Assembly: GCF_002556545.1 (NCBI RefSeq)
Contig: NZ_CP022685.1
Location: 3,224,001 to 3,288,000, forward strand
Direction: 5' to 3'
DNA: 64,000 bases
DNA from: Streptomyces formicae
GTDB taxonomy: Bacteria > Actinomycetota > Actinomycetes > Streptomycetales > Streptomycetaceae
In this document: positions 1 to 64,000 of the stretch, piece by piece
Position numbering within the stretch: position 1 is the stretch's first letter
Layout: each line of letters begins with the position of its first letter
Notes under the pieces: model-generated
Seen by the model: only the letters and a program-made list of their open reading frames with translations
What the model was told of the DNA's origin: nothing
Database searches by the model: none
Program-made: the position numbers and the translations under genes

Positions 1-1601
1 TTCGACATCTTCTTGCCGAACTGGTCGCGGACCATGCCGTGCAGCACGATCGTGTGGAACGGCGGGGTGCCGTCCATCGCGTACAGGCCGAACATCATCA
101 TCCGGGCGACCCAGAAGAAGAGGATGTCGTAGCCGGTGACCAGGACGGAGTTCGGGTAGAACTTCGCGAGGCTCTCGGTCTCCTCGGGCCAGCCGAGCGT
201 GGAGAACGGCCACAGGCCCGACGAGAACCACGTGTCGAGCACGTCGTTGTCCTGCGTCCAGCCTTCGCCGGTCGGCGCCTCGTCGTCGGGGCCGACGCAG
301 ACGATCTCGCCGTTCGGGCCGTACCAGACGGGGATGCGGTGGCCCCACCAGAGCTGGCGCGAGATGCACCAGTCGTGGAGGTTGTCGACCCAGTCGAAGT
401 ACCGCTTCTCCATCTCCTGCGGGTGGATCTTGACCTTGCCGTCGCGGACCGCGTCACCGGCGGCCTTGGCGAGCGGGCCGACCTTGACCCACCACTGCAT
501 CGACAGGCGCGGCTCGATGGTGGTCTTGCAGCGCGAGCAGTGGCCGACCGAGTGCGAGTAGGGGCGCTTCTCGGCGACGATGCGGCCCTCGGCGCGCAGC
601 GCGCCGACGATCGCGGAGCGGGCCTCAAGGCGGTCCAGGCCCTGGAAGGGACCGGGCACCGTGATGACCGCGTGCTCGTCCATGACCGCGATGTTCGGCA
701 GGTCGTGGCGCTGGCCGATCTCGAAGTCGTTCGGGTCGTGCGCCGGGGTCACCTTGACGCAGCCGGTGCCGAACTCGGGGTCGACGTGCTCGTCCGCGAC
801 GACCGGGATGGAGCGGTCGGTCAGCGGCAGCTTGATCAGCTTGCCGACCAGGTGCTTGTAGCGCTCGTCGTCGGGGTGGACGGCGATCGCGGTGTCACCG
901 AGCATCGTCTCGGCGCGGGTGGTGGCGACCACGACGGTCTCGTCCCCGTCGCCGTACTTCAGCGAGACCAGCTCGCCGTCGTCGTCCTGGTACTCGACCT
1001 CGATGTCCGAGATCGCCGTCAGACAGCGCGGGCACCAGTTGATGATGCGCTCGGCGCGGTAGATCAGCTCGTCGTCGTAGAGCTTCTTGAAGATGGTCTG
1101 GACGGCCTGCGAGAGGCCCTCGTCCATGGTGAAGCGCTCGCGCTCCCAGTCGACGCCGTCGCCCAGGCGGCGCATCTGTCCGGAGATCTGGCCGCCGGAC
1201 TCGCCCTTCCACTTCCAGACGCGCTCGATGAACGCCTCACGGCCCAGGTCGTGGCGGGACTTGCCCTCCTTGGCGAGCTCGCGCTCCACCACGTTCTGCG
1301 TGGCGATGCCCGCGTGGTCCATGCCGGGCTGCCAGAGCGTCTCGTGGCCCTGCATGCGCTTGCGGCGGGTGAGGGCGTCGATCAGCGTGTGCTCGAAGGC
1401 GTGGCCCAGGTGCAGCGCGCCCGTGACGTTCGGCGGCGGGATGACGACGGTGTACGGCGGCTTCTCGCTCTTCTCGTCGGCGGAGAAGTAGCCCCGTTCT
1501 ACCCAGCGCTCGTACAGCGGCCCCTCTACCTCGGCCGGCGCGTACTGGGTCGGCAGTTCGGGAGTGGTCGCTGGAGGCTGCTGCTGAGCGTTCTCGGTCA
1601 C
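1..1601 (-). CDS. valS: Valine--tRNA ligase, N-terminal part (gene runs off the left edge)
   Basis: Class I aminoacyl-tRNA synthetase that charges tRNA-Val in the cytoplasm. About 533 codons are visible, read from a GTG at 1601-1599. The N-terminal tail is Gln/Pro/Thr rich; then comes the HIGH-type signature in [14 protein letters not shown], followed by [16 protein letters not shown], the editing-domain [12 protein letters not shown] stretch, and a CPRC...CSRC pair. The last residues before the window edge are GKKMS, so the sequence stops inside the KMSKS loop and the anticodon-binding half lies outside. It is transcribed away from the tandem PQGY genes; the divergent gap is 136 bp. I see no T-box leader. 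Identity is secure; the start is the first GTG giving the expected N-terminus. Confidence 0.95.
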
Positions 1602-1737
1602 GCGGCCAGTTTAGAGGGGCCGGGGAGTGGTCCCGAAACCGGAATCTTCAATATCGCTTGCGGCCCGGGGTCCCATGGCGCCACGACGTCGTTCAGGATG
1701 TCCGGGACACGTCAGCGTTCGGAGGGGGACCCACGCA

Positions 1738-2676
1738 ATGAGCCACCACCAGCCGGGACCGTACGACGGCCAGCAGCCGCAGCAGCCCGGCCCCTACGGG
1801 CACCAGCCCCCGCAGCAGCCGGGGCCCTACGGCCAGCCGCCCCAGCCCCAGCAGCCCCAGCCCGGCTACGGGTTCCCCCAGCAGCCGCCCGGCCCCCCGC
1901 CGCAGGGCGGCTACGGCCAGCCCCAGCAGCCTGGCCCCTACGGCCAGCCGCCGCAGCAGGCCCCCTACGGGTACGGGCAGGTCCCGCCCCCTCCGGCACA
2001 GGGCGGGGGCAAGAAGAAGACCGGGCTCGTCATCGGCGCGGTCGCGGTGGTCGCGGCGCTCGGCGTCGGCGCGTACTTCCTCTTCGGCGGCGACTCGACG
2101 TCGATCGAGGACGACGGCGCGCACAAGCTGGTGCCGCCCGCCTCGGTCGGCGAGTTCAAGAAGGGCGACGACTCGACCTCCCCCGACGACGGCCCGCTCG
2201 GCTCGGGCGACAAGAAGAACGCCGAGGAGATCGGGATCAAGAACCCGGAGAACGTGGCGGCCTCCTACGAGTCGGGGGAGGCGCTCAAGGGGAAGCAGAT
2301 GAGCTTCCAGGGGATGTACGGGGACATCGCCGACCCCGAGAAGGCCGTCGACGACGGCTTCGCCAAGGCCGACGAGAACTCCAAGAAGGGCTCGGACAAC
2401 GGAGCGGGCGGCTCCGACGACGTCAAGCTCGTCGGCAGCCCCGAGACCGTCGAGCCCGACGGCCTCGACAACGCCGTCATGAAGTGCCAGAGCGCCAGCT
2501 TCGAGCAGGGCGGCAAGGAGCAGAAGCTGCCGATCTGCATCTGGGCCGACCACAGCACCTACGGCATCGTCTTCGGCGTCGACATGGCGGCGATGGCCAA
2601 GGGCGGCGGCATGGCCACGGACGACGTCGCCGGGTTCGCGGCCGACCTGCGCAAGGCGGCGCGGGTCAAGGCGTAA
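1738..2676 (+). CDS. PQGY-repeat single-pass membrane protein, copy 1
   Basis: Function unknown; 312 aa. Residues 1-92 are a low-complexity tract of PGPYG/QPPQQ-type repeats. A KKK stop-transfer patch and one hydrophobic segment (about 96-117) follow, then a polar region of about 190 aa. Lysines before the helix suggest a cytoplasmic N-terminus and an outside C-terminus. The C-terminal domain shares with copies 2 and 3 a DDGxHKL start, a GxYGDIxDPE motif, and a cysteine pair in KCQ...CIW that could form a disulfide. The ATG is preceded by GGAGGGGG; an upstream in-frame extension lacks repeat character. First of three tandem paralogues, each with its own leader and terminator. The N-terminal style resembles actinobacterial DUF4190-like proteins, but I do not recognise the C-terminal domain. 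Confidence 0.85.
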   Translation: MSHHQPGPYDGQQPQQPGPYGHQPPQQPGPYGQPPQPQQPQPGYGFPQQPPGPPPQGGYGQPQQPGPYGQPPQQAPYGYGQVPPPPAQGGGKKKTGLVIGAVAVVAALGVGAYFLFGGDSTSIEDDGAHKLVPPASVGEFKKGDDSTSPDDGPLGSGDKKNAEEIGIKNPENVAASYESGEALKGKQMSFQGMYGDIADPEKAVDDGFAKADENSKKGSDNGAGGSDDVKLVGSPETVEPDGLDNAVMKCQSASFEQGGKEQKLPICIWADHSTYGIVFGVDMAAMAKGGGMATDDVAGFAADLRKAARVKA

Positions 2677-2691
2677 CGGCCCATATGAGGA

Positions 2692-2729
2692 GCGAAGGCC
2701 CGGGACGGACCGCCGCCCCGGGCCTTCGC
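2692..2729 (+). terminator. Hairpin terminator after PQGY copy 1
   Basis: Perfect 13-bp stem (GCGAAGGCCCGGG and its complement) with a 12-nt loop, beginning 16 bp after the stop codon. No U-tract, as is usual in Streptomyces. Confidence 0.75.
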
Positions 2730-2850
2730 ACGTCCGGCCTCTGGAACAGCCCCTCAACAACTCCGCATCGATCCGGTACCACGAGGCAACTCCGCGCCCA
2801 CATCCGCCAGGATGTTCGGAACACATAAGCATCGGGAGGGAACCCCAGTA

Positions 2851-3903
2851 ATGAGCTACAACCAGCCGGGCCCGTACGGCGGGCAGCAGCAGCCGCAGCA
2901 GCCCGGTCCCTACGGCGGCGGGCAGCCCCAGCAGCCTGGCCCCTACGGCCAGCCGCCCCAGGCCCCCCAGCCCGGCTACGGCTACCCGCCCCAGGCGCCC
3001 CAGCAGGCCCCGCAGCAGGGCGGCTACAGTCAGCCCCAGCAGCCGGGCCCCTACGGGCAGCAGCCGCCCCAGCCCCCGTACGGCCAGCAGCCCCAGGGCC
3101 CCTACGGGCAGGTCCCGCCCCCGCCGCCCGGCGGTGGCGGCGGCAAGAAGACCGGCCTCATCATCGCCGCGGTCGCCGTGGTCGTGGCCGCCGCGGTCGG
3201 CGGCTACTTCGTCTTCGCGAGCGGTGACGACGACAAGGGCGGCAAGAACGGCGGTTCCTCCAACGTCGCTGGGGGCGGGGGAGACAGCGGCGGCATCAAG
3301 GACGACGGCCCGCACAAGCTGACGACGCCCGCGACCGTGCTCGGGGAGTACAAGACGGACCCGAGCCAGTCCGGCGGCATGAACAGCGTCGACCTCGACA
3401 AGGCCGAGGCGGCCGGGGTGAAGAACCCCAAGGACGTGTCGGCCGCGTACAAGTCGGGCGGCGAAGAGAACCCGATGGCGCAGAAGATCCTGAACTTCGG
3501 CGGCGTCTACGGCGACATCGAGGACCCCGAGGGCGTCGTGGACCACATGTTCACCAACGCCAAGGAGAAGAACGCGTCCTCGGCGGGCGCCAGTGGCGGC
3601 CAGGAGGTCACGCTGGTCGGCGAGCCGAAGGAGTACAAGCCCGCAGGGCTCGACGGCGCCGTCCTGAAGTGCCAGGAGATGAAGGTCGACCTGGGCGGCG
3701 GCGCGGGCACCACCGGGTCCACGGCCGGGGCCGGCGGGTCGAAGGGGATGTCGGCGGCGACCTGCATCTGGGGCGACCACAGCACCATCGGCTACGTCGT
3801 CGCCACGGACGTGGCGAGCGCCGTGTCCGGCGCCTCCGTCGACCTCGACGAGGCCGCGGGCACCACGGCGAAGTTCCGCGGGGAGGTCCGCGTCAAGCGC
3901 TGA
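2851..3903 (+). CDS. PQGY-repeat single-pass membrane protein, copy 2
   Basis: Unknown function; 350 aa. It has the same architecture as the neighbouring copies: a Pro/Gln/Gly/Tyr repeat tract of about 100 residues, then GGGKKTG and a hydrophobic helix (LIIAAVAVVVAAAVGGYFVF), then a charged linker and an exported domain. That domain has DDGPHKLTTPAT, GVYGDIEDPEGVVD, KCQ and CIWGDHST motifs. It is the longest copy because of a Gly/Ser linker after the helix and a Gly/Ala/Thr insert between the two conserved cysteines. The ATG is preceded by GGGAGGG. The gap to copy 1 is 174 bp and to copy 3 is 106 bp, each with a hairpin terminator. Confidence 0.85.
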   Translation: MSYNQPGPYGGQQQPQQPGPYGGGQPQQPGPYGQPPQAPQPGYGYPPQAPQQAPQQGGYSQPQQPGPYGQQPPQPPYGQQPQGPYGQVPPPPPGGGGGKKTGLIIAAVAVVVAAAVGGYFVFASGDDDKGGKNGGSSNVAGGGGDSGGIKDDGPHKLTTPATVLGEYKTDPSQSGGMNSVDLDKAEAAGVKNPKDVSAAYKSGGEENPMAQKILNFGGVYGDIEDPEGVVDHMFTNAKEKNASSAGASGGQEVTLVGEPKEYKPAGLDGAVLKCQEMKVDLGGGAGTTGSTAGAGGSKGMSAATCIWGDHSTIGYVVATDVASAVSGASVDLDEAAGTTAKFRGEVRVKR

Positions 3904-3932
3904 TGCCGTGCCGCCGCACGACGTGGAAGTGA

Positions 3933-3960
3933 GGGGCCCCGGTCGGTCGACCGGGGCCCC
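3933..3960 (+). terminator. Hairpin terminator after PQGY copy 2
   Basis: Perfect 12-bp stem GGGGCCCCGGTC/GACCGGGGCCCC with a 4-nt loop. It sits directly upstream of the leader of copy 3, so any -35 region for copy 3 would lie inside or beside this hairpin. Confidence 0.75.
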
Positions 3961-4009
3961 TGCGTCAGGATGTCGGCAACACATCAGCGTTTCGGAGGGG
4001 AACCACGCC

Positions 4010-5038
4010 ATGAGCCACCACCAGCCGGGCCCGTACGGCGGGCAGCAGCCGCCCCAGCCCGGTCCGTACGGCGGGCAGCCTCCGCAGCAGCCAGGGCCCT
4101 ACGGGCAGCCGCCCCAGGCCCCCCAGCCCGGCTACGGCTATCCCCCGCAGCCGCCCCAGCCCCTGCCCGGTTACGGCTACCCCCAGCAGACCCCGCAGCA
4201 GGGCGGCTACAGCCAGCCCCAGCAGCCGGGCCCCTACGGGCAGCAGCAGCCCCAGCCCCCGTACGGCCAGCCCCCGCAGGCCCCGTACGGGCAGGTCCCC
4301 TACGGGCAGGTTCCGCCGCCCCCGGGCGGCGGGAAGAAGAAGACCGGCATCATCGTCGCGGTGGCCGCCGTGGTCGCCGCGGCCGCGGTCGGCGGCTACT
4401 TCGTCTTCGCGGGCGGTGACGACGACAAGGGCGGCGGCAAGAACGGCGGCTCGTCGAGCGTCGCGGACGGCGGCATCAAGGACGACGGGAAGCACAAGCT
4501 CACGACGCCCGCGACGCTGCTCACCGAGTACACGAAGGACAACAGCTCCACCGGGGGCTTCAACTCCAGCGACATCGCGGCCGCCGAGGAGGCCGGGGTG
4601 AAGGACCCCCAGGACATCGACGCCGGGTACCAGGCGGGCGACAAGAGCAACCCCCTGTCGGCCAAGGCCCTCCAGTTCATGGGCGTCTACGGAGAGGTCT
4701 CGGACCCGGAGAAGGTCGTCGACGTCATGTTCGCCAAGGTCAAGAAGGACTCCAAGGCGAACAGCTCCGAGACCGGTGAACTGGTCGGCAGCCCCCAGGA
4801 CTTCAGCACGGACAAGGTCGTCCTCAAGTGCCAGGAGTCCGTGGTCACCAACGACAACCCGAGCTCGGACGCCCCGAAGGAGATGCGCATGCCCCTGTGC
4901 ATCTGGGGCGACAACAGCACCATCGCCGTCGTGGCCTCCATCGCGATCGCGGACGCCATGGCGGGCAAGGCCCCCTCGCTGAAGAACGCCTCGGCCACCA
5001 CGCTCAAGGTCCGCGACGAGACGCGCGTCAAGCTCTGA
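4010..5038 (+). CDS. PQGY-repeat single-pass membrane protein, copy 3
   Basis: Unknown function; 342 aa. Residues 1 to about 108 are PGPYGG/QPPQ/PGYGYP repeats. GGGKKKTG and a transmembrane helix (IIVAVAAVVAAAAVGGYFVF) follow, then the conserved exported domain (DDGKHKLTTPAT, GVYGEVSDPEKVVD, LKCQ, CIWGDNST). Within the helix and the stretch around it, copies 2 and 3 are nearly identical, so they look like the more recent duplication. The ATG is preceded by GGAGGGG. Convergent with clpX across a bidirectional hairpin. Confidence 0.85.
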   Translation: MSHHQPGPYGGQQPPQPGPYGGQPPQQPGPYGQPPQAPQPGYGYPPQPPQPLPGYGYPQQTPQQGGYSQPQQPGPYGQQQPQPPYGQPPQAPYGQVPYGQVPPPPGGGKKKTGIIVAVAAVVAAAAVGGYFVFAGGDDDKGGGKNGGSSSVADGGIKDDGKHKLTTPATLLTEYTKDNSSTGGFNSSDIAAAEEAGVKDPQDIDAGYQAGDKSNPLSAKALQFMGVYGEVSDPEKVVDVMFAKVKKDSKANSSETGELVGSPQDFSTDKVVLKCQESVVTNDNPSSDAPKEMRMPLCIWGDNSTIAVVASIAIADAMAGKAPSLKNASATTLKVRDETRVKL

Positions 5039-5072
5039 CCCCGGACACGGCGGTCCGGCCCCGGACACGACG

Positions 5073-5110
5073 AAGGGGGCGCCCGGCGATCACTCGCCGG
5101 GCGCCCCCTT
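5073..5110. terminator. Bidirectional terminator between PQGY copy 3 and clpX
   Basis: 17-bp perfect stem starting AAGGGGGCG with a TCAC loop and ending CCCCCTT followed by T. It serves two convergent genes whose stops are 95 bp apart. Confidence 0.8.
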
Positions 5111-5133
5111 TCCCGTACGCGACGGGGCGCCGC

Positions 5134-6420
<1,287 letters not shown>

Positions 6421-6608
6421 GAGGTGCTTCCCCTTCGCCTGGGAGACGCCACGTTCAGCGGCTCCTGGTGCCTCTATCCGACGGTACCTTGCCGGGCCCC
6501 CCGTTCGGGCCCCCCTTGGCACGGTTCACTTGGACGCGGGCTCTGAGTGGACCCCGCGAGAACGTTCCGCGAACCATGCCAAGGAGCGGCAGATGCTACA
6601 GCGCCGTG

Positions 6609-7313
6609 TCAGGCCACCGAGGCATTGTTCATCTTCCGGGTGGAGATGATCTGGTCCACGAGACCGTACGCGAGCGCGTCCTCGGCAGTGAGGATCTTGT
6701 CGCGCTCGATGTCGTCGCGGATCTTCTCGATCGGCGTCGTGGAGTGCTTGGCCAGCATCTCCTCCAGCTGCGAACGCATCCGGAGGATCTCGTTGGCGGC
6801 GATCTCCAGGTCGGAGACCTGGCCGCGGCCGGTCTCGCTGTAGGGCTGGTGGATCAGCACGCGGGCGTTCGGCAGCGCCATGCGCTTGCCCGGCGTACCG
6901 GCCGCGAGGAGCACGGCGGCGGCGGAGGCCGCCTGGCCCATGCAGACCGTCGAGACGTCGGGCTTCACGAACTGGATCGTGTCGTAGATGGCCGTGAGGG
7001 CCGTGAACGAGCCGCCCGGGCTGTTGATGTAGATCGAGATGTCACGGTCCGGGTCCATCGACTCCAGGCACAGGAGCTGCGCCATGACGTCGTTGGCGGA
7101 CGCGTCGTCGATCTGCACGCCGAGGAAGATCACGCGCTCCTCGAAGAGCTTCGCGTACGGGTCGTACTCGCGCACGCCCTGCGAGGTGCGCTCGACGAAG
7201 CGCGGGATGATGTAGCGGGACTCGGCGCGGGGGCCGGTGAACTCGGACTGCGCGGCCTGGCCGTACTCGGCCATGGTGCGCTCGTAGAGGCCGCTGCCGG
7301 GGAAGTTGTTCAT
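6609..7313 (-). CDS. clpP2: ATP-dependent Clp protease proteolytic subunit ClpP2
   Basis: Serine peptidase subunit (family S14), 234 aa, which forms a mixed tetradecamer with ClpP1. The catalytic serine lies in [12 protein letters not shown], the histidine in [11 protein letters not shown], and the aspartate in the region [12 protein letters not shown]. The N-terminus is longer than in ClpP1, about 45 residues before the conserved core, as is usual for actinobacterial ClpP2. The ATG at 7313 follows GGAGACCAAGAG. The gap to clpP1 is 61 bp; the two probably form an operon. Confidence 0.97.
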
Positions 7314-7374
7314 CTCTCTTGGTCTCCTGAGGAGCGTGGGCTGGGGTGTCGGCTTGCGGGCGCTGAGGGGTGCC

Positions 7375-7992
7375 TCAGGCGCCCGTGCCGCCCCCGCCCG
7401 GCATGCCGGCGGCGCTGGACATGATGTCGTCGATGAGGCCGTACTCCTTGGCCTCCTGCGGGTCGAACCAGCGGTCGCGGTCCGAGTCGCGGGTGATCTG
7501 CTCGACGCTCTGACCGGTGTGGTGAGCCGTGAGCTCGGCCATCCGCTTCTTGGTGTGCAGGAGACGCTCGGCGTGGATCTTGATGTCCGACGCGGAGCCC
7601 GCCAGGCCCGCGGAGGGCTGGTGGATCAGGATCTCGGCGTTCGGCAGCGCGAAGCGCTTGCCGGGCGTACCGGCGCTGAGCAGGAACTGGCCCATGGAGG
7701 CGGCCATGCCCATCGCGATCGTCACGACGTCGTTCTTGATGTACTGCATGGTGTCGTAGACCGCCATGCCGGCCGTGATCGATCCGCCGGGGCTGTTGAT
7801 GTACAGGAAGATGTCCTTGTCCGGCTCGGCGGCAAGGAGCAGCAGCTGTGCGGTGATCTTGTTGGCAATGTCGTCGTCGACCGGCTGGCCGAGGAAGATG
7901 ATCCGCTCGCCGAGCAGCCGGTTGTAGACCTGGTCGCCGAGGCCACCACCGATGGAGGGGTCGCCGGCGGCGGAGGGCATCAGATTCGTCAC
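7375..7992 (-). CDS. clpP1: ATP-dependent Clp protease proteolytic subunit ClpP1
   Basis: Serine peptidase subunit of the Clp barrel; 205 aa from the GTG at 7992 ([11 protein letters not shown]...), which is where similarity to Streptomyces ClpP1 begins. The reading frame stays open to an ATG at 8112, but that extension is Arg/Pro-rich and not family-like. Active-site serine is in [12 protein letters not shown], histidine in ILIHQPSAG, aspartate in [11 protein letters not shown]. First gene of the clpP1-clpP2 unit. A ClgR-like box lies about 170 bp upstream. Start confidence is moderate; identity is high. Confidence 0.95.
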
Positions 7993-8158
7993 GTATCCAC
8001 CTGCTCGTCTTACGACGGCGCCGGGCCGTCTCACGTCTTCTCGTAAGGCCTGGGGCCCCGCGTGCTCACCGCTCCGGGGCGGCTTCGGGGACTCCCCTGC
8101 CCTCGTATTCATGGACCCTAACGCGCGGATCCCTCCGGGGAATCCCGCAGAGTTAACT

Positions 8159-8176
8159 GTTCGCTGTGAGCGCAGG
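8159..8176. promoter_or_regulatory. Candidate ClgR box upstream of clpP1
   Basis: GTTCGCTGTGAGCGCAGG matches the dyad CGC-N5-GCG of the ClgR operators known upstream of Streptomyces clpP1. ClgR activates clpP1P2 and is itself a Clp substrate. One central position (T where A is preferred) departs from the corynebacterial consensus I remember. Assignment is by motif and position only. Confidence 0.6.
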
Positions 8177-8219
8177 TCGCTGCGCTCGGCTTGGGCGGAG
8201 GGGTGACTCGCGCCCCGTC

Positions 8220-8335
8220 AGGGGCGCGGGGAACTGCGCGGCCGGCCCGCGACGGGCCGCACCCGCCGTGGAACCTGCCGCGGCAGACGCGACCGCGCCC
8301 CGGCGGGGGCTGAGCGCGCAGTTCCCCGCGCCCCT
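8220..8335. repeat. Inverted pair of a dispersed 21-bp intergenic repeat, between tig and clpP1
   Basis: The left arm begins AGGGGCGCGGGGAACTGCGC (8220-8240) and its exact reverse complement lies at 8315-8335, separated by about 75 bp of GC-rich sequence. The same 21-mer recurs near 24.4, 44.7 and 59.0 kb. The 411-bp gap between clpP1 and tig also holds the ClgR-like box and the tig terminator; I see no gene in it. Confidence 0.85.
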
Positions 8336-8344
8336 ACGGGGCAC

Positions 8345-8382
8345 GACGGGCCCCTGGGACAGTTGCGTCCCAGGGGCCCGTC
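8345..8382 (-). terminator. tig terminator
   Basis: Perfect 16-bp stem (GACGGGCCCCTGGGAC and complement) with a 6-nt loop, starting about 20 bp beyond the tig stop codon. Confidence 0.8.
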
Positions 8383-8403
8383 GCTCATGTACAGCGGAAG
8401 CGA

Positions 8404-9792
8404 TTACGCCTGGGTCTTGTCACCCTCGGCGGAGTCGGACGCCTCGGTCTGCTCGCCCTCGGCGGCAGCCGTCTCGTCCTCCTCGTCGTCCAGGTCCACG
8501 ATCTCGCCGTTCGTGTCCTTGACCGTCGCCGCCTCGACGACGACCGCGAGGGCCTTGCCGCGGGCGACCTCGCCGACCAGCATCGGGACCTGGCCGCCCT
8601 CGACGACGGCCTGGGCGAACTGGTCGGGGGACATGTTGGAGGACTGCGCGCGACGCATGAGGTGCTCGGTGAGCTCCTCCTGGTTCACGTTCAGCTTCTC
8701 CTTGTTGACGAGCTCGTCCAGGACGAACTGCGTCTTGATGCCCTTCTCGGCCTGCTCCTTGGTCTCGGCGTCGAACTCCTCGCGGGACTTGCCCTGGATC
8801 TCCAGGTACTTGTCCAGGTCGAGGCCCATCTGGCCGAGCTGGTGGTGCTCGAGGTTGTGCGTGCGGGTCTGGATCTCGTCCGCGAGGAGCTTCTCGGGGA
8901 CGGGGACCTCGACCAGCTCGAGCAGCTTCTCCAGGACGCGCTCCTGGGCCTGCGTCGCCTGGTCGTACTGCTTCATGTTCTCGAGGCGCTTGCGGCTGTC
9001 CGCCTTGAGCTCGTCGAGGGTGTCGAACTCGGAGGCGAGCTGCGCGAAGTCGTCGTCCAGGGACGGGAGTTCACGGGCGGCGACCTGGGTGACCTTGACG
9101 GTGACCTCGGCCTCCTTGCCCTGCGCGGAGCCGCCCTTGAGCTCGGAGGTGAAGGTGGCCTCGCCACCGGCCTCCAGGCCCTTCACGGCGTCGTCGATGC
9201 CCTCGAGGAGCTCGCCGGAGCCGATCGTGTAGGAGACGCCGGACGCGACGCCGTCCTCCAGGACCTCGCCGTCGACCTTGGCCTCGAGGTCGATCGTCAC
9301 GACGTCGGCGTCCTCGGCGGCACGCTCGACCGGGGACGTGGAGGCGAAGCGCTCGCGCAGCTCCTCGACGGCCTTGTCGACGTCGTCGTCGCTGACCTCG
9401 ACCGCGTCGACCTCGACCTCGATGCCGGAGTAGTCCGGGATCTCGATCGCGGGACGGATGTCGACCTCAGCGGTGAAGTTGAGGGTCTCGTTGTCCTTCA
9501 GCTCGGTGATGTCCACCTCGGGCTGGCCCAGGACGTTGAGCTCGGCCTCGTTCACGGCCTCGGTGTAGAACTTCGGGAGCGCGTCGTTGACGGCCTCTTC
9601 GAGGACGGCGCCGCGACCGAACCGCTGGTCGATGACCCGGTTCGGGATCTTGCCCTTACGGAAGCCCTTCACCGTGACCTGCTGGTTGATCTTCTTGTAG
9701 GCCGCGTCGAGGCTGTCCTTGAGCTCCTCGAAGGGCACCTCGACAGTGAGCCGAACCCGGGTCGGGTTCAGGGTCTCCACGGCGCTCTTCAC
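8404..9792 (-). CDS. tig: Trigger factor (ribosome-associated chaperone)
   Basis: Peptidyl-prolyl isomerase and chaperone that docks at the ribosomal exit tunnel. 462 aa from GTG at 9792; an in-frame extension runs back through tRNA-Pro and is not real. The ribosome-binding signature is seen as [17 protein letters not shown] (about 44-60). The FKBP-like domain occupies roughly 150-240 ([19 protein letters not shown]), followed by the long helical C-terminal domain. The last 35 residues are Glu/Asp/Ala rich, typical of actinobacterial Tig. Faces clpP1P2 and clpX in the same direction, forming a protein-folding block. Confidence 0.97.
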
Positions 9793-9929
9793 GGTTCGGT
9801 CTCCTTGGGGGCTGACTTCTTGGGACTGCCCGGTTGAGAGACACACGGGCACACAGCTTGCATAGTAACGGCAAGCGGGAGTCGAGCCACAATGCGATCT
9901 TGTGGAGAGAAACGCGGAGAGTTGCAAGG

Positions 9930-10006
9930 TGGTCGGGGTGGCGGGATTTGAACCCACGGCCTTCCGCTCCCAAAGCGGACGCGCTACCAAGCTGCGCCAC
10001 ACCCCG
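9930..10006 (-). tRNA. tRNA-Pro (anticodon UGG), CCA encoded
   Basis: Full cloverleaf: acceptor CGGGGTG/CACCCCG, D-arm GCGC-AGCTTGGTA-GCGC, anticodon stem TCCGC/GCGGA with loop TTTGGGA (anticodon TGG), T-loop TTCGAAT. The discriminator A is followed by encoded CCA at 9932-9930. Lies directly upstream of tig, same strand. Confidence 0.95.
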
Positions 10007-10160
10007 TCGGTGCGACACGTAGGGTACATGCCCGCAGGCAGTGCGGCTCCCGGATAAACGGGGACCGTACGAGGGGGGATGGTGAAGGGGGTGTGCGGTG
10101 AGGGCCCCCGACCCGCTACGATGCCTGTCGTACCGCGGCCCCGGCCGTGGCGCGAACCGT

Positions 10161-10231
10161 GCGGGCGTAGCTCAATGGTAGAGCCCTAGTCTTCCAAACT
10201 AGCTACGCGGGTTCGATTCCCGTCGCCCGCT
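10161..10231 (+). tRNA. tRNA-Gly (anticodon UCC)
   Basis: 71-nt cloverleaf: acceptor GCGGGCG/CGCCCGC, anticodon stem CTAGT/ACTAG with loop CTTCCAA (anticodon TCC), T-loop TTCGATT. No CCA encoded. Divergent from tRNA-Pro; no integrated element lies beside it. Confidence 0.95.
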
Positions 10232-10236
10232 CCGAG

Positions 10237-10274
10237 CGAAGAACCCCGGACCTTCAAGGTCTGGGGTTCTTCGC
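10237..10274 (+). terminator. tRNA-Gly terminator
   Basis: Hairpin CGAAGAACCCCGGACCTT / AAGGTCTGGGGTTCTTCG with one internal mismatch. From here to the encapsulin start (about 320 bp) I see no gene and no clear promoter. Confidence 0.75.
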
Positions 10275-10593
10275 GTTTCCCGGCCTTCCCGGGTTTTTCC
10301 GGGCCCTCCCGGTGGCCTGCGCGAGCCCTGCCATAACGGGATCTTTCAGGGGTGCATAGCTCGCCCTCAGGGACGTATCGGGTCGGATACCGGCCGGTGG
10401 GAGCGCCTGCCGCGAGGGCCGGGTCGGCTGCCCGGCCGCTCAGGGGCCCGCGCCCGTTCCCCCTGCGGCGGTTTTGCGCCTGGCCTATGCCAAGGGCGTT
10501 CGCGAGACCCCTTGTGATCCCGGACGCGCCGACCGGACGATCGGTCCCCTTCACCCGCCCTCTCCCCGTCCTCATGGACCCACGGAGGTTCCG

Positions 10594-11982
10594 ATGACCG
10601 ATCGACTCTCCCTCGGCCCGGATGCCGCACGGCAACTGGCGACCGCCACCAAGACCGTCCCGCAGATGCGCGGCATCACGCCCCGGTACCTGCTGCGCGC
10701 CCTGCCCTGGGTGGACCTCGACTCCGGTGTGTACCGCGTGAACCGGCGCCGCACCTTCGTCCTCGGCGACGACCGCATCAGCACCTACGACGACAACGGC
10801 AGCCCCCGCGTCGTCCCCGGCGACTTACGCGAGGTGCCGTACCTGCGCGAGGCCGACGACGCCGCGGTCGCCCAACTCGCCGACGCCTTCACGGAGGTGT
10901 CCTTCGAGGCCGGGCAGGTCATCGTGCAGGAGGGCGACGCCGCGGACCGGCTCTGGATCATCGTCCAGGGGCGTGCCGAGAAGCGGGTGACCGGGCGGTA
11001 CGGCGAGGACGCGCTGCTCGAAGTCGTCGGGGACGGGCAGTTCTTCGACCTGGGCGCGTGGAGCAGGTCCGAGCCGATGCCGTACCGCGTCCAGGCGCTC
11101 ACCCGGGGCACGGCCCTGTGCGCCGAGCGGAGCGCGCTCGCGGCGCTCGTCGAGCGTGACGAGGCGCTGGGCGCCGAGCTTGCGGCGTACCAGGAGGGCG
11201 ACGCCCCGATGCCGGGCTCCGAGGTGCCGGTGGACCTCACGGCGGGGCACGTCGGCGAGCCCGACCTGCCGGGGACGTACGTCGACTACGAGGACGCGCC
11301 CCGCGAGTACCACATGACGCTCGCCCAGACCGTGCTGCGCGTGCACACCCGCGTCGCCGACCTCTACAACGGGCCCATCGACCAGACCCGCGCGCAGGCG
11401 AACCTGACCATCGCCGCGCTGCGCGAGCGGCAGGAGTCCGCGCTCCTGAACCACCCCGATTTCGGCCTGTTCAACAGCGTCTCCCCCGGACAGCGCGTGC
11501 AGGCGCGGACCGGCGCGCCCACCCCCGACGACCTGGACGAGCTGCTTGCCAAGGTCTGGAAGCAGCCCGGCTACTTCCTGGCGCACCCGAAGGCGATCGC
11601 CGCGTTCGGCCGCGAATGTACGCGCCGGGGCGTGCCCCCGGTGACCGACAACCGGTTCGGCAGTCCGCTGCTCACCTGGCGCGGGGTGCCGCTGCTCCCT
11701 TCGGACAAGGTGCGCTTCACCAACGGCGGCGGCGTCCACACGGGCACCACCGAGATCCTCCTGATGCGGATGGGCGAGGCCGAGAGGGGTGTGGTCGGGC
11801 TGCGGCCCGCCGAGGTGCCCGACGAGGCCGAGCCGGGCCTGTCGATGCGGAACATGGGCGTCGACAACAAGGGCATCACGTCGTACCTGATGACGGCGTA
11901 CTTCAACACCGCGGTCCTGGTGGAGGACGCCATCGCCGTCCTCCAGAACGTCGAGGTGGCCAAGTACCATGACTATTCCTGA
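10594..11982 (+). CDS. Family 2B encapsulin shell protein with inserted cNMP-binding domain (EshA-like)
   Basis: HK97-fold shell protein that should self-assemble into a protein nanocompartment around the desulfurase encoded next. 462 aa from ATG at 10594 (GGAGG 6 bp upstream). Residues 1-80 are the shell N-arm and start of the E-loop. About 85-205 is an inserted Crp/cNMP-binding fold (VSFEAGQVIVQEGDAADRLWIIVQGRAEKRV ... FFDLGAWSRSEPMPYRVQA, shown here in two parts). About 235-462 returns to the shell fold (DYEDAPREYHMTLAQTVLRV, LMRMGEAERGVVGL, GITSYLMTAYF). Known relatives are Streptomyces EshA and mycobacterial MMP-I. The gene has one TTA leucine codon at 10825-10827. It overlaps the next gene by 14 nt. 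The family call is from motifs; the nucleotide ligand is unknown. Confidence 0.92.
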   Translation: MTDRLSLGPDAARQLATATKTVPQMRGITPRYLLRALPWVDLDSGVYRVNRRRTFVLGDDRISTYDDNGSPRVVPGDLREVPYLREADDAAVAQLADAFTEVSFEAGQVIVQEGDAADRLWIIVQGRAEKRVTGRYGEDALLEVVGDGQFFDLGAWSRSEPMPYRVQALTRGTALCAERSALAALVERDEALGAELAAYQEGDAPMPGSEVPVDLTAGHVGEPDLPGTYVDYEDAPREYHMTLAQTVLRVHTRVADLYNGPIDQTRAQANLTIAALRERQESALLNHPDFGLFNSVSPGQRVQARTGAPTPDDLDELLAKVWKQPGYFLAHPKAIAAFGRECTRRGVPPVTDNRFGSPLLTWRGVPLLPSDKVRFTNGGGVHTGTTEILLMRMGEAERGVVGLRPAEVPDEAEPGLSMRNMGVDNKGITSYLMTAYFNTAVLVEDAIAVLQNVEVAKYHDYS

Positions 11983-13288
11983 CGTTCAGGGTTTCGGGCC
12001 CGGTCCCACGGCGCTCACGGGGGTCGCGCCGACGGCTCCCGCGCTGCCCGCCGTCTCGCTCTCGCCTCCCGGCACGTTCTCCCCCGAGGCGGCCCGCGGC
12101 GACGTACCGATCCTGCACAGGACCGTGAACGGGCAGCCGCTCGTCTGGCTCGACAACGCCGCCACCACGCAGAAGCCGCGCCAGGTGATCGAGGCCCTCA
12201 CCGCCTACTACAGCGCCGCCAACTCCAACATCCACCGCGGCGCCCACACCATGGCCCGCGAGGCGACGGAGATGTACGAGGCGGGGCGCGCCGCGGTCGC
12301 CTCGTTCCTGGGGGCCGAGGGGCCCGAGACCATCGCCTTCGTCCGCGGCACCACCGAGGCGATCAACCTGGTGGCCCAGAGCTGGGGCCGGGCGAACCTC
12401 GGTCCTGGCGACGACATCCTCGTGCCGGTCCTTGAGCACCATTCGGACATCGTCCCCTGGCAGTTGATCGCCAAGGAGACGCGCGCCCGGGTGGTCCCCG
12501 TGCCGCTGGACGCCGCGGGGCAGATCGACCAGGCCGCGTACGCCGATCTGCTCTCCTACCGCACCCGGCTGGTCGCGATCAGCCACGCGTCGAACGTCCT
12601 CGGCACGGTCCCGCCGGTCAAGGAGATGACCGCGCTCGCGCACCGCTACGACGCCAGGGTGCTCGTGGACGGCGCGCAGGCGGTGGCCCACCTGCCCGTC
12701 GACGTACAGGACCTGGGCGCGGACTTCTACGCCTTCTCCGGGCACAAGCTGTTCGCGCCCACCGGCATCGGCGCCCTGTACGCGCGGCCGGAGGTGATGG
12801 CGGCGCTGAAACCGTGGCAGGGCGGCGGCAACATGATCGAGTCGGTCTCCTTCGACCGGACGACGTTCGCCCCTCCGCCGCACCTCCTGGAGGCCGGCAC
12901 CGGGCACATCTCCGGGGTGGTGGGGCTGCTCGCCGCGCTGAACTGGCTGACGTCCTTCGACCGCGCGGCCGTCACGGCGTACGAGGACGCGCTCATGGCC
13001 TATGCCGAGCAGGCCATGGCCACCGTGCCGGGACTCTCCCTGCTCGGGGCGGCGCCCGACCGGATCGCGGTGCTGACCTTCACGCTCGCGGGGCACGACC
13101 CCGCGACGGTCGCCGACTGGCTCGACCGCGACGGCATCGCGGTCCGCGCGGGCCACCACTGCGCGCAGCCCGCCCTCGCGCACTACGGCCTGGAGTCGGC
13201 GGCGCGCGCCTCGCTCTCGCTCTACAACACCTCGGAGGAGGTGGACCGCCTGGTGAGCTCGCTGCGCGGACTCCAACAGGCGTCCTGA
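11969..13288 (+). CDS. SufS-type cysteine desulfurase, encapsulin cargo
   Basis: PLP-dependent enzyme that releases sulfur from cysteine to leave alanine. 439 aa. Residues 1 to about 45 are a disordered Pro/Ala/Thr-rich tail absent from housekeeping SufS, a likely cargo-loading segment. The catalytic domain starts at LVWLDNAATTQKP. The PLP lysine is Lys260 in SGHKLFAPTG; the persulfide cysteine is Cys398 in RAGHHCAQP. The ATG lies inside the 3' end of the shell gene (14-nt overlap) with GAGGTGG upstream, so translation is coupled. No suf or serine acetyltransferase genes are adjacent, which argues against an Fe-S assembly operon and for the sulfur-related nanocompartment role known for this shell/cargo pairing. 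Confidence 0.93.
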   Translation: MTIPDVQGFGPGPTALTGVAPTAPALPAVSLSPPGTFSPEAARGDVPILHRTVNGQPLVWLDNAATTQKPRQVIEALTAYYSAANSNIHRGAHTMAREATEMYEAGRAAVASFLGAEGPETIAFVRGTTEAINLVAQSWGRANLGPGDDILVPVLEHHSDIVPWQLIAKETRARVVPVPLDAAGQIDQAAYADLLSYRTRLVAISHASNVLGTVPPVKEMTALAHRYDARVLVDGAQAVAHLPVDVQDLGADFYAFSGHKLFAPTGIGALYARPEVMAALKPWQGGGNMIESVSFDRTTFAPPPHLLEAGTGHISGVVGLLAALNWLTSFDRAAVTAYEDALMAYAEQAMATVPGLSLLGAAPDRIAVLTFTLAGHDPATVADWLDRDGIAVRAGHHCAQPALAHYGLESAARASLSLYNTSEEVDRLVSSLRGLQQAS

Positions 13289-13320
13289 GCCGCGCCCTTG
13301 GGGATCGGGGCGCGCGGAAA

Positions 13321-13336
13321 GCCCTCCCCCGAGGGC
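13321..13336. terminator. Short hairpin between desulfurase and small membrane gene
   Basis: 6-bp stem GCCCTC/GAGGGC with a CCCC loop in the 49-bp convergent gap. Weak by itself but the only candidate. Confidence 0.4.
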
Positions 13337-13337
13337 C

Positions 13338-13541
13338 TCAGAAGCTGATCGAGTTGATGGTCTCCGCCAGTTGGTTCAGGAACCTGTTTATCGAAGGTGC
13401 CATCCCGGTGGAGGCGAGGAAGAAGCCGAAGAGCACCGCGACGATCGCTGGCCCTCCCTTGAGTGATCCCCCGCGGATCAGCACCACAAGGATGATCGCC
13501 AACAGCAGTACCACTGACAGCGAAATGGCCACACTGATCAC
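13338..13541 (-). CDS. Small two-helix membrane protein
   Basis: 67 aa, function unknown. Two hydrophobic segments: about 2-23 (ISVAISLSVVLLLAIILVVLI) interrupted by RGGSLKGGP, and about 31-48 (IVAVLFGFFLASTGMAP), then a short amphipathic tail. GTG start at 13541. Small hydrophobic proteins of this layout are common in Streptomyces and are sometimes near conjugation genes, but none are here. Convergent with the desulfurase gene; no evidence that it belongs to the encapsulin system. Confidence 0.7.
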   Translation of the reverse strand: MISVAISLSVVLLLAIILVVLIRGGSLKGGPAIVAVLFGFFLASTGMAPSINRFLNQLAETINSISF

Positions 13542-13897
13542 ACCCTAGGTCGGTCGCACTCCCGGCCCGGGGGGTACGACCCCGCACACCCCCGCCAGGA
13601 CCATCGTGCCACCAACACGGGCCCGGTATGCGGCCGGTGACACATCGTCGGCCAACGCTTCGTGGGACGGGCGCGCGGGGGCGCCCGGAGGGCGCGGGAG
13701 CGGCGCGTTGCCGTGCGGCAATTGGGCGGGTTCCGGGGGTCACCATTTCGGCTTGATCGTTTCCATCGCCACACACCACGTTCGCAGGAAATTCGAATTG
13801 TTGCCGGGCGCACATCTCGGGCCTTGAATTCTCCGACGATACGGACATTTCACCAGAGTCGCCCGAGGGTGTTATGCACCATTTAAACCGGATGAGT

Positions 13898-13926
13898 TGT
13901 GACGTACGGGACAAGATACCGTCACA
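13898..13926. promoter_or_regulatory. Inverted repeat TGTGACG-N15-CGTCACA, candidate operator
   Basis: Perfect 7-bp arms in an unusually AT-rich intergenic stretch (13542-14130, 589 bp) that otherwise holds no gene except a possible 26-codon uORF. It resembles a CRP half-site pair but the spacer is too long for Crp. Lies about 70 bp upstream of the putative acyltransferase promoter. Confidence 0.45.
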
Positions 13927-13996
13927 TCTCTTTGTCGACTCTCACTGATTCCTGGGTACCCGGACCTGATATGCGGGATTCCCAAGACGGATTGAG

Positions 13997-14024
13997 TTGA
14001 GAGAAGTGACGAGGGTTTTACGAA
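13997..14024 (+). promoter_or_regulatory. Candidate promoter for the acyltransferase gene
   Basis: TTGAGA and TACGAA spaced by 16 bp, giving a leader of roughly 100 nt before the GTG at 14131. Sequence match only. Confidence 0.4.
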
Positions 14025-14053
14025 TACACCGCCGCGCCGCTAAGGTGCCTCAG

Positions 14054-14134
14054 ATGTTCCACGCTGCCACCACCCCCGCAGGCGCAGTGCGGTCCCGGAT
14101 CGTCCCACCGAGTTGTCGGCGGGAGGGCCTGTGA
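14054..14134 (+). CDS. Possible upstream ORF, 26 aa, overlapping the acyltransferase start
   Basis: ATG at 14054 has AAGGTG 8 nt upstream and opens a 26-codon frame (MFHAATTPAG...CRREGL) whose TGA overlaps the next GTG (GTGA). No known peptide. It may be a real leader peptide coupling translation, or chance; GC-rich leaders often contain such frames. Confidence 0.35.
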   Translation: MFHAATTPAGAVRSRIVPPSCRREGL

Positions 14135-15324
14135 CCAACTCGGTGCATCCGCACGGACACCGGACGCCGCTCCCCCCGGTCCAGGCACCGGCGGCCGGAG
14201 TCCCCACTCCCCGCGCCCATCCCTCCCCGCAGGCCACGGCTCCCCCCACCCCGGCCGGCGGCACCGCCAAGGGCGCGTCGAAACCCGCCAAGCAGCGCGA
14301 CGCGTTCTTCGACAACGCCAAATACCTGGCGATCGTCCTCGTGGCGATGGCCCACTCGTGGGAACCCCTGACGGATCACAGCCGCACCGCCGAGGCGCTG
14401 TACATGACCGTCTACACCTTCCACATGCCGGCGTTCATCGTGATCTCCGGCTATTTCTCCCGCAGTTTCGACATGCGGCCCGACCGCCTCAAGCGGCTCG
14501 TGACCGGTGTCGCCGTGCCGTACGTCATCTTCGAAGTGGCGTACACCTTCTTCAAGCGGTGGGCCGACGACGACCCGACGCAGCCCATCAGCCTGCTCGA
14601 CCCCTGGTACCTCACCTGGTTCCTGGTCGCGCTCTTCGTGTGGCGGCTCACCGTGCCGCTGTGGAAACTGGTGCGCTGGCCGCTGCCGCTCGCCCTCGCC
14701 GTGGCGACGCTCGCCGTGATCTCGCCGGACATCGGCGACGACCTCGACCTGCAGCGCGTCCTGCAGTTCCTGCCGTTCTTCGTGCTCGGACTGTGCATGA
14801 AGCCCGAGCACTTCCAGCTGGTGCGCCGCCGCGAGGTGCGGATCCTGTCCGTACCGATCTTCGCGTGCGCCCTGCTGCTCGCCTACTGGGCGGCCCCGCG
14901 CATGTCCTCCGTCTGGTTCTACCGCAGGGACAGCGCCCAGGAGTTGGGCTTCCCCTGGTGGATCGGCGTCATGATGACGCTGGCGCTCTTCGGCTGCTCG
15001 GTCATCCTCACCGCGTGCTTCTTCGCGTGGGTGCCGCGCCGCAAGATGTGGTTCACGGTCCTCGGCGCGGGCACGCTGTACGGCTATCTGCTGCACGGCT
15101 TCCTCGCCAAGGGCTCCCGCTTCGGGGGCTGGTTCGACGACTACGCGTGGCTGCACCAGCCCGCCGGTGAGATCTTCGTGACCGTGGTCGCGGCGACCGT
15201 GGTGACGCTGCTCTGCACTCCGCCGGTGCAGCGGATGTTCCGGTTCGCGATGGAGCCCAAGATGGAGTGGGCCTTCAAGCGGGACGCGGCGCAGCTCGCC
15301 AGGGAGCGGGCCAAGTCCTCGTAG
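14131..15324 (+). CDS. Acyltransferase-3 family integral membrane protein
   Basis: Membrane O-acyltransferase of the OafA/NodX type (acyl transfer to a cell-surface carbohydrate or lipid is the family role; the substrate is unknown). About 397 aa. A Pro-rich cytoplasmic head (1-45) is followed by the hallmark FFDNAKYLAIVLVAMAHSW with its catalytic-type histidine, then TFHMPAFIVISGYF and about ten hydrophobic segments. Ends in a basic cytoplasmic tail. I prefer GTG at 14131 (GGGAGG just upstream) over the TTG at 14113. Stands alone, convergent with the HD gene 8 bp away. Confidence 0.85.
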   Translation: MTNSVHPHGHRTPLPPVQAPAAGVPTPRAHPSPQATAPPTPAGGTAKGASKPAKQRDAFFDNAKYLAIVLVAMAHSWEPLTDHSRTAEALYMTVYTFHMPAFIVISGYFSRSFDMRPDRLKRLVTGVAVPYVIFEVAYTFFKRWADDDPTQPISLLDPWYLTWFLVALFVWRLTVPLWKLVRWPLPLALAVATLAVISPDIGDDLDLQRVLQFLPFFVLGLCMKPEHFQLVRRREVRILSVPIFACALLLAYWAAPRMSSVWFYRRDSAQELGFPWWIGVMMTLALFGCSVILTACFFAWVPRRKMWFTVLGAGTLYGYLLHGFLAKGSRFGGWFDDYAWLHQPAGEIFVTVVAATVVTLLCTPPVQRMFRFAMEPKMEWAFKRDAAQLARERAKSS

Positions 15325-15332
15325 CCGAGGGC

Positions 15333-15785
15333 CTATCGGATCCCCAACAGGGCGCGCATGACGGTGTACTTCTCCGTCAGGCGCGCCCTTGTCGTGTCGT
15401 CCAGGAGCGCGAGGCGGGCGGGGTCCGCGTTGTGCGCCAGGTCCGCCTCCTTGACGAGGCGGGCTCCCTCCGTGGCCAGGATGCGTTCCGCGTACGCCTC
15501 CTTGGGCTCGTCCGCGCGCTTGGTGAGGGCCAGGACGATGGCCTTCGTACGCGGGGTCAGCGCGGCCCGCGCCAGCCACTGCTCCGAGAGGGCGTCGTCC
15601 TCGACCGCGTCGTGCAGCCAGGCGGCGGCGATCTGTTCCTCGTCGCCGCCCCGTGCGCGGACTCCGTCGGCCACGGCCTTCAGGTGTTCGGCGTAGGGGC
15701 GGCCCGCCTTGTCGGTCCGGGTGGCGTGGGCGCGACGGGCCAGGGCTTCCACTTCGGTGAGCGGGAGGATCGGGGCGGGGTTCAT
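15333..15785 (-). CDS. HD-domain phosphohydrolase (SpoT/MESH1-like)
   Basis: About 150 aa from ATG at 15785. Metal-binding HD hydrolase pattern: ARRAHA, then DKAGRPYAEHLKAVADGV, then AAWLHDAVEDD, and a late EADLAHNADP that corresponds to the K.AD..HN motif of ppGpp hydrolase domains. This suggests a small stand-alone alarmone (or nucleotide) hydrolase, without synthetase or TGS domains. Substrate is inferred from motif layout only. An in-frame extension upstream is Gly/Arg rich and falls in a repeat, so it was left out. Confidence 0.75.
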   Translation of the reverse strand: MNPAPILPLTEVEALARRAHATRTDKAGRPYAEHLKAVADGVRARGGDEEQIAAAWLHDAVEDDALSEQWLARAALTPRTKAIVLALTKRADEPKEAYAERILATEGARLVKEADLAHNADPARLALLDDTTRARLTEKYTVMRALLGIR

Positions 15786-15863
15786 GCGGGGATTCTTTCC
15801 CCCACCCCGCCCCTTCCCGAAACCGGGGCTCCGCCCCGGACCCCGGAGGCGACTCGGCACCCT

Positions 15864-15908
15864 GGGGCTCCGCCCCGGACCCCGCTCCTCAAACGCCGGA
15901 GGGGCTGA
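15864..15908. repeat. Dispersed 45-bp intergenic repeat, copy A
   Basis: Begins GGGGCTCCGCCCCGGACCCC and ends CGCCGGAGGGGCTGA; an exact reverse complement occurs at 25263-25307. A partial copy of the first 20 bases lies just upstream (about 15826-15845). It sits 2 bp from the stop of the ABC permease gene and may act as its terminator. Confidence 0.9.
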
Positions 15909-15909
15909 A

Positions 15910-18363
15910 TTACCTGGACCTCAGTGCCGCCCGCGCCGGGATCGTCGCCGCCGCCAGGCCCATGGCCAGTATCGCGGCCACGAACGAGCCGTAGACCAGC
16001 GGCGGGATGTACGGGGACTCGCCGGTCAGGCCCTTCATCATCGGGACGAGCGTAGCCAGGGCGATGCCCGAGCCGAGGACGATGCCCGCGACGGCGACGA
16101 TCAGTGCCTCCCAGCGGACCATCCGCAGCACCTGGCGGCGCGTGGAGCCGATCAGGCGCAGCGTGCCGAGTTCGCGGCGGCGGTCGAGGACCGTCATCAC
16201 CAGGGTGTTGACCGCGGCGATGGCCGCGAAGCCGCCGAGTACGGCCGCCATCGTGGTGTTCGCCCAGGCGTTGAGCTCGCCGTCCATGGACCGGGCGGTG
16301 GCGTAGCCCTCGCGGTCGGTGAGGGTGCCGAGGCCGGAGAGCGACTTCGCGGAGCCGCCCCTGGTCCAGATCTCGGTGGCGAACGCCGAGGTGACGTGCT
16401 GCTTCACGTCGGCGGCGGGCATCGTCACCTGGGAGAGGCCGAGCCCCCGGCCGTACGTCGCCACGATCTTCGGCGACGCCTTGGTGCCGTCGGGCAGGCG
16501 GAGGGCCAGGCGGTCGCCGGTGCCGACGTGGGCGGAGCGGGCGAGCGAGGCGTCGACGGCGATCTCGCCCTTGCCGAGCTTCAGGGCACCCGTCTCGACC
16601 TTCAGGTCCTGGACCTCGGCCAGGTCGGCGGCCGAGCCCGTGATGCCCTGGGTGGAGGCCGACGCCAGCCAGCGGTCGCCGCCCGAGCCGACCGGGACGA
16701 GCACGGACGTCTTGAGCAGTCCGACGGCCGAGGTGACCCCGTCCGCCGCGGCCGCCTCGCGCACCGCGCCGGGGGCGAGGCCCTGGTCGGAGCTGACGAT
16801 GTGGTCCGCGGTGATGCCCGCGCGCTGCTGGTCGGCGGCGACCCGCTCCTCGCTGGTGTGCATGAACACGAGGACGGAGGAGAAGGCCATGGCGAGCACG
16901 ATCGGGGTGATCGCGGAGGCCATCCGGCGGGAGTTGCTGCGGGAGTTGGCGGCCGCGAGCGAGGCGGAGGCGCCCGCGCCGCGCAGCGGCAGGCCGAACA
17001 GGGTCGCGCAGCCGCGGGCCACCAGCGGGCCGAGCAGCGCCACGGCGAGCATGAAGAGCATGACGACGCCGAGGGCCGCGTTCGCCGCGTCGTCGCCGGT
17101 GTTGCTCGCGGCGAACCCGGCGAAGACCGCGCCGCCCGCCGCGGCGGCGATGCCGAGCGGCGTACGGATCCAGCCGAGCCCGGCCCGCTCCACGGATGCC
17201 TCGCTGAGCGCCTGGCCCGGCTTGATGCGGGAGGGGCGGCGGGCCGCCATGTATCCGGCGCCGAGCGCGGTGAGCAGGGCGACGCCGACGGCGGTGACCA
17301 ACGGGATGAAGGAGATCGAGAGGTCGACGGCCTCGGGGATCGCGCCCTTCTCCTTCAGCTGCCCGAACCACCAGCGGGCCAGGGCGATTCCGGGCAGCAC
17401 GCCGACCGCTCCGGCGAGCGGCGCCACGAGCAGGGTCTCGGTGGCGATGGTGCGGCGGATCTGGCGCGGGGTGGTGCCGATGGCACGCAGCAGCGCGTAC
17501 TCGCGGGCGCGCTGGCCCACCGAGAGCGCGACGGTACCCGCGGCGGTGAACACGGCGGTCAGGGCGGCGATGCCGCCGAAGGAGCCGCCGAGGCCGGTGA
17601 GCATCTCCTTGGCGTAGGCGAGCGCCGAGCCCTCGGCGGCGCTGCGGTCGTCGCCGGTGTGGACGTCGGCCTTGCCGCCGACGGCGTGCGCCACCTGGGA
17701 CTTGAGGGTGTCGGCCGAGACGCCCGCCTTGGGCAGGACGGCGATGGCGTCGATCTTCCCGGGGTGCCCGGAGAGGCGTACGGCCTCGGAGTCGGCGAAC
17801 CAGGCGGTGGCGGCGCCCTCGCCGGCCGCGACCGTGCCGGAGACGCGGAAGTCGCGCGGTCCTTGCGCCGTGGTGAGCGTGGTGCGCTCGCCGACCGAGG
17901 CGCCGGGCGCCGCGAGGACGACCTCGCCGGGGCCCGGCGCCCTGCCCGACGCGAGCTTCTCGCCGGTGAAGGCGGTGGAGCCCCAGCCGTGCGCGGTGAC
18001 GGCCTTGTCGCCGGAGCGCACGGGGAAGGTGACGTCGGCGACGGCGGTGCGCGCGCCGGGTGCCGAAGCGGCCTCGGCCACCAGGGAGTTGTCGATCCGC
18101 GCCCGGTCGGGCAGCGGCGTGACGCTCTCGGACCTGCTGTCGCCGCTGCCGGTGACGAAGCGGACCGACTGGTCGGCAGCGGCCACCACGGGGGCGCCCG
18201 CGTAGCGCTCGGTCGGCACGGAGGCGCGCAGGCCCGTCTCCAGGAGGATCCCGCACGCGGCCACGATCAGCGAGGCCATCATCAGGGCGACGAAGGTGCC
18301 GACGAACGCGGCGGGCTTGAAGCGGACGGCCGCGCGGGCCAGACCGTTGGGTGTGTACGCCAT
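15910..18363 (-). CDS. FtsX-like ABC transporter permease (MacB/LolC superfamily)
   Basis: 817 aa integral membrane protein with the duplicated FtsX layout. TM1 is near 18-40, then a large extracytoplasmic domain (about 45-245) and three helices (GSFGGIAALTAVFTAAGTVAL...). A central pair of helices follows, then a second extracytoplasmic domain (about 485-690) and three final helices ending ARAALRSR. The motif REYALLRAIGTTPRQIRR and its later partner RRELGTLRLIGSTRRQVLR are the cytoplasmic coupling segments. ATG overlaps the ATPase stop by one base (TAATG), so the two subunits are co-translated. Cargo unknown; relatives export peptides, lipids or antibiotics. Confidence 0.9.
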   Translation of the reverse strand: MAYTPNGLARAAVRFKPAAFVGTFVALMMASLIVAACGILLETGLRASVPTERYAGAPVVAAADQSVRFVTGSGDSRSESVTPLPDRARIDNSLVAEAASAPGARTAVADVTFPVRSGDKAVTAHGWGSTAFTGEKLASGRAPGPGEVVLAAPGASVGERTTLTTAQGPRDFRVSGTVAAGEGAATAWFADSEAVRLSGHPGKIDAIAVLPKAGVSADTLKSQVAHAVGGKADVHTGDDRSAAEGSALAYAKEMLTGLGGSFGGIAALTAVFTAAGTVALSVGQRAREYALLRAIGTTPRQIRRTIATETLLVAPLAGAVGVLPGIALARWWFGQLKEKGAIPEAVDLSISFIPLVTAVGVALLTALGAGYMAARRPSRIKPGQALSEASVERAGLGWIRTPLGIAAAAGGAVFAGFAASNTGDDAANAALGVVMLFMLAVALLGPLVARGCATLFGLPLRGAGASASLAAANSRSNSRRMASAITPIVLAMAFSSVLVFMHTSEERVAADQQRAGITADHIVSSDQGLAPGAVREAAAADGVTSAVGLLKTSVLVPVGSGGDRWLASASTQGITGSAADLAEVQDLKVETGALKLGKGEIAVDASLARSAHVGTGDRLALRLPDGTKASPKIVATYGRGLGLSQVTMPAADVKQHVTSAFATEIWTRGGSAKSLSGLGTLTDREGYATARSMDGELNAWANTTMAAVLGGFAAIAAVNTLVMTVLDRRRELGTLRLIGSTRRQVLRMVRWEALIVAVAGIVLGSGIALATLVPMMKGLTGESPYIPPLVYGSFVAAILAMGLAAATIPARAALRSR

Positions 18364-19190
18364 TACGCCGCTGCCCCCGCGTAGGACGGCGCGGTCAGCG
18401 TCGTCATGCGGGCCGCGATCTGCTGGGCGGAGCCGCGCTCGATGCGGTCGACGAGGGAGCCGTCGGCGAGGAAGAGGACGCGGTCGGCGCAGGCCGCGGC
18501 GGACGGGTCGTGGGTGACCATGACGACGGTGGCGCCCATGCTGTCGACGGCGGAGCGAAGGAGGCCGAGCACCTCGGTGGCCGTGGTGGTGTCCAGGGCG
18601 CCCGTCGGCTCGTCGGCGAAGATCACGTCGGGCTCGTTGACCAGGGCGCGGGCGATGGCGACGCGCTGCTGCTGGCCGCCGGAGAGCTGTCCCGGACGGC
18701 GGCGGCCCTTGTCGCCGAGGCCGACGCGGGTGAGCATCTCGGCGGCCTTGCGGCGGTCGGGGCGGTGGCCGGCGAGGCGCATCGGCAGGACGACGTTCTG
18801 TTCGACGGTCAGCGAGGGCAGCAGGTTGAACGCCTGGAAGACGAAGCCGAGCCGGGTGCGGCGCAGCGCGGTCAGCTTGTTCTCGCTCATGCCGGTGATC
18901 TCGGTGCCGCCGAGGTGGACCGTGCCCGCGCTCGGCCTGTCGAGTCCGGCGGCGCACTGGAGGAAGGTGGACTTGCCGGACCCGGAGGGCCCCATGACGG
19001 CGGTGAAGCTGCCGCGCGGCAGGGCCAGGTCGATGCCCGCGAGGGCGTGCACGGCGCCGGAGCCCCGGCCGTACTGGCGGCGGACACCGCGCAGTTCGAC
19101 GGCCACGGCGCCGGGCCGGGTGGTCGGCATGGCGGGCATCGGTACGGCCCCCGTGCCGTCTTCGGTCCGGTTCTTCCGTCGCAGCCCCAT
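18363..19190 (-). CDS. ABC transporter ATP-binding protein (LolD/MacB type)
   Basis: About 275 aa. Walker A GPSGSGKST, Q-loop LGFVFQAFNLLPSLT, signature LSGGQQQRVAIARAL, Walker B DVIFADEPTGALD and the switch histidine in VMVTHDP are all intact. It partners the FtsX-like permease immediately downstream. I chose ATG at 19190; the frame is open to 19265, but the extension is Arg/Thr rich and unlike the family. Possible operator: two CGTACG palindromes in the promoter region. Confidence 0.92.
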   Translation of the reverse strand: MGLRRKNRTEDGTGAVPMPAMPTTRPGAVAVELRGVRRQYGRGSGAVHALAGIDLALPRGSFTAVMGPSGSGKSTFLQCAAGLDRPSAGTVHLGGTEITGMSENKLTALRRTRLGFVFQAFNLLPSLTVEQNVVLPMRLAGHRPDRRKAAEMLTRVGLGDKGRRRPGQLSGGQQQRVAIARALVNEPDVIFADEPTGALDTTTATEVLGLLRSAVDSMGATVVMVTHDPSAAACADRVLFLADGSLVDRIERGSAQQIAARMTTLTAPSYAGAAA

Positions 19191-19210
19191 GGCTGTGCCC
19201 GCCTTCCGTT

Positions 19211-19242
19211 CGTACGTCGCTGATCGATGTCTCGAACGTACG
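19211..19242. promoter_or_regulatory. Inverted GTACGT-N18-ACGTAC upstream of the ABC operon
   Basis: Arms at 19212-19217 and 19236-19241, each within a CGTACG palindrome, 20-50 bp before the ATPase start. Candidate repressor site; no regulator gene is adjacent. Confidence 0.3.
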
Positions 19243-19462
19243 GATTCGGGGGTGGTGCGGACCATGAGGGCGGCTGGCGAACCGGAGGTGGGGAGAACCC
19301 CACCAATGATCTTCAGGGATCGCCCATCAGATCGTTTGGTAACCTAAGTATTGACGCGTTCTTGACGCTTCCTTTGCACTATTTCTCATGCCCTGACGGC
19401 ATTGCCCTGACGACTCGTACCGACCAAACAGGAGGAACGGGCCCATCGGACACGCAGACACC

Positions 19463-20680
19463 TTGATAGCCATGGGCGGCGCTTTTCTCGCCGCCGCCGT
19501 GCTCGCCCGCCTGGGCGGCCGCATCGGTCTCCCCACCATTCCCCTCTTCATCCTGGCCGGGATACTCCTCGGCCCGCACACCCCCGGCGTGGTCCTGGTC
19601 TCCGACCCCCACGACCTGGAAATGCTCTCGGCGCTCGGCCTGGTGCTCCTGCTCTTCTACCTGGGCCTCGAGTTCCACATGGACGACCTCAAGACGGGCG
19701 GCCGCAAGATGGCCGTCGCGGGAGGCATCTACCTCGCCCTGAACGTCGGCGCCGGCCTGGGCTTCGGATTCGCGCTCGGCTGGGGCACCTCCGAGGCCCT
19801 GGTCCTCGCCGGAGTCCTCGGCATCTCCTCCTCCGCGATCGTCACGAAGGTCCTCGTCGACACCGGCAGGCTCGGCAACCCCGAGACCAAGCCGATCCTC
19901 GGCATCATCGTCGTCGAGGACATCTTCCTCGCGCTCTACCTGGCGGCGCTGCAACCGATCCTGTCCGGTGCCGACAGCCTCTCCGCCGCCGTGATGGACG
20001 GCGGCAAGGCCTTCGGGTTCCTGCTGCTCCTCGCGCTCGTGGCGCGCTTCGGCACACGGGTCATCGGACGGCTCTTCGACACCAAGGACGACGAGTTGCT
20101 CGTCATCTCCTTCCTCGGCGTCGCCGTCTTCGTCGCCGGGGTCTCCGAGTGGTTCGGGGTCGCGGACGCGATCGGCGCGTTCATGGTCGGCCTGATGCTC
20201 GGCAGCACGGCGTCCGGCGACCGCATCCGCACCCTGGTGCACCCGCTGCGCGACGCCTTCGGCGCGATCTTCTTCTTCGCCTTCGGTCTCTCCATCGACC
20301 CCGGCGACCTGCCGGTCGTCCTGTGGCCCGTCCTCGTGGCGGTCGCGCTCACCCTGCTGATGAACGTCCTCGCGGGACTCGGCGCGGCACGCGTGTACGG
20401 CTTCGGCGCGGGCCCCGCGGCGAACATCTCCACCACGCTGCTCGCCCGCGGCGAGTTCGCCCTGATCCTCGCCACGATGGCGGCGGGCGCGGGCCTCGAC
20501 TCGCGCCTCTCCCCCTTCATCGCGGGGTACGTCCTGCTGCTCGCGGTCCTCGGCCCCCTGGCGGCGGGCCGTTCCGAGTGGCTGGCGCGGATCCTGCCCG
20601 GGGGACCCGACTACGCGTTGGCGGACGGCCCCAGTTCCCCGGAGAAGGCGGAGCGGGCCTCGGCGAACAGCGTGTCGTAG
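19463..20680 (+). CDS. Kef/CPA2-type cation:proton antiporter
   Basis: Monovalent cation/H+ antiporter membrane domain, about 405 aa, some 12 hydrophobic segments (LPTIPLFILAGILLGPH, LGLVLLLFYLGLEF, GISSSAIVTKVL, GAFMVGLMLGS, AIFFFAFGLSIDP, LLARGEFALILATMA). There is no cytoplasmic TrkA-N/C domain. The start is unclear: TTG at 19463 and ATG at 19472 lack a close ribosome site, whereas the strong AGGAGG at 19430-19435 points to an ATC codon at 19445 that would add GHADT to the N-terminus. The 3' end overlaps the convergent hypothetical gene by 70 bp. Confidence 0.85.
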   Translation: MIAMGGAFLAAAVLARLGGRIGLPTIPLFILAGILLGPHTPGVVLVSDPHDLEMLSALGLVLLLFYLGLEFHMDDLKTGGRKMAVAGGIYLALNVGAGLGFGFALGWGTSEALVLAGVLGISSSAIVTKVLVDTGRLGNPETKPILGIIVVEDIFLALYLAALQPILSGADSLSAAVMDGGKAFGFLLLLALVARFGTRVIGRLFDTKDDELLVISFLGVAVFVAGVSEWFGVADAIGAFMVGLMLGSTASGDRIRTLVHPLRDAFGAIFFFAFGLSIDPGDLPVVLWPVLVAVALTLLMNVLAGLGAARVYGFGAGPAANISTTLLARGEFALILATMAAGAGLDSRLSPFIAGYVLLLAVLGPLAAGRSEWLARILPGGPDYALADGPSSPEKAERASANSVS

Positions 20681-21756
20681 GCCGGGCCGTAGGTGACGGC
20701 GGCGGCGTAGAGCGCGTCGAGGGCGGCCCGGAGCGGGTCGTCCTCGACGGCTCCGTAGAGGGCGGGGATCGCCATGGCCTGCTGCCGCATGTTCGGGATG
20801 CGGCCGTCGGTGGACGGCACGATCGTGTCCGGCACGTCCGGGTCTCCGAACAGGCGCTCCCACACGCTCGCGTGGTCGTCGACCGCGTCGAAGGGCGCGG
20901 GCAACGGCTGCCCGCGCTCTGCCGCGGCCAGGGCCGGGACGATCCAGCCGACGTCCGTGAGCCCGGCCTTCTCGTAGGCGCGCCGCGCGGCCCAGCGGGC
21001 GACGGCGCGCTGCCGGTCGGGGCCCAGCCGGTCCAGGGCGTGGGCGAGTTCGGGTGCCAGTTCCCGGATGCCGGCCACGTTGCCGCCTACCTCGAGGAGG
21101 CGCGTGCTGGGGAGCTGTCCGCCCCACTCGTCCTTCAGCCGGCGCAGATGCCGCTCCTCGGCGGCCCGCCGCTCCTGCTCGCGGGCGAGCCGCTCGGCCT
21201 CGGCGAGCTGCTCGGGCGTCGGGGGCTCCGGCAGTTTCCCGGCCCGCTCGTGCGAGTACGCCGCGCTGCTGCCGGTCTGCTTGATCAGGCGGTCACGGGC
21301 GGGCGGCGCGGGCCAGAACTGGAGCAGGTGCCGCTCGACGACCAGGCCGTCCAGACACTCCAGCTCCCGTTCACGGGCCTCGTCCATGCCGCTGACGTGG
21401 TGCCGTACGCGGTAGTCCAGCAGGTCGAGGCCGAGCGGGAAGCTGCCGTCGCCGCCCCACAGTTCGAGCGAGACCCCGGCGGATACGGGCCGGAACGAGA
21501 CCTCGGTGATCTCCTCCCAGCTCTCGTCGAGCGCGGGCTCCGTCTCGTGCAGTTCGACGGTGCAGCCGACGGGGCCGGTGTGCAGTCCGGTGCTCAGATG
21601 CAGGTAGCCGGGCACGGCCGCGCCGCACAGACCCGACGTCTGCCCGGAGAACGGGTCGTACGGGATGTCCCCCCAGCCGTCGGGATCGCTCACCACGTAC
21701 AGCTGGCAGTAGGAGACGTCGACGTCACCGCTGAACAACGTGCTCGAGGAGCTCAT
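20611..21756 (-). CDS. Conserved hypothetical protein downstream of SpoIIE-type phosphatase
   Basis: 381 aa, soluble, function not recognised. Residues 1-130 form a beta-rich domain (DVDVSYCQLYVVSDP, YLHLSTGLHTGPVGCTVELHE, VSLELWGGDGSFPLGLDL). The middle, about 175-215, is a charged coiled-coil-like stretch (EQLAEAERLAREQERRAAEE). The C-terminal half is helical (ARWAARRAYEKAGL). Starts 4 bp after the phosphatase stop, so it is almost certainly co-transcribed and may be its partner. The N-terminal fold faintly resembles ComJ-like domains, but I would not name it. Confidence 0.75.
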   Translation of the reverse strand: MSSSSTLFSGDVDVSYCQLYVVSDPDGWGDIPYDPFSGQTSGLCGAAVPGYLHLSTGLHTGPVGCTVELHETEPALDESWEEITEVSFRPVSAGVSLELWGGDGSFPLGLDLLDYRVRHHVSGMDEARERELECLDGLVVERHLLQFWPAPPARDRLIKQTGSSAAYSHERAGKLPEPPTPEQLAEAERLAREQERRAAEERHLRRLKDEWGGQLPSTRLLEVGGNVAGIRELAPELAHALDRLGPDRQRAVARWAARRAYEKAGLTDVGWIVPALAAAERGQPLPAPFDAVDDHASVWERLFGDPDVPDTIVPSTDGRIPNMRQQAMAIPALYGAVEDDPLRAALDALYAAAVTYGPAYDTLFAEARSAFSGELGPSANA

Positions 21757-21760
21757 CCGT

Positions 21761-22936
21761 TCACGCCTCCCGGCAGATCAGCAGCAGCGCCCTGTCGTCG
21801 TTCACGTCCTTCGCGACCGCCTCGATCAGGTGCCAGGCCGCGCCGTGGAAGCCGCCTGCCACATAGCGGTCGGCCTCGCCGGTCAGGCGGTCCATTCCTT
21901 CCGCGATGTCGCGGTCGGAGGTCTCCACCAGGCCGTCCGTGAAGAGCATCAGGACGTCGCCGGGGCGCAGCATGCCCTTGACCGGGTCGAACTGTGCTCC
22001 GTCGTAGACGCCGAGGAGCGGTCCCTGGCCCGCCTTCTCCTCCCAGCGGCCGCTGCCCGCGCTGAGCTGGAGGCCCGGTGGGTGGCCCGCGGAGAAGAGT
22101 TCGTAGTCGCCGGTCTCCAGGTCGAGGACCAGGTGGATGGAGGTCGCGAAGCCCTCGTCCCAGTCCTGGCGCAGCAGATAGCCGTTGGCGGCGGGCAGGA
22201 AGGCGTGCGGGGGCAGCGAGCCGAGCAGGCCGCCGAAGGCGCCGGACAGGAGCAGGGCACGCGATCCCGCGTCCATGCCCTTGCCGGAGACGTCGGTGAG
22301 GACGACCTCCAGGGTGCGCCCGCCGTTGGTGCGGGCCGCGACCACGAAGTCGCCGGAGAAGGACTGGCCACCGGCCGGGCGCAGCGCCATCTCGCGGTGC
22401 CAGCCGCGCGGCAGCTTGGGCAGCTTGCTCTGTACGCGGATGCGTTCGCGCAGGTCGAAGAGCATGGTGCCGCCGCCGCGCCAGGGCACGCCGACCCTGC
22501 TGCGGAACTGGGCGATGACCAGGCCGAAGAAGCCGCAGGCCGCGACCACGAGGACCACGCCGGGGGTGACCCGGGACGGCCCTTCCGTGTAGGGGCCAAG
22601 ACGCACGGACTCCACGATCAGGGCCACCGCGGAGGCCGCGTACAGGCCGAGCAGGCTGGCGGGGCGAAGCAGCAGGCCGCCCGCGACGATCGGCAGGACG
22701 AGCGCGGCGGGCGAGAACCACACGTTGTTGACGATCGTGCAGCAGGTGATCACGGGGACGGTCAGGAGCAGACCGGCCAGGGCGACCCAGTCGGAGCCGT
22801 CGCCGCGGAAGTAGTCGACCCCGGATTTGCGCAGGCCGATGCGGGCCCGGTGCAGCCGTTTCTTCATCCGGGCCGTGAACGTCTCGGCTTCCGCACGACG
22901 CTCGCGTCGGGCGCGCCCCTGCTCTCGTACTGCCAT
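21761..22936 (-). CDS. Membrane-anchored PP2C/SpoIIE-type serine phosphatase
   Basis: 391 aa. A basic cytoplasmic head (1-45) is followed by about four transmembrane helices (50-150) and then a SpoIIE/RsbU phosphatase domain (175-391). Metal-binding motifs are SGDFVVAAR, VLTDVSGKGMDA, FSAGHPPGLQL, LMLFTDGLVET and DDRALLLI. The family dephosphorylates anti-anti-sigma factors; Streptomyces has many such paralogues. No anti-sigma or STAS gene is adjacent; its only operon partner is the hypothetical gene 4 bp downstream. Divergent from the acetyltransferase gene. Confidence 0.9.
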   Translation of the reverse strand: MAVREQGRARRERRAEAETFTARMKKRLHRARIGLRKSGVDYFRGDGSDWVALAGLLLTVPVITCCTIVNNVWFSPAALVLPIVAGGLLLRPASLLGLYAASAVALIVESVRLGPYTEGPSRVTPGVVLVVAACGFFGLVIAQFRSRVGVPWRGGGTMLFDLRERIRVQSKLPKLPRGWHREMALRPAGGQSFSGDFVVAARTNGGRTLEVVLTDVSGKGMDAGSRALLLSGAFGGLLGSLPPHAFLPAANGYLLRQDWDEGFATSIHLVLDLETGDYELFSAGHPPGLQLSAGSGRWEEKAGQGPLLGVYDGAQFDPVKGMLRPGDVLMLFTDGLVETSDRDIAEGMDRLTGEADRYVAGGFHGAAWHLIEAVAKDVNDDRALLLICREA

Positions 22937-23087
22937 TGCTCGTGGACCCTATCCAGCGGGCCGGGCACTTCGCACGGGAGGTCCCAGTTGTCCCCCGTCG
23001 GAGGCATGCCGCAAACCGGCGCGGACGCGACTTTCGGACGGGGAAATCCTGTCGCACCGACGTGTGCCGCGCTGGTAGGGATGGCAT

Positions 23088-24317
23088 ATGACGACAGACG
23101 TGCGGATGCTCGACGAAGCGGACTGGGACGCGTGGTACGGGGCGCTGGACGTCGCGTTCGGCGGTGTCGCCGAGTCGCCCCAGGAGCAGCAGCTGTGGCG
23201 CGAGCTGACCGAGTTCGACCGCTCGTTCGGCGTGTGGGACGGGGAGGCGTGCGTGGGGACGACGGGGGCGTTCAGCTTCCGGCTCTCCGTGCCGGGCGGC
23301 GCCCTGGTGGGCGCGGCGGGCGTGACCATGGTCAGCGTCGCGGCCACGCACCGGCGGCGCGGCATCCTGACCTCGATGATGCGCAGGCAGCTCGACGACG
23401 TGCGCGCGGGCGGCGAGCCGCTGGCCGTGCTCACGGCGTCGGAACCGGCGATCTACGGCCGGTTCGGGTACGGAGCGGCCAGCCAGCAGATGAAGGCCAC
23501 CATCGACACGACCCGGGTGCGGCTCGCCCCGCCGACCGGGACGGCGGACGTACGCCTGCGGTACGCGAAGCCCGCCGACGTCCACGAGGCGTGCGAGGCC
23601 CTGTACGCGCGCCGGGTCCCCGAGCGTCCGGGGCTGCTCGCCCGGAGCCCCGGCTGGGAGCGGCTCGGCCTGCTCGACCCGGCGTCCGACCGCGACGGCG
23701 CGTCGCCGTTGCAGTGCGTGGTCGCCGAGCGGGACGGGGAACTCGTCGGGTACGTGCGGTTCGCCGTCAAGCCCGCGTGGGAGTGGCAGGGCCCGAAGAG
23801 CACGGTCCTGCTGCGCGATCTGGAGGCCGTCGACCCCTCGGCGTACGCGGCGCTGTGGCAGTTCCTCTTCGACATCGACCTGACGTCGTCGGTCGTCGCG
23901 CGCAGCCGCCCGGTGGACGACCCGCTGCTGCACCTGGTCTCGGACGTGCGCCGGTGCGACATCTCGGTGCGGGACTCGCTGCACGTACGGCTCGTGGAGC
24001 TCGGCGCGGCCCTGGAGGCGCGCACCTATCAGGCGCCCGTCGACGTGGTGTTCGAGGTGACGGACGCCTTCTGTCCCTGGAACGAGGGGCGTTGGCGCCT
24101 CACGGGTGACACCAAGGGCGCGTCGTGCGAGCGCACCGCGGACCCGGCCGATCTCGCGCTCTCCGTAAGGGAGTTGGGCGCGGCCTACCTCGGCGGCACC
24201 TCCCTGGCGTCCCTCGCGGGCGCGGGCCGTGTGCGGGAGTCGCGCGGCGGCGCGTTGGCGGAGGCGTCGCTGGCCTTCGGGTCGGCGGCGGCGCCGTGGC
24301 TGCCGCACGGGTTCTAG
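23088..24317 (+). CDS. Eis-like GNAT N-acetyltransferase
   Basis: 409 aa, the length of the Eis family: N-terminal GNAT domain, central GNAT-like domain and SCP2-like C-terminal domain. The acetyl-CoA loop is seen in VSVAATHRRRGILTSMM. ASEPAIYGRFGYG is the Eis hallmark before the second domain. Eis enzymes acetylate aminoglycosides at several amines and also peptides; the natural substrate here is unknown. The conserved C-terminal carboxylate acting as base is expected but this ORF ends APWLPHGF, as in many Eis homologues. Confidence 0.88.
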   Translation: MTTDVRMLDEADWDAWYGALDVAFGGVAESPQEQQLWRELTEFDRSFGVWDGEACVGTTGAFSFRLSVPGGALVGAAGVTMVSVAATHRRRGILTSMMRRQLDDVRAGGEPLAVLTASEPAIYGRFGYGAASQQMKATIDTTRVRLAPPTGTADVRLRYAKPADVHEACEALYARRVPERPGLLARSPGWERLGLLDPASDRDGASPLQCVVAERDGELVGYVRFAVKPAWEWQGPKSTVLLRDLEAVDPSAYAALWQFLFDIDLTSSVVARSRPVDDPLLHLVSDVRRCDISVRDSLHVRLVELGAALEARTYQAPVDVVFEVTDAFCPWNEGRWRLTGDTKGASCERTADPADLALSVRELGAAYLGGTSLASLAGAGRVRESRGGALAEASLAFGSAAAPWLPHGF

Positions 24318-24373
24318 CCGGGGGCTTCGGGCGGCTTCTTCGGCTCTTTGACCGCGGGTGCGCCGTGGCTGGG

Positions 24374-24394
24374 CGCGCAGTTCCCCGCGCCCCT
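24374..24394. repeat. Dispersed 21-bp repeat, single copy, between Eis-like gene and Nei/Fpg gene
   Basis: CGCGCAGTTCCCCGCGCCCC followed by T, identical to the copies near 8.3, 44.7 and 59.0 kb. Followed by GCGGGGCGC, which can pair with the preceding GCGCCCC to make a hairpin in this 90-bp convergent gap. Confidence 0.85.
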
Positions 24395-24407
24395 TGCGGG
24401 GCGCCGC

Positions 24408-25220
24408 TTACGAGGCTCTCTGGCAGGTCGGGCACCAGAAGAGGTTGCGGGCGGCGAGGTCGGCGGTGCGGATCTCGCCGCCACAGATGTGGCAGGGCAG
24501 GTTGGCCCTGCGGTAGACGTACACCTCGCCGCCGTGGTCGTCGACGCGCGGCGGGCGGCCCATCTCCTCGGGAGTGTGCTCGGGCCTGACGGTGTCGATG
24601 CGGTTGAGGCGGACGCCCTCGCGCATCAGCTCCACGAGGTCCTGCCAGATCGCCGCCCACTGGCGCTCGGTGAGGTCCTTGCCCGGGGTGTACGGGTCGA
24701 TGCCGTGCCGGAAGAGGACCTCGGCGCGGTAGACGTTGCCGACGCCCGCGATGACCTTCTGGTCCATGAGCAGCGCGGCGACGGTCGTACGGCTGCGGGA
24801 GATCCGCCGGTACGCCTTGTCCGGGTCGTCCCCGTCGCGCAGCGGATCCGGGCCGAGCCGCTCGTGTATCGCCCGCTTCTCGTCGTCCGTGATGAGGGCG
24901 CAGGTCGTCGGGCCGCGGAGATCGGCGTAGTACCGGTCGTTCAGCAGGCGGAGGCGGACGGTGTCCGTCGGGGGCGGGGCGGGGGTCTCGCCGAGGGAGT
25001 ACTTGCCGAAGAGGCCGAGGTGGATGTGGATCCAGTCGGCGTCCCCGAATCCCAGGAACAGGTGCTTGCCGTGGGCCTCGGCGGTCTCCATCACCTGCCC
25101 GGTGAGGAGCGCGGCACTGTCGCCGAACTTGCCCTGCGGGCTGCGGACCGTCGTCGGCTTCCCCGCGAACCGTTCCCTGTGGTCCTGCGCGAGCCGATGA
25201 ATGGTGTGCCCCTCTGGCAC
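24408..25220 (-). CDS. Fpg/Nei-family DNA glycosylase/AP lyase
   Basis: Base-excision repair enzyme for oxidised bases; 270 aa from GTG at 25220. The N-terminus PEGHTIHRL supplies the catalytic proline (after Met removal) and Glu3. The H2TH region includes KVIAGVGNVYRAEVLF. The C-terminal zinc finger is CHICGG...FWCPTCQ. The sequence PEGHTIHRL is of the Nei2 rather than MutM type. Located with rpiB on the same strand but separated by a 92-bp repeat-bearing gap. Confidence 0.92.
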   Translation of the reverse strand: MPEGHTIHRLAQDHRERFAGKPTTVRSPQGKFGDSAALLTGQVMETAEAHGKHLFLGFGDADWIHIHLGLFGKYSLGETPAPPPTDTVRLRLLNDRYYADLRGPTTCALITDDEKRAIHERLGPDPLRDGDDPDKAYRRISRSRTTVAALLMDQKVIAGVGNVYRAEVLFRHGIDPYTPGKDLTERQWAAIWQDLVELMREGVRLNRIDTVRPEHTPEEMGRPPRVDDHGGEVYVYRRANLPCHICGGEIRTADLAARNLFWCPTCQRAS

Positions 25221-25247
25221 GGGGTCCCTCCGGGGGTGGTGCGGTGC

Positions 25248-25273
25248 GGAGGGGCTGAGAGTTCAGCCCCTCC
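25248..25273 (-). terminator. Hairpin downstream of rpiB
   Basis: 11-bp stem GGAGGGGCTGA/TCAGCCCCTCC with loop GAGT; its right arm is the end of the 45-bp repeat copy B. Confidence 0.6.
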
Positions 25274-25307
25274 GGCGTTTGAGGAGCGGGGTCCGGGGCG
25301 GAGCCCC
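25263..25307. repeat. Dispersed 45-bp intergenic repeat, copy B
   Basis: Exact reverse complement of the copy at 15864-15908. As there, it abuts the 3' end of a gene (rpiB stop, 6 bp away). Confidence 0.9.
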
Positions 25308-25312
25308 GTGGG

Positions 25313-25798
25313 TTACGGCTGGGGGTGGTGCGCGGGGATCGGGGGCAGCTCCCCGGACTCCTCGTAAGCCGACAGCATGTCGATGCGGCGAGTGTGCCGC
25401 TCCTCGCCGGAGTACGGCGTGCTCAGGAAGATCTCGACGAACTTCGTCGCCTCGTCCTGGGTGTGCATGCGGCCGCCGATCGAGACGACGTTGGCGTCGT
25501 TGTGCTCGCGGCCGAGCGCCGCGGTCTGCTCGCTCCAGGCCAGCGCCGCGCGGACGCCCTTGACCTTGTTCGCGGCGATCTGCTCGCCGTTGCCCGAGCC
25601 GCCGATGACGATGCCGAGGGCCTCCGGGTCCGCGGCGGTCCGCTCCGCGGCGCGCAGGCAGAACGGCGGGTAGTCGTCCTGGGCGTCATAGATGTGGGGC
25701 CCGCAGTCGACGGGCTCGTGGCCATGGCTCTTGAGCCATTCGACCAGGTGGTTCTTGAGTTCGTAGCCGGCATGATCCGAGCCGAGGTACACGCGCAT
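25313..25798 (-). CDS. rpiB: Ribose-5-phosphate isomerase B
   Basis: Interconverts ribose-5-phosphate and ribulose-5-phosphate in the pentose phosphate pathway. 161 aa from ATG at 25798, where the family begins (MRVYLGSDHAGYELK). Signature GIVIGGSGNGEQIAANKVKG is present; the base position is Ser in GGSGNG, as in mycobacterial/actinobacterial RpiB, instead of the E. coli Cys. Other conserved parts are GREHNDANVVSIGGR and a C-terminal HTRRIDML. Divergent from the first amino-acid permease gene by 205 bp. Confidence 0.96.
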   Translation of the reverse strand: MRVYLGSDHAGYELKNHLVEWLKSHGHEPVDCGPHIYDAQDDYPPFCLRAAERTAADPEALGIVIGGSGNGEQIAANKVKGVRAALAWSEQTAALGREHNDANVVSIGGRMHTQDEATKFVEIFLSTPYSGEERHTRRIDMLSAYEESGELPPIPAHHPQP

Positions 25799-26003
25799 GG
25801 GTCCGAGTGTGGCACGTCGTGGAGGGGGTAGCCGCGACCGGGCAGGACCTTGATCTTGTCGAGATCTCGCCGGGACGTCTCCGGCGGTGACCTTGGTCCA
25901 GGCCATTGGCCTGAATACAACGATCCGGATTCAGGACTTCCGTCCCGTTCACCCCTGAGTTTGAATGCGGGGGCTCGAGACCCGAGAACTTAAGGATTCG
26001 TCA

Positions 26004-27482
26004 ATGACCTCGCAACCCTCCCTTGCGAAGGCAGACAGCGGCACCGCATCCCCTGGGGATCCGCAGTCTGGCCACAACGGTGACAACGGTGACGGCCTGC
26101 AAGCGGGTCTCAAGAACCGCCACCTCTCCATGATCGCCATCGGCGGCGTGATCGGCGCGGGGCTCTTCGTCGGCTCCTCCTCCGGCATCGCCGCCGCGGG
26201 GCCCGCGATCCTCATCTCGTACGCCCTCGTCGGCACGATGGTCGTCCTCGTGATGCGGATGCTCGGCGAGATGGCCGCCGCGCGGCCGACCTCCGGCTCC
26301 TTCTCCACCTACGCCGACCAGGCGCTCGGCCGCTGGGCCGGTTTCTCCATCGGCTGGCTCTACTGGTTCTTCTGGGTCGTCGTGCTCGCGGTGGAGGCCA
26401 CCGCGGGTGCCGTCATCCTCAACGGCTGGATACCCGCCGTCCCGCAGTGGGGCTGGGCGCTCATCGTGATGGTGGTGCTCACCGCGACCAACCTCGTGTC
26501 GGTGGGCTCCTACGGCGAGTTCGAGTTCTGGTTCGCCGGGATCAAGGTCGTCGCCATCGGCGGCTTCGTGATCGTCGGCCTTCTCGCCGTCTTCGGCGTG
26601 CTGCCGGGGTCGGACAACCCCGGCGCCGGATTCGCGCACCTCACCGACGCGGGCGGCTTCATGCCCAAGGGCGCGGGCGCCATCCTCACGGGCGTCCTGA
26701 TGGTCGTCTTCTCCTTCATGGGCTCCGAGATCGTGACGCTGGCCGCCGGTGAGTCCGAGGACCCGCAGCGCGCCGTCACCAAGGCGACCAACAGCGTCAT
26801 CTGGCGCATCGGCGTCTTCTACCTGGGCTCGATCTTCGTCGTCATCACGCTGCTCCCGTGGAACGACAAGTCGATCGTCAAGGACGGCAGTTACGTCGCC
26901 GCGCTGAACTCGATCGGCATTCCGCACGCCGGTCAGGTCATGAACGTCATCGTCCTGACCGCCGTGCTCTCCTGCCTCAACTCGGGCCTCTACACCGCGT
27001 CGCGCATGGCCTTCTCGCTCGGCCAGCGCGGCGACGCGCCCAGGGCCTTCGCGCGCACCAACTCCCGGGGCGTGCCGCAGGCCGCGATCCTCGGCTCCGT
27101 CGTCTTCGGCTTCGTCGCCGTCTGGTTCAACTACCAGTGGAAGGACACCGTCTTCGACTTCCTGCTCAACTCCTCGGGCGCGGTGGCCCTGTTCGTCTGG
27201 CTGATGATCTCCTTCACCCAGCTGCGGATGCGCGGCATCATCCTGCGCGAGGAGCCGGAGAAGCTCGTCGTGAAGATGTGGCTCTTCCCGTACCTGACGT
27301 GGGTCACGATCGCGATGATCTCGTTCGTGCTCGTCTACATGCTCACCGACGAGGCCGGGCGCAAGCAGGTGCTCCTCTCGCTCCTCGCGGCCGCGTTCGT
27401 GGTCGTGTTCTCGCTGGTCCGGGAGAGGATCCGGCCCAGGGACGAGGTCGAGGCCGAGGTCACCGAGCAGGTCCGGAGCTAG
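26004..27482 (+). CDS. Amino-acid permease (APC superfamily, GabP/AnsP type), paralogue 1
   Basis: 492 aa, 12 transmembrane helices. Hallmarks: GLKNRHLSMIAIGGVIGAGLFVGS (first helix, shown by family as substrate-binding), MRMLGEMAAARPTSGSF, FMGSEIVTLAAGESEDP, SCLNSGLYTASRM. It imports amino acids or GABA-like compounds by proton symport; substrate not predictable. ATG preceded by AAGGA. Its N-terminal tail is Ser/Gly/Asn rich. A strong terminator follows, so it is monocistronic. Two further paralogues lie 2.4 and 3.9 kb downstream. Confidence 0.92.
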   Translation: MTSQPSLAKADSGTASPGDPQSGHNGDNGDGLQAGLKNRHLSMIAIGGVIGAGLFVGSSSGIAAAGPAILISYALVGTMVVLVMRMLGEMAAARPTSGSFSTYADQALGRWAGFSIGWLYWFFWVVVLAVEATAGAVILNGWIPAVPQWGWALIVMVVLTATNLVSVGSYGEFEFWFAGIKVVAIGGFVIVGLLAVFGVLPGSDNPGAGFAHLTDAGGFMPKGAGAILTGVLMVVFSFMGSEIVTLAAGESEDPQRAVTKATNSVIWRIGVFYLGSIFVVITLLPWNDKSIVKDGSYVAALNSIGIPHAGQVMNVIVLTAVLSCLNSGLYTASRMAFSLGQRGDAPRAFARTNSRGVPQAAILGSVVFGFVAVWFNYQWKDTVFDFLLNSSGAVALFVWLMISFTQLRMRGIILREEPEKLVVKMWLFPYLTWVTIAMISFVLVYMLTDEAGRKQVLLSLLAAAFVVVFSLVRERIRPRDEVEAEVTEQVRS

Positions 27483-27494
27483 CCCTCGGGTCGT

Positions 27495-27537
27495 ACGACG
27501 ACGCCCCCGCGGAGCCCTTCCGCGGGGGCGTCGTCGT
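27495..27537 (+). terminator. Terminator after permease paralogue 1
   Basis: Perfect 19-bp stem beginning ACGACGACGCCCCCGCGGA, 5-nt loop. Confidence 0.85.
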
Positions 27538-27644
27538 GTCCGGGCCGGGAAGCCCGCGCGGGAGCCGGAAAAGTTGACGGCAGGTGTCAGGTTATTGCGG
27601 GATGCTCCTCCGCGTCAGGCACCGCAGCACAACGGAGGCTTCCC

Positions 27645-28973
27645 GTGGACTTCACCGCACAGCGACTCGTGTTCCGGCCCGAGGACGCCGGATACGACGA
27701 GGAGATCGCCGGTTTCCAGACCGGTTTCGCGACGCGGCCCGCGATCGTGTTCGGCGCGCGGAGCACCGACGACGTGGTCGCCGCCGTGTCGTACGCCGCC
27801 GCGCACGCCCTGCCCATCGGCGTGCAGGCCACCGGGCACGGCCTCCCCGCGGCCTGTGAGGGGGGCGTCCTCGTCAGCACGCGCCGGATGGACTCCGTGC
27901 GCGTCGACGCCGCGGCGCGCACCGTGACCCTGGGCGCGGGCGCCACGTGGGGGCAGGTCGCCGAGGCCGCGGCGCCGCACGGGCTGGCCCCGCTGAACGG
28001 CTCGGCGCCCGGCGTGGGCGCCGTGTCGTACACGCTGGGCGGCGGACTGGGCATCCTGAGCCGGGAGTTCGGATACGCGGCCGACCACGTCCGCTCGCTC
28101 GACGTCGTCACCGCGGACGGCACCCCGCGCCACGTCACGGCGGACGGCGAACCCGAGCTGTTCTGGGGGCTCCTCGGCGGCGGCGCGAACCTCGGCGTGG
28201 TCACGGGCCTCGAGATCGGCCTGGTGCCGGTGGCCAGGCTGTACGGCGGGGCGATCGCCTTCGACGGGCGCGCGGGCGAACCGGCCGCCCTGCTGCGCGG
28301 CTACGAGGCGTGGACGCGGACCCTGCCCGACGAGCTGACCTCGTCCTTCTCGGCCCTCGTCTACCCGGACGCGCCGCAGCTCCCGCCGCACCTGCGCGGC
28401 CGCTACCTGGTCTCCGTCCGCGTCGCGTTCACCGGCACGGAGGCCGAGGGCGAGCGTCTGGTGGCGCCGCTGCGGGAGCTCGGCGACGCGGTGTCGGACA
28501 CGCTGCGGGAGATGCCGTACGCCGAGAGCCACACCATCCACAGCGACCCGGACTTCCCGCACGCGTACTACGGGGACAGCGTGGTCCTGAGCGCTCTCGA
28601 CGTCGCGGCGGCCGGTGAACTGCTCGCCCTGACGGGGCCCGCGGCGGACGCGATGCACGTCGTCCAGGTCAACCAGCTGGGCGGGGCCCTCGCGAGGCCC
28701 GCGGCGAACGCGGTGCCCTTCCGCGACGCGGGCTGGCTGATCCGGATCCTGTCGCCGCTCGACGGCACGGACGTCACGGCCGCGCGGGCCGTGCACGCGC
28801 AGGCGTTCGGACTCGTGGCGCACGAGGCCGTCGGGCGCTCGCTCAACTTCGCCTTCGGCGGCGGGGACAGGCCCGAGGGGCTCTACGACCCGCACACGCG
28901 GAAGAGGCTCGCCGAGCTGAAGGCCACGTACGACCCGGCGAACCTCTTCAGGCGGAACTACGACGTCAGTTGA
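27645..28973 (+). CDS. FAD-linked oxidoreductase, PCMH plus BBE domains
   Basis: 442 aa, berberine-bridge-enzyme-like flavoprotein. The FAD-binding PCMH domain covers about 30-210 (VVAAVSYAAAHALPIGVQATGHG, LNGSAPGVGAVSYTLGGGLGILSREFG). Its histidine in ATGHG is the site of 8-alpha FAD attachment in relatives; the second attachment cysteine motif is not evident. The C-terminal BBE motif is YDPANLFRRN. No signal peptide, so cytoplasmic. Substrate unknown (family oxidises sugars, alkaloids and polyketides). GTG start at 27645 with GGAGG upstream. Confidence 0.87.
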   Translation: MDFTAQRLVFRPEDAGYDEEIAGFQTGFATRPAIVFGARSTDDVVAAVSYAAAHALPIGVQATGHGLPAACEGGVLVSTRRMDSVRVDAAARTVTLGAGATWGQVAEAAAPHGLAPLNGSAPGVGAVSYTLGGGLGILSREFGYAADHVRSLDVVTADGTPRHVTADGEPELFWGLLGGGANLGVVTGLEIGLVPVARLYGGAIAFDGRAGEPAALLRGYEAWTRTLPDELTSSFSALVYPDAPQLPPHLRGRYLVSVRVAFTGTEAEGERLVAPLRELGDAVSDTLREMPYAESHTIHSDPDFPHAYYGDSVVLSALDVAAAGELLALTGPAADAMHVVQVNQLGGALARPAANAVPFRDAGWLIRILSPLDGTDVTAARAVHAQAFGLVAHEAVGRSLNFAFGGGDRPEGLYDPHTRKRLAELKATYDPANLFRRNYDVS

Positions 28974-29000
28974 GCGGCTGAGCGCGGGACGCCGGGCGGC

Positions 29001-29579
29001 TCAGCGGTCGAGGAACTTCCACGCCGTGGGCAGCGCGCCCATCGCAAGCGCGGCCTTGAGGGCGTCGCCGATCAGGAAGGGCGTAAGCCCGGCGGCGACG
29101 GCCTGGGTCATCGACATGCCGGTGGCGGCGGCCAGGTAGGGGACGCCGACCGCGTAGATGATCGCGGAGCCGAGCACCATCGTGCCCGCCGTGCGCAGCA
29201 CGGAGCGGTCACCGCCGCGGCGGGCCAGGGCGCCGGTCACGGTGGCGGCGAGCAGCATGCCGAGGACGTAGCCGAGGGACGGCGCGGCGACGCCGGAGCC
29301 CGCCTCGGCGAACCACGGCATGCCCGCCATGCCCACCAGGGCGTACACGGCGAGCGAGAGGAAGCCCCTGCGGGCGCCGAGCGCGGTGCCCACGAGCAGC
29401 GCGGCGAAGGTCTGCCCGGTCACCGGCACCGGGGAGCCCGGCACGGGCACCGCGATCTGGGCGGCGATCCCGGTGAGCGCGGCGCCGCCGAGCACGAGGG
29501 CGGCGTCCTTCACGCGGGACGACGGGAGCAGGTCGGCGAGGACCTGGCCGGGGCGGGTGTGGGCGGCGGCGATGCTCAT
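29001..29579 (-). CDS. bioY: Biotin transporter S-component BioY
   Basis: 192 aa, six hydrophobic segments. Typical BioY features: PGSPVPVTGQTFAALLVGTALGARRG, GLPWF-like GMPWFAEAGSG, GYVLGMLLAA and the final GDALKAALAMGALPTAWK. Captures biotin; works alone or with the shared EcfAT module, which is not nearby. A perfect inverted repeat lies just upstream and may be its operator. Convergent with the FAD oxidoreductase gene (27-bp gap). Confidence 0.94.
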   Translation of the reverse strand: MSIAAAHTRPGQVLADLLPSSRVKDAALVLGGAALTGIAAQIAVPVPGSPVPVTGQTFAALLVGTALGARRGFLSLAVYALVGMAGMPWFAEAGSGVAAPSLGYVLGMLLAATVTGALARRGGDRSVLRTAGTMVLGSAIIYAVGVPYLAAATGMSMTQAVAAGLTPFLIGDALKAALAMGALPTAWKFLDR

Positions 29580-29599
29580 CGGGACTCCGCTGGGACGAG

Positions 29600-29617
29600 G
29601 GCAGGTTGGGACCTGCC
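29600..29617. promoter_or_regulatory. Inverted repeat GGCAGGT-TGGG-ACCTGCC upstream of bioY
   Basis: Perfect 7-bp arms, 21-38 bp before the bioY start codon, close to a possible -10 (GATAGC). Candidate biotin-responsive operator; no bound regulator is known to me. The rest of the 274-bp gap to permease paralogue 2 shows nothing else convincing. Confidence 0.45.
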
Positions 29618-29853
29618 GACGCTATCCCAGGCGGGCGCGGCGCGACACGGTCTCCGGCCGACAAGCCGGGGGCGGGGCCTTGGTGGGCTCCGCACAAAGG
29701 GACCGCTGTACACCTCGGCGGGCGTGATGCTCGTCACTGAGGTCGGCGGGCAGGTGCCCCGTTTTGCGCGAAGGGCTGCCACGCGGGGAGACTGTAGGTT
29801 CCTGCCAAAGCTTCGCCGGAGCTTTGCTGAGCCCGAGAGCAGCACTGAGCACC

Positions 29854-31266
29854 ATGCACGAGCCCGAAACCGTCGCGGCCGCCACGGCCACGCCCCTCGG
29901 GGAAGAGAACGAACCGCTGTCCGGCGGCCTCAAGCAGCGCCACCTCACCATGCTCGGCCTCGGCGGGGTCATCGGAGCCGGGCTCTTCGTCGGTTCCGGC
30001 GCGGGGATCGCCGTCGCCGGACCCGGCATCGTCGTGTCGTACCTGATCGCGGGCGCGCTCGCGATGTGCGTGATGCGGATGCTCGGCGAGATGTCCGCGG
30101 CGATGCCCGCTTCCGGATCCTTCTCGGTGCACGCGGAGCGCGCGCTCGGCCGCTGGGCCGGGTTCAGCGTCGGCTGGCTCTACTGGTTCCTGCTCGTGGT
30201 CGTGCTCGCCGTGGAGGCGACGGGGGCCGCGCAGATCGCCAACGGGTGGGCGCCGGGCGTCCCCCAGTGGGCCTGGGTGCTGATCTTCATGCTGGTCTTC
30301 ACCGGCGCCAACCTGGCCGCGGTGAAGAACTTCGGCGAGTTCGAGTTCTGGTTCGCGACCCTGAAGGTCTGCGCGATCGTCGCGTTCCTGGTGCTCGGTC
30401 TGCTCGCGGTCTTCGGCGTGCTGCCGGACACGGACCCGGTCGGCTTCACCCACCTCACCGGTGACGGGGGCTTCCTGCCGCACGGCTGGTCGGGCGTGAT
30501 CTCCGGGGTGCTCGCCGTCGTCTTCGCGTTCGGTGGCCTGGAGGTCGTCACGATCGCGGCCGCCGAGTCCGACGACCCGGTGCGTTCGGTGGCCCGCGCG
30601 GTGCGCAGCGCCGTCTACCGCATCCTCTTCTTCTACGTCGGGTCGATGCTGGTCATCGTGACGGTGCTGCCGTGGACGGCGCAGAAGGCGGGCATCAGTC
30701 CGTACGTCACCGTGCTCGACTCGATCGGGGTGCCGTCCGCCGGGACGATCATGAACATCGTGGTGTTCGTGGCGCTGCTCTCGGCGCTCAACGCCAACCT
30801 CTACGGCTCCTCCCGGATGATCTTCTCGCTCGCCGAGCGCGGCGAGGCCCCGAGGTCCCTGCTGAAGGTGGCGGGCGGCGGCGTGCCGCGCCGCGCGGTG
30901 CTCGCCTCGGTGGCCTTCGGCTTCGTGTCGGTCGTGCTCAATCTGAAGTGGCCCGACTCGGTCTTCCTCTACATGCTCAACGCGGTCGGCGCGGTGCTCC
31001 TGTTCGTCTGGGCGCTGATCGCCGTCTCCCAGCTGCGCCTCCGTCGGCGCATCGAGCGCGAGGCGCCGGAGCGGCTCGTGCTGCGGATGTGGGCGTTCCC
31101 CTATCTGACGTGGGCGGCGCTCGCGGCGATGGCCGCCGTGCTCGGTCTGATGGTGACGGACGACGGGGCGCGGCCGCAGTTGCTGTGGTCGGCGGGCGCG
31201 ACGGGGCTCGTGCTCGCGATCGCGGGGCTGCGGGAGTGGCGCCAGAGAAACGTGAACCGCGCGTGA
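29854..31266 (+). CDS. Amino-acid permease (APC superfamily), paralogue 2
   Basis: 470 aa, 12 transmembrane helices. Conserved starts GGLKQRHLTMLGLGGVIGAGLF, MRMLGEMSAAMPASGSF, FGGLEVVTIAAAESDDP, SALNANLYGSSRM. Closer to paralogue 3 than to paralogue 1 in the FGEFEFWFATLKV and GLEVVTIAAAES segments. The ATG at 29854 gives a family-like N-terminus, but its ribosome site is weak; an upstream TTG frame exists and was not used. 135 bp before paralogue 3, possibly co-transcribed. Confidence 0.9.
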   Translation: MHEPETVAAATATPLGEENEPLSGGLKQRHLTMLGLGGVIGAGLFVGSGAGIAVAGPGIVVSYLIAGALAMCVMRMLGEMSAAMPASGSFSVHAERALGRWAGFSVGWLYWFLLVVVLAVEATGAAQIANGWAPGVPQWAWVLIFMLVFTGANLAAVKNFGEFEFWFATLKVCAIVAFLVLGLLAVFGVLPDTDPVGFTHLTGDGGFLPHGWSGVISGVLAVVFAFGGLEVVTIAAAESDDPVRSVARAVRSAVYRILFFYVGSMLVIVTVLPWTAQKAGISPYVTVLDSIGVPSAGTIMNIVVFVALLSALNANLYGSSRMIFSLAERGEAPRSLLKVAGGGVPRRAVLASVAFGFVSVVLNLKWPDSVFLYMLNAVGAVLLFVWALIAVSQLRLRRRIEREAPERLVLRMWAFPYLTWAALAAMAAVLGLMVTDDGARPQLLWSAGATGLVLAIAGLREWRQRNVNRA

Positions 31267-31401
31267 ACTTGTCGTGCTCATTTCTTCACGAAGTGTGAGC
31301 GTCGTGTCCGTATAGCGGTCAGCTGTTCCCTGTCACCGGTACCGGACCTCAGACTGTGGGCCGCTCGCTCCCCCGTCTCGGCTACTGAACAGGGCACGCC
31401 C

Positions 31402-32832
31402 ATGTCTCGGACGTCCACCCCGCAGGACCCAGCACCCGACGCAGCACCCGACGCGGCCCCCAAGGCCGACTCCCCCTTGGTGCACGGCCTCAAGCAGCGG
31501 CACCTCTCCATGATCGCCCTCGGCGGCGTGATCGGGGCGGGCCTCTTCGTCGGCTCCGGGGCGGGCATCGCGGCCGCAGGGCCCTCGATCGTCCTCGCCT
31601 ACGCGATATCCGGCGCGCTCGTCATGCTCGTGATGCGCATGCTGGGCGAGATGTCGGCGGCGAACCCCGCGTCAGGGTCCTTCTCCGTGCACGCCGAGCG
31701 GGCGATCGGCCCCTGGGCGGGCTTCACCGCGGGCTGGGGCTTCTGGTTCCTGCTCTGCGTCGCCGTCGGCCTCGAAGGCATCGGCGCCGCGAAGATCATG
31801 GTGGGCTGGTTCCCCGACAGCCCCGAGTGGGCCTGGGTGGCCCTCTTCATGCTGGTGTTCTGCGGCGCCAACCTGACGGCCGTGAAGAACTTCGGCGAGT
31901 TCGAGTTCTGGTTCGCCGCCCTCAAGGTCGGCGCCATCACGCTCTTCCTCGGCATCGGCGTCCTCGCGATCCTCGGCATCCTGCCGGGATCCGACGCGTC
32001 GGCGCCCGGCACCGACAACCTCACCGGCGTCGGCGGCTTCATGCCGAACGGCACCGACGGCCTGATCATCGGCCTCCTCGCGTCGGTCTTCGCGTACGGC
32101 GGTCTGGAGACCGTCACGATCGCCGCCGCCGAGTCCGAGAACCCGGTCAAGTCCGTGGCCAAGGCCGTGCGCACCGCGATGTGGCGCATCGCCCTCTTCT
32201 ACGTGGGCTCGATGCTGGTCGTCGTCACGCTGCTGCCCTGGGACGACAAGGAGGTCGTCGCGAAGGGCCCGTACGTCGCCACGCTCGACCACCTCGGCAT
32301 CCCCGGCGCGGGTCAGATCATGAACGTCATCGTCCTGATCGCCCTGCTCTCCGCGATGAACGCCAACATCTACGGCGCGTCGCGCATGTCGTACTCGCTG
32401 ATCCACCGCGGCATGGGCCCCAAGGCGCTCGGCAAGGTCTCGGGCGGCGTGCCGCGCTACGCGGTGCTCGCGTCCTCGGTCTTCGGCTTCGTCTGCGTGC
32501 TGCTCAGCTACTGGCGCCCCGACGACGTCTTCCCCTGGCTGCTCAACATGATCGGCGCGATGATCCTGGTCGTCTGGATCTTCATCGCCGCCTCGCAGCT
32601 GATCCTGCGCCGCAGGACGGAGCGCGAGGAGCCGGAGAAGCTGGTCATCAAGATGTGGGCGTACCCCTTCCTGACCTGGGTGGCGCTGGCCGCGATGGCG
32701 TACGTGTTCTACCTGATGACGGAGCAGCCCGACACTCGCAAGCAGTTGCTCGCCACGGGTGCGCTGACGCTGGCGCTCGCCGTGATCGGGATCGTGCGGC
32801 AGAAGGTCGCGGAGAAGCGGGCGGCGCTCTAA
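31402..32832 (+). CDS. Amino-acid permease (APC superfamily), paralogue 3
   Basis: 476 aa, 12 helices. GLKQRHLSMIALGGVIGAGLFVGSG, MRMLGEMSAANPASGSF, YGGLETVTIAAAESENP, SAMNANIYGASRM. The N-terminus has a duplicated APDAAPDAAPKAD run. Followed by a strong terminator ahead of sodF. Substrate unknown; the three copies probably differ in specificity, judging from changes in the helix after FWFLL(C/V)V. Confidence 0.92.
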   Translation: MSRTSTPQDPAPDAAPDAAPKADSPLVHGLKQRHLSMIALGGVIGAGLFVGSGAGIAAAGPSIVLAYAISGALVMLVMRMLGEMSAANPASGSFSVHAERAIGPWAGFTAGWGFWFLLCVAVGLEGIGAAKIMVGWFPDSPEWAWVALFMLVFCGANLTAVKNFGEFEFWFAALKVGAITLFLGIGVLAILGILPGSDASAPGTDNLTGVGGFMPNGTDGLIIGLLASVFAYGGLETVTIAAAESENPVKSVAKAVRTAMWRIALFYVGSMLVVVTLLPWDDKEVVAKGPYVATLDHLGIPGAGQIMNVIVLIALLSAMNANIYGASRMSYSLIHRGMGPKALGKVSGGVPRYAVLASSVFGFVCVLLSYWRPDDVFPWLLNMIGAMILVVWIFIAASQLILRRRTEREEPEKLVIKMWAYPFLTWVALAAMAYVFYLMTEQPDTRKQLLATGALTLALAVIGIVRQKVAEKRAAL

Positions 32833-32851
32833 CGCCCGCTGCCCGACCTGG

Positions 32852-32883
32852 AGGAGCCCCGGACCATCTGGTCCGGGGCTCCT
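32852..32883 (+). terminator. Terminator after permease paralogue 3
   Basis: 15-bp stem AGGAGCCCCGGACCA/TGGTCCGGGGCTCCT with a 2-base apex, followed by a T-rich run. Confidence 0.85.
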
Positions 32884-32976
32884 TGTCGTTCTCGCTTTCT
32901 CGTTCCCGCTTATTCCCGTGCGGACCTAGGACGAAGGGCTGATCAACTTCTCGCGCATCCTGCTGCTAGCCTGCAC

Positions 32977-32993
32977 TTGCGAATGAGTTGCAA
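32977..32993. promoter_or_regulatory. Nur box of sodF
   Basis: TTGCGA-ATGAG-TTGCAA matches the Nur operator form tTGCaA-N5-ttGCAA with a single change. Lies 55-71 bp upstream of the sodF start codon, just after a TAGCCT that could be the -10. Nur represses sodF when nickel is plentiful and the Ni-SOD is used instead. Confidence 0.75.
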
Positions 32994-33047
32994 TAACTTG
33001 GGCAACGCAGCGCACTACAGCAGAGCAGCAGTCGGAGGGCTCGGATC

Positions 33048-33698
33048 ATGGCCATTTACACGCTTCCTGAACTTCCGTACGACTACGCGGCGCTCGAACC
33101 GGTCATCAACCCCCAGATCATCGAGCTGCACCACGACAAGCACCACGCGGCGTACGTGAAGGGCGCGAACGACACCCTTGAGCAGCTGGAGGAGGCGCGC
33201 GACAAGGAATCGTGGGGCGCCATCAACGGCCTGGAGAAGAACCTGGCCTTCCACCTCTCCGGCCACATCCTGCACAGCATTTACTGGCACAACATGAACA
33301 GCCCGAAGGACGGTGGCGGCGGCGAGCCGCTGGCCGCCGACGGCGTCGGTGACCTGGCGGACGCGATCACCGAGTCCTTCGGCTCCTTCGCCAAGTTCAA
33401 GGCCCAGCTGACCAAGGCGTCGGCGACCACGCAGGGTTCCGGCTGGGGCGTGCTCGCCTACGAGCCGCTCAGCAACCGCCTCATCGTCGAGCAGGTCTAC
33501 GACCACCAGGGCAACATCGGCCAGGGCTCGACGCCGATCCTGGTCTTCGACGCCTGGGAGCACGCCTTCTACCTGCAGTACAAGAACCAGAAGGTCGACT
33601 TCATCGAGGCCATGTGGCAGGTCGTCAACTGGCAGGACGTGGCCAAGCGTTACGCGGCCGCGAAGGAGCGGGTCAACAGCCTCCTGCTGGCCCCGTGA
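33048..33698 (+). CDS. sodF: Superoxide dismutase, Fe/Mn family (SodF)
   Basis: Converts superoxide to peroxide and oxygen in the cytoplasm. 216 aa. Metal ligands: His28 in ELHHDKHH, the histidine in [12 protein letters not shown], and Asp and His in [13 protein letters not shown]. Starts [17 protein letters not shown] as in Streptomyces FeSODs. GGAGGG precedes the ATG. A Nur-type operator lies upstream, implying use when nickel is short. Flanked by terminators on both sides, so monocistronic. Confidence 0.97.
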
Positions 33699-33790
33699 GC
33701 CACGGCTGTCAGCCGCTCCCCCGGTGACAGCCGTCCAACGTCCTGCCTCGTGATCGTCTTCTCAACCTTCATCGAGGCGGGCGGATAGAG

Positions 33791-33829
33791 GAAAGGCCCC
33801 CGTGAGGACATGACTCACGGGGGCCTTTC
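33791..33829 (+). terminator. sodF terminator
   Basis: Perfect 16-bp stem GAAAGGCCCCCGTGAG and complement, 7-nt loop. Confidence 0.85.
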
Positions 33830-33860
33830 GGTATGCGGGGTTCCGGGGGACGGTGGCGCC

Positions 33861-34067
33861 ATGACGGACCCGTCGAAACGCTGCCTCAATTGCGCCGACA
33901 GCTTCCAGAACTTCCAGCGGCCCGAGGGAGGCGCGCTGGACTTCGTCGTCGCCCGAGTGGGGCTCGCGGACTCCGGCAAGTACTGGCGGTGCGGCCGCTC
34001 CGGCTGCCGACGCGTGCAGAACTACTTCAACTACCGGGACGGTTTCGACCTGCCCCCGCCGCCGTGA
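33861..34067 (+). CDS. Small zinc-ribbon-like protein
   Basis: 68 aa, function unknown. Two cysteine pairs, CLNC near residue 8 and CGRSGC near 43-48, separated by about 33 residues, look like a zinc-ribbon knuckle pair. No membrane segment. ATG at 33861. Lies between sodF and the oxidoreductase gene; stops 3 bp from the latter's stop (convergent). Likely metal-binding; anything more is guesswork. Confidence 0.65.
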   Translation: MTDPSKRCLNCADSFQNFQRPEGGALDFVVARVGLADSGKYWRCGRSGCRRVQNYFNYRDGFDLPPPP

Positions 34068-34070
34068 GCC

Positions 34071-34718
34071 TCAGTCGAAAATCGGGCCCTGCGTCCGCGT
34101 CCGCTTGATCTCGTAGAAGCCCGGCGTGGACGCCACGAGCAGCGTGCCGTCCCACAGCTTCGCCGCGGCCTCGCCCTTGGGGGCCGGGGTGACGACGGGG
34201 CCGAAGAAGGCGATCTGCTCGCCGTCCGCGCCGGGGACCGCGATGACGGGCGTGCCGACGTCCTGGCCGACCAGGTCGATGCCCTCCTTGTGGGAGGCGC
34301 GCAGCTCGGTGTCGTAGGTGTCCTTGCGCGCGTACTGGATGAGGTCGGCGGGCAGGCCCACCTCTTCCAGGGCACCGGCGATGCTCTCGTCGCTCACGCC
34401 CTGGCCGCGGTTGTGGATGCGGGTGCCGAGCGCGGTGTAGAGCTTGCCGAGGACCTCCTCACCGTGCAGTTCCCGCGCGGCGATGGCAACCCGGACCGGG
34501 CCCCAGGACTTGCCGCCGGGGAGCATGTTCTCGCGGTACGCCTCGGGGAGCTCGTCGAGCTTGTCCTCGTTCAGCACGCCGAGGCTCATCACGTGCCAGC
34601 GGACCTCGATGTCGCGGACCTTCTCCACCTCGAGCATCCAGCGCGAGGTCATCCACGCCCAGGGGCACAGCGGGTCGAACCAGAAGTCGACGGGGGTCTT
34701 GCTGCCGTTCTCGGACAT
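34071..34718 (-). CDS. DsbA-family, Rv2466c-like mycothiol-linked oxidoreductase
   Basis: 215 aa from ATG at 34718 (GGGAGA upstream). It tracks M. tuberculosis Rv2466c closely: DFWFDPLCPW at the start, SRWMLEVEKVRDIEV, HVMSLGVLNED, WGPVRVAIAA, DVGTPVIAVPG with the cis-proline, FFGPVVTPAP and the KRTRTQGP tail. Rv2466c is a mycothiol/mycoredoxin-dependent nitroreductase of the DsbA fold. Here the active site is Cys18-Pro-Trp-Ala21: the resolving cysteine of the CPWC motif is Ala, so a monothiol mechanism is expected. Cytoplasmic, no signal peptide. Confidence 0.9.
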   Translation of the reverse strand: MSENGSKTPVDFWFDPLCPWAWMTSRWMLEVEKVRDIEVRWHVMSLGVLNEDKLDELPEAYRENMLPGGKSWGPVRVAIAARELHGEEVLGKLYTALGTRIHNRGQGVSDESIAGALEEVGLPADLIQYARKDTYDTELRASHKEGIDLVGQDVGTPVIAVPGADGEQIAFFGPVVTPAPKGEAAAKLWDGTLLVASTPGFYEIKRTRTQGPIFD

Positions 34719-34862
34719 GTCTCTCCCTAGGGAATCCGTTCGCATCTGGCCGGGAAAACGTCAGTGGCGCACCAGGGCATTCCCGGATGTCGGCCGAGGA
34801 CGGCACATGCGAGGATCGTAGACATTCGTACGAGTCATGCGAGTCACAAGGGAGTGCCGCCC

Positions 34863-37436
<2,574 letters not shown>

Positions 37437-37447
37437 CGTTCTGGCGT

Positions 37448-37479
37448 GAACCGGTCCGCCGCCCGCGGCGGACCGGTTC
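37448..37479 (+). terminator. pepN copy 1 terminator
   Basis: 15-bp stem GAACCGGTCCGCCGC and its complement with a 2-nt apex, 11 bp after the stop. Confidence 0.85.
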
Positions 37480-37602
37480 CTACGCCGAAGCCCTGTTTCA
37501 TCGGCAGTCGAACATCCGTACTTTAGGGCGAGCTTGTCCGGGTTTGTCGACGGGCGTGTAACAGCGGTTAGCGGGGGCACCGGCCGCGGGAACGACCGCT
37601 TC

Positions 37603-38658
37603 ATGAACCACAACACCCCGCTCTCGCCCCTCCCCCTCCAGCACCTCGCCAACGCCCAGCTCCGCGTCATGAGCACCGCCCAGCTCGGCGCGCACGGCGT
37701 CTCCGCCGCCGACGCGGGCGCCCACTGCCGCCCCGGCGGCCCCTGGCAGCAACTCCTGCCGGGCGTCTGCCTGTTGCACCCGGGTCCGCCCACCAGCGAG
37801 GAGCGGCTGCACGGCGCCCTGCTGTACGCGGGCCGTCCCCCGGCCCGCACGGCGCGGGCCGTGCCCGCACAGCCCGGCGCGGGCGAGCCGCACGCCGCGT
37901 ACGCCGACGCGATGATCACGGGTCTCGCGGCGCTCGCCCTGCACCGCTTCTCGTCCGCGCCCCCGCTGCTCTCCCTGGACCGCATCGACGTCCTCGTGCC
38001 GCGCACGCGGCGGCTGCGCTCGGTCGGCTTCACCCGGCTGGTGCGCGGTCACGGAATGCCGACTCCCCAGCAGATCACGGGAGTTCCCGTCGCCCCCGTG
38101 CCGCGCGCCATCGCCGACGCGGTGGCCCAGCTCGCCGAGGCGGGCGCGGTGCGGCGCCTGCTCACCGAGGCGGTGCGCGGCGGGCACTGCGAACCGGCCG
38201 CGATCGTGCGGGAGTTGAACCGCGCGCGGCTCCTGACCCGGCCCCACGTCGTGGACGCCGTCGACTCCCTGCTCGCCGAAGGACGCGCCATCGCCGAGGA
38301 CCGGCTGTACCAAATGGTCGCCGAGTACGGACTCCCCGACCCGCTGTGGAACGTGGACCTGCGGCTGCCCGGCGGCCCGCACCTCGGCGGCGTCGACGCC
38401 TACTGGCCCGACCAGGCCGTCGCCGTGGAGCTGGACACCCGGGCGCCGCGCCAGGGCTTCCGGCAGGACGACGACGCCCTGTGGTCCGAGTACGCGCGCA
38501 AGCGCGAGCATCTGGAGCGGCTCGGCATCACCGTCGTGCACATCACCCCCAAGAAGCTGCGGGATTCCCTGGAGCAGCAGGCCGCGATCGTACGGACGGC
38601 GCTGATGGCGTCGACCGACAGGGACCCGGCGGCGTACGTGGTGGTGCTGCCGAGGTGA
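37603..38658 (+). CDS. AbiEi-like N-terminal domain plus PD-(D/E)XK (DUF559/Vsr-like) protein
   Basis: 351 aa, soluble. The N-terminal part (about 20-70: LANAQLRVMSTAQLGAHGVS...WQQLLPGVCLLHPG) looks like the winged-helix domain of AbiEi-type antitoxins. The middle (DRIDVLVPRTRRLRSVGFTRLVRG, VPRAIADAV) fits the same family. The C-terminal part has GGVDAYWPDQAVAVELD followed by ARKREHLERLGITVVHIT, the D-x12-E-x-D layout of DUF559/Vsr-like nuclease folds. No toxin partner is adjacent. ATG chosen at 37603; the upstream TTG extension is Gly/Arg rich. Likely a DNA-binding regulator with a decayed or active nuclease-like domain. Confidence 0.7.
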   Translation: MNHNTPLSPLPLQHLANAQLRVMSTAQLGAHGVSAADAGAHCRPGGPWQQLLPGVCLLHPGPPTSEERLHGALLYAGRPPARTARAVPAQPGAGEPHAAYADAMITGLAALALHRFSSAPPLLSLDRIDVLVPRTRRLRSVGFTRLVRGHGMPTPQQITGVPVAPVPRAIADAVAQLAEAGAVRRLLTEAVRGGHCEPAAIVRELNRARLLTRPHVVDAVDSLLAEGRAIAEDRLYQMVAEYGLPDPLWNVDLRLPGGPHLGGVDAYWPDQAVAVELDTRAPRQGFRQDDDALWSEYARKREHLERLGITVVHITPKKLRDSLEQQAAIVRTALMASTDRDPAAYVVVLPR

Positions 38659-38700
38659 CGGGGGCGCGGTACGGCAGTCGCAGGACCGCAGGAGGGGAGT

Positions 38701-38742
38701 GAAGGGGCGGGACTCCGTGAAGCCACGGGTTCCCGCCCCTTC
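38701..38742. terminator. Imperfect hairpin between convergent genes
   Basis: GAAGGGGCGGGA pairs with TCCCGCCCCTTC around a CCGTG...CACGG inner stem with bulges; convergent gap of 102 bp. Confidence 0.65.
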
Positions 38743-38760
38743 GCACGCGCGCCGTCCCTG

Positions 38761-39903
38761 CTACGTGCCGCAGAACTCCGCGTCCACCACGGGGTCGGCG
38801 TCGCCCGTCCAGTCGCCGTTCATGTTGAGTGCCAGCGAGTGGCGGCCGTCCTCGGTCGTCATCGCCAGGTTCGATGAGCCGTGCAGATCGCCGTCGTGGC
38901 CCCAGACCACCGTCTTGCAGTCCAGCTCCAGCTTGATGAGGCCGAGCCCGTACTCACCGCCGCGATCACCCCGGGACACCGTGTGCTTCATCTCGGCGAG
39001 CTGCTCCTCGGGCAGCAGCCTGCCGCCGAGCAGCGCCGAGTAGAAGCGGTTCAGGTCGTCGGAGTCGGAGATGATCTCGCCCGCCGAGCCGGCGAAGGAC
39101 GGGTTCAGCTCCGTCACGTCGTACACCTTGGCCTCCGGGTCCATGGGGAGCTTGCCGTAGGCGCGGGAGCTGGGGCGCGGCATGGTCGCGCGGGTGCCGG
39201 GGGCGATGGTGGCGTTCAGGTGGAGCGGTTCGATGACGCGCCACCTGATCTCGTCGCCGTACTCGTTCCCCGTCACCTTCTTGATGATCATCCCGGCCAC
39301 GATGTAGTTGGTGTTGGAGTAGCCCCAGTCCGACCCGGGCACGAAGGCCCGCTCCTTGCTCATGGCGAGCTTCACCAACTGCTCGGGCGTCCAGGTGTCG
39401 TAGCGGTGCTGGAAGAACTCCTTGCTGAACACCTTGCGGGCGAACGCGTCGACCCGGGAGTAGTCGGCGATCCCGCTGGTCTGGTTGAGGACCTGGCGGA
39501 CCGTGATCGCGTCCCCGTCGTGTCCGTTCCCCTCGACGACGCCCGGCAGCCACTTGCCCACCGTGTCGTCCAGGTCGATCCGGCCCTCCGCCTGCAACTG
39601 GAGGAGCACGGTCGCCACGAACGTCTTGGTGATGCTCCCGACGCGGAAGCGGTCGTGTCTGCCCCGCGGGGTGCCCCGTCTCAGGTCGCCGACGCCCGAA
39701 GCGGTGTTCCAGGAGCCGTACTTGTCGCGCACCTGGGCGGTCACGCCGGGCACGCCCTCCGCGACGATGCCGTCGAGCGCCCGCCGGGTCGCCTCATGAC
39801 GGTCCGGCCGCGGCGCGGCGGACGCGGGGGCCGCGAGCGCGCCCGCCGCCAGCGCCACGGTCAGCGCCGTCGCGGCGCCCGTCAGTCCTCTGCTCGGCGT
39901 CAT
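38761..39903 (-). CDS. Secreted serine hydrolase (class C beta-lactamase/DD-peptidase fold), copy B
   Basis: 380 aa, Sec signal peptide (hydrophobic 8-25, cleavage near APASAA). Active-site motifs: SITK (SxxK), YSN in GYSNTNYIVAG, and a C-terminal HDGDLHG in place of KTG. Predicted cell-envelope or extracellular hydrolase of the D-Ala-D-Ala carboxypeptidase/esterase type; substrate unknown. The ATG overlaps the stop of the upstream paralogue by 4 bp (ATGA), so the two are one operon. Long identical blocks between them show a recent tandem duplication. Confidence 0.9.
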   Translation of the reverse strand: MTPSRGLTGAATALTVALAAGALAAPASAAPRPDRHEATRRALDGIVAEGVPGVTAQVRDKYGSWNTASGVGDLRRGTPRGRHDRFRVGSITKTFVATVLLQLQAEGRIDLDDTVGKWLPGVVEGNGHDGDAITVRQVLNQTSGIADYSRVDAFARKVFSKEFFQHRYDTWTPEQLVKLAMSKERAFVPGSDWGYSNTNYIVAGMIIKKVTGNEYGDEIRWRVIEPLHLNATIAPGTRATMPRPSSRAYGKLPMDPEAKVYDVTELNPSFAGSAGEIISDSDDLNRFYSALLGGRLLPEEQLAEMKHTVSRGDRGGEYGLGLIKLELDCKTVVWGHDGDLHGSSNLAMTTEDGRHSLALNMNGDWTGDADPVVDAEFCGT

Positions 39904-41078
39904 GCCTTCTTCTCCGCTCCACAGAACTCGGCCGTCACCACGGGATCGAGGTCACCGGCCCAGTCGCCGTTCATGTTGAGTGCCAGTGAGTGGCGGCCGT
40001 CCGGGGTCGTCAGCGCCAGGGACGACGAGCCGTGGATGCCGCCGTCGTGGCCCCAGACCTTCCCCTTGCAGGGCAGCTGCATCTCGGAGATGCCGAGCCC
40101 GTAGCCGCCGCCCCTCCCGCCCACGGGAACCACCGTCTTCATCTCGGTGAGCTCCGCCTTGGGCAGCAGCCTGCCGCCGAGCAGCGCCGAGTAGAAGCGG
40201 TTCAGATCGTCGGAGTCGGAGATGATCTCACCCGCCGAGCCCCCCATGGACGGGTTCAGCTCCGTCACGTCGTACACCTTGGCCTCCGGGTCCAACGGGA
40301 GCTTGCCGTAGGCGCGGGAGCTGGGGCGCGGCATGGTCGCGCGGGTGCCGGGGACCGTGGTGGCGTTCAGGTGGAGGGGGTCGATGACGCGCCGCTTGAT
40401 CTCGTCGCCGTACGCGTTGCCCGTCACCTTCTTGATGATCATCCCGGCGACGATGTAGTTGGTGTTGGAGTACTTCCAGTCCGTGCCCGGCGCGAAGTCG
40501 GGCTTGTGGCGCATGGCGAGGTTCACCAACTGCTCGGGCGTCCAGGTGTCGTAGCGGTGCTGGAAGAACTCCTTGCCGAACACCTTCCGCGAGAACTCCT
40601 CGTCGGTGGAGTAGTCGAAGATGCCGCTGGTGTGGTTCAGGATCTGGCGGACCGTGATCGCGTCCCCGTCGTGCCCGTTCCCCTCGACGACACCGGGCAG
40701 CCACTTGCCCACCGTGTCGTCCAGGTCGATCCGCCCCTCCGCCTGCAACTGGAGCAGCACGGTCGCCACGAACGTCTTGGTGATGCTCCCGACCCGGAAG
40801 CGGTCGTGCTTGCCCCGCGGCGTGCCCCGTTTCAGGTCGCCGACGCCCGAAGCCGCATCCCAGGTGCCGTACTTGTCGCGCGCCTGAGCCGTCACCCCGG
40901 GCACGCCCTCCGCGACGATGCCGTCGAGCGCCCGCCGGGTCGCCTCATGACGGTCATGCCCCGGCGCGGCGGACGCCGGGGCGGCGAGCGCCCCCGCCGT
41001 CATCGCCGTCACCGTGCTCAACAGCGCCGCCGCCCCCAGCACACGACCCCTTCGCACACGATCCCTCCGCACTGACAT
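39900..41078 (-). CDS. Secreted serine hydrolase (class C beta-lactamase/DD-peptidase fold), copy A
   Basis: 392 aa, first gene of the pair. Signal peptide: basic MSVRRDRVRRGR, hydrophobic core to about 35, ASA cleavage region. Motifs SITK, YSNTNY and HDGGIHG are intact. From LDGIVAEGVPGV onward, identity with copy B is very high, while signal peptides and the residues around SGIFDYSTDEEF versus SGIADYSRVDAF differ. The start follows GGAGGGGGCACC. Upstream reading frame continues far but is antisense to the metallophosphatase gene and not real. Confidence 0.9.
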   Translation of the reverse strand: MSVRRDRVRRGRVLGAAALLSTVTAMTAGALAAPASAAPGHDRHEATRRALDGIVAEGVPGVTAQARDKYGTWDAASGVGDLKRGTPRGKHDRFRVGSITKTFVATVLLQLQAEGRIDLDDTVGKWLPGVVEGNGHDGDAITVRQILNHTSGIFDYSTDEEFSRKVFGKEFFQHRYDTWTPEQLVNLAMRHKPDFAPGTDWKYSNTNYIVAGMIIKKVTGNAYGDEIKRRVIDPLHLNATTVPGTRATMPRPSSRAYGKLPLDPEAKVYDVTELNPSMGGSAGEIISDSDDLNRFYSALLGGRLLPKAELTEMKTVVPVGGRGGGYGLGISEMQLPCKGKVWGHDGGIHGSSSLALTTPDGRHSLALNMNGDWAGDLDPVVTAEFCGAEKKA

Positions 41079-41206
41079 GTGGTGCCCCCTCCGTTGTCGA
41101 TCGTGGTCGCCAGGGGGGACTGGGCGGCCCGGTGCGGAGGTTGACAGCGGCATGCGGGTTGAGCGCTTTCCGGCCGATCGCCCGGCGCCTCCTCGGTCTC
41201 GGCCGA

Positions 41207-43036
41207 TCAGCCCTTCTTGAGGATGAGTTCCGTGTTCCTGTCCCCCGCCTCGCCGCCCAACGCGGGCTTCGCACCAGGGGCGTTGAAGGAGAGCTCGCGG
41301 TAGAGCGCGGCCAGGCCGGTCTGGGAGAGGTCGGCGAAGTCCGTGCGGTGCGGGGCGGCGGATTCGATGAGCGTGGTGAAGAGGGAGACCGTGCCGTCGT
41401 GGTTGTCGCTGATCTCCACCACCCGCGCGAGCTGCGGGAAGTCGATGTGCGACGCCGTGGAGACCTCCCAGAAGGAGCCGTGCGCGGTCCGGTGCGGCGT
41501 GATGGCGTTCTTGTGGCTGTGGCCGTTGACCCAGGCCAGAACTGATCGGTGGCGGCCGAGAAGTGCGAGGATCTCGTCGCCGCCGTGCCGGGCCTCGCCG
41601 GGCCGTGCGGGGTCGTGCCGCAGGTTCCGCATGGTCCTGCTGGTGTGGTGACTGAGGACGACGACGTACGAGGGACCGCCCGCACGCCGCTCGTTGGCGG
41701 CCAGTTCCCTTTCCAGCCAGCGCAGTTGGGCGGTCCCGAGCGAGCCCTCGTAGTGGCCGCCGGGGTCGGTGGTGTCCAGGCTGATGCCGAGCACGTCGTC
41801 GCTGATGCGGAAGGAGTAGTACTGGGTGGCGGACGCCAGGTTCTCCTGCGTGTAGCCGTGGCCGACGGGGCCCCGGCCCTTGTGGGCCGGGTCCAGGTGC
41901 GCCCGTATGTACTCGGCCGGGGTGAAGGGCGCCCGCGATGCGTCGGGCGTGACGTTCCGCATGCGCCGCGACTCGCTCCTGAGCAGTTCCTTGAAGTGAT
42001 CGCCCTTGGGGTCGCGGCCCTTCTTGACGGCCTTCCACAGGGCGGCACCGCGCTGTTCGTCCAGTGCCATCAACTTCCGTCCACCGACGGCGAATTCGGT
42101 GAAGTAGGAGTCTGCGGGCGCCCAGCAGCCGCCGGGCAGCGCGTCGTGGTTGCCGACCGTGGAGTACCAGGGGAGGCCGAGGCCGGGGCTGTTGACCTCG
42201 CGGATCGCGGCGTCCAGGAAGCCGTGCAGGCGCGGGAAGCCGAGGCGCTTGTCGGCGTCGCGCAGGGCGTCGTCCGGGTGCCAGTAGAGCGTGAGCCCGC
42301 TGTCCTGGACGCCCTCGTAATGGCGCGGGTCACCCGTGTTGGGCGTGATGCGGCCGCCGCTCATCACCTTGAGGAACCAGTCGAGTTCGCCGCGGGAGTT
42401 GTTGTCGGTGTTGTCGCCGGTGGTGACGACGCAGTGCAGGGGCGCGCCGGTGGCGGGCGCGCCGCGCAGCGAGTTGACGCGCTCGACGAGGGAGACGGCA
42501 CCGGCCACCGAGAGGGACTCCTGCGGACGCCAGGCGCTCGCGGTCTGCGCGCGCAAGTACTCGTAGCGCAGCGGGTGCTGGACGTCGACCAGGTGCAGAT
42601 CGGTGAACTGGACGAACGCGGCGAGCGCGGTCCTGCGCCCCTCGCGCCCCGGCTTCGCCGCCGCCAGGTCGCCGCGGACCACGCGGCCCCAGGCGGGCCC
42701 TTCGCCGAGCCGCCGGTAGCCGGAGGCGCCGCGCGCCGCGGCCGCGGTGAGCAGGGTGGTGCCGCCCCGGTAGGGCGCGAGGGGCGCCGCAGGCGCCTGC
42801 CGGGAGCGCGGCACGGTGGCGTGCCCGGCGGGTGCGGCGTTGCCCGAGCCCGCGCCGGGGCCCAGCGCGTAGCCGACCCCGGCGGAGAGGGTGACCGCTC
42901 CGGCGGCGGCCAGGAAGGCACGGCGGTCGAGTCGCGCCGTGGCGCCGGCCACGGCGGAGGCGACGTCGGCCGTCGCGGCGGTGGTACCTGCTACGACCTT
43001 GGCGGTTGCGGTGGCGACAGAGCGTGTGCGCGGCAT
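41207..43036 (-). CDS. Tat-exported metallophosphoesterase (PPA1498/TIGR03767-like)
   Basis: 609 aa. N-terminal Tat-type signal: RLDRRAFLAAAG then a hydrophobic run (about 35-60), preceded by an Ala/Thr-rich head. The calcineurin-like metal motifs are spread by long inserts: FTDLHLVDVQH, TTGDNTDNN, YSTVGNHDALPGG, VVLSHHTS and NGHSHKNA. This is the layout described for TIGR03767 proteins, which also carry Tat signals. Predicted secreted or envelope phosphatase; substrate unknown. Its 5' gap (257 bp) holds an 18-bp palindrome. Confidence 0.88.
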   Translation of the reverse strand: MPRTRSVATATAKVVAGTTAATADVASAVAGATARLDRRAFLAAAGAVTLSAGVGYALGPGAGSGNAAPAGHATVPRSRQAPAAPLAPYRGGTTLLTAAAARGASGYRRLGEGPAWGRVVRGDLAAAKPGREGRRTALAAFVQFTDLHLVDVQHPLRYEYLRAQTASAWRPQESLSVAGAVSLVERVNSLRGAPATGAPLHCVVTTGDNTDNNSRGELDWFLKVMSGGRITPNTGDPRHYEGVQDSGLTLYWHPDDALRDADKRLGFPRLHGFLDAAIREVNSPGLGLPWYSTVGNHDALPGGCWAPADSYFTEFAVGGRKLMALDEQRGAALWKAVKKGRDPKGDHFKELLRSESRRMRNVTPDASRAPFTPAEYIRAHLDPAHKGRGPVGHGYTQENLASATQYYSFRISDDVLGISLDTTDPGGHYEGSLGTAQLRWLERELAANERRAGGPSYVVVLSHHTSRTMRNLRHDPARPGEARHGGDEILALLGRHRSVLAWVNGHSHKNAITPHRTAHGSFWEVSTASHIDFPQLARVVEISDNHDGTVSLFTTLIESAAPHRTDFADLSQTGLAALYRELSFNAPGAKPALGGEAGDRNTELILKKG

Positions 43037-43224
43037 GGCGCGGTCTCCCCGAGTGCGAACGCGTCGGCAGTGGTCGCGGGGGGCCCGGGCCTGGCTTCGG
43101 CCTGCGAACTCCCCGCTCGTACTGGATCGTTGGCAGCGGGGATGACCTGCGCGTGAACGAGACCGCAACGTGCGGCGCAGATCACCGTACGTGGATCAGC
43201 CGATACCCTGCGCGGTCATGAGGC

Positions 43225-43242
43225 CCTCTCCGGCCGGAGAGG
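43225..43242. promoter_or_regulatory. 18-bp perfect palindrome between Nudix and metallophosphatase genes
   Basis: CCTCTCCGGCCGGAGAGG. It lies 52-69 bp beyond the Nudix stop and about 190 bp upstream of the metallophosphatase start, so it could be a Nudix terminator or an operator. Nothing else is seen in this 257-bp gap. Confidence 0.45.
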
Positions 43243-43293
43243 AGGCGGTCACTCCACGTTCATCTTCCGGGGAAGGGAAGGCTCGTCGGGGGT

Positions 43294-43761
43294 TCAGCGG
43301 CCGGGGTCCGCGGTGCGGGTCCCGTGCCCGTCGGCGGGGCGTGCGCGCCACAGGGCGAGGCCGATGTCGACGAGTCCGACGCGGTCGAGGTCCGGTACGG
43401 ACTCCAGGGGGTGCCAGGCGGCCAGGTCCGTGGACCCGTCCGTCTCGTGGCGCAGTGCGCCGCCGGTGATCCGGCCCTCGTACACGATGCGCAGGCCGTG
43501 GAAGTCGGCGACGGCGCCGAGCCTGCGGGGGTAGCGGCGGCGCAGGGAGTCGATGCCGAGGAGCGTGAGCGGCTCGACCGCGTAGCCGGTCTCCTCGTCG
43601 ACCTCGCGGATCACGGTGTCGTAGGGATCCTCGCCGTGGTCCATGCCGCCGCCGGGCAGCGTCCACCGCTTGCTGCCGTCGCCCGCCACCCAGCGGGCGA
43701 GCAGCACGTGGTCGTCCCGTACGCATACGGCGTAGGCCGCCACCCTCAGCTCTTTCTGCAC
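43294..43761 (-). CDS. Nudix hydrolase
   Basis: 155 aa. Complete Nudix box in LPGGGMDHGEDPYDTVIREV then DEETGY (GX5EX7REVDEETGX). Hydrolyses nucleoside diphosphate-linked compounds; substrate not predictable. Its start lies 16 nt inside the 3' end of the PNPOx-like gene, so translation is coupled. The N-terminus KELRVAAYAVCVRDDHVLLARW is typical of small actinobacterial Nudix enzymes. Confidence 0.9.
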   Translation of the reverse strand: MQKELRVAAYAVCVRDDHVLLARWVAGDGSKRWTLPGGGMDHGEDPYDTVIREVDEETGYAVEPLTLLGIDSLRRRYPRRLGAVADFHGLRIVYEGRITGGALRHETDGSTDLAAWHPLESVPDLDRVGLVDIGLALWRARPADGHGTRTADPGR

Positions 43762-44693
43762 ATGCCGACGCTAGGCGCTCCGCTGGGGTTTGGGGGGATA
43801 ACCTGCGGGTTCGCGGGCGAGTACTCCGGTGCCGACCAGCGCCATGGGCTCGCGTGCGGGGTCTCGATCGCTTCGGTGAGCGTGAAGTGGACCGTGCGGG
43901 TGGCGTCGGGGGCGTGGCTCGTCTCGGCCGTGCCGGTGAGCTGGAGCGTGGTGCCTGTGGTCCAGTCGAGGAAGAGGAGGCCCGCCCGGGGGTTCTCGGC
44001 GAGGTTGCCCAGGGAGAGGAACATCGCGTTGCCCGGGAAGTCGTCCCATTCCAGTGCGTACGGCGAGGTGACGCGGACGAAGCCGGGGTTGCCGCCGCGG
44101 TGGCTGGCGTCGGCGCCGCGCGCGTGGACCGTGGCGAGGAAGAAGGTGTCCGCGGCGGTCACGAAGGCGCGCTGCCCGTCCGTGAGCGCCGTGCCGCGCC
44201 GGGGCTCGCCGGGACCTTCCGGCCGCCGCCCGTCGTACAGCTCCCGCTTCTGGATGTACTTGGGGCAGTTGGAGAACACCTGGTCGGCCTCGATCGCGAG
44301 ACCGCGGGGCGTGGGCCTCGCGCGGCCGTTGAGGCGCATGCGGCGTCGCGTGCGCGGGTCGAGTGCGATGGTGCCCAGGGGCGTGCTGTCGTGGGTCAGG
44401 ACCTCGGCGAGGGGGTCGGTGGCGGGTGGAGAGGCCGCCACCGAGACCTGCCGGGGCCCTGTGGCCCGTACGAAGCCGGGGGCGCCGGTCAGCAGTGAGG
44501 CGTGGACGGCGCCGGAGCTGGCGGGGGCGCCTATCACCAGCATGGGCTGGAGCTCCAGGAAGGCGCCCGCTACCGGGCGGATGCCCTGGCCTATGGAGCG
44601 GCCCACATGGTCGGCGAGGTCCGTTACGCCGACCTTCTTCTGAAGGGCGCGGGAGCCCTGGTGGTAGGGGGACTGCACTGCGTGCGAGGACAT
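43746..44693 (-). CDS. Pyridoxamine 5'-phosphate oxidase-like flavin-binding protein
   Basis: 315 aa, split-barrel flavin/F420 fold of the PNPOx-like superfamily. The first half (about 20-150) resembles a degenerate barrel (LELQPMLVIGAPASSG, GTIALDPRTRRRMRLNG). The second half carries AFVTAADTFFLATVHARGADASHRGG, with NPGFVRV, FLSLGNLAENPRAGLLFLDW next, the usual PNPOx signature. A SNCPKYIQKR motif separates the halves, as in the YddH-type duplicated family. Cofactor and substrate unknown. Co-translated with the Nudix gene. Confidence 0.85.
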   Translation of the reverse strand: MSSHAVQSPYHQGSRALQKKVGVTDLADHVGRSIGQGIRPVAGAFLELQPMLVIGAPASSGAVHASLLTGAPGFVRATGPRQVSVAASPPATDPLAEVLTHDSTPLGTIALDPRTRRRMRLNGRARPTPRGLAIEADQVFSNCPKYIQKRELYDGRRPEGPGEPRRGTALTDGQRAFVTAADTFFLATVHARGADASHRGGNPGFVRVTSPYALEWDDFPGNAMFLSLGNLAENPRAGLLFLDWTTGTTLQLTGTAETSHAPDATRTVHFTLTEAIETPHASPWRWSAPEYSPANPQVIPPNPSGAPSVGMCRKS

Positions 44694-44728
44694 GGATGGA
44701 CTCCGTCTGCGGGTGCGTTGTGGCTGGG

Positions 44729-44749
44729 CGCGCAGTTCCCCGCGCCCCT
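44729..44749. repeat. Dispersed 21-bp repeat between VOC and PNPOx-like genes
   Basis: Same 21-mer as at 8.3, 24.4 and 59.0 kb, followed by GACGGGGCGCC that can fold back on GGCGCC-like sequence. It lies about 30 bp downstream of the upstream-lying VOC stop on the minus strand side. Confidence 0.85.
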
Positions 44750-44781
44750 GACGGGGCGCCCCTGGCGGGGCGCTCCCCCCT

Positions 44782-45240
44782 CTAGAAGAAGCCGCAGGTG
44801 GGGGCCGACTCGATCGGCGCCGCACCCGACTCCGCACCGGACGGAGCGTAGATCTCCAAGCGCGTGCCGTCCGGGTCGTGGAAGAAGATTCCGCCGGACG
44901 TCGCGCCCTCGCCGTGCGGCACGACCCCCTCGTACGCGAACTCCACGCCGTACGCCCGCAGCGCGCTCTCGTACTCCCTGACGCGCTCGATGGTGTCGAC
45001 CTCGATCGCGAGGTGGTGCAGGCCCGCGTTGCCCCCGGCGAACGCCGCGTCCGCCTGCTGCCAGAGCGTGAGGACGGGGCGGGCGCCCTCCTCCCCGAGG
45101 AAGGCGAAGCGGCGGCCTTCCTCCTTGCCCTCGCCGAGTACGCCGTAGCCGAGGACGTCCCGGTAGAAGGCGAGCGAGTGCTCCAGGTCGGTGACGTTGA
45201 GGCCGATGTGGCCGGTGCGCGGAGCGGTGGACGTGGTCAT
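44782..45240 (-). CDS. VOC-superfamily (glyoxalase/dioxygenase fold) protein
   Basis: 152 aa, two paired beta-alpha-beta-beta-beta modules. Metal-ligand positions: His in TGHIGLNVTDLEHSLAFYRD, His in GLHHLAIEVDTIE and Glu in DPDGTRLEIYAP. Function open (glyoxalase, dioxygenase or resistance-type binding). ATG at 45240. Divergent from the CGNR-domain gene with shared TAACC/GGTTA repeats in between, which suggests that the CGNR protein regulates it. Confidence 0.85.
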   Translation of the reverse strand: MTTSTAPRTGHIGLNVTDLEHSLAFYRDVLGYGVLGEGKEEGRRFAFLGEEGARPVLTLWQQADAAFAGGNAGLHHLAIEVDTIERVREYESALRAYGVEFAYEGVVPHGEGATSGGIFFHDPDGTRLEIYAPSGAESGAAPIESAPTCGFF

Positions 45241-45265
45241 GACTCTCCCCTGGTCGGACATGCGC

Positions 45266-45337
45266 CTAACCTTTCATATTGAGGTTAAGGGTTAGACGCC
45301 GAGCGCGTCAACCAGTCACGTACGCTTGACCGGTTAG
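45266..45337. promoter_or_regulatory. Cluster of TAACC/GGTTA operator half-sites between VOC and CGNR genes
   Basis: Perfect inverted repeat TAACCT-N9-AGGTTA at 45267-45287, plus two more GGTTAG sites at 45290-45295 and 45332-45337. Located in the 114-bp divergent promoter region. Probable binding sites for the CGNR protein or another local regulator. Confidence 0.55.
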
Positions 45338-45354
45338 CACTGAAGGGAACCCCC

Positions 45355-45912
45355 ATGCCGCACGACCCCCGCCCCCTCACCGGCGAGCCGCTCTCCCTCG
45401 ATCTGCTCAACACCGTCTGGATGCGCGACGGCGAGCGCCAGGACCTGCTCACGGGCACCGAGGGGCTCACCGGCACCGAGGGGCTCGCGGTCTGGCTCGC
45501 GGCGAACGGGCTCGACGAGCGGTTCGCCGCCGACGGGCCGACGCTCGAACACGTCCTGCGCGCCCGCGACGCGCTCGCCTCCGCCGTGGACTCCCCCGGC
45601 GACCCGGCGGGCGCCGCCCGCGTCGACGAGGTCCTCGCGCACGGCCGCATCCGCGCGCGCCTCACCGGCGAAGGCCCCGGCGAGGAGCCCGAGTTCGCGG
45701 ACCCGGCGTGGGGCGCCGCCTGGCTCGCGGCCCGTGACTACCTGCGGCTGCTCGCCGCCGCGCCCGACCGGATCCGCGGCTGCGCCCACGAGGCGTGCGT
45801 GCTGCACTTCTTCGACACCTCGCGCAACGGCACCCGGCGCTGGTGCTCGATGGCCGCCTGTGGCAACCGCGCGAAGGCGTCGCGGCACTACGCGCGCTCG
45901 CGCGAGACGTGA
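45355..45912 (+). CDS. ABATE-domain/CGNR zinc-finger transcriptional regulator
   Basis: 185 aa. The N-terminal ABATE domain (LTGEPLSLDLLNTVW) is followed by helices and the C-terminal CGNR motif: CAHEACVLHFFDTSRNGTRRWCSMAACGNRAKASRHY, given here by key residues Cys-X4-Cys and Cys-X4-Cys-GNR. The class is thought to be regulatory and often sits beside VOC genes, as here. It contains a tandem LTGTEG repeat coded by a duplicated 18-bp unit. Confidence 0.88.
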   Translation: MPHDPRPLTGEPLSLDLLNTVWMRDGERQDLLTGTEGLTGTEGLAVWLAANGLDERFAADGPTLEHVLRARDALASAVDSPGDPAGAARVDEVLAHGRIRARLTGEGPGEEPEFADPAWGAAWLAARDYLRLLAAAPDRIRGCAHEACVLHFFDTSRNGTRRWCSMAACGNRAKASRHYARSRET

Positions 45913-46055
45913 GGGGACCCGAAACAGTTCCCTGCCCAAGTCCCCCTATACCCCGCCTTGTCCGCCATGGCGCATGGCGGAATTGCGTCACGCCCCGATC
46001 ACAGCTCGGACAACTCTCCCCAAACAGCAGTCACTTGCGTAAGGCTGAGCGGTCA

Positions 46056-46097
46056 TCCGGCCCCGGATTCCGGAACGTTCCGGAATCCGGGGCCGGA
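46056..46097. promoter_or_regulatory. 42-bp perfect palindrome upstream of the subtilase gene
   Basis: Uninterrupted palindrome with centre GGAACGTTCC, ending 32 bp before the subtilase ATG. In RNA it would form a very stable hairpin over the leader, just before the ribosome site. It could be an operator, an RNA-stability element or, less likely, the distant terminator of the CGNR gene (144 bp away). Confidence 0.7.
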
Positions 46098-46129
46098 CAG
46101 ACCCTCCTTCCCGACCTTCACGCACAGGG

Positions 46130-49100
46130 ATGCCGATGCCCAGATCCAGTTCCAGCGCCAGACGCGCGCCCCGCCTCGCGATAGCCGTCGGTCTCACCGC
46201 CGCGCTCTGCGCGACCGGGGCCGCCCCCATGGCCTTCGCCGCGGACAGCACGCCCGTCCCCGCGCCCAAGTCCACCGGCGACAAGCTCGGTTCGGCCGAC
46301 GCCGAACTGCTCGCGGACGCCAAGGCGGACGGCGAGAAGACCGTCACGATGATGGTGGCCACCGCGCCGGGCGCCACCGAGCAGGTCGCGGACCAGCTCG
46401 ACGCCGTCAAGGGCGGCTCGGTCGGCCGCACCTACGACAAGCTCGGCTACGTCCGCGCGACCGTGCCGACGGCCGAGGCTGACGCCGCGATCAAGTCGGC
46501 CGCCAAGCTGTCGTCCGTGCACGGCATCGACCTGCGCCACGAGATCGAGCTCGACGACCCGACCCCGGCGGCCGACCGCGCCAAGGGCGCGAAGCCCGCG
46601 GCCAAGGGCACGTACGCGGGCCCGGGCAAGAGCACCCCGGCGAAGAACCCGTACAACCCGTCCGCCGAGACGGGCGCCGTCGACTTCGTGAAGAAGCACC
46701 CGAAGGCCGACGGCCGGGGCATCACCATCGGCATCCTGGACTCCGGCATCGACCTGGGCCACCCCGCGCTGAAGAAGACCACCACCGGCGAGCGCAAGAT
46801 CACCGACTGGGTGACGGCGACCGACCCGATCGTGGACGCGGACGGCACCTGGCGCCGCATGACCAACCCGGTCACCGGCCCCGTCTTCACCTGGGACAGC
46901 GAGACGTGGAAGGCCCCCGCGGGCTCCTTCCAGGTCAACCGCTTCCGCGAGTCGGCCACCACCGGCGGCGACGCCAAGGGCGACATCAACCGCGACGGCG
47001 ACACCACCGACAGCTGGGGCGTCCTGTACGACCCGGCCGCGGGGACGGTCCGCGTCGACCTGAACGACAACAACGACTTCACCGACGACGAGGTCCTCAA
47101 GCCGTACAAGGAGGACCACCAGGTCGCCTACTTCGGCAAGGACGACCCGGCGACCGACGTCGTCGAGCGCGTCCCGTTCGTCGTCGAGATCCGCAAGGAC
47201 GTGCCGACCGACCCGTACGGCGGCGACTGGGTCGGCAAGAAGGCCGACTTCGTCAACATCGGCGTCATCGAGTCCGAGCACGGCACGCACGTCGCGGGCA
47301 TCACCGCGGCCAACGGCCTGTTCGGCGGCAAGATGAACGGCGCGGCGCCCGGCGCCAAGCTGGTCTCCTCGCGCGCCTGCACCTGGACCGGCGGCTGCAC
47401 CAACGTCGCGCTCACCGAGGGCATGATCGACCTCGTCACGAAGCGCGGCGTCGACATCGTCAACATGTCGATCGGCGGGCTCCCGGCGCTGAACGACGGC
47501 AACAACGCGCGCGCCGAGCTCTACAAGCGCCTCATCGACGAGTACGGCGTGCAGCTGGTGATCTCCGCGGGCAACAGCGGCCCCGGCGCGAACACCATCG
47601 GCGACCCCGGCCTCGCGGACAAGGTCATCTCGGTCGGCGCCGCCATCTCCAAGGAGACCTGGGCCGCCAACTACGGCTCCCAGGTGGAGAAGAAGTACGC
47701 CATGATGCCGTTCTCCTCGCGCGGTCCGCGTGAGGACGGCGGCTTCGCGCCGATCATCTCGGCGCCGGGCTCGGCCATCAACACCACGCAGACCTGGCTG
47801 CCGGGCTCCCCGGTCGCCGAGGCGGGCTACCAGCTCCCCGCCGGCTACTCGATGCTCCAGGGCACCTCGATGGCGTCCCCGCAGGCCGCGGGCGCCTCGG
47901 CACTGCTGCTCTCCGCCGCGAAGCAGGAGAAGATCGCCCTCACCCCGGCGAAGCTGCGCACCGCGCTGACCTCGACCGCGAGCCACATCCGCGGCGAGCA
48001 GGCGTACGCGCAGGGCACCGGCCTGATCGACATCGTGGACGCCTGGGACGCCATCGAGGACGGCGCCAAGGCCCACACGTACACGGTGAAGGCCCCGGTC
48101 GACACCGCCCTTGAGCAGGAGCTGAAGAAGCCCGGCACCGGCATCTACGACCGTGAGGGCGGCCTGAGGACCGGCCAGAAGCGGACGTACGACGTGACGA
48201 TCACCCGCACCTCGGGCCCCGACCGCGGCGTCCGTCACGAGCTGGACCTGGCCAACAACCACGAGGGCACGTTCAAGCTGCTGGGCAAGGACGAGGTGAC
48301 GCTGCCGCTGAACAAGCCGGTCACCGTCAAGGTCCAGGCGAAGGCCGCCTCGGCGGGTCTGCACAGCGCGATCCTGACCGTGGACGACGAGCGCACCGAG
48401 GGCATCGACCAGCAGATCATGTCGACGGTCGTCGTCTCGGCGCCGCTCGCCAAGCCGTCGTACACGTTCTCGGCGACGAGCTCGACGCAGCGCAACAGCA
48501 CCCAGTCGTACTTCGTCACCGTCCCCAAGGGCGCCAAGTCCCTGGAGGTCTCGCTCGGCGGTCTGAAGGACAAGAGCCAGACGCGCTTCATCGCGGTGCA
48601 CCCGTACGGCGTCCCGCTCGACTCCACCTCGTCGATCGTCTGCTACCCGAACTACGAGAACCCCGCCAACACCTGCCGTCCGGACCTGCGTTCGTACGCG
48701 GACCCGCAGGCCGGTGTCTGGGAGATCGAGGTCGAGTCGCGCCGTACGTCGCCGCTGCTCGACAACCCGTACAAGCTGAACGTCGCCGCGCTCGGTGTCG
48801 CCTTCGACCCGGCCGTGCAGACGCTGCCCGAGGCGAAGGTCGGCACGCCCGCCCCCGTCACCTGGCAGGCCACGAACAACTTCGCGGCCGTCGACGGCAA
48901 GCTGAAGGGCGGCTCGCTCGGCTCGTCCAAGTCGGCGCGGCCCACCATCAAGCAGGGTGAGACGCAGGTCACCGAGGTCGTCGTGCCCGCGGGCGCGGAG
49001 CGTCTCGACGTCGCCATCGGCTCCACCGCCGATGTCGCCGCCGACCTGGACCTGGCCGTCAAGAAGGACGGCGTCGTCGTCGGTTCGTCGGCCGAGGGCG

Positions 49101-49420
49101 ACTCGGAGGAGTCGGTCAGCCTGACCAAGCCCGCCGCCGGTACGTACACGATCGAGGTGGCGGGCTACTCGGTGCCGTCCGGGACGACCGCGTACGACTA
49201 CCGCGACGTGTTCTTCTCCGACGCGCTCGGCCGGGTCACGGTCGACGAGTCGAAGCAGATCAAGCTCGCCAACGGCGCCACGGCGGGCGTCGAGGCCAAG
49301 GTCGAGGCGAAGGCCCCGGCCGCCGCGGGCCGTGAGCTGTTCGGCGAGGTGTCGCTCCTGAACGCGGGCGGCACGGTCGCGGGCAGCGGCAGCGTGAAGG
49401 TCGAGAAGGTCACGCCGTAG
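46130..49420 (+). CDS. Large secreted subtilisin-family (S8) serine protease
   Basis: 1096 aa. Signal peptide with basic start and ALCATGAAPMAFAAD cleavage region (about 1-38), then an I9-like propeptide (about 60-140). Catalytic residues: Asp204 (ITIGILDSGID), His384 (HGTHVAGITA), Ser580 (GTSMASPQAAG). The 180-residue spacing between Asp and His is far above the usual 30-60 and contains two calcium-loop motifs, DINRDGD at 285 and an EF-hand-like DLNDNNDFTDDE at 310-321. The C-terminal 480 residues are beta-rich, with PPC-like modules. Secreted, likely for growth on protein. Confidence 0.94.
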   Translation: MPMPRSSSSARRAPRLAIAVGLTAALCATGAAPMAFAADSTPVPAPKSTGDKLGSADAELLADAKADGEKTVTMMVATAPGATEQVADQLDAVKGGSVGRTYDKLGYVRATVPTAEADAAIKSAAKLSSVHGIDLRHEIELDDPTPAADRAKGAKPAAKGTYAGPGKSTPAKNPYNPSAETGAVDFVKKHPKADGRGITIGILDSGIDLGHPALKKTTTGERKITDWVTATDPIVDADGTWRRMTNPVTGPVFTWDSETWKAPAGSFQVNRFRESATTGGDAKGDINRDGDTTDSWGVLYDPAAGTVRVDLNDNNDFTDDEVLKPYKEDHQVAYFGKDDPATDVVERVPFVVEIRKDVPTDPYGGDWVGKKADFVNIGVIESEHGTHVAGITAANGLFGGKMNGAAPGAKLVSSRACTWTGGCTNVALTEGMIDLVTKRGVDIVNMSIGGLPALNDGNNARAELYKRLIDEYGVQLVISAGNSGPGANTIGDPGLADKVISVGAAISKETWAANYGSQVEKKYAMMPFSSRGPREDGGFAPIISAPGSAINTTQTWLPGSPVAEAGYQLPAGYSMLQGTSMASPQAAGASALLLSAAKQEKIALTPAKLRTALTSTASHIRGEQAYAQGTGLIDIVDAWDAIEDGAKAHTYTVKAPVDTALEQELKKPGTGIYDREGGLRTGQKRTYDVTITRTSGPDRGVRHELDLANNHEGTFKLLGKDEVTLPLNKPVTVKVQAKAASAGLHSAILTVDDERTEGIDQQIMSTVVVSAPLAKPSYTFSATSSTQRNSTQSYFVTVPKGAKSLEVSLGGLKDKSQTRFIAVHPYGVPLDSTSSIVCYPNYENPANTCRPDLRSYADPQAGVWEIEVESRRTSPLLDNPYKLNVAALGVAFDPAVQTLPEAKVGTPAPVTWQATNNFAAVDGKLKGGSLGSSKSARPTIKQGETQVTEVVVPAGAERLDVAIGSTADVAADLDLAVKKDGVVVGSSAEGDSEESVSLTKPAAGTYTIEVAGYSVPSGTTAYDYRDVFFSDALGRVTVDESKQIKLANGATAGVEAKVEAKAPAAAGRELFGEVSLLNAGGTVAGSGSVKVEKVTP

Positions 49421-49428
49421 CAGTGTCC

Positions 49429-50190
49429 TCAGTCGCCGGACGGGCTCGTTCGAGCCCGTCCGGCGCACGGGATCGTCGCCGACCTCGGCAGGGCCTCGAT
49501 GACCATCGCGCGCAGCCGGTCCCTGTCCTTGCGGTCCTTCGCCCAGTTGTCCGGCTCGGCCGCGTCCTTCGGGATGGTCACCAGGACGTCGTCGCCCTTC
49601 TCCAGGCGCGGGTCCACGTCGTGGTTCATGGGGAACGTGATCGTCCGCGGCCCGGACTCCGGCTTCAGATACCGCCGCACGTCGACCGTGACGCGGTCCT
49701 GCACACCGCCCGGCACCGGGTCCACCGCCGTGACCGTGCCCTCCACGATGAGCCGTGAGCACGCGACGAAGCCCTCGGGGGTCAGATCGGCGGAGCCGCC
49801 GCCCGCGCCGTCCTTGCTGTCGGAGGCGGCGCCCTTCCCCGCGTCCGAGTCACCGCTCGTGCTCTGCCCGGCGTCCACCGCGAGCCAGCCGAGACCGCCG
49901 ATCACCAGCGCGGCCACCGTCGCGGCGACGGTTCCGAGGCCGACGGTGAGGCGGTGCCTCGCCGCCGAACGCGGGGCCCTGACCGGCACCACCGGCGGCG
50001 TCGGCGCTGCCGCGAGCGCGTCGCCCACGGCGCCGAGCCGCTCCCGCAGCAGCGTGACGTCCGCCACGGCCGCCGCGTGCTCGGCGGCGAAGTCGGGGTC
50101 GCTGAGCGCGTCGGCGGGCACCGGGTCGTCCGTGAGCGCCAGCATCAGCGCGTCGACGTCCCTGCCGTCGGCCTTGTCGTCGCCCGGCAC
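49429..50190 (-). CDS. Membrane protein co-encoded with ECF sigma factor (possible anti-sigma factor)
   Basis: 253 aa. Cytoplasmic N-terminus (1-75), one helix (about 83-106: VGLGTVAATVAALVIGGLGWLAV), then an exported domain with two cysteines (VACSRLIVEGTV and IPCAGR). The N-terminal part lacks the HxxxCxxC zinc motif of ZAS anti-sigma factors. GTG start 1 nt after the sigma stop, so the pair is translationally coupled. Its position is the main reason to call it an anti-sigma factor. The C-terminus is encoded by a terminator hairpin. Confidence 0.75.
   Translation of the reverse strand: MPGDDKADGRDVDALMLALTDDPVPADALSDPDFAAEHAAAVADVTLLRERLGAVGDALAAAPTPPVVPVRAPRSAARHRLTVGLGTVAATVAALVIGGLGWLAVDAGQSTSGDSDAGKGAASDSKDGAGGGSADLTPEGFVACSRLIVEGTVTAVDPVPGGVQDRVTVDVRRYLKPESGPRTITFPMNHDVDPRLEKGDDVLVTIPKDAAEPDNWAKDRKDRDRLRAMVIEALPRSATIPCAGRARTSPSGD
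49434..49465. terminator. Terminator between subtilase and sigma-partner gene, inside coding sequence
   Basis: Perfect 15-bp stem CGCCGGACGGGCTCG and complement with a TT apex. It lies within the last codons of the convergent sigma-partner gene while ending subtilase transcription. Confidence 0.8.
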
Positions 50191-50191
50191 G

Positions 50192-51928
<1,737 letters not shown>

Positions 51929-51964
51929 CGCCCGCGAGGACGCCGAGAACGCCGAGGAGGGCGC

Positions 51965-53173
51965 TCACCCCGCGCGGGTGGCCGCCCTCTTCGCGTACGC
52001 GACCACGAGCAGCGAGAGGCCCGCGAGCCCGGCGCTCAGCCAGAGCACGTGGGAGACCCCCCGGCTGTCCGCCACCCGGCCGCCGACGAACGCGCCGAGG
52101 GCGATCGCCAGGTTGAAGACCCCGGCGAGCAGCGCCGACGCCGCCTCACGGGCCCGGGGAGCGGCCGCCACCGCCCAGTTCAGCGTGGAGACGGAGACCC
52201 CGCCGTAGGCCACGCCCCAGGCGACGAGCAGCACCACCGACACGGGGAGCGAACCGCCCGCGGGCTCCAGGAGGAGGACCACGGCGGTGAGCGCGGCGCA
52301 GATCGCGAGCATCGCGCGGCGCGGGTCGCGGGCGGCCACCGCTCCGGCCACGAAGTTGCCGACGATGCCCGCGACGCCGTAGCCGAGCAGCAGCACGCTG
52401 ATGAGCCCGGCGCCGATGTCGGGCAGCCGCTCCAGGAGGGGCCTGACATAGGTGTACGCGGCGAAGTGCCCGGTCACCACGAGCATCAGGGCGACCAGAC
52501 CCGCCCGCAGATCGGCGATGCGCAGCAGTCCGGGGTAGGCACCGGGCCCGGCCGCCTCCCGCGCGGGCAGCGCGGGCAGCGCGGCGGCCAGCAGCCCCGC
52601 CACGGCCAGGGAGAACACCGAAGCGGCGGCGAACGCCCAGCGCCAGCCCGCGAGTTCGCCGAGGAAGGTGCCCGCGGGGACGCCGAGGACGGACGCCACC
52701 GCGATCCCGCTGAATATCACCGCGGTGGCCCGCCCCGCGGCCTCCTCGCGGACCAGGCGTACGCCGAGTCCTGCCGCGATGGCCCACACTCCGCCGATGC
52801 ACACGCCCACCAGGAGGCGCGCGGCGAGCAGGACGCCGAAGGCGGGGGCGAGCGCGGAGAGCAGATTGGCGACGGCGAGCAGCGCCATCAGCGCGCACAG
52901 GAGTGTGCGGCGGTCCACGCGCCGCGCCGCGCCGGGCAGCAGCAGGGCGGCGAACGCCGCGACGAGGCCGGGAAGGGTGACGGCGAGGCCCGCGGTGCCG
53001 TCCGAGACGCGCAGCCCCGAGCCGATGGAGGTGAGGAGTCCGACGGGGAGCATCTCCGTGGTGACGACGGAGAAGGTCGCGGTGGCGGTGGCGACGACGG
53101 CGAGACGGCCGCTCGGTTTCTTCAACTCGCCCTGCATTGCGGGGAGTTGCATGCTCTTGGTGCTCTGTGACAT
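51965..53173 (-). CDS. MFS transporter (AraJ/sugar-drug efflux type)
   Basis: 402 aa, 12 hydrophobic segments. Early motif TTEMLPVGLLTSIGSGL is typical of the DHA1 group with AraJ/YdhP; motif A-like GAARRVDRRTLL follows. Helices after LLVGVCIGGVWAIAAGLGVRLV fit motif C. Export of a drug or sugar is the family role. Divergent from an adjacent LysR gene, which is its probable regulator. ATG at 53173. Confidence 0.88.
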   Translation of the reverse strand: MSQSTKSMQLPAMQGELKKPSGRLAVVATATATFSVVTTEMLPVGLLTSIGSGLRVSDGTAGLAVTLPGLVAAFAALLLPGAARRVDRRTLLCALMALLAVANLLSALAPAFGVLLAARLLVGVCIGGVWAIAAGLGVRLVREEAAGRATAVIFSGIAVASVLGVPAGTFLGELAGWRWAFAAASVFSLAVAGLLAAALPALPAREAAGPGAYPGLLRIADLRAGLVALMLVVTGHFAAYTYVRPLLERLPDIGAGLISVLLLGYGVAGIVGNFVAGAVAARDPRRAMLAICAALTAVVLLLEPAGGSLPVSVVLLVAWGVAYGGVSVSTLNWAVAAAPRAREAASALLAGVFNLAIALGAFVGGRVADSRGVSHVLWLSAGLAGLSLLVVAYAKRAATRAG

Positions 53174-53219
53174 GACGTCCACCCTCCGCCGCCCACGTGC
53201 GGGGAACAACATGGAAGAT

Positions 53220-53235
53220 CTCATCCTTGTATGAG
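53220..53235. promoter_or_regulatory. CTCAT-N6-ATGAG inverted repeat between MFS and LysR genes
   Basis: Perfect 5-bp arms in the 99-bp divergent promoter region, about 40 bp from both starts. Candidate LysR-type binding site, though not a strict T-N11-A. Confidence 0.4.
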
Positions 53236-53272
53236 CTGGACTGATCGATGCGGGGAGAGGGAACGGCGCACC

Positions 53273-54139
53273 ATGAACGGACTGGAGATCCGGGAGCTGG
53301 AGTGCTTCCTCGTACTCGCCGAGGAACTGCACTTCGGGCGGACGGGCGAGCGGCTCTACGTCTCGCAGAGCCGTGTCAGCCAGCTGCTCGCCGCCCTGGA
53401 GCAGCGCATCGGCGCCCGGCTCGTGGAACGTACCAGCCGCCGGGTGCGGCTGACCATGCTGGGCGAACGCTTCCTGGCCGAACTGCGGCCTTCGTACGAC
53501 GAGTTGGCGGCGACGGTGCGGCGCGCGCGGGAGGCCGCACGGGGCGTCGACGGTACGTTGCGGCTCGGCTTCCAGGGGACCGCCGACGCCCGGCTCATGG
53601 CGGCGATCGCCGCCTTCCAGGAGCGGCACCCGGCCTGTGTGACGGAGATCGTGGAGATCCCCTTCGCCGACCCCTTCGGCGCGGTGCGGCACGGTGAGGT
53701 GGACACGGCGATCGTGCTGCTCCCCGTCGAGGAGCCGGACCTCGTCCTCGGCCCGGTCTTCTCCCGACAGGAGCAGACCGTCGCCGTGTCCGTGCGGCAT
53801 CCCCTGGCGGCGTGCGACTCGCTCACGGTGGCCGACCTGGAGCGGACCACGCTCATCGCGGCGACCGCGCCGGCGCCCGCGTACTGGCGGAAGGCCCAAG
53901 CCCCGTCGTCCGGCGAGGCCCTGGAGGTCCGCACGCTCCAGGAGGGACTGACGATGGTCGCGGCGGGCCGGGGCGCGATGCTCCTGTGCCGTCCCACGGC
54001 CTCGTACCACGGCCGCCGCGACGTCGTGTACGTCCCGGTCGAAGGCGTCCCCGACTCCGTGCTCGGCATGGTCTGGCACCGCGACGGCGAGACGGAGCGG
54101 ATCCGGGCCTTCGCGCGGGCACTCGCCGCGGTGGAGTGA
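53273..54139 (+). CDS. LysR-family transcriptional regulator
   Basis: 288 aa. N-terminal winged helix: LEIRELECFLVLAEELHFGRTGERLYVSQSRVSQ with the recognition helix SQSRVSQLLAALEQRIG (about 25-45). The effector domain follows (LRLGFQGTADARLMAAI, EEPDLVLGPVF). ATG at 53273; an earlier in-frame ATG at 53231 falls in the operator. Divergent from the MFS transporter, so the likely target is that gene. Ligand unknown. Confidence 0.9.
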   Translation: MNGLEIRELECFLVLAEELHFGRTGERLYVSQSRVSQLLAALEQRIGARLVERTSRRVRLTMLGERFLAELRPSYDELAATVRRAREAARGVDGTLRLGFQGTADARLMAAIAAFQERHPACVTEIVEIPFADPFGAVRHGEVDTAIVLLPVEEPDLVLGPVFSRQEQTVAVSVRHPLAACDSLTVADLERTTLIAATAPAPAYWRKAQAPSSGEALEVRTLQEGLTMVAAGRGAMLLCRPTASYHGRRDVVYVPVEGVPDSVLGMVWHRDGETERIRAFARALAAVE

Positions 54140-54154
54140 GGCACGCCTGCCGGG

Positions 54155-54658
54155 TCAGGGCCTGCGCACCTCGAAGTGGAAGCAGCCGTACTCGACCGCG
54201 CGGACGTGTACGAGGGCGACCTCGGGGTCGGCGAACGCCTCGGCGAACACGCCGTCGAAGCCCTGCTCCTCGTCCTCGGGGATCTCCATGAGGCGCCCGC
54301 CGACGATGTGCCCCCGGGCGTCGTAGCGCCGGACCGTGCGCAGGGCCCCGGCCCGCGAGAACGGGTAACCGGCCCGCTCGCCCTGCGGCCCCTCGCAGGG
54401 CTCGGCGTGGATGAAGACCGGGCCCTGCTCGTCGTAGGCACCGGGCGCCGCGCCGGTCTCCCGCGCCCAGCGGCGCAGCGGCGCGTACGAGACGAGGGCG
54501 ACGCGCTCGCCGGGGGCGACGGGCCGCAGACAGCAGCGCAGCGGAGAGCCGCCTTCCGCGTCGACGTACGGGACGCAGGGGCGGCCCGCGTCGTCGGTGT
54601 CGCGGAGCTGCTCGAGGGTGTCGGGGGCGATGGCGCGTGGCGTGTACGTGGTGTTCAT
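54155..54658 (-). CDS. DUF1203 domain protein
   Basis: 167 aa. DUF1203 pattern: PLRCCLRPVAPGERVALVSYAPL, GPVFIHAEPCEG, YPFSRAGALRTVRRYDARG, VHVRAVEYGCFHFEVRRP. Several conserved cysteines and a histidine; role unknown. Soluble, no signal peptide. Convergent with the LysR gene (15-bp gap). Confidence 0.85.
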   Translation of the reverse strand: MNTTYTPRAIAPDTLEQLRDTDDAGRPCVPYVDAEGGSPLRCCLRPVAPGERVALVSYAPLRRWARETGAAPGAYDEQGPVFIHAEPCEGPQGERAGYPFSRAGALRTVRRYDARGHIVGGRLMEIPEDEEQGFDGVFAEAFADPEVALVHVRAVEYGCFHFEVRRP

Positions 54659-54752
54659 GGGTCGAGCCTCGCGCGTGGACGCGGCGGAGGCTGGCGGGAT
54701 TCGGACGGGGAGTTCACCCCACCCGTACGCCTCACCCGCACGCCCCTCCCGT

Positions 54753-56120
54753 TCACCCCACTCCCCACGACCCCCGCGCGTTCAGCTCGGCCACGTCCAT
54801 GCCCGTCGTGCTGCGGTACGCCTCGTCGATCGCGGCGAGTTCGTCCGGGGTCAGGACGTCCTGGACGTGGGCGAAGCCTTCGGGGGCCCGTTCGGCCACG
54901 GTCTGCAGGACGCGGTCGGCGGGCATGTCGCGGTTGGCGAGCACCACCGCGTTCACCGCCTCGCGGCGCACCGACTCGTACGCCCGCAGGCCCGCCTCCC
55001 TGTCGGGCGAGGCGAGCGCGAGGCAGCGGGCCAGGACCCGGGCGTCCAGGATCGCCTGGGAGCCGCCGTTGGACCCCACCGGGTACATCGGGTGGGCGGC
55101 GTCGCCGAGCAGGGTCACCGGGCCCCGGCCCCAGAACGGCAGCGGGTCCCTGTCGACCATGGGGTACTCCAGGATGTGCCGGGTGGCGGCGAGCAGCGCG
55201 GGCACGTCGAGGTCGCCGATGCGCCAGCCCGCGTAGTGCGGCAGTACGTCCGAGAGGCGCCCCGAGCGGTTCCAGTCGGCGGGTCCGGCGAGCCCGAGGT
55301 GGTGCTCGACGGGGAAGCGCACCTCGGCCACCCAGTTGAGCAGCGCGCGGCCGCGCTCCTCGGCGTGCCGCGAGATCGGGTAGACGACGAGTTTCGCGGT
55401 GGCGTTGGAACCGGCCACCGCGACGGTCCGCCCGCCGAGCACGGGGTGCCAGTCGGCGGTGCCGCGCCACATCCGGATGCCGTTCCACAGCGGCGGCCGC
55501 TCCCCGGGGTGCAGCTGGGCCCGCACGGCCGAGTGCAGCCCGTCCGCCCCGACCAGGGCAGCCACCCGTACCGAGTACTCCCTGGCCCGTCCCCTGTCCC
55601 GCAGGACGACCCGCAGCGCGGCCCCCTCCCGATCGGCCATGCGCACGAACGCGGTGCCGGTGTGCACCGCGCGCTCGCCGAGCCTGTCGCGCACCGCGTC
55701 GAGCAGCAGCAGCTGGAGGGCGCCGCGGTGGACCGAGTACTGCGGCCAGTGGTAGCCGAGGGCGAGGCCGCGCGGCTCGCCCCAGATGCGGTTGCCGTGC
55801 CGGTCGAAGTGGACCATCTCGTCGGGCGGTACCGCGGTCGCGGCGAGTTCGGCGCCGAGGCCCAGTTCGGTCAGCTCGCGCACCGCGTACGGCAGGAGGT
55901 TGATGCCCACACCGACCGGGCGCAGCTGTTCGACCGCGTCGACCACGCGGACGCCGATGCCCGCCGCGTGCAGGCTGAGGGCGGTCGTGAGCCCGCCGAT
56001 GCCGGCTCCGGCCACCAGTACGTCGATCACGGCCGACGTACCGTCCGGCCCCGTAACCGGAACCGGCTGCGAAGCGGTCTGTTCGTCCCCGGCATTCCGG
56101 TTCCCCCCGGGCGTCGGCAC
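54753..56120 (-). CDS. FAD-dependent aromatic monooxygenase, PhzS-like
   Basis: 455 aa. FAD motif VIDVLVAGAGIGGLTTALSLHAAG at about 30, DG motif LVGADGLHSAVRAQL and the GD motif VTLLGDAAHPMYPVGSNGG. VGINLLPYAVRELTELGLG and the GLALGYHWPQYSVHRG segment are typical of the phenazine/5-methylphenazine hydroxylase group. Substrate unknown; no phenazine genes are nearby. GTG start. Divergent from pepN copy 2 (201 bp). Confidence 0.88.
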   Translation of the reverse strand: MPTPGGNRNAGDEQTASQPVPVTGPDGTSAVIDVLVAGAGIGGLTTALSLHAAGIGVRVVDAVEQLRPVGVGINLLPYAVRELTELGLGAELAATAVPPDEMVHFDRHGNRIWGEPRGLALGYHWPQYSVHRGALQLLLLDAVRDRLGERAVHTGTAFVRMADREGAALRVVLRDRGRAREYSVRVAALVGADGLHSAVRAQLHPGERPPLWNGIRMWRGTADWHPVLGGRTVAVAGSNATAKLVVYPISRHAEERGRALLNWVAEVRFPVEHHLGLAGPADWNRSGRLSDVLPHYAGWRIGDLDVPALLAATRHILEYPMVDRDPLPFWGRGPVTLLGDAAHPMYPVGSNGGSQAILDARVLARCLALASPDREAGLRAYESVRREAVNAVVLANRDMPADRVLQTVAERAPEGFAHVQDVLTPDELAAIDEAYRSTTGMDVAELNARGSWGVG

Positions 56121-56321
56121 GACCGTCGCGCGGTCGGTCGCGGCGATCGTGGGGCATCAGTCGACGCGCGGAGCGTAACCGGACGACAGCGGGAGGACAA
56201 TGGCCCGGGCGGCCGTACGAACGCGCATGGAAGGATGGCCGGAAACGCCACAAGTCGTACCCGTCGAACCCACCGGTGTACGACGCGGCGCACGACACGT
56301 CGTACCCGAGGAGATGACCGC

Positions 56322-58889
56322 GTGCCCGGCACCAATCTGACCCGCGAAGAGGCGCAGCAGCGGGCGAAGCTGCTCACCGTTGACTCGTACGAGATCGAAC
56401 TCGACCTCTCCGGCGCGCAAGAGGGCGGCACCTACCGGTCCGTGACCACGGTGCGCTTCGACTCCGCGGAGGCGAACGCCGAGACCTTCATCGACCTGGT
56501 GGCCCCCGCGGTCCACGAGGTCGTCCTGAACGGCCACGCGCTCGAAGTGGGCGCGGTGTTCCGCGACTCGCGCATCGCGCTGCGGCACCTGGAGGCGGGC
56601 CCCAACGAGCTGAAGGTCGTCGCCGACTGCGAATACACCAACACCGGCGAGGGCCTGCACCGCTTCGTCGACCCGGTCGACCAGCAGGCGTACCTGTACA
56701 CGCAGTTCGAGGTGCCCGACGCGCGCCGCGTCTTCGCCTCCTTCGAGCAGCCGGACCTGAAGGCCACCTTCCAGTTCACCGTGAAGGCGCCGAGCGGCTG
56801 GACGGTGATCTCCAACTCGCCGACGCCCGAGCCCAAGGACGACGTCTGGCACTTCGAGCCGACGCAGCGCATGTCGACGTACGTCACGGCCCTGATCGTC
56901 GGCCCGTACCACTCGGTGCACTCCTCCTACGAGGGCCCGAACGGCCAGTCGGTGCCGCTGGGCATCTACTGCCGCCCCTCGCTCGCGGAGTTCCTCGACT
57001 CGGACGCGATCTTCGAGGTCACCCGGCAGGGCTTCGACTGGTTCCAGGAGAAGTTCGACTACGCGTACCCCTTCCCCAAGTACGACCAGCTCTTCGTGCC
57101 GGAGTTCAACGCGGGCGCGATGGAGAACGCGGGCGCGGTGACCATCCGCGACCAGTACGTGTTCCGTTCGAAGGTGACGGACGCGGCGTACGAGGTGCGC
57201 GCGGCCACGATCCTGCACGAGCTGGCCCACATGTGGTTCGGCGACCTGGTCACCATGGAGTGGTGGAACGACCTGTGGCTGAACGAGTCGTTCGCCACCT
57301 ACGCGGAGGCCGCCTGCCAGGCGTACGCGCCCGGCTCGAAGTGGCCGCACTCCTGGACCACCTTCGCCAACTCCATGAAGACGTGGGCGTACCGCCAGGA
57401 CCAGCTGCCCTCCACGCACCCGATCATGGCCGACATCCGTGACCTGGACGACGTCCTGGTCAACTTCGACGGCATCACGTACGCCAAGGGCGCCTCGGTC
57501 CTGAAGCAGCTCGTCGCCTACGTCGGCGAGGACGAGTTCTTCCAGGGCGTGCAGGCGTACTTCAAACGCCACGCGTTCGGCAACACGCGCCTGTCCGACC
57601 TGCTGGGCGCCCTGGAGGAGACCAGCGGCCGCGACCTGAAGACCTGGTCGAAGAAGTGGCTGGAGACGGCGGGCATCAACGTCCTGCGTCCGGTCGTGGA
57701 CGTCGACACGGCGGGCGTCATCACGTCCTTCGCCGTCAAGCAGGAGGCGCCCGCGCTGCCCGAGGGCGCCAAGGGCGAGCCGACCCTGCGCCCGCACCGG
57801 ATCGCCATCGGCCTCTACGACCTGGACGACGAGTCCGGCAAGCTCCTTCGCACGGACCGCGTGGAGCTGGACGTCGACGGCGAACTCACGGCGGTGGACG
57901 CCCTGGTGGGCAAGCACCGTCCCGCGGTGATCCTCCTCAACGACGACGACCTCTCCTACGCGAAGGTCCGTCTGGACTCCGAGTCCCTCGCCTTCGTCAC
58001 GGACCACATCGGCGACTTCGAGGCGTCGCTTCCTCGCGCGCTGAGCTGGGCGTCGGCGTGGGACATGACGCGCGACGCGGAGCTCCCGACGAGCGCGTAC
58101 CTCTCCCTGGTCCTGTCCGGCATCGCCAAGGAGTCGGACATCGGCGTCGTGCAGTCGCTGCACCGCCAGGTGAAGCTGGCGCTCGACCTGTACGCGGCCC
58201 CCGCGGGCCGGGACGCGGCGCTGGCCCGCTGGACCGAGGCCACGCTCGAACACCTGCGGGCCGCGGAGCCGGGCAGCGACCACCAGCTGGCGTGGGCCCG
58301 CGCCTTCGCGGCGACGGCCCGCACGGACGCGGACCTCGCCCTCCTGGAAGCCCTGTTGGACGGCTCGGAGTCGATCGAAGGACTGGCCGTCGACACGGAG
58401 CTGCGCTGGGCCCTCGTGGCACGGCTCGCGGCGACCGGACGGCTCGACGAGGCGGGCATCGAGGCGGAGCTCGCGCGGGACAGGACGGCGGCGGGCGAGC
58501 GGCACGCGGCGTACGCGCGGGCGGCGCGGCCCACCGAGGAGACGAAGGCCGCGGCCTGGGCCTCCGTGGTGGAGTCCGACTCCCTCCCCAACGCCATCCA
58601 GGAAGCGGTGATCAGCGGCTTCGTCCAGGTCGACCAGCGCGAACTCCTCGCGCCCTACACGGAGAAGTTCTTCTCCTCGGTCAAGACCGCGTGGGACTCG
58701 CGCTCCCACGAGATGGCTCAGCAGATCGCGACGGGCCTGTACCCCTCGCTCCAGGTCTCCCAGGCGACGCTGGACGCGACGGACGCGTGGCTCGCGTCGT
58801 CCGATCCTTCGGCCGCGCTGCGCCGTCTCGTCACGGAGTCCCGTGCGGGTGTCGAGCGGGCGCTGCGGGCCCGCTCCGCGGACGTGTAG
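56322..58889 (+). CDS. pepN: Aminopeptidase N (M1 metallopeptidase), copy 2
   Basis: 855 aa from GTG at 56322. Exopeptidase motif GAMENAGAVTI; zinc site in ILHELAHMWFGDLVTMEWWNDLWLNESFATY by key residues His-Glu-x2-His and the downstream Glu. KQLVAYVGEDEFFQGVQAYFKRH and the ERAP1-like C-terminal domain follow. Differs from copy 1 in the S1-site residues (GAMENAGAVT versus GAMENPGLVT), so specificity may differ. The long upstream open frame is antisense to the monooxygenase. Strong terminator follows. Confidence 0.95.
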   Translation: MPGTNLTREEAQQRAKLLTVDSYEIELDLSGAQEGGTYRSVTTVRFDSAEANAETFIDLVAPAVHEVVLNGHALEVGAVFRDSRIALRHLEAGPNELKVVADCEYTNTGEGLHRFVDPVDQQAYLYTQFEVPDARRVFASFEQPDLKATFQFTVKAPSGWTVISNSPTPEPKDDVWHFEPTQRMSTYVTALIVGPYHSVHSSYEGPNGQSVPLGIYCRPSLAEFLDSDAIFEVTRQGFDWFQEKFDYAYPFPKYDQLFVPEFNAGAMENAGAVTIRDQYVFRSKVTDAAYEVRAATILHELAHMWFGDLVTMEWWNDLWLNESFATYAEAACQAYAPGSKWPHSWTTFANSMKTWAYRQDQLPSTHPIMADIRDLDDVLVNFDGITYAKGASVLKQLVAYVGEDEFFQGVQAYFKRHAFGNTRLSDLLGALEETSGRDLKTWSKKWLETAGINVLRPVVDVDTAGVITSFAVKQEAPALPEGAKGEPTLRPHRIAIGLYDLDDESGKLLRTDRVELDVDGELTAVDALVGKHRPAVILLNDDDLSYAKVRLDSESLAFVTDHIGDFEASLPRALSWASAWDMTRDAELPTSAYLSLVLSGIAKESDIGVVQSLHRQVKLALDLYAAPAGRDAALARWTEATLEHLRAAEPGSDHQLAWARAFAATARTDADLALLEALLDGSESIEGLAVDTELRWALVARLAATGRLDEAGIEAELARDRTAAGERHAAYARAARPTEETKAAAWASVVESDSLPNAIQEAVISGFVQVDQRELLAPYTEKFFSSVKTAWDSRSHEMAQQIATGLYPSLQVSQATLDATDAWLASSDPSAALRRLVTESRAGVERALRARSADV

Positions 58890-58894
58890 CAGGT

Positions 58895-58936
58895 GGCCCG
58901 GGTGGAGGACCCGATTCCGGCTCCTCCACCCGGGCC
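58895..58936 (+). terminator. pepN copy 2 terminator
   Basis: 15-bp perfect stem GGCCCGGGTGGAGGA and complement, 12-nt loop, 6 bp after the stop codon. Confidence 0.85.
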
Positions 58937-58977
58937 TGGGGGGCCTCGGTGGTGTTCCCGGCCGCGGGACCGGTGGG

Positions 58978-59114
58978 GGCTTGTCGCGCAGTTCCCCGCG
59001 CCCCTGACGGGGCGCACCGTCAGGGGCGCGGGGATGCGCGCTCAGCCACAACAGACCCGCAGCCAAGCGACGGCAGTGGCTTCTCAAGGGGCGCGGGGAA
59101 CTGCGCGACAAGCC
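58978..59114. repeat. Inverted 28-bp extended copy of the dispersed 21-bp repeat
   Basis: Left arm 58978-59005 (GGCTTGTCGCGCAGTTCCCC...) and an exact reverse complement at 59087-59114. Between them a third, slightly changed copy (CAGGGGCGCGGGGATGCGCG) is in the right-arm orientation. This 255-bp gap between pepN copy 2 and the LysR gene holds no gene. Confidence 0.9.
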
Positions 59115-59144
59115 ACGATGCGCCCGCGGCCGAGCGACGAGCAG

Positions 59145-60056
59145 CTACCCCACCCGCGTGGGGACCGCCTCCCGGAGGGAGGTCAGGACGCGGGACACCG
59201 CCGCCCCGCCCGCCGCCCCACACCGCACCGCCGCGACGACGTGACGGCACGGCCGGTCCGCGACCAGTTCCCGCATGACGACGCCGTCCCGGCGTACCGC
59301 CGCCATCCGGGGAACGAGCGCCACCCCCATCCCCGCCTCCACCATCGCGAGGATCGCGGTCCAGCCGGAAGCGGAGTGGGCCTGCTCCGGGGTGAAGCCC
59401 GCGCCCTCGCACGCCGCCCTGGTGATCTCCGACCAGGGGCCGCTCCCGCCGAAGATCCACGGCTCACCCGCGAGATCGGCGAGCCGGGGCGCGGCGGCCG
59501 ACGCCAGCGGATGCTCCCCGGGAAGCGCCACGTCCAGCGGGTCGGCGAGCAGCGACTCGCGGGTGAAGCGCGTGTCCGCGTCGGCCGCGGCGGGCGCCTG
59601 CGCCGCGAGGGAGAGCGCGATGTCCACCTCACCGGCCGCGAGCAACTCGTACGCCTCCGCCGCCTCCGTCTCCCGTACCCGTACGGAAATGCCCGGCGCG
59701 GCCTCCCGCAGGGCCCGCACCGCGGGAACGACGAGCGCGGGCACCGCGGTGGAGAACGCCCCGACCCGCACCTCCCCCGCCTCCCCGTGCACATACGCCG
59801 CCAACTCCGCGTCGGCCCGCTCCAGTTGGGCGAAGACCGCCTCCGCGTGCCGCAGCACGAGATGCGCCGCGTCGGTGAGCCTGACGCGGCGCCCGTGCGC
59901 CTCGAGGAGGGGTACGCCGAGCTGCTTGGCGAGGTTGGACAGCTGCTGGGACACGGCGGACGGCGTCATCTGGAGGGCGCCCGCGGTCGCCGTGACCGTG
60001 CCCCGCTCGCTCAACGTCCGCAGGATCTGCAGCTTCTTGATGTCCCACTCGCTCAT
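59145..60056 (-). CDS. LysR-family transcriptional regulator
   Basis: 303 aa from ATG at 60056. DNA-binding part IKKLQILRTLSERGTVTATAGALQMTPSAVSQQLSNLAKQLG, spanning about residues 6-47. Effector domain: VRVGAFSTAVPALVVPAV, VDIALSLAAQ, LAMVEAGMGVALVPRMAA. 34 bp downstream of the EamA transporter on the same strand, so probably co-transcribed with, and controlling, that gene. Confidence 0.9.
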   Translation of the reverse strand: MSEWDIKKLQILRTLSERGTVTATAGALQMTPSAVSQQLSNLAKQLGVPLLEAHGRRVRLTDAAHLVLRHAEAVFAQLERADAELAAYVHGEAGEVRVGAFSTAVPALVVPAVRALREAAPGISVRVRETEAAEAYELLAAGEVDIALSLAAQAPAAADADTRFTRESLLADPLDVALPGEHPLASAAAPRLADLAGEPWIFGGSGPWSEITRAACEGAGFTPEQAHSASGWTAILAMVEAGMGVALVPRMAAVRRDGVVMRELVADRPCRHVVAAVRCGAAGGAAVSRVLTSLREAVPTRVG

Positions 60057-60090
60057 GGGGTCAACGTACAGACCCCCGGTACCCGCCACG

Positions 60091-61056
60091 TCAGCCGCGG
60101 TCGCGGACGCGTACCGAGGGGGTCCCCGCGGCCGAGCCGAGGACGACGCCGCCCAGGATCAGCCCCATACACAGCACCTGCAGCCACCCCATCGCCTCGC
60201 CGAGGAGCGCGAAGGAGAGGAGCGCCACACAGACCGGCTGGAGGTAGTAGACGACCCCGGCGCGGGCCGCGCCGATGATCGAGACGGCCTTGTTCCAGGC
60301 GAAGAAGGCGACCGCGGAGGAGACCACACCGACGTACAGGAGCGGCGAGACCGTACCGGCCGTCGGAGCGAAGCCGCCCTGGATCGCATAGCTGGCGACG
60401 AACACCGGAAGCAGCATCAGCGCGCCGAGCACGAACGTCGAGAAGAGGAAGGGCAGTCCACCGATCTCCGCGGGCCTGCGCTTGAGGAGCGCGCTGTAGG
60501 AGCCGAAGGAGAACGCGCCCGCGATCACCCACAGATCGCCGACCGCGAAGTCCATGTCGAGGGAGCCCTTGCTGACCAGGAGCAGCACCCCGCCGCAGGC
60601 GACGAACATGCCGGTGACGCGGCGGGCGCCGAGCCGGGTGCCGCCGATCCGTTCGTAGACGGCCATCAGGACGGGCGACGCGGCCATGATCATGCCCATG
60701 TTGCCCGCGGTGGTCGTCATGCCCGCCTGGTTCACGAGGGTGTTGTAGACCGTGACGCCGAGCAGCGACGCGAGAAGGAGGAAGCGGACGTGCCGCCGCA
60801 GCAGCGCCCGCTGCCGCCAGGTCTCCCGCACCGCGAACGGCGCCACCGCCGCGATCGCGATGATCCAGCGCCAGAACGCGTGCTGGACGGGCGGCACGGT
60901 GTCGTGCAGGGCACGGGAGGTGACGAAGCTGCCCGACCAGACGACGGTGGCGAGAGCCGCGAGCGCGAGGCCGACGCCGAGCGGGCGGGCGACGGCGTCG
61001 ACGGCTCCGCGGCCGCTCTCGGTGGTGGTGACGGGGGTCCGGTCCAGGACGGTCAC
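60091..61056 (-). CDS. EamA/DMT-family membrane transporter
   Basis: 321 aa, ten transmembrane helices as two EamA halves: VWSGSFVTSRALHDTVPPVQHAFWRW starts the first, and GDLWVIAGAFSFGSYSALLKRRP the second. Typical metabolite or amino-acid exporter. GTG start at 61056 with AAGGGA upstream. The 127-bp gap to the monooxygenase gene contains an imperfect ATCTTTCA...TGAAGTAGAT dyad that may be the LysR site. Confidence 0.88.
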   Translation of the reverse strand: MTVLDRTPVTTTESGRGAVDAVARPLGVGLALAALATVVWSGSFVTSRALHDTVPPVQHAFWRWIIAIAAVAPFAVRETWRQRALLRRHVRFLLLASLLGVTVYNTLVNQAGMTTTAGNMGMIMAASPVLMAVYERIGGTRLGARRVTGMFVACGGVLLLVSKGSLDMDFAVGDLWVIAGAFSFGSYSALLKRRPAEIGGLPFLFSTFVLGALMLLPVFVASYAIQGGFAPTAGTVSPLLYVGVVSSAVAFFAWNKAVSIIGAARAGVVYYLQPVCVALLSFALLGEAMGWLQVLCMGLILGGVVLGSAAGTPSVRVRDRG

Positions 61057-61183
61057 GTGGTATCCCTTGCCTCTCTCCCCGTCTTTGCGGGGATCTCGGT
61101 GCGTTGCGGGACTACCGTGACACCAGCACACCTATCAGGTCCATCGAATCTTTCAGCCTGATCTTTGAAGTAGATACGAACGT

Positions 61184-62665
61184 TCAGTGGACGCCGATCC
61201 CCCACTCCCCGAGCGCCGCGCCCACCGCCTCCGCTCCCGCGTCCTCGGCGGCCCACGCCACGTACCCGTCGGGCCGGACGAGCAGCGTCGTACGGCGCCC
61301 GCTCGTCCAGTGCGCCGCCACCGCGCGGCCCGTCGGCAGCGGTGCGCCCTCCGGCGCGACGAGCACGAACCGGCCCTCGCGCAGGGCCTCGTAGAGGCGC
61401 CCCTCCTTGAGCGCGACGTCCGGCGCCCGCCGCCCCACGAGCGGATGGGCGCCCCTCGGCGCCGGGTAGGCGACGCCGATGCCGGTGATCTGGCCGACGG
61501 CCCGCGCCCGCACCGGGCGCAGCCGCGAGACGCCCGCGGCGAGCGCGGCACGGGCGGCGAGCGTCCAGGGGCGCTTGGCCATCGCGAGCCTGACGAGTCC
61601 GCCGCTGGTGCGCAGGACCATCTTGCCGACCGGGTGCCGCTCGCTCTGATAGCTGTCCAACAACCCTTGCGGCGCACGCCCGTTGACGGCGGCGATCAGC
61701 TTCCAGCTCAGGTTCGCGGCGTCCTGGAGACCGGTGTTCATGCCCTGGCCACCGGCCGGAGAGTGGACGTGCGCGGCGTCCCCCGCGAGGAAGACCCGGC
61801 CCACGCGGTAGGCGGGGGCCTGCCGTTCGTCGCTGTGGAAGCGGGACATCCAGCGGGCGTCGTGCATGCCGAAGTCCTGGCCGAGCGCCGCCCTGACGAT
61901 CTCCTTGACCTCCTCGATGTCGAGCGGCTCGCTGTCGGGGACGTTGCGGGCGCGGTTCCAGCCGATGACGCGGTGGTAGCCGTCGGAGAAGGGCGCGATG
62001 AAGGCGAAGGCGTCACCGACGCCGTTGACGGCGAGCAGCGCCTTCGGCGGCCTGGCGAGCTTGACGTCGGCGAGGACGAGGGAGCGGATGACGGACCTGC
62101 CGGGGAAGGGCAGCCCGACCGCCCGGCGCACACCGCTGCGCAGGCCGTCGGCGCCGACCGCGTAGGCCGCGTCGAGCGTGCTCGACCCGCCCCCCGGGCC
62201 ACGGACTTCGAGCGTCACCCCGTCGGCGTCCTGGGTGAGGCCGACGAGCTCCGTCTCGTACGCGAACCGGACCCCCGCCTCGACCGCGCGCCGCTCCAGG
62301 ACCCGCTCGACCTCGTACTGCGGCAGGACGAGGACGTACCGGAAGCGGGACGGCAGGTTCGCGAGGTCGAGGGAGAGCCGGTCGAAGAGGCGGAGCCTGT
62401 CGAGGGGTTCGCCCCTGGCCACCAGCTCGTCGGCGATGCCCCGGGCGTCGAACTGCTCCAGGGTGCGGGCGTGCACCACCAGCGCGCGGGAGAGGTTGCT
62501 GATGCCGCGCGGACGCTTCTCGACGAGCGTGACGGGGACACCCGCGGCGGCGAGGTCGCCCGCGAGGAGGAGTCCGGTGGGGCCCGCGCCCACGACGACG
62601 ACGCCGCGGCCGGTGGGGTGATCGGTGGTGCCCGTGGTGCCCATGGTTCCGGTGGTGCCGTTCAT
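61184..62665 (-). CDS. FAD-dependent aromatic-ring monooxygenase (PheA/TfdB type)
   Basis: 493 aa. FAD motif VVVVGAGPTGLLLAGDLAAAG, DG-type AYAVGADGLRSGVRRAVGL and GD motif VFLAGDAAHVHSPAGGQGMNTGLQDAANLSWKL, cited by position (about 25-45, 165-185, 290-320). The C-terminal thioredoxin-like domain follows (RLYEALREGRFVLVAPEG). The N-terminal tail is a Thr/Gly/Met repeat (GTTGTMGTTGTT). Starts with GGAGG upstream. Divergent from a TetR gene and preceded by two operator copies; probably induced by an aromatic compound or antibiotic. Rifampicin and tetracycline hydroxylases belong to the same superfamily. Confidence 0.9.
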   Translation of the reverse strand: MNGTTGTMGTTGTTDHPTGRGVVVVGAGPTGLLLAGDLAAAGVPVTLVEKRPRGISNLSRALVVHARTLEQFDARGIADELVARGEPLDRLRLFDRLSLDLANLPSRFRYVLVLPQYEVERVLERRAVEAGVRFAYETELVGLTQDADGVTLEVRGPGGGSSTLDAAYAVGADGLRSGVRRAVGLPFPGRSVIRSLVLADVKLARPPKALLAVNGVGDAFAFIAPFSDGYHRVIGWNRARNVPDSEPLDIEEVKEIVRAALGQDFGMHDARWMSRFHSDERQAPAYRVGRVFLAGDAAHVHSPAGGQGMNTGLQDAANLSWKLIAAVNGRAPQGLLDSYQSERHPVGKMVLRTSGGLVRLAMAKRPWTLAARAALAAGVSRLRPVRARAVGQITGIGVAYPAPRGAHPLVGRRAPDVALKEGRLYEALREGRFVLVAPEGAPLPTGRAVAAHWTSGRRTTLLVRPDGYVAWAAEDAGAEAVGAALGEWGIGVH

Positions 62666-62713
62666 GGCTGCCTCCTGAGGCCCTGGTGACCTGATGACGC
62701 GTACGCCGGGTGC

Positions 62714-62741
62714 CAACAACTGTTGGTCAACGCTTGTTGGC
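62714..62741. promoter_or_regulatory. TetR operator candidate, copy A
   Basis: CAACA-N2-TGTTGG-N7-TTGTTGGC, containing the palindrome CCAACAACTGTTGG (62713-62726). Lies 49-76 bp upstream of the monooxygenase start. Confidence 0.6.
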
Positions 62742-62768
62742 CAACGTAGAACTGCCGCTATGGACTGT

Positions 62769-62796
62769 CAACAGGTGTTGGCCTACGTTTGTTGGC
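62769..62796. promoter_or_regulatory. TetR operator candidate, copy B
   Basis: Same 28-bp layout as copy A with 23 of 28 positions identical, 55 bp away, and 20 bp before the TetR ATG. One copy sits near each of the two divergent genes. Confidence 0.6.
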
Positions 62797-62820
62797 ATGA
62801 CTGAAACGGCATCGGCATGA
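62797..62820 (+). CDS. Possible 7-codon leader ORF before the TetR gene
   Basis: ATG ACT GAA ACG GCA TCG GCA TGA (MTETASA) ends in ATGA over the TetR start. It resembles the first codons of the regulator (MTDTAP) and may be a duplicated start region. No ribosome site is visible for either, so a leaderless transcript is possible. Confidence 0.3.
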   Translation: MTETASA

Positions 62821-63434
62821 CCGACACGGCCCCGGACGGCACCGCGGCCTCCCAGGGCGCACGCCGCTCCGACGCCACCCGGGCCGCCATCCTCGTCGCG
62901 GCCCGCGAGCGGTTCGCCGCCGACGGCTACGAGCGGGCGACGATCCGCGCCATCGCCAGGGACGCCAGGATCGACCCGTCCATGGTGATGCGCTACTACG
63001 GCAACAAGGAGGGCCTCTTCGCCGCGGCCACCTCGGCGGACCTGATGATGCCGGACTTCGCGCGGGTGCCGCGCGAGGACGTCGGCAGGGTGCTCGTCTC
63101 CCACTTCCTCGACCTGTGGGAGGACGGCGGGACGCTCACCGCGCTGCTCCGCGTGGGCATCACCAACCAGGCGGGCGCCGAGCGCATGCGGGACATCTTC
63201 ACGCGCCAGCTGCTGCCGGTGGCGCGCGCGGTCTGCCCCGACCCCGCGCAGGCCCCGACGCGGGCCGCGCTCTGCGCGTCGCAGGTGCTGGGGCTCGCCC
63301 TGACCCGGTACGTCCTGCGGTTCGCCCCCTCGGCCGCGCTGAGCCGGGAGGAGATCACCGACTGGCTCGCGCCGACGGTCCAGCGCTATCTGACGGCGGA
63401 ACGGGCCCAGGGCCCGTCCGGTGGAGGGGCGTGA
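62817..63434 (+). CDS. TetR-family transcriptional regulator
   Basis: 205 aa. N-terminal helix-turn-helix: AAILVAARERFAADGYERATIRAIARDARIDPSMVMRYYGNKEGLFAAA, spanning about 22-70. The C-terminal ligand domain is TetR_C-like with RVLVSHFLDLWEDGGTL. Divergent from the flavin monooxygenase; two CAACA...TTGTTGGC sites lie between. Probable repressor of both genes. Confidence 0.92.
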   Translation: MTDTAPDGTAASQGARRSDATRAAILVAARERFAADGYERATIRAIARDARIDPSMVMRYYGNKEGLFAAATSADLMMPDFARVPREDVGRVLVSHFLDLWEDGGTLTALLRVGITNQAGAERMRDIFTRQLLPVARAVCPDPAQAPTRAALCASQVLGLALTRYVLRFAPSAALSREEITDWLAPTVQRYLTAERAQGPSGGGA

Positions 63435-63437
63435 ACA

Positions 63438-63487
63438 CGTCGAGGGCGCGCTTCACCCCGCGTACGTGGTGAAGCGCGCCCTCGACG
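63438..63487 (+). terminator. TetR gene terminator
   Basis: Perfect 20-bp stem beginning CGTCGAGGGCGCGCTTCACC with a 10-nt loop, starting 3 bp after the stop codon. Confidence 0.85.
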
Positions 63488-63528
63488 GAGCGTACGAAAG
63501 GGTGGCGTGAGCCCCCTGATCGGCCCGG

Positions 63529-63768
63529 TCAGCCCTGCTTCTGCTGCTTGCGGGACTTGTCGCCGACCATCACGAGGCCCGCGATCACCAGGAACAGCAC
63601 GATGGGCGCCACGACATAGAGGCCGAGCGTGTCGATGACACTCAGGCCGGGACCCGGGTCGTCGCCGTCGTCGCGCGTGAGCGCGAGCGCGGGGGACGAC
63701 ATGAGCAGCATCATCAGCGTCGTGCCGGAGGCCAGGGCGCCGGCGCGCAGAGCGTTCTTCTTGTCCAC
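63529..63768 (-). CDS. Small exported membrane protein
   Basis: 79 aa, unknown function. A signal peptide (about 8-30, ending SSPALA) is followed by an acidic DDGDDPGPG loop, a second hydrophobic helix (about 49-67) and a basic KSRKQQKQG tail, giving an outside loop and cytoplasmic C-terminus. Such proteins are conserved in Streptomyces next to malQ. ATG at 63768. Confidence 0.75.
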   Translation of the reverse strand: MDKKNALRAGALASGTTLMMLLMSSPALALTRDDGDDPGPGLSVIDTLGLYVVAPIVLFLVIAGLVMVGDKSRKQQKQG

Positions 63769-63788
63769 GGTGCAAACGTAGCGAACTC

Positions 63789-64000
63789 CTAAACGGGGTG
63801 CGCGCCCGGGGGTGCCGTACGGGTCGTCTCGGCACTTCCCACGGCCGTCACCGCGCCCGGTCTGAAGACCGTCATGAACGCGTGCAGGCGCGGCGAGGCG
63901 GCGAGTTCCTCCAGCGTGACGGGGCGTCCGGTGGCGTCGGCGATCGGCAGCCGCCAGTTCGGATACTGGTCCCAGGTGCCCGGCAGGTTCTGCGGGCGGC
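63789..64000 (-). CDS. malQ: 4-alpha-glucanotransferase, C-terminal end (runs off the right edge)
   Basis: Only the last 70 codons are in the window. The visible end, QNLPGTWDQYPNWRLP followed by GRPVTLEEL and LHAFMTVF, is the conserved C-terminus of MalQ (NVPGT.DEYPNWR in relatives). The stop TAG is at 63791-63789. It is not preceded by another gene on its strand. Identity from a short piece, so moderately sure. Confidence 0.8.
   Translation of the reverse strand, partial: RPQNLPGTWDQYPNWRLPIADATGRPVTLEELAASPRLHAFMTVFRPGAVTAVGSAETTRTAPPGAHPV

Follow-up and report, generated by a model that had tools for sequence, protein, structure and literature searches.

The window analysed here is a stretch of 64,000 nucleotides from Streptomyces formicae. 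It contains a Family 2B encapsulin shell gene, followed by an overlapping gene for a SufS-type cysteine desulfurase, its candidate cargo (Table 1). The shell protein has an HK97 fold related to SrpI and EshA, as found by family models and fold comparison, and carries a cNMP-type domain in the E-loop. Both features place it in Family 2B. In the predicted model, shell residues ~66-204 superpose on CNBD structures.

The desulfurase scores 501.5 with TIGR01979, above the cut-off of 475.1, as fits a SufS-like catalytic domain. With NF041166 (f2_encap_cargo1) it reaches 609 bits, below the cut-off of 800, and model positions 1-223 are unmatched, so it does not count as a full-length match. K260 is invariant in the alignment, as is C398, which we take to be the SufS catalytic cysteine. 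The HK97 parts of the shell (pN/pS 0.25) and the desulfurase core (pN/pS 0.31) are both under purifying selection (27 sequences). At the level of sequence, the shell family, the HK97 fold with its CRP-like insertion and the intact desulfurase core are demonstrated. What the first-pass annotation had seen, an encapsulin shell with a desulfurase overlapping it by 14 nt, is confirmed.

Table 1. Features of the operon and of the region 5' of it, in window coordinates
Feature	Position	Strand	Remark
tRNA-Pro	9930-10006	-	shortly 5' of shell gene
tRNA-Gly	10161-10233	+	shortly 5' of shell gene
Two-part upstream element TTGTG-N20/21-GATCG	10511..10544	+	~80 nt 5' of shell start
Family 2B encapsulin shell gene	10594..11982	+	462 aa; HK97 parts ~residues 1-73 and 222-462
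CRP-like domain in shell E-loop	10825..11193	+	residues ~78-200; Pfam cNMP_binding 102-189
Degenerate phosphate-binding cassette	11035..11106	+	shell residues 148-171; alignment
Shell residue N420	11851..11853	+	aligns with SrpI F262; alignment
GAGGTG, Shine-Dalgarno-like	11953..11958	+	10 nt 5' of desulfurase ATG, within shell gene; sequence reading
SufS-type cysteine desulfurase, candidate cargo	11969..13288	+	439 aa
Shell/desulfurase overlap	11969..11982	+	14 nt; sequence
Disordered N-terminal tail of desulfurase	11969..12070	+	residues 1-34; pLDDT <50 in model
Desulfurase C398	13160..13162	+	RAGHHCAQP context; invariant in 32-sequence alignment

Distribution and neighbourhood of the pair

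Within the genus, the shell and desulfurase of this streptomycete subclade (hereafter the clade) share one set of 33 genomes out of 295, at E <= 1e-160 for each and with no more than 5 candidates scored in each genome. The two genes are adjacent in 32 of these, and in the 33rd (G213) they lie on two contigs. This bears out the earlier claim of one functional pair, but it is no proof of enclosure, since adjacent genes also co-occur when they move together. Among the best 80 loci a shell adjoins the desulfurase in 77, the exceptions being L037 (match at a contig edge), L060 and L069. The nearest desulfurases are thus encapsulin-linked.

Across 29 neighbourhoods, compared with an ORF filter that may miss genes, only the shell (28) and the enzyme (29) are widely common, and the next cluster, of minus-strand frames, is present in 8. 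As the first-pass annotation had stated, no suf, cysE or rhodanese partner lies nearby. Serine acetyltransferase was found in 0 of 30 clade loci, versus 28 of 37 Family 2A and 3 of 10 other Family 2B loci. In terms of rhodanese domains, the genome has 12 matches, none within the window. A housekeeping SufS is encoded elsewhere in the genome, with SufC and SufU alongside. A second shell gene, as in two-component systems, is present neither in 26 clade loci (those of L013-L039 showing a shell) nor beside the window's enzyme. Conserved synteny with tig/clpP/clpX was rejected, with 0 of 28 clade loci matching at E <= 1e-10 and the positive control in the window found.

We read the pair as an encapsulin operon of Family 2B from a subclade of streptomycetes, made of a shell and a translationally coupled SufS-type desulfurase, with no other fixed partner found. 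We give this reading a probability of about 0.7. Family 2B desulfurase operons are already known, with 199 in nine phyla published in 2021 (PMC8346489, in the sections used here). A light check of the literature met no mention of the motif-less tail, the altered contact residue and the bare two-gene layout described below for the streptomycete clade, and priority is not established.

The S. formicae genome has two further Family 2B shells above the model cut-off, ~2.4 and 3.0 Mb from the window. The earlier description of EshA as a cNMP-domain relative is correct as to the relationship. It is understated, as the same Family 2B model also accepts EshA-type shells, and two more such shells are present in this genome. 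By eye, one of the two (L005 and L006, at 6.21 and 0.85 Mb) adjoins a polyprenyl synthase-like gene; next to the other are a methyltransferase gene and a 2-MIB-synthase-like gene with GPNGLGT. Of 101 genomes in the genus, 99 have one or more Family 2B shells above the cut-off; the desulfurase type is found only in the 33 of 295 mentioned above.

We also scanned upstream of the shell gene, taking the window together with L013-L039, L094-L122 and L152-L154. The pattern TTG[TC]G-N17-28-GATCG is present in 19 of 34 clade regions, a count inflated by shared ancestry, and the spacer is 20-21 nt in 18 of the 19. In 100 shuffles the mean was 0.38 and the maximum 2. A regulon was rejected, as the strict pattern occurs once genome-wide, at the window operon. 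Apart from the window, upstream tRNAs were found in only 3 of 30 clade loci scanned, all of them tRNA-Ser (L021, L023 and L032), and a general tRNA insertion site was rejected on this count. A tRNA match in L027 falls within the tail-coding stretch and looks spurious.

Tail, gene overlap and docking site

In the SrpI system, the desulfurase has a long disordered N-terminal domain that is required for loading and contains the motifs LARLANEFFS and AASPYYFLDG (PMC8049743, in the sections used here). Relaxed forms of these published motifs, and with them a long domain of this kind, were found in 0 of 54 clade tails. This set leaves out L037 and L101, which have no junction, and the duplicates L093, L098, L100, L110 and L117. 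The same patterns find at least one motif in 34 of 37 Family 2A tails. For Family 2B tails of other phyla the count is at least 5 of 10, a lower bound, as looser versions visible by eye in some of them escape the patterns. On these motif counts, packaging through a Family 2A-type tail, as first worded, is not supported.

The tails add between 6 and 192 residues, with a median of 56 and 34 in the window. The extra length is 20 residues or less in 9 of the 54 tails, with the minimum in L114; a housekeeping SufS has 5 extra residues on the same measure (by eye). In terms of composition, clade tails are 21% Pro and 20% Ala, and the window tail is rich in Pro, Ala, Gly and Thr. The word GPTAL, which resembles the terpene-cyclase motif GPTGLGT, is found in three of the 54 tails, those of the window (11969-12076), L154 (where it reads GPTALATSAA) and L097.

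The desulfurase could still be loaded as in Family 2A if its disordered tail were recognised by bulk composition, with no fixed motif. Most members have a tail, disordered in the model, and Family 2B polyprenyl transferase cargoes also have disordered tails without motifs (PMC8346489, in the sections used here). Furthermore, the word GP[TN][GA]L is found in 3 of 54 tails, the window included, versus a shuffle mean of 0.17 (p 0.002), with a pattern picked after seeing the data. However, the tail of L114 is one residue longer than that of a housekeeping SufS, the short tails make up a sixth of the set, and no 5- or 6-mer recurs in clade tails beyond what shuffled tails give. We regard recognition by bulk composition as a real possibility that falls short of an even chance.

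The gene overlap bears on the start of the tail. Its 14 nt set desulfurase codons 1-4 in full and the first two positions of codon 5. The same overlap is present in 54 of 54 clade junctions and is old, since it is also found in 20 of 37 Family 2A junctions. Residues 1-5, MT[TI]P[DE], are nearly fixed and are the only well-conserved tail residues; 31 of the 54 tails have V at position 6. On this evidence, the loading signal might be the short peptide MT[TI]P[DE]V at the N-terminus, conserved through binding to the shell. Yet the overlapping shell codons dictate residues 1-5. Among the junctions compared (window and 26 further loci), the shell ends in HDYS or HDYA followed by TGA, apart from variants such as YDYA in two. 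Where desulfurase residue 3 alternates between T and I, the overlapping Tyr codon of the shell changes synonymously. The overlap explains the conservation, which was rejected as a signal, and a loading peptide at this place seems unlikely to us.

On the shell side, SrpI F262 and Y273 lie near weak cargo density at the three-fold axis (PMC8049743, in the sections used here), so the role of F262 as a cargo contact is itself weakly founded. Aligned with 6x8m, these residues correspond to N420 and Y431 of the window shell. Position 420 is N in 45, D in 1 and A in 1 of 47 clade shells, and Tyr is retained at position 431 in 46 of 47. In all 38 EshA-type shells and in 37 of the 38 from Family 2A, the residue equivalent to F262 is Phe; other Family 2B shells have Leu (9 of 11) or Phe (2 of 11) there. 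The clade set leaves out the five duplicates named above and shells shorter than 430 aa, which lie at locus ends; the EshA-type set leaves out those below 430 aa, and the Family 2A and other Family 2B sets leave out rows cut at the start. Under set thresholds, eight shell positions are clade-specific, and four of them (405, 418, 420 and 438) fall within 34 residues around the docking site. The binomial estimate for this clustering is 0.009, for a stretch picked after seeing the data. Contact residue and motif are not strictly coupled, as Leu and motif occur together in two other-phyla loci.

Motif loss and the change of the contact residue coincide in the clade, which is consistent with a changed mode of loading and equally with a loss of loading. 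As to the first, one reading, less likely than not, is that the desulfurase is enclosed without a tail signal. The Family 2A loading domain would have been lost, the three-fold patch rebuilt (F262 to N420, with 405, 418 and 438), and the enzyme captured via its folded surface or through coupled translation.

As to the second, the desulfurase might not be cargo at all and might work outside the shell, merely co-expressed with it. Both motifs are missing from every clade tail, as would equally be expected of an unpackaged enzyme, the SrpI contact residue is changed in 47 of 47 clade shells, and the serine acetyltransferase common at Family 2A loci is not found at clade loci. Against this, neither shell without enzyme nor enzyme without shell occurs in the 295 genomes, and the genome already has its housekeeping SufS beside SufC and SufU. 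We consider a desulfurase outside the shell improbable.

Returning to the pair as an encapsulin operon, about 60 shell subunits would form a closed T=1 shell of roughly 28 nm, by analogy with solved Family 2B shells, and a desulfurase dimer would be enclosed during shell assembly. L-cysteine would enter through pores and yield alanine and an enzyme-bound persulfide. The sulfur would be kept inside as persulfide or elemental sulfur until reduced, a storage role carried over by analogy from Family 2A. Loading without the LARLANEFFS/YYFL tail would most likely involve contact of a remodelled three-fold patch around N420 with either a short segment at the enzyme's N-terminus or its folded part, and coupled translation from the overlapping gene would help it.

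If true, tail-free capture would be a third loading mode for encapsulins and the pair a minimal two-gene sulfur compartment. For desulfurase encapsulin systems, no specific targeting peptide is known according to the sections of PMC8346489 used here. How Family 2 shells recruit cargo becomes testable with two genes and single-residue swaps, since in a natural clade the tail goes down to housekeeping length, the pair is never separated and the shell contact has a matching change.

The inserted CRP-like domain

The inserted domain has a degenerate cassette. The canonical Gly-Glu and phosphate-binding Arg, which from CRP and PKA are presumably the ligand residues, are replaced in the window by D152-L153 and M162. 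None of the 47 clade shells, window included, retains them, which does not fit a receptor. With the L043 cassette, FGEIALIEEKPRTATVRA, as reference for the residue comparison, Gly is changed to D or C and Glu to L or A, and Arg is never present (47/47). EshA-type shells retain Gly with an adjacent Glu or Asp in 38 of 38, with Arg missing in 38 of 38. All 11 other Family 2B shells have Gly-Glu, and two of them (L040 and L043) also have Arg. Judged by its cassette sequence, the inserted domain of clade shells is a poor cyclic-nucleotide receptor.

The domain has a pN/pS of 0.54 (27 sequences), twice as relaxed as the HK97 parts. It is still constrained, so some role is likely. In Family 2B shells it sits above the two-fold pore (PMC12407261, in the sections used here), and it would probably be structural, or a lid on this pore that does not respond to cyclic nucleotides. 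The first-pass annotation had inferred a ligand-gated sulfur compartment, in which cAMP, cGMP or a related nucleotide on the inserted domain opens the pore; this fits the CRP/PKA fold, the purifying selection on the domain, relaxed as it is, and the intact canonical residues in two related desulfurase operons (L040 and L043), but it is very improbable and was rejected, as the pocket residues are gone throughout the clade and Family 2B domains are reported not to bind any cyclic nucleotides (PMC12407261, citing another study, in the sections used here).

A full cassette, FGE...PRTA, is found in two planctomycete-type (Schlesneria) Family 2B desulfurase shells, L040:6019-7407 and L043:3834-5222. 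From their sequences, these are the better candidates for real cyclic-nucleotide control. The result argues against the label "cyclic-nucleotide sensor" in the clade, and the label may fit L040 and L043.

Relationship to known encapsulin systems

The HK97 tree, unrooted, covers 66 sequences (the window and up to 18 from each group), and in it the clade groups with EshA-type shells with support of 100. Other-phyla Family 2B desulfurase shells group with Family 2A (support 99), apart from streptomycete Family 2B. Mean HK97 identity of the clade is 57% with EshA-type, 57% with Family 2A and 59% with other Family 2B shells. From the grouping of the other-phyla shells with Family 2A, the inserted domain may have arisen or disappeared repeatedly. 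Should the root lie elsewhere than on the Family 2A branch, the shells united as Family 2B by that domain would not be one lineage. Being unrooted, the tree gives no direction for gain or loss.

The closest layout is that of the Family 2B desulfurase encapsulins (PMC8346489), which have the same HK97 shell with an internal cNMP-type domain and an adjoining SufS-type desulfurase. At least half of the ten other-phyla loci keep a Family 2A-type motif and most have Leu at F262, whereas the clade has no motif and mostly Asn. Next, the SrpI-CyD system of Synechococcus elongatus, of Family 2A (PMC8049743, in the sections used here), shares with the clade a SufS-type desulfurase and the mean HK97 identity given above (~57%); its kind also shares the -14 overlap (20 of 37 loci) and the shell C-terminal H-D-Y. 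SrpI lacks the inserted domain present in the window shell, and loading of its cargo needs an N-terminal domain of 225 residues with two motifs, which the window tail does not have. A serine acetyltransferase often adjoins Family 2A loci, unlike clade loci.

EshA-type shells (PDB 9bhu, Streptomyces griseus) have the same domain layout as the window shell and are sister to the clade in the unrooted tree. They differ in a terpene cyclase or polyprenyl transferase cargo, in the Phe at F262 and in keeping the Gly and acid of the cassette. Lastly, Streptomyces lydicus has a two-component Family 2B shell (PMC12407261, in the sections used here; 9bje, 9bix) that shares the fold, and KVWK of the window shell resembles TVWK of Enc1. 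That system has two shell genes and a xylulose kinase, whereas clade loci have a single shell gene and a desulfurase.
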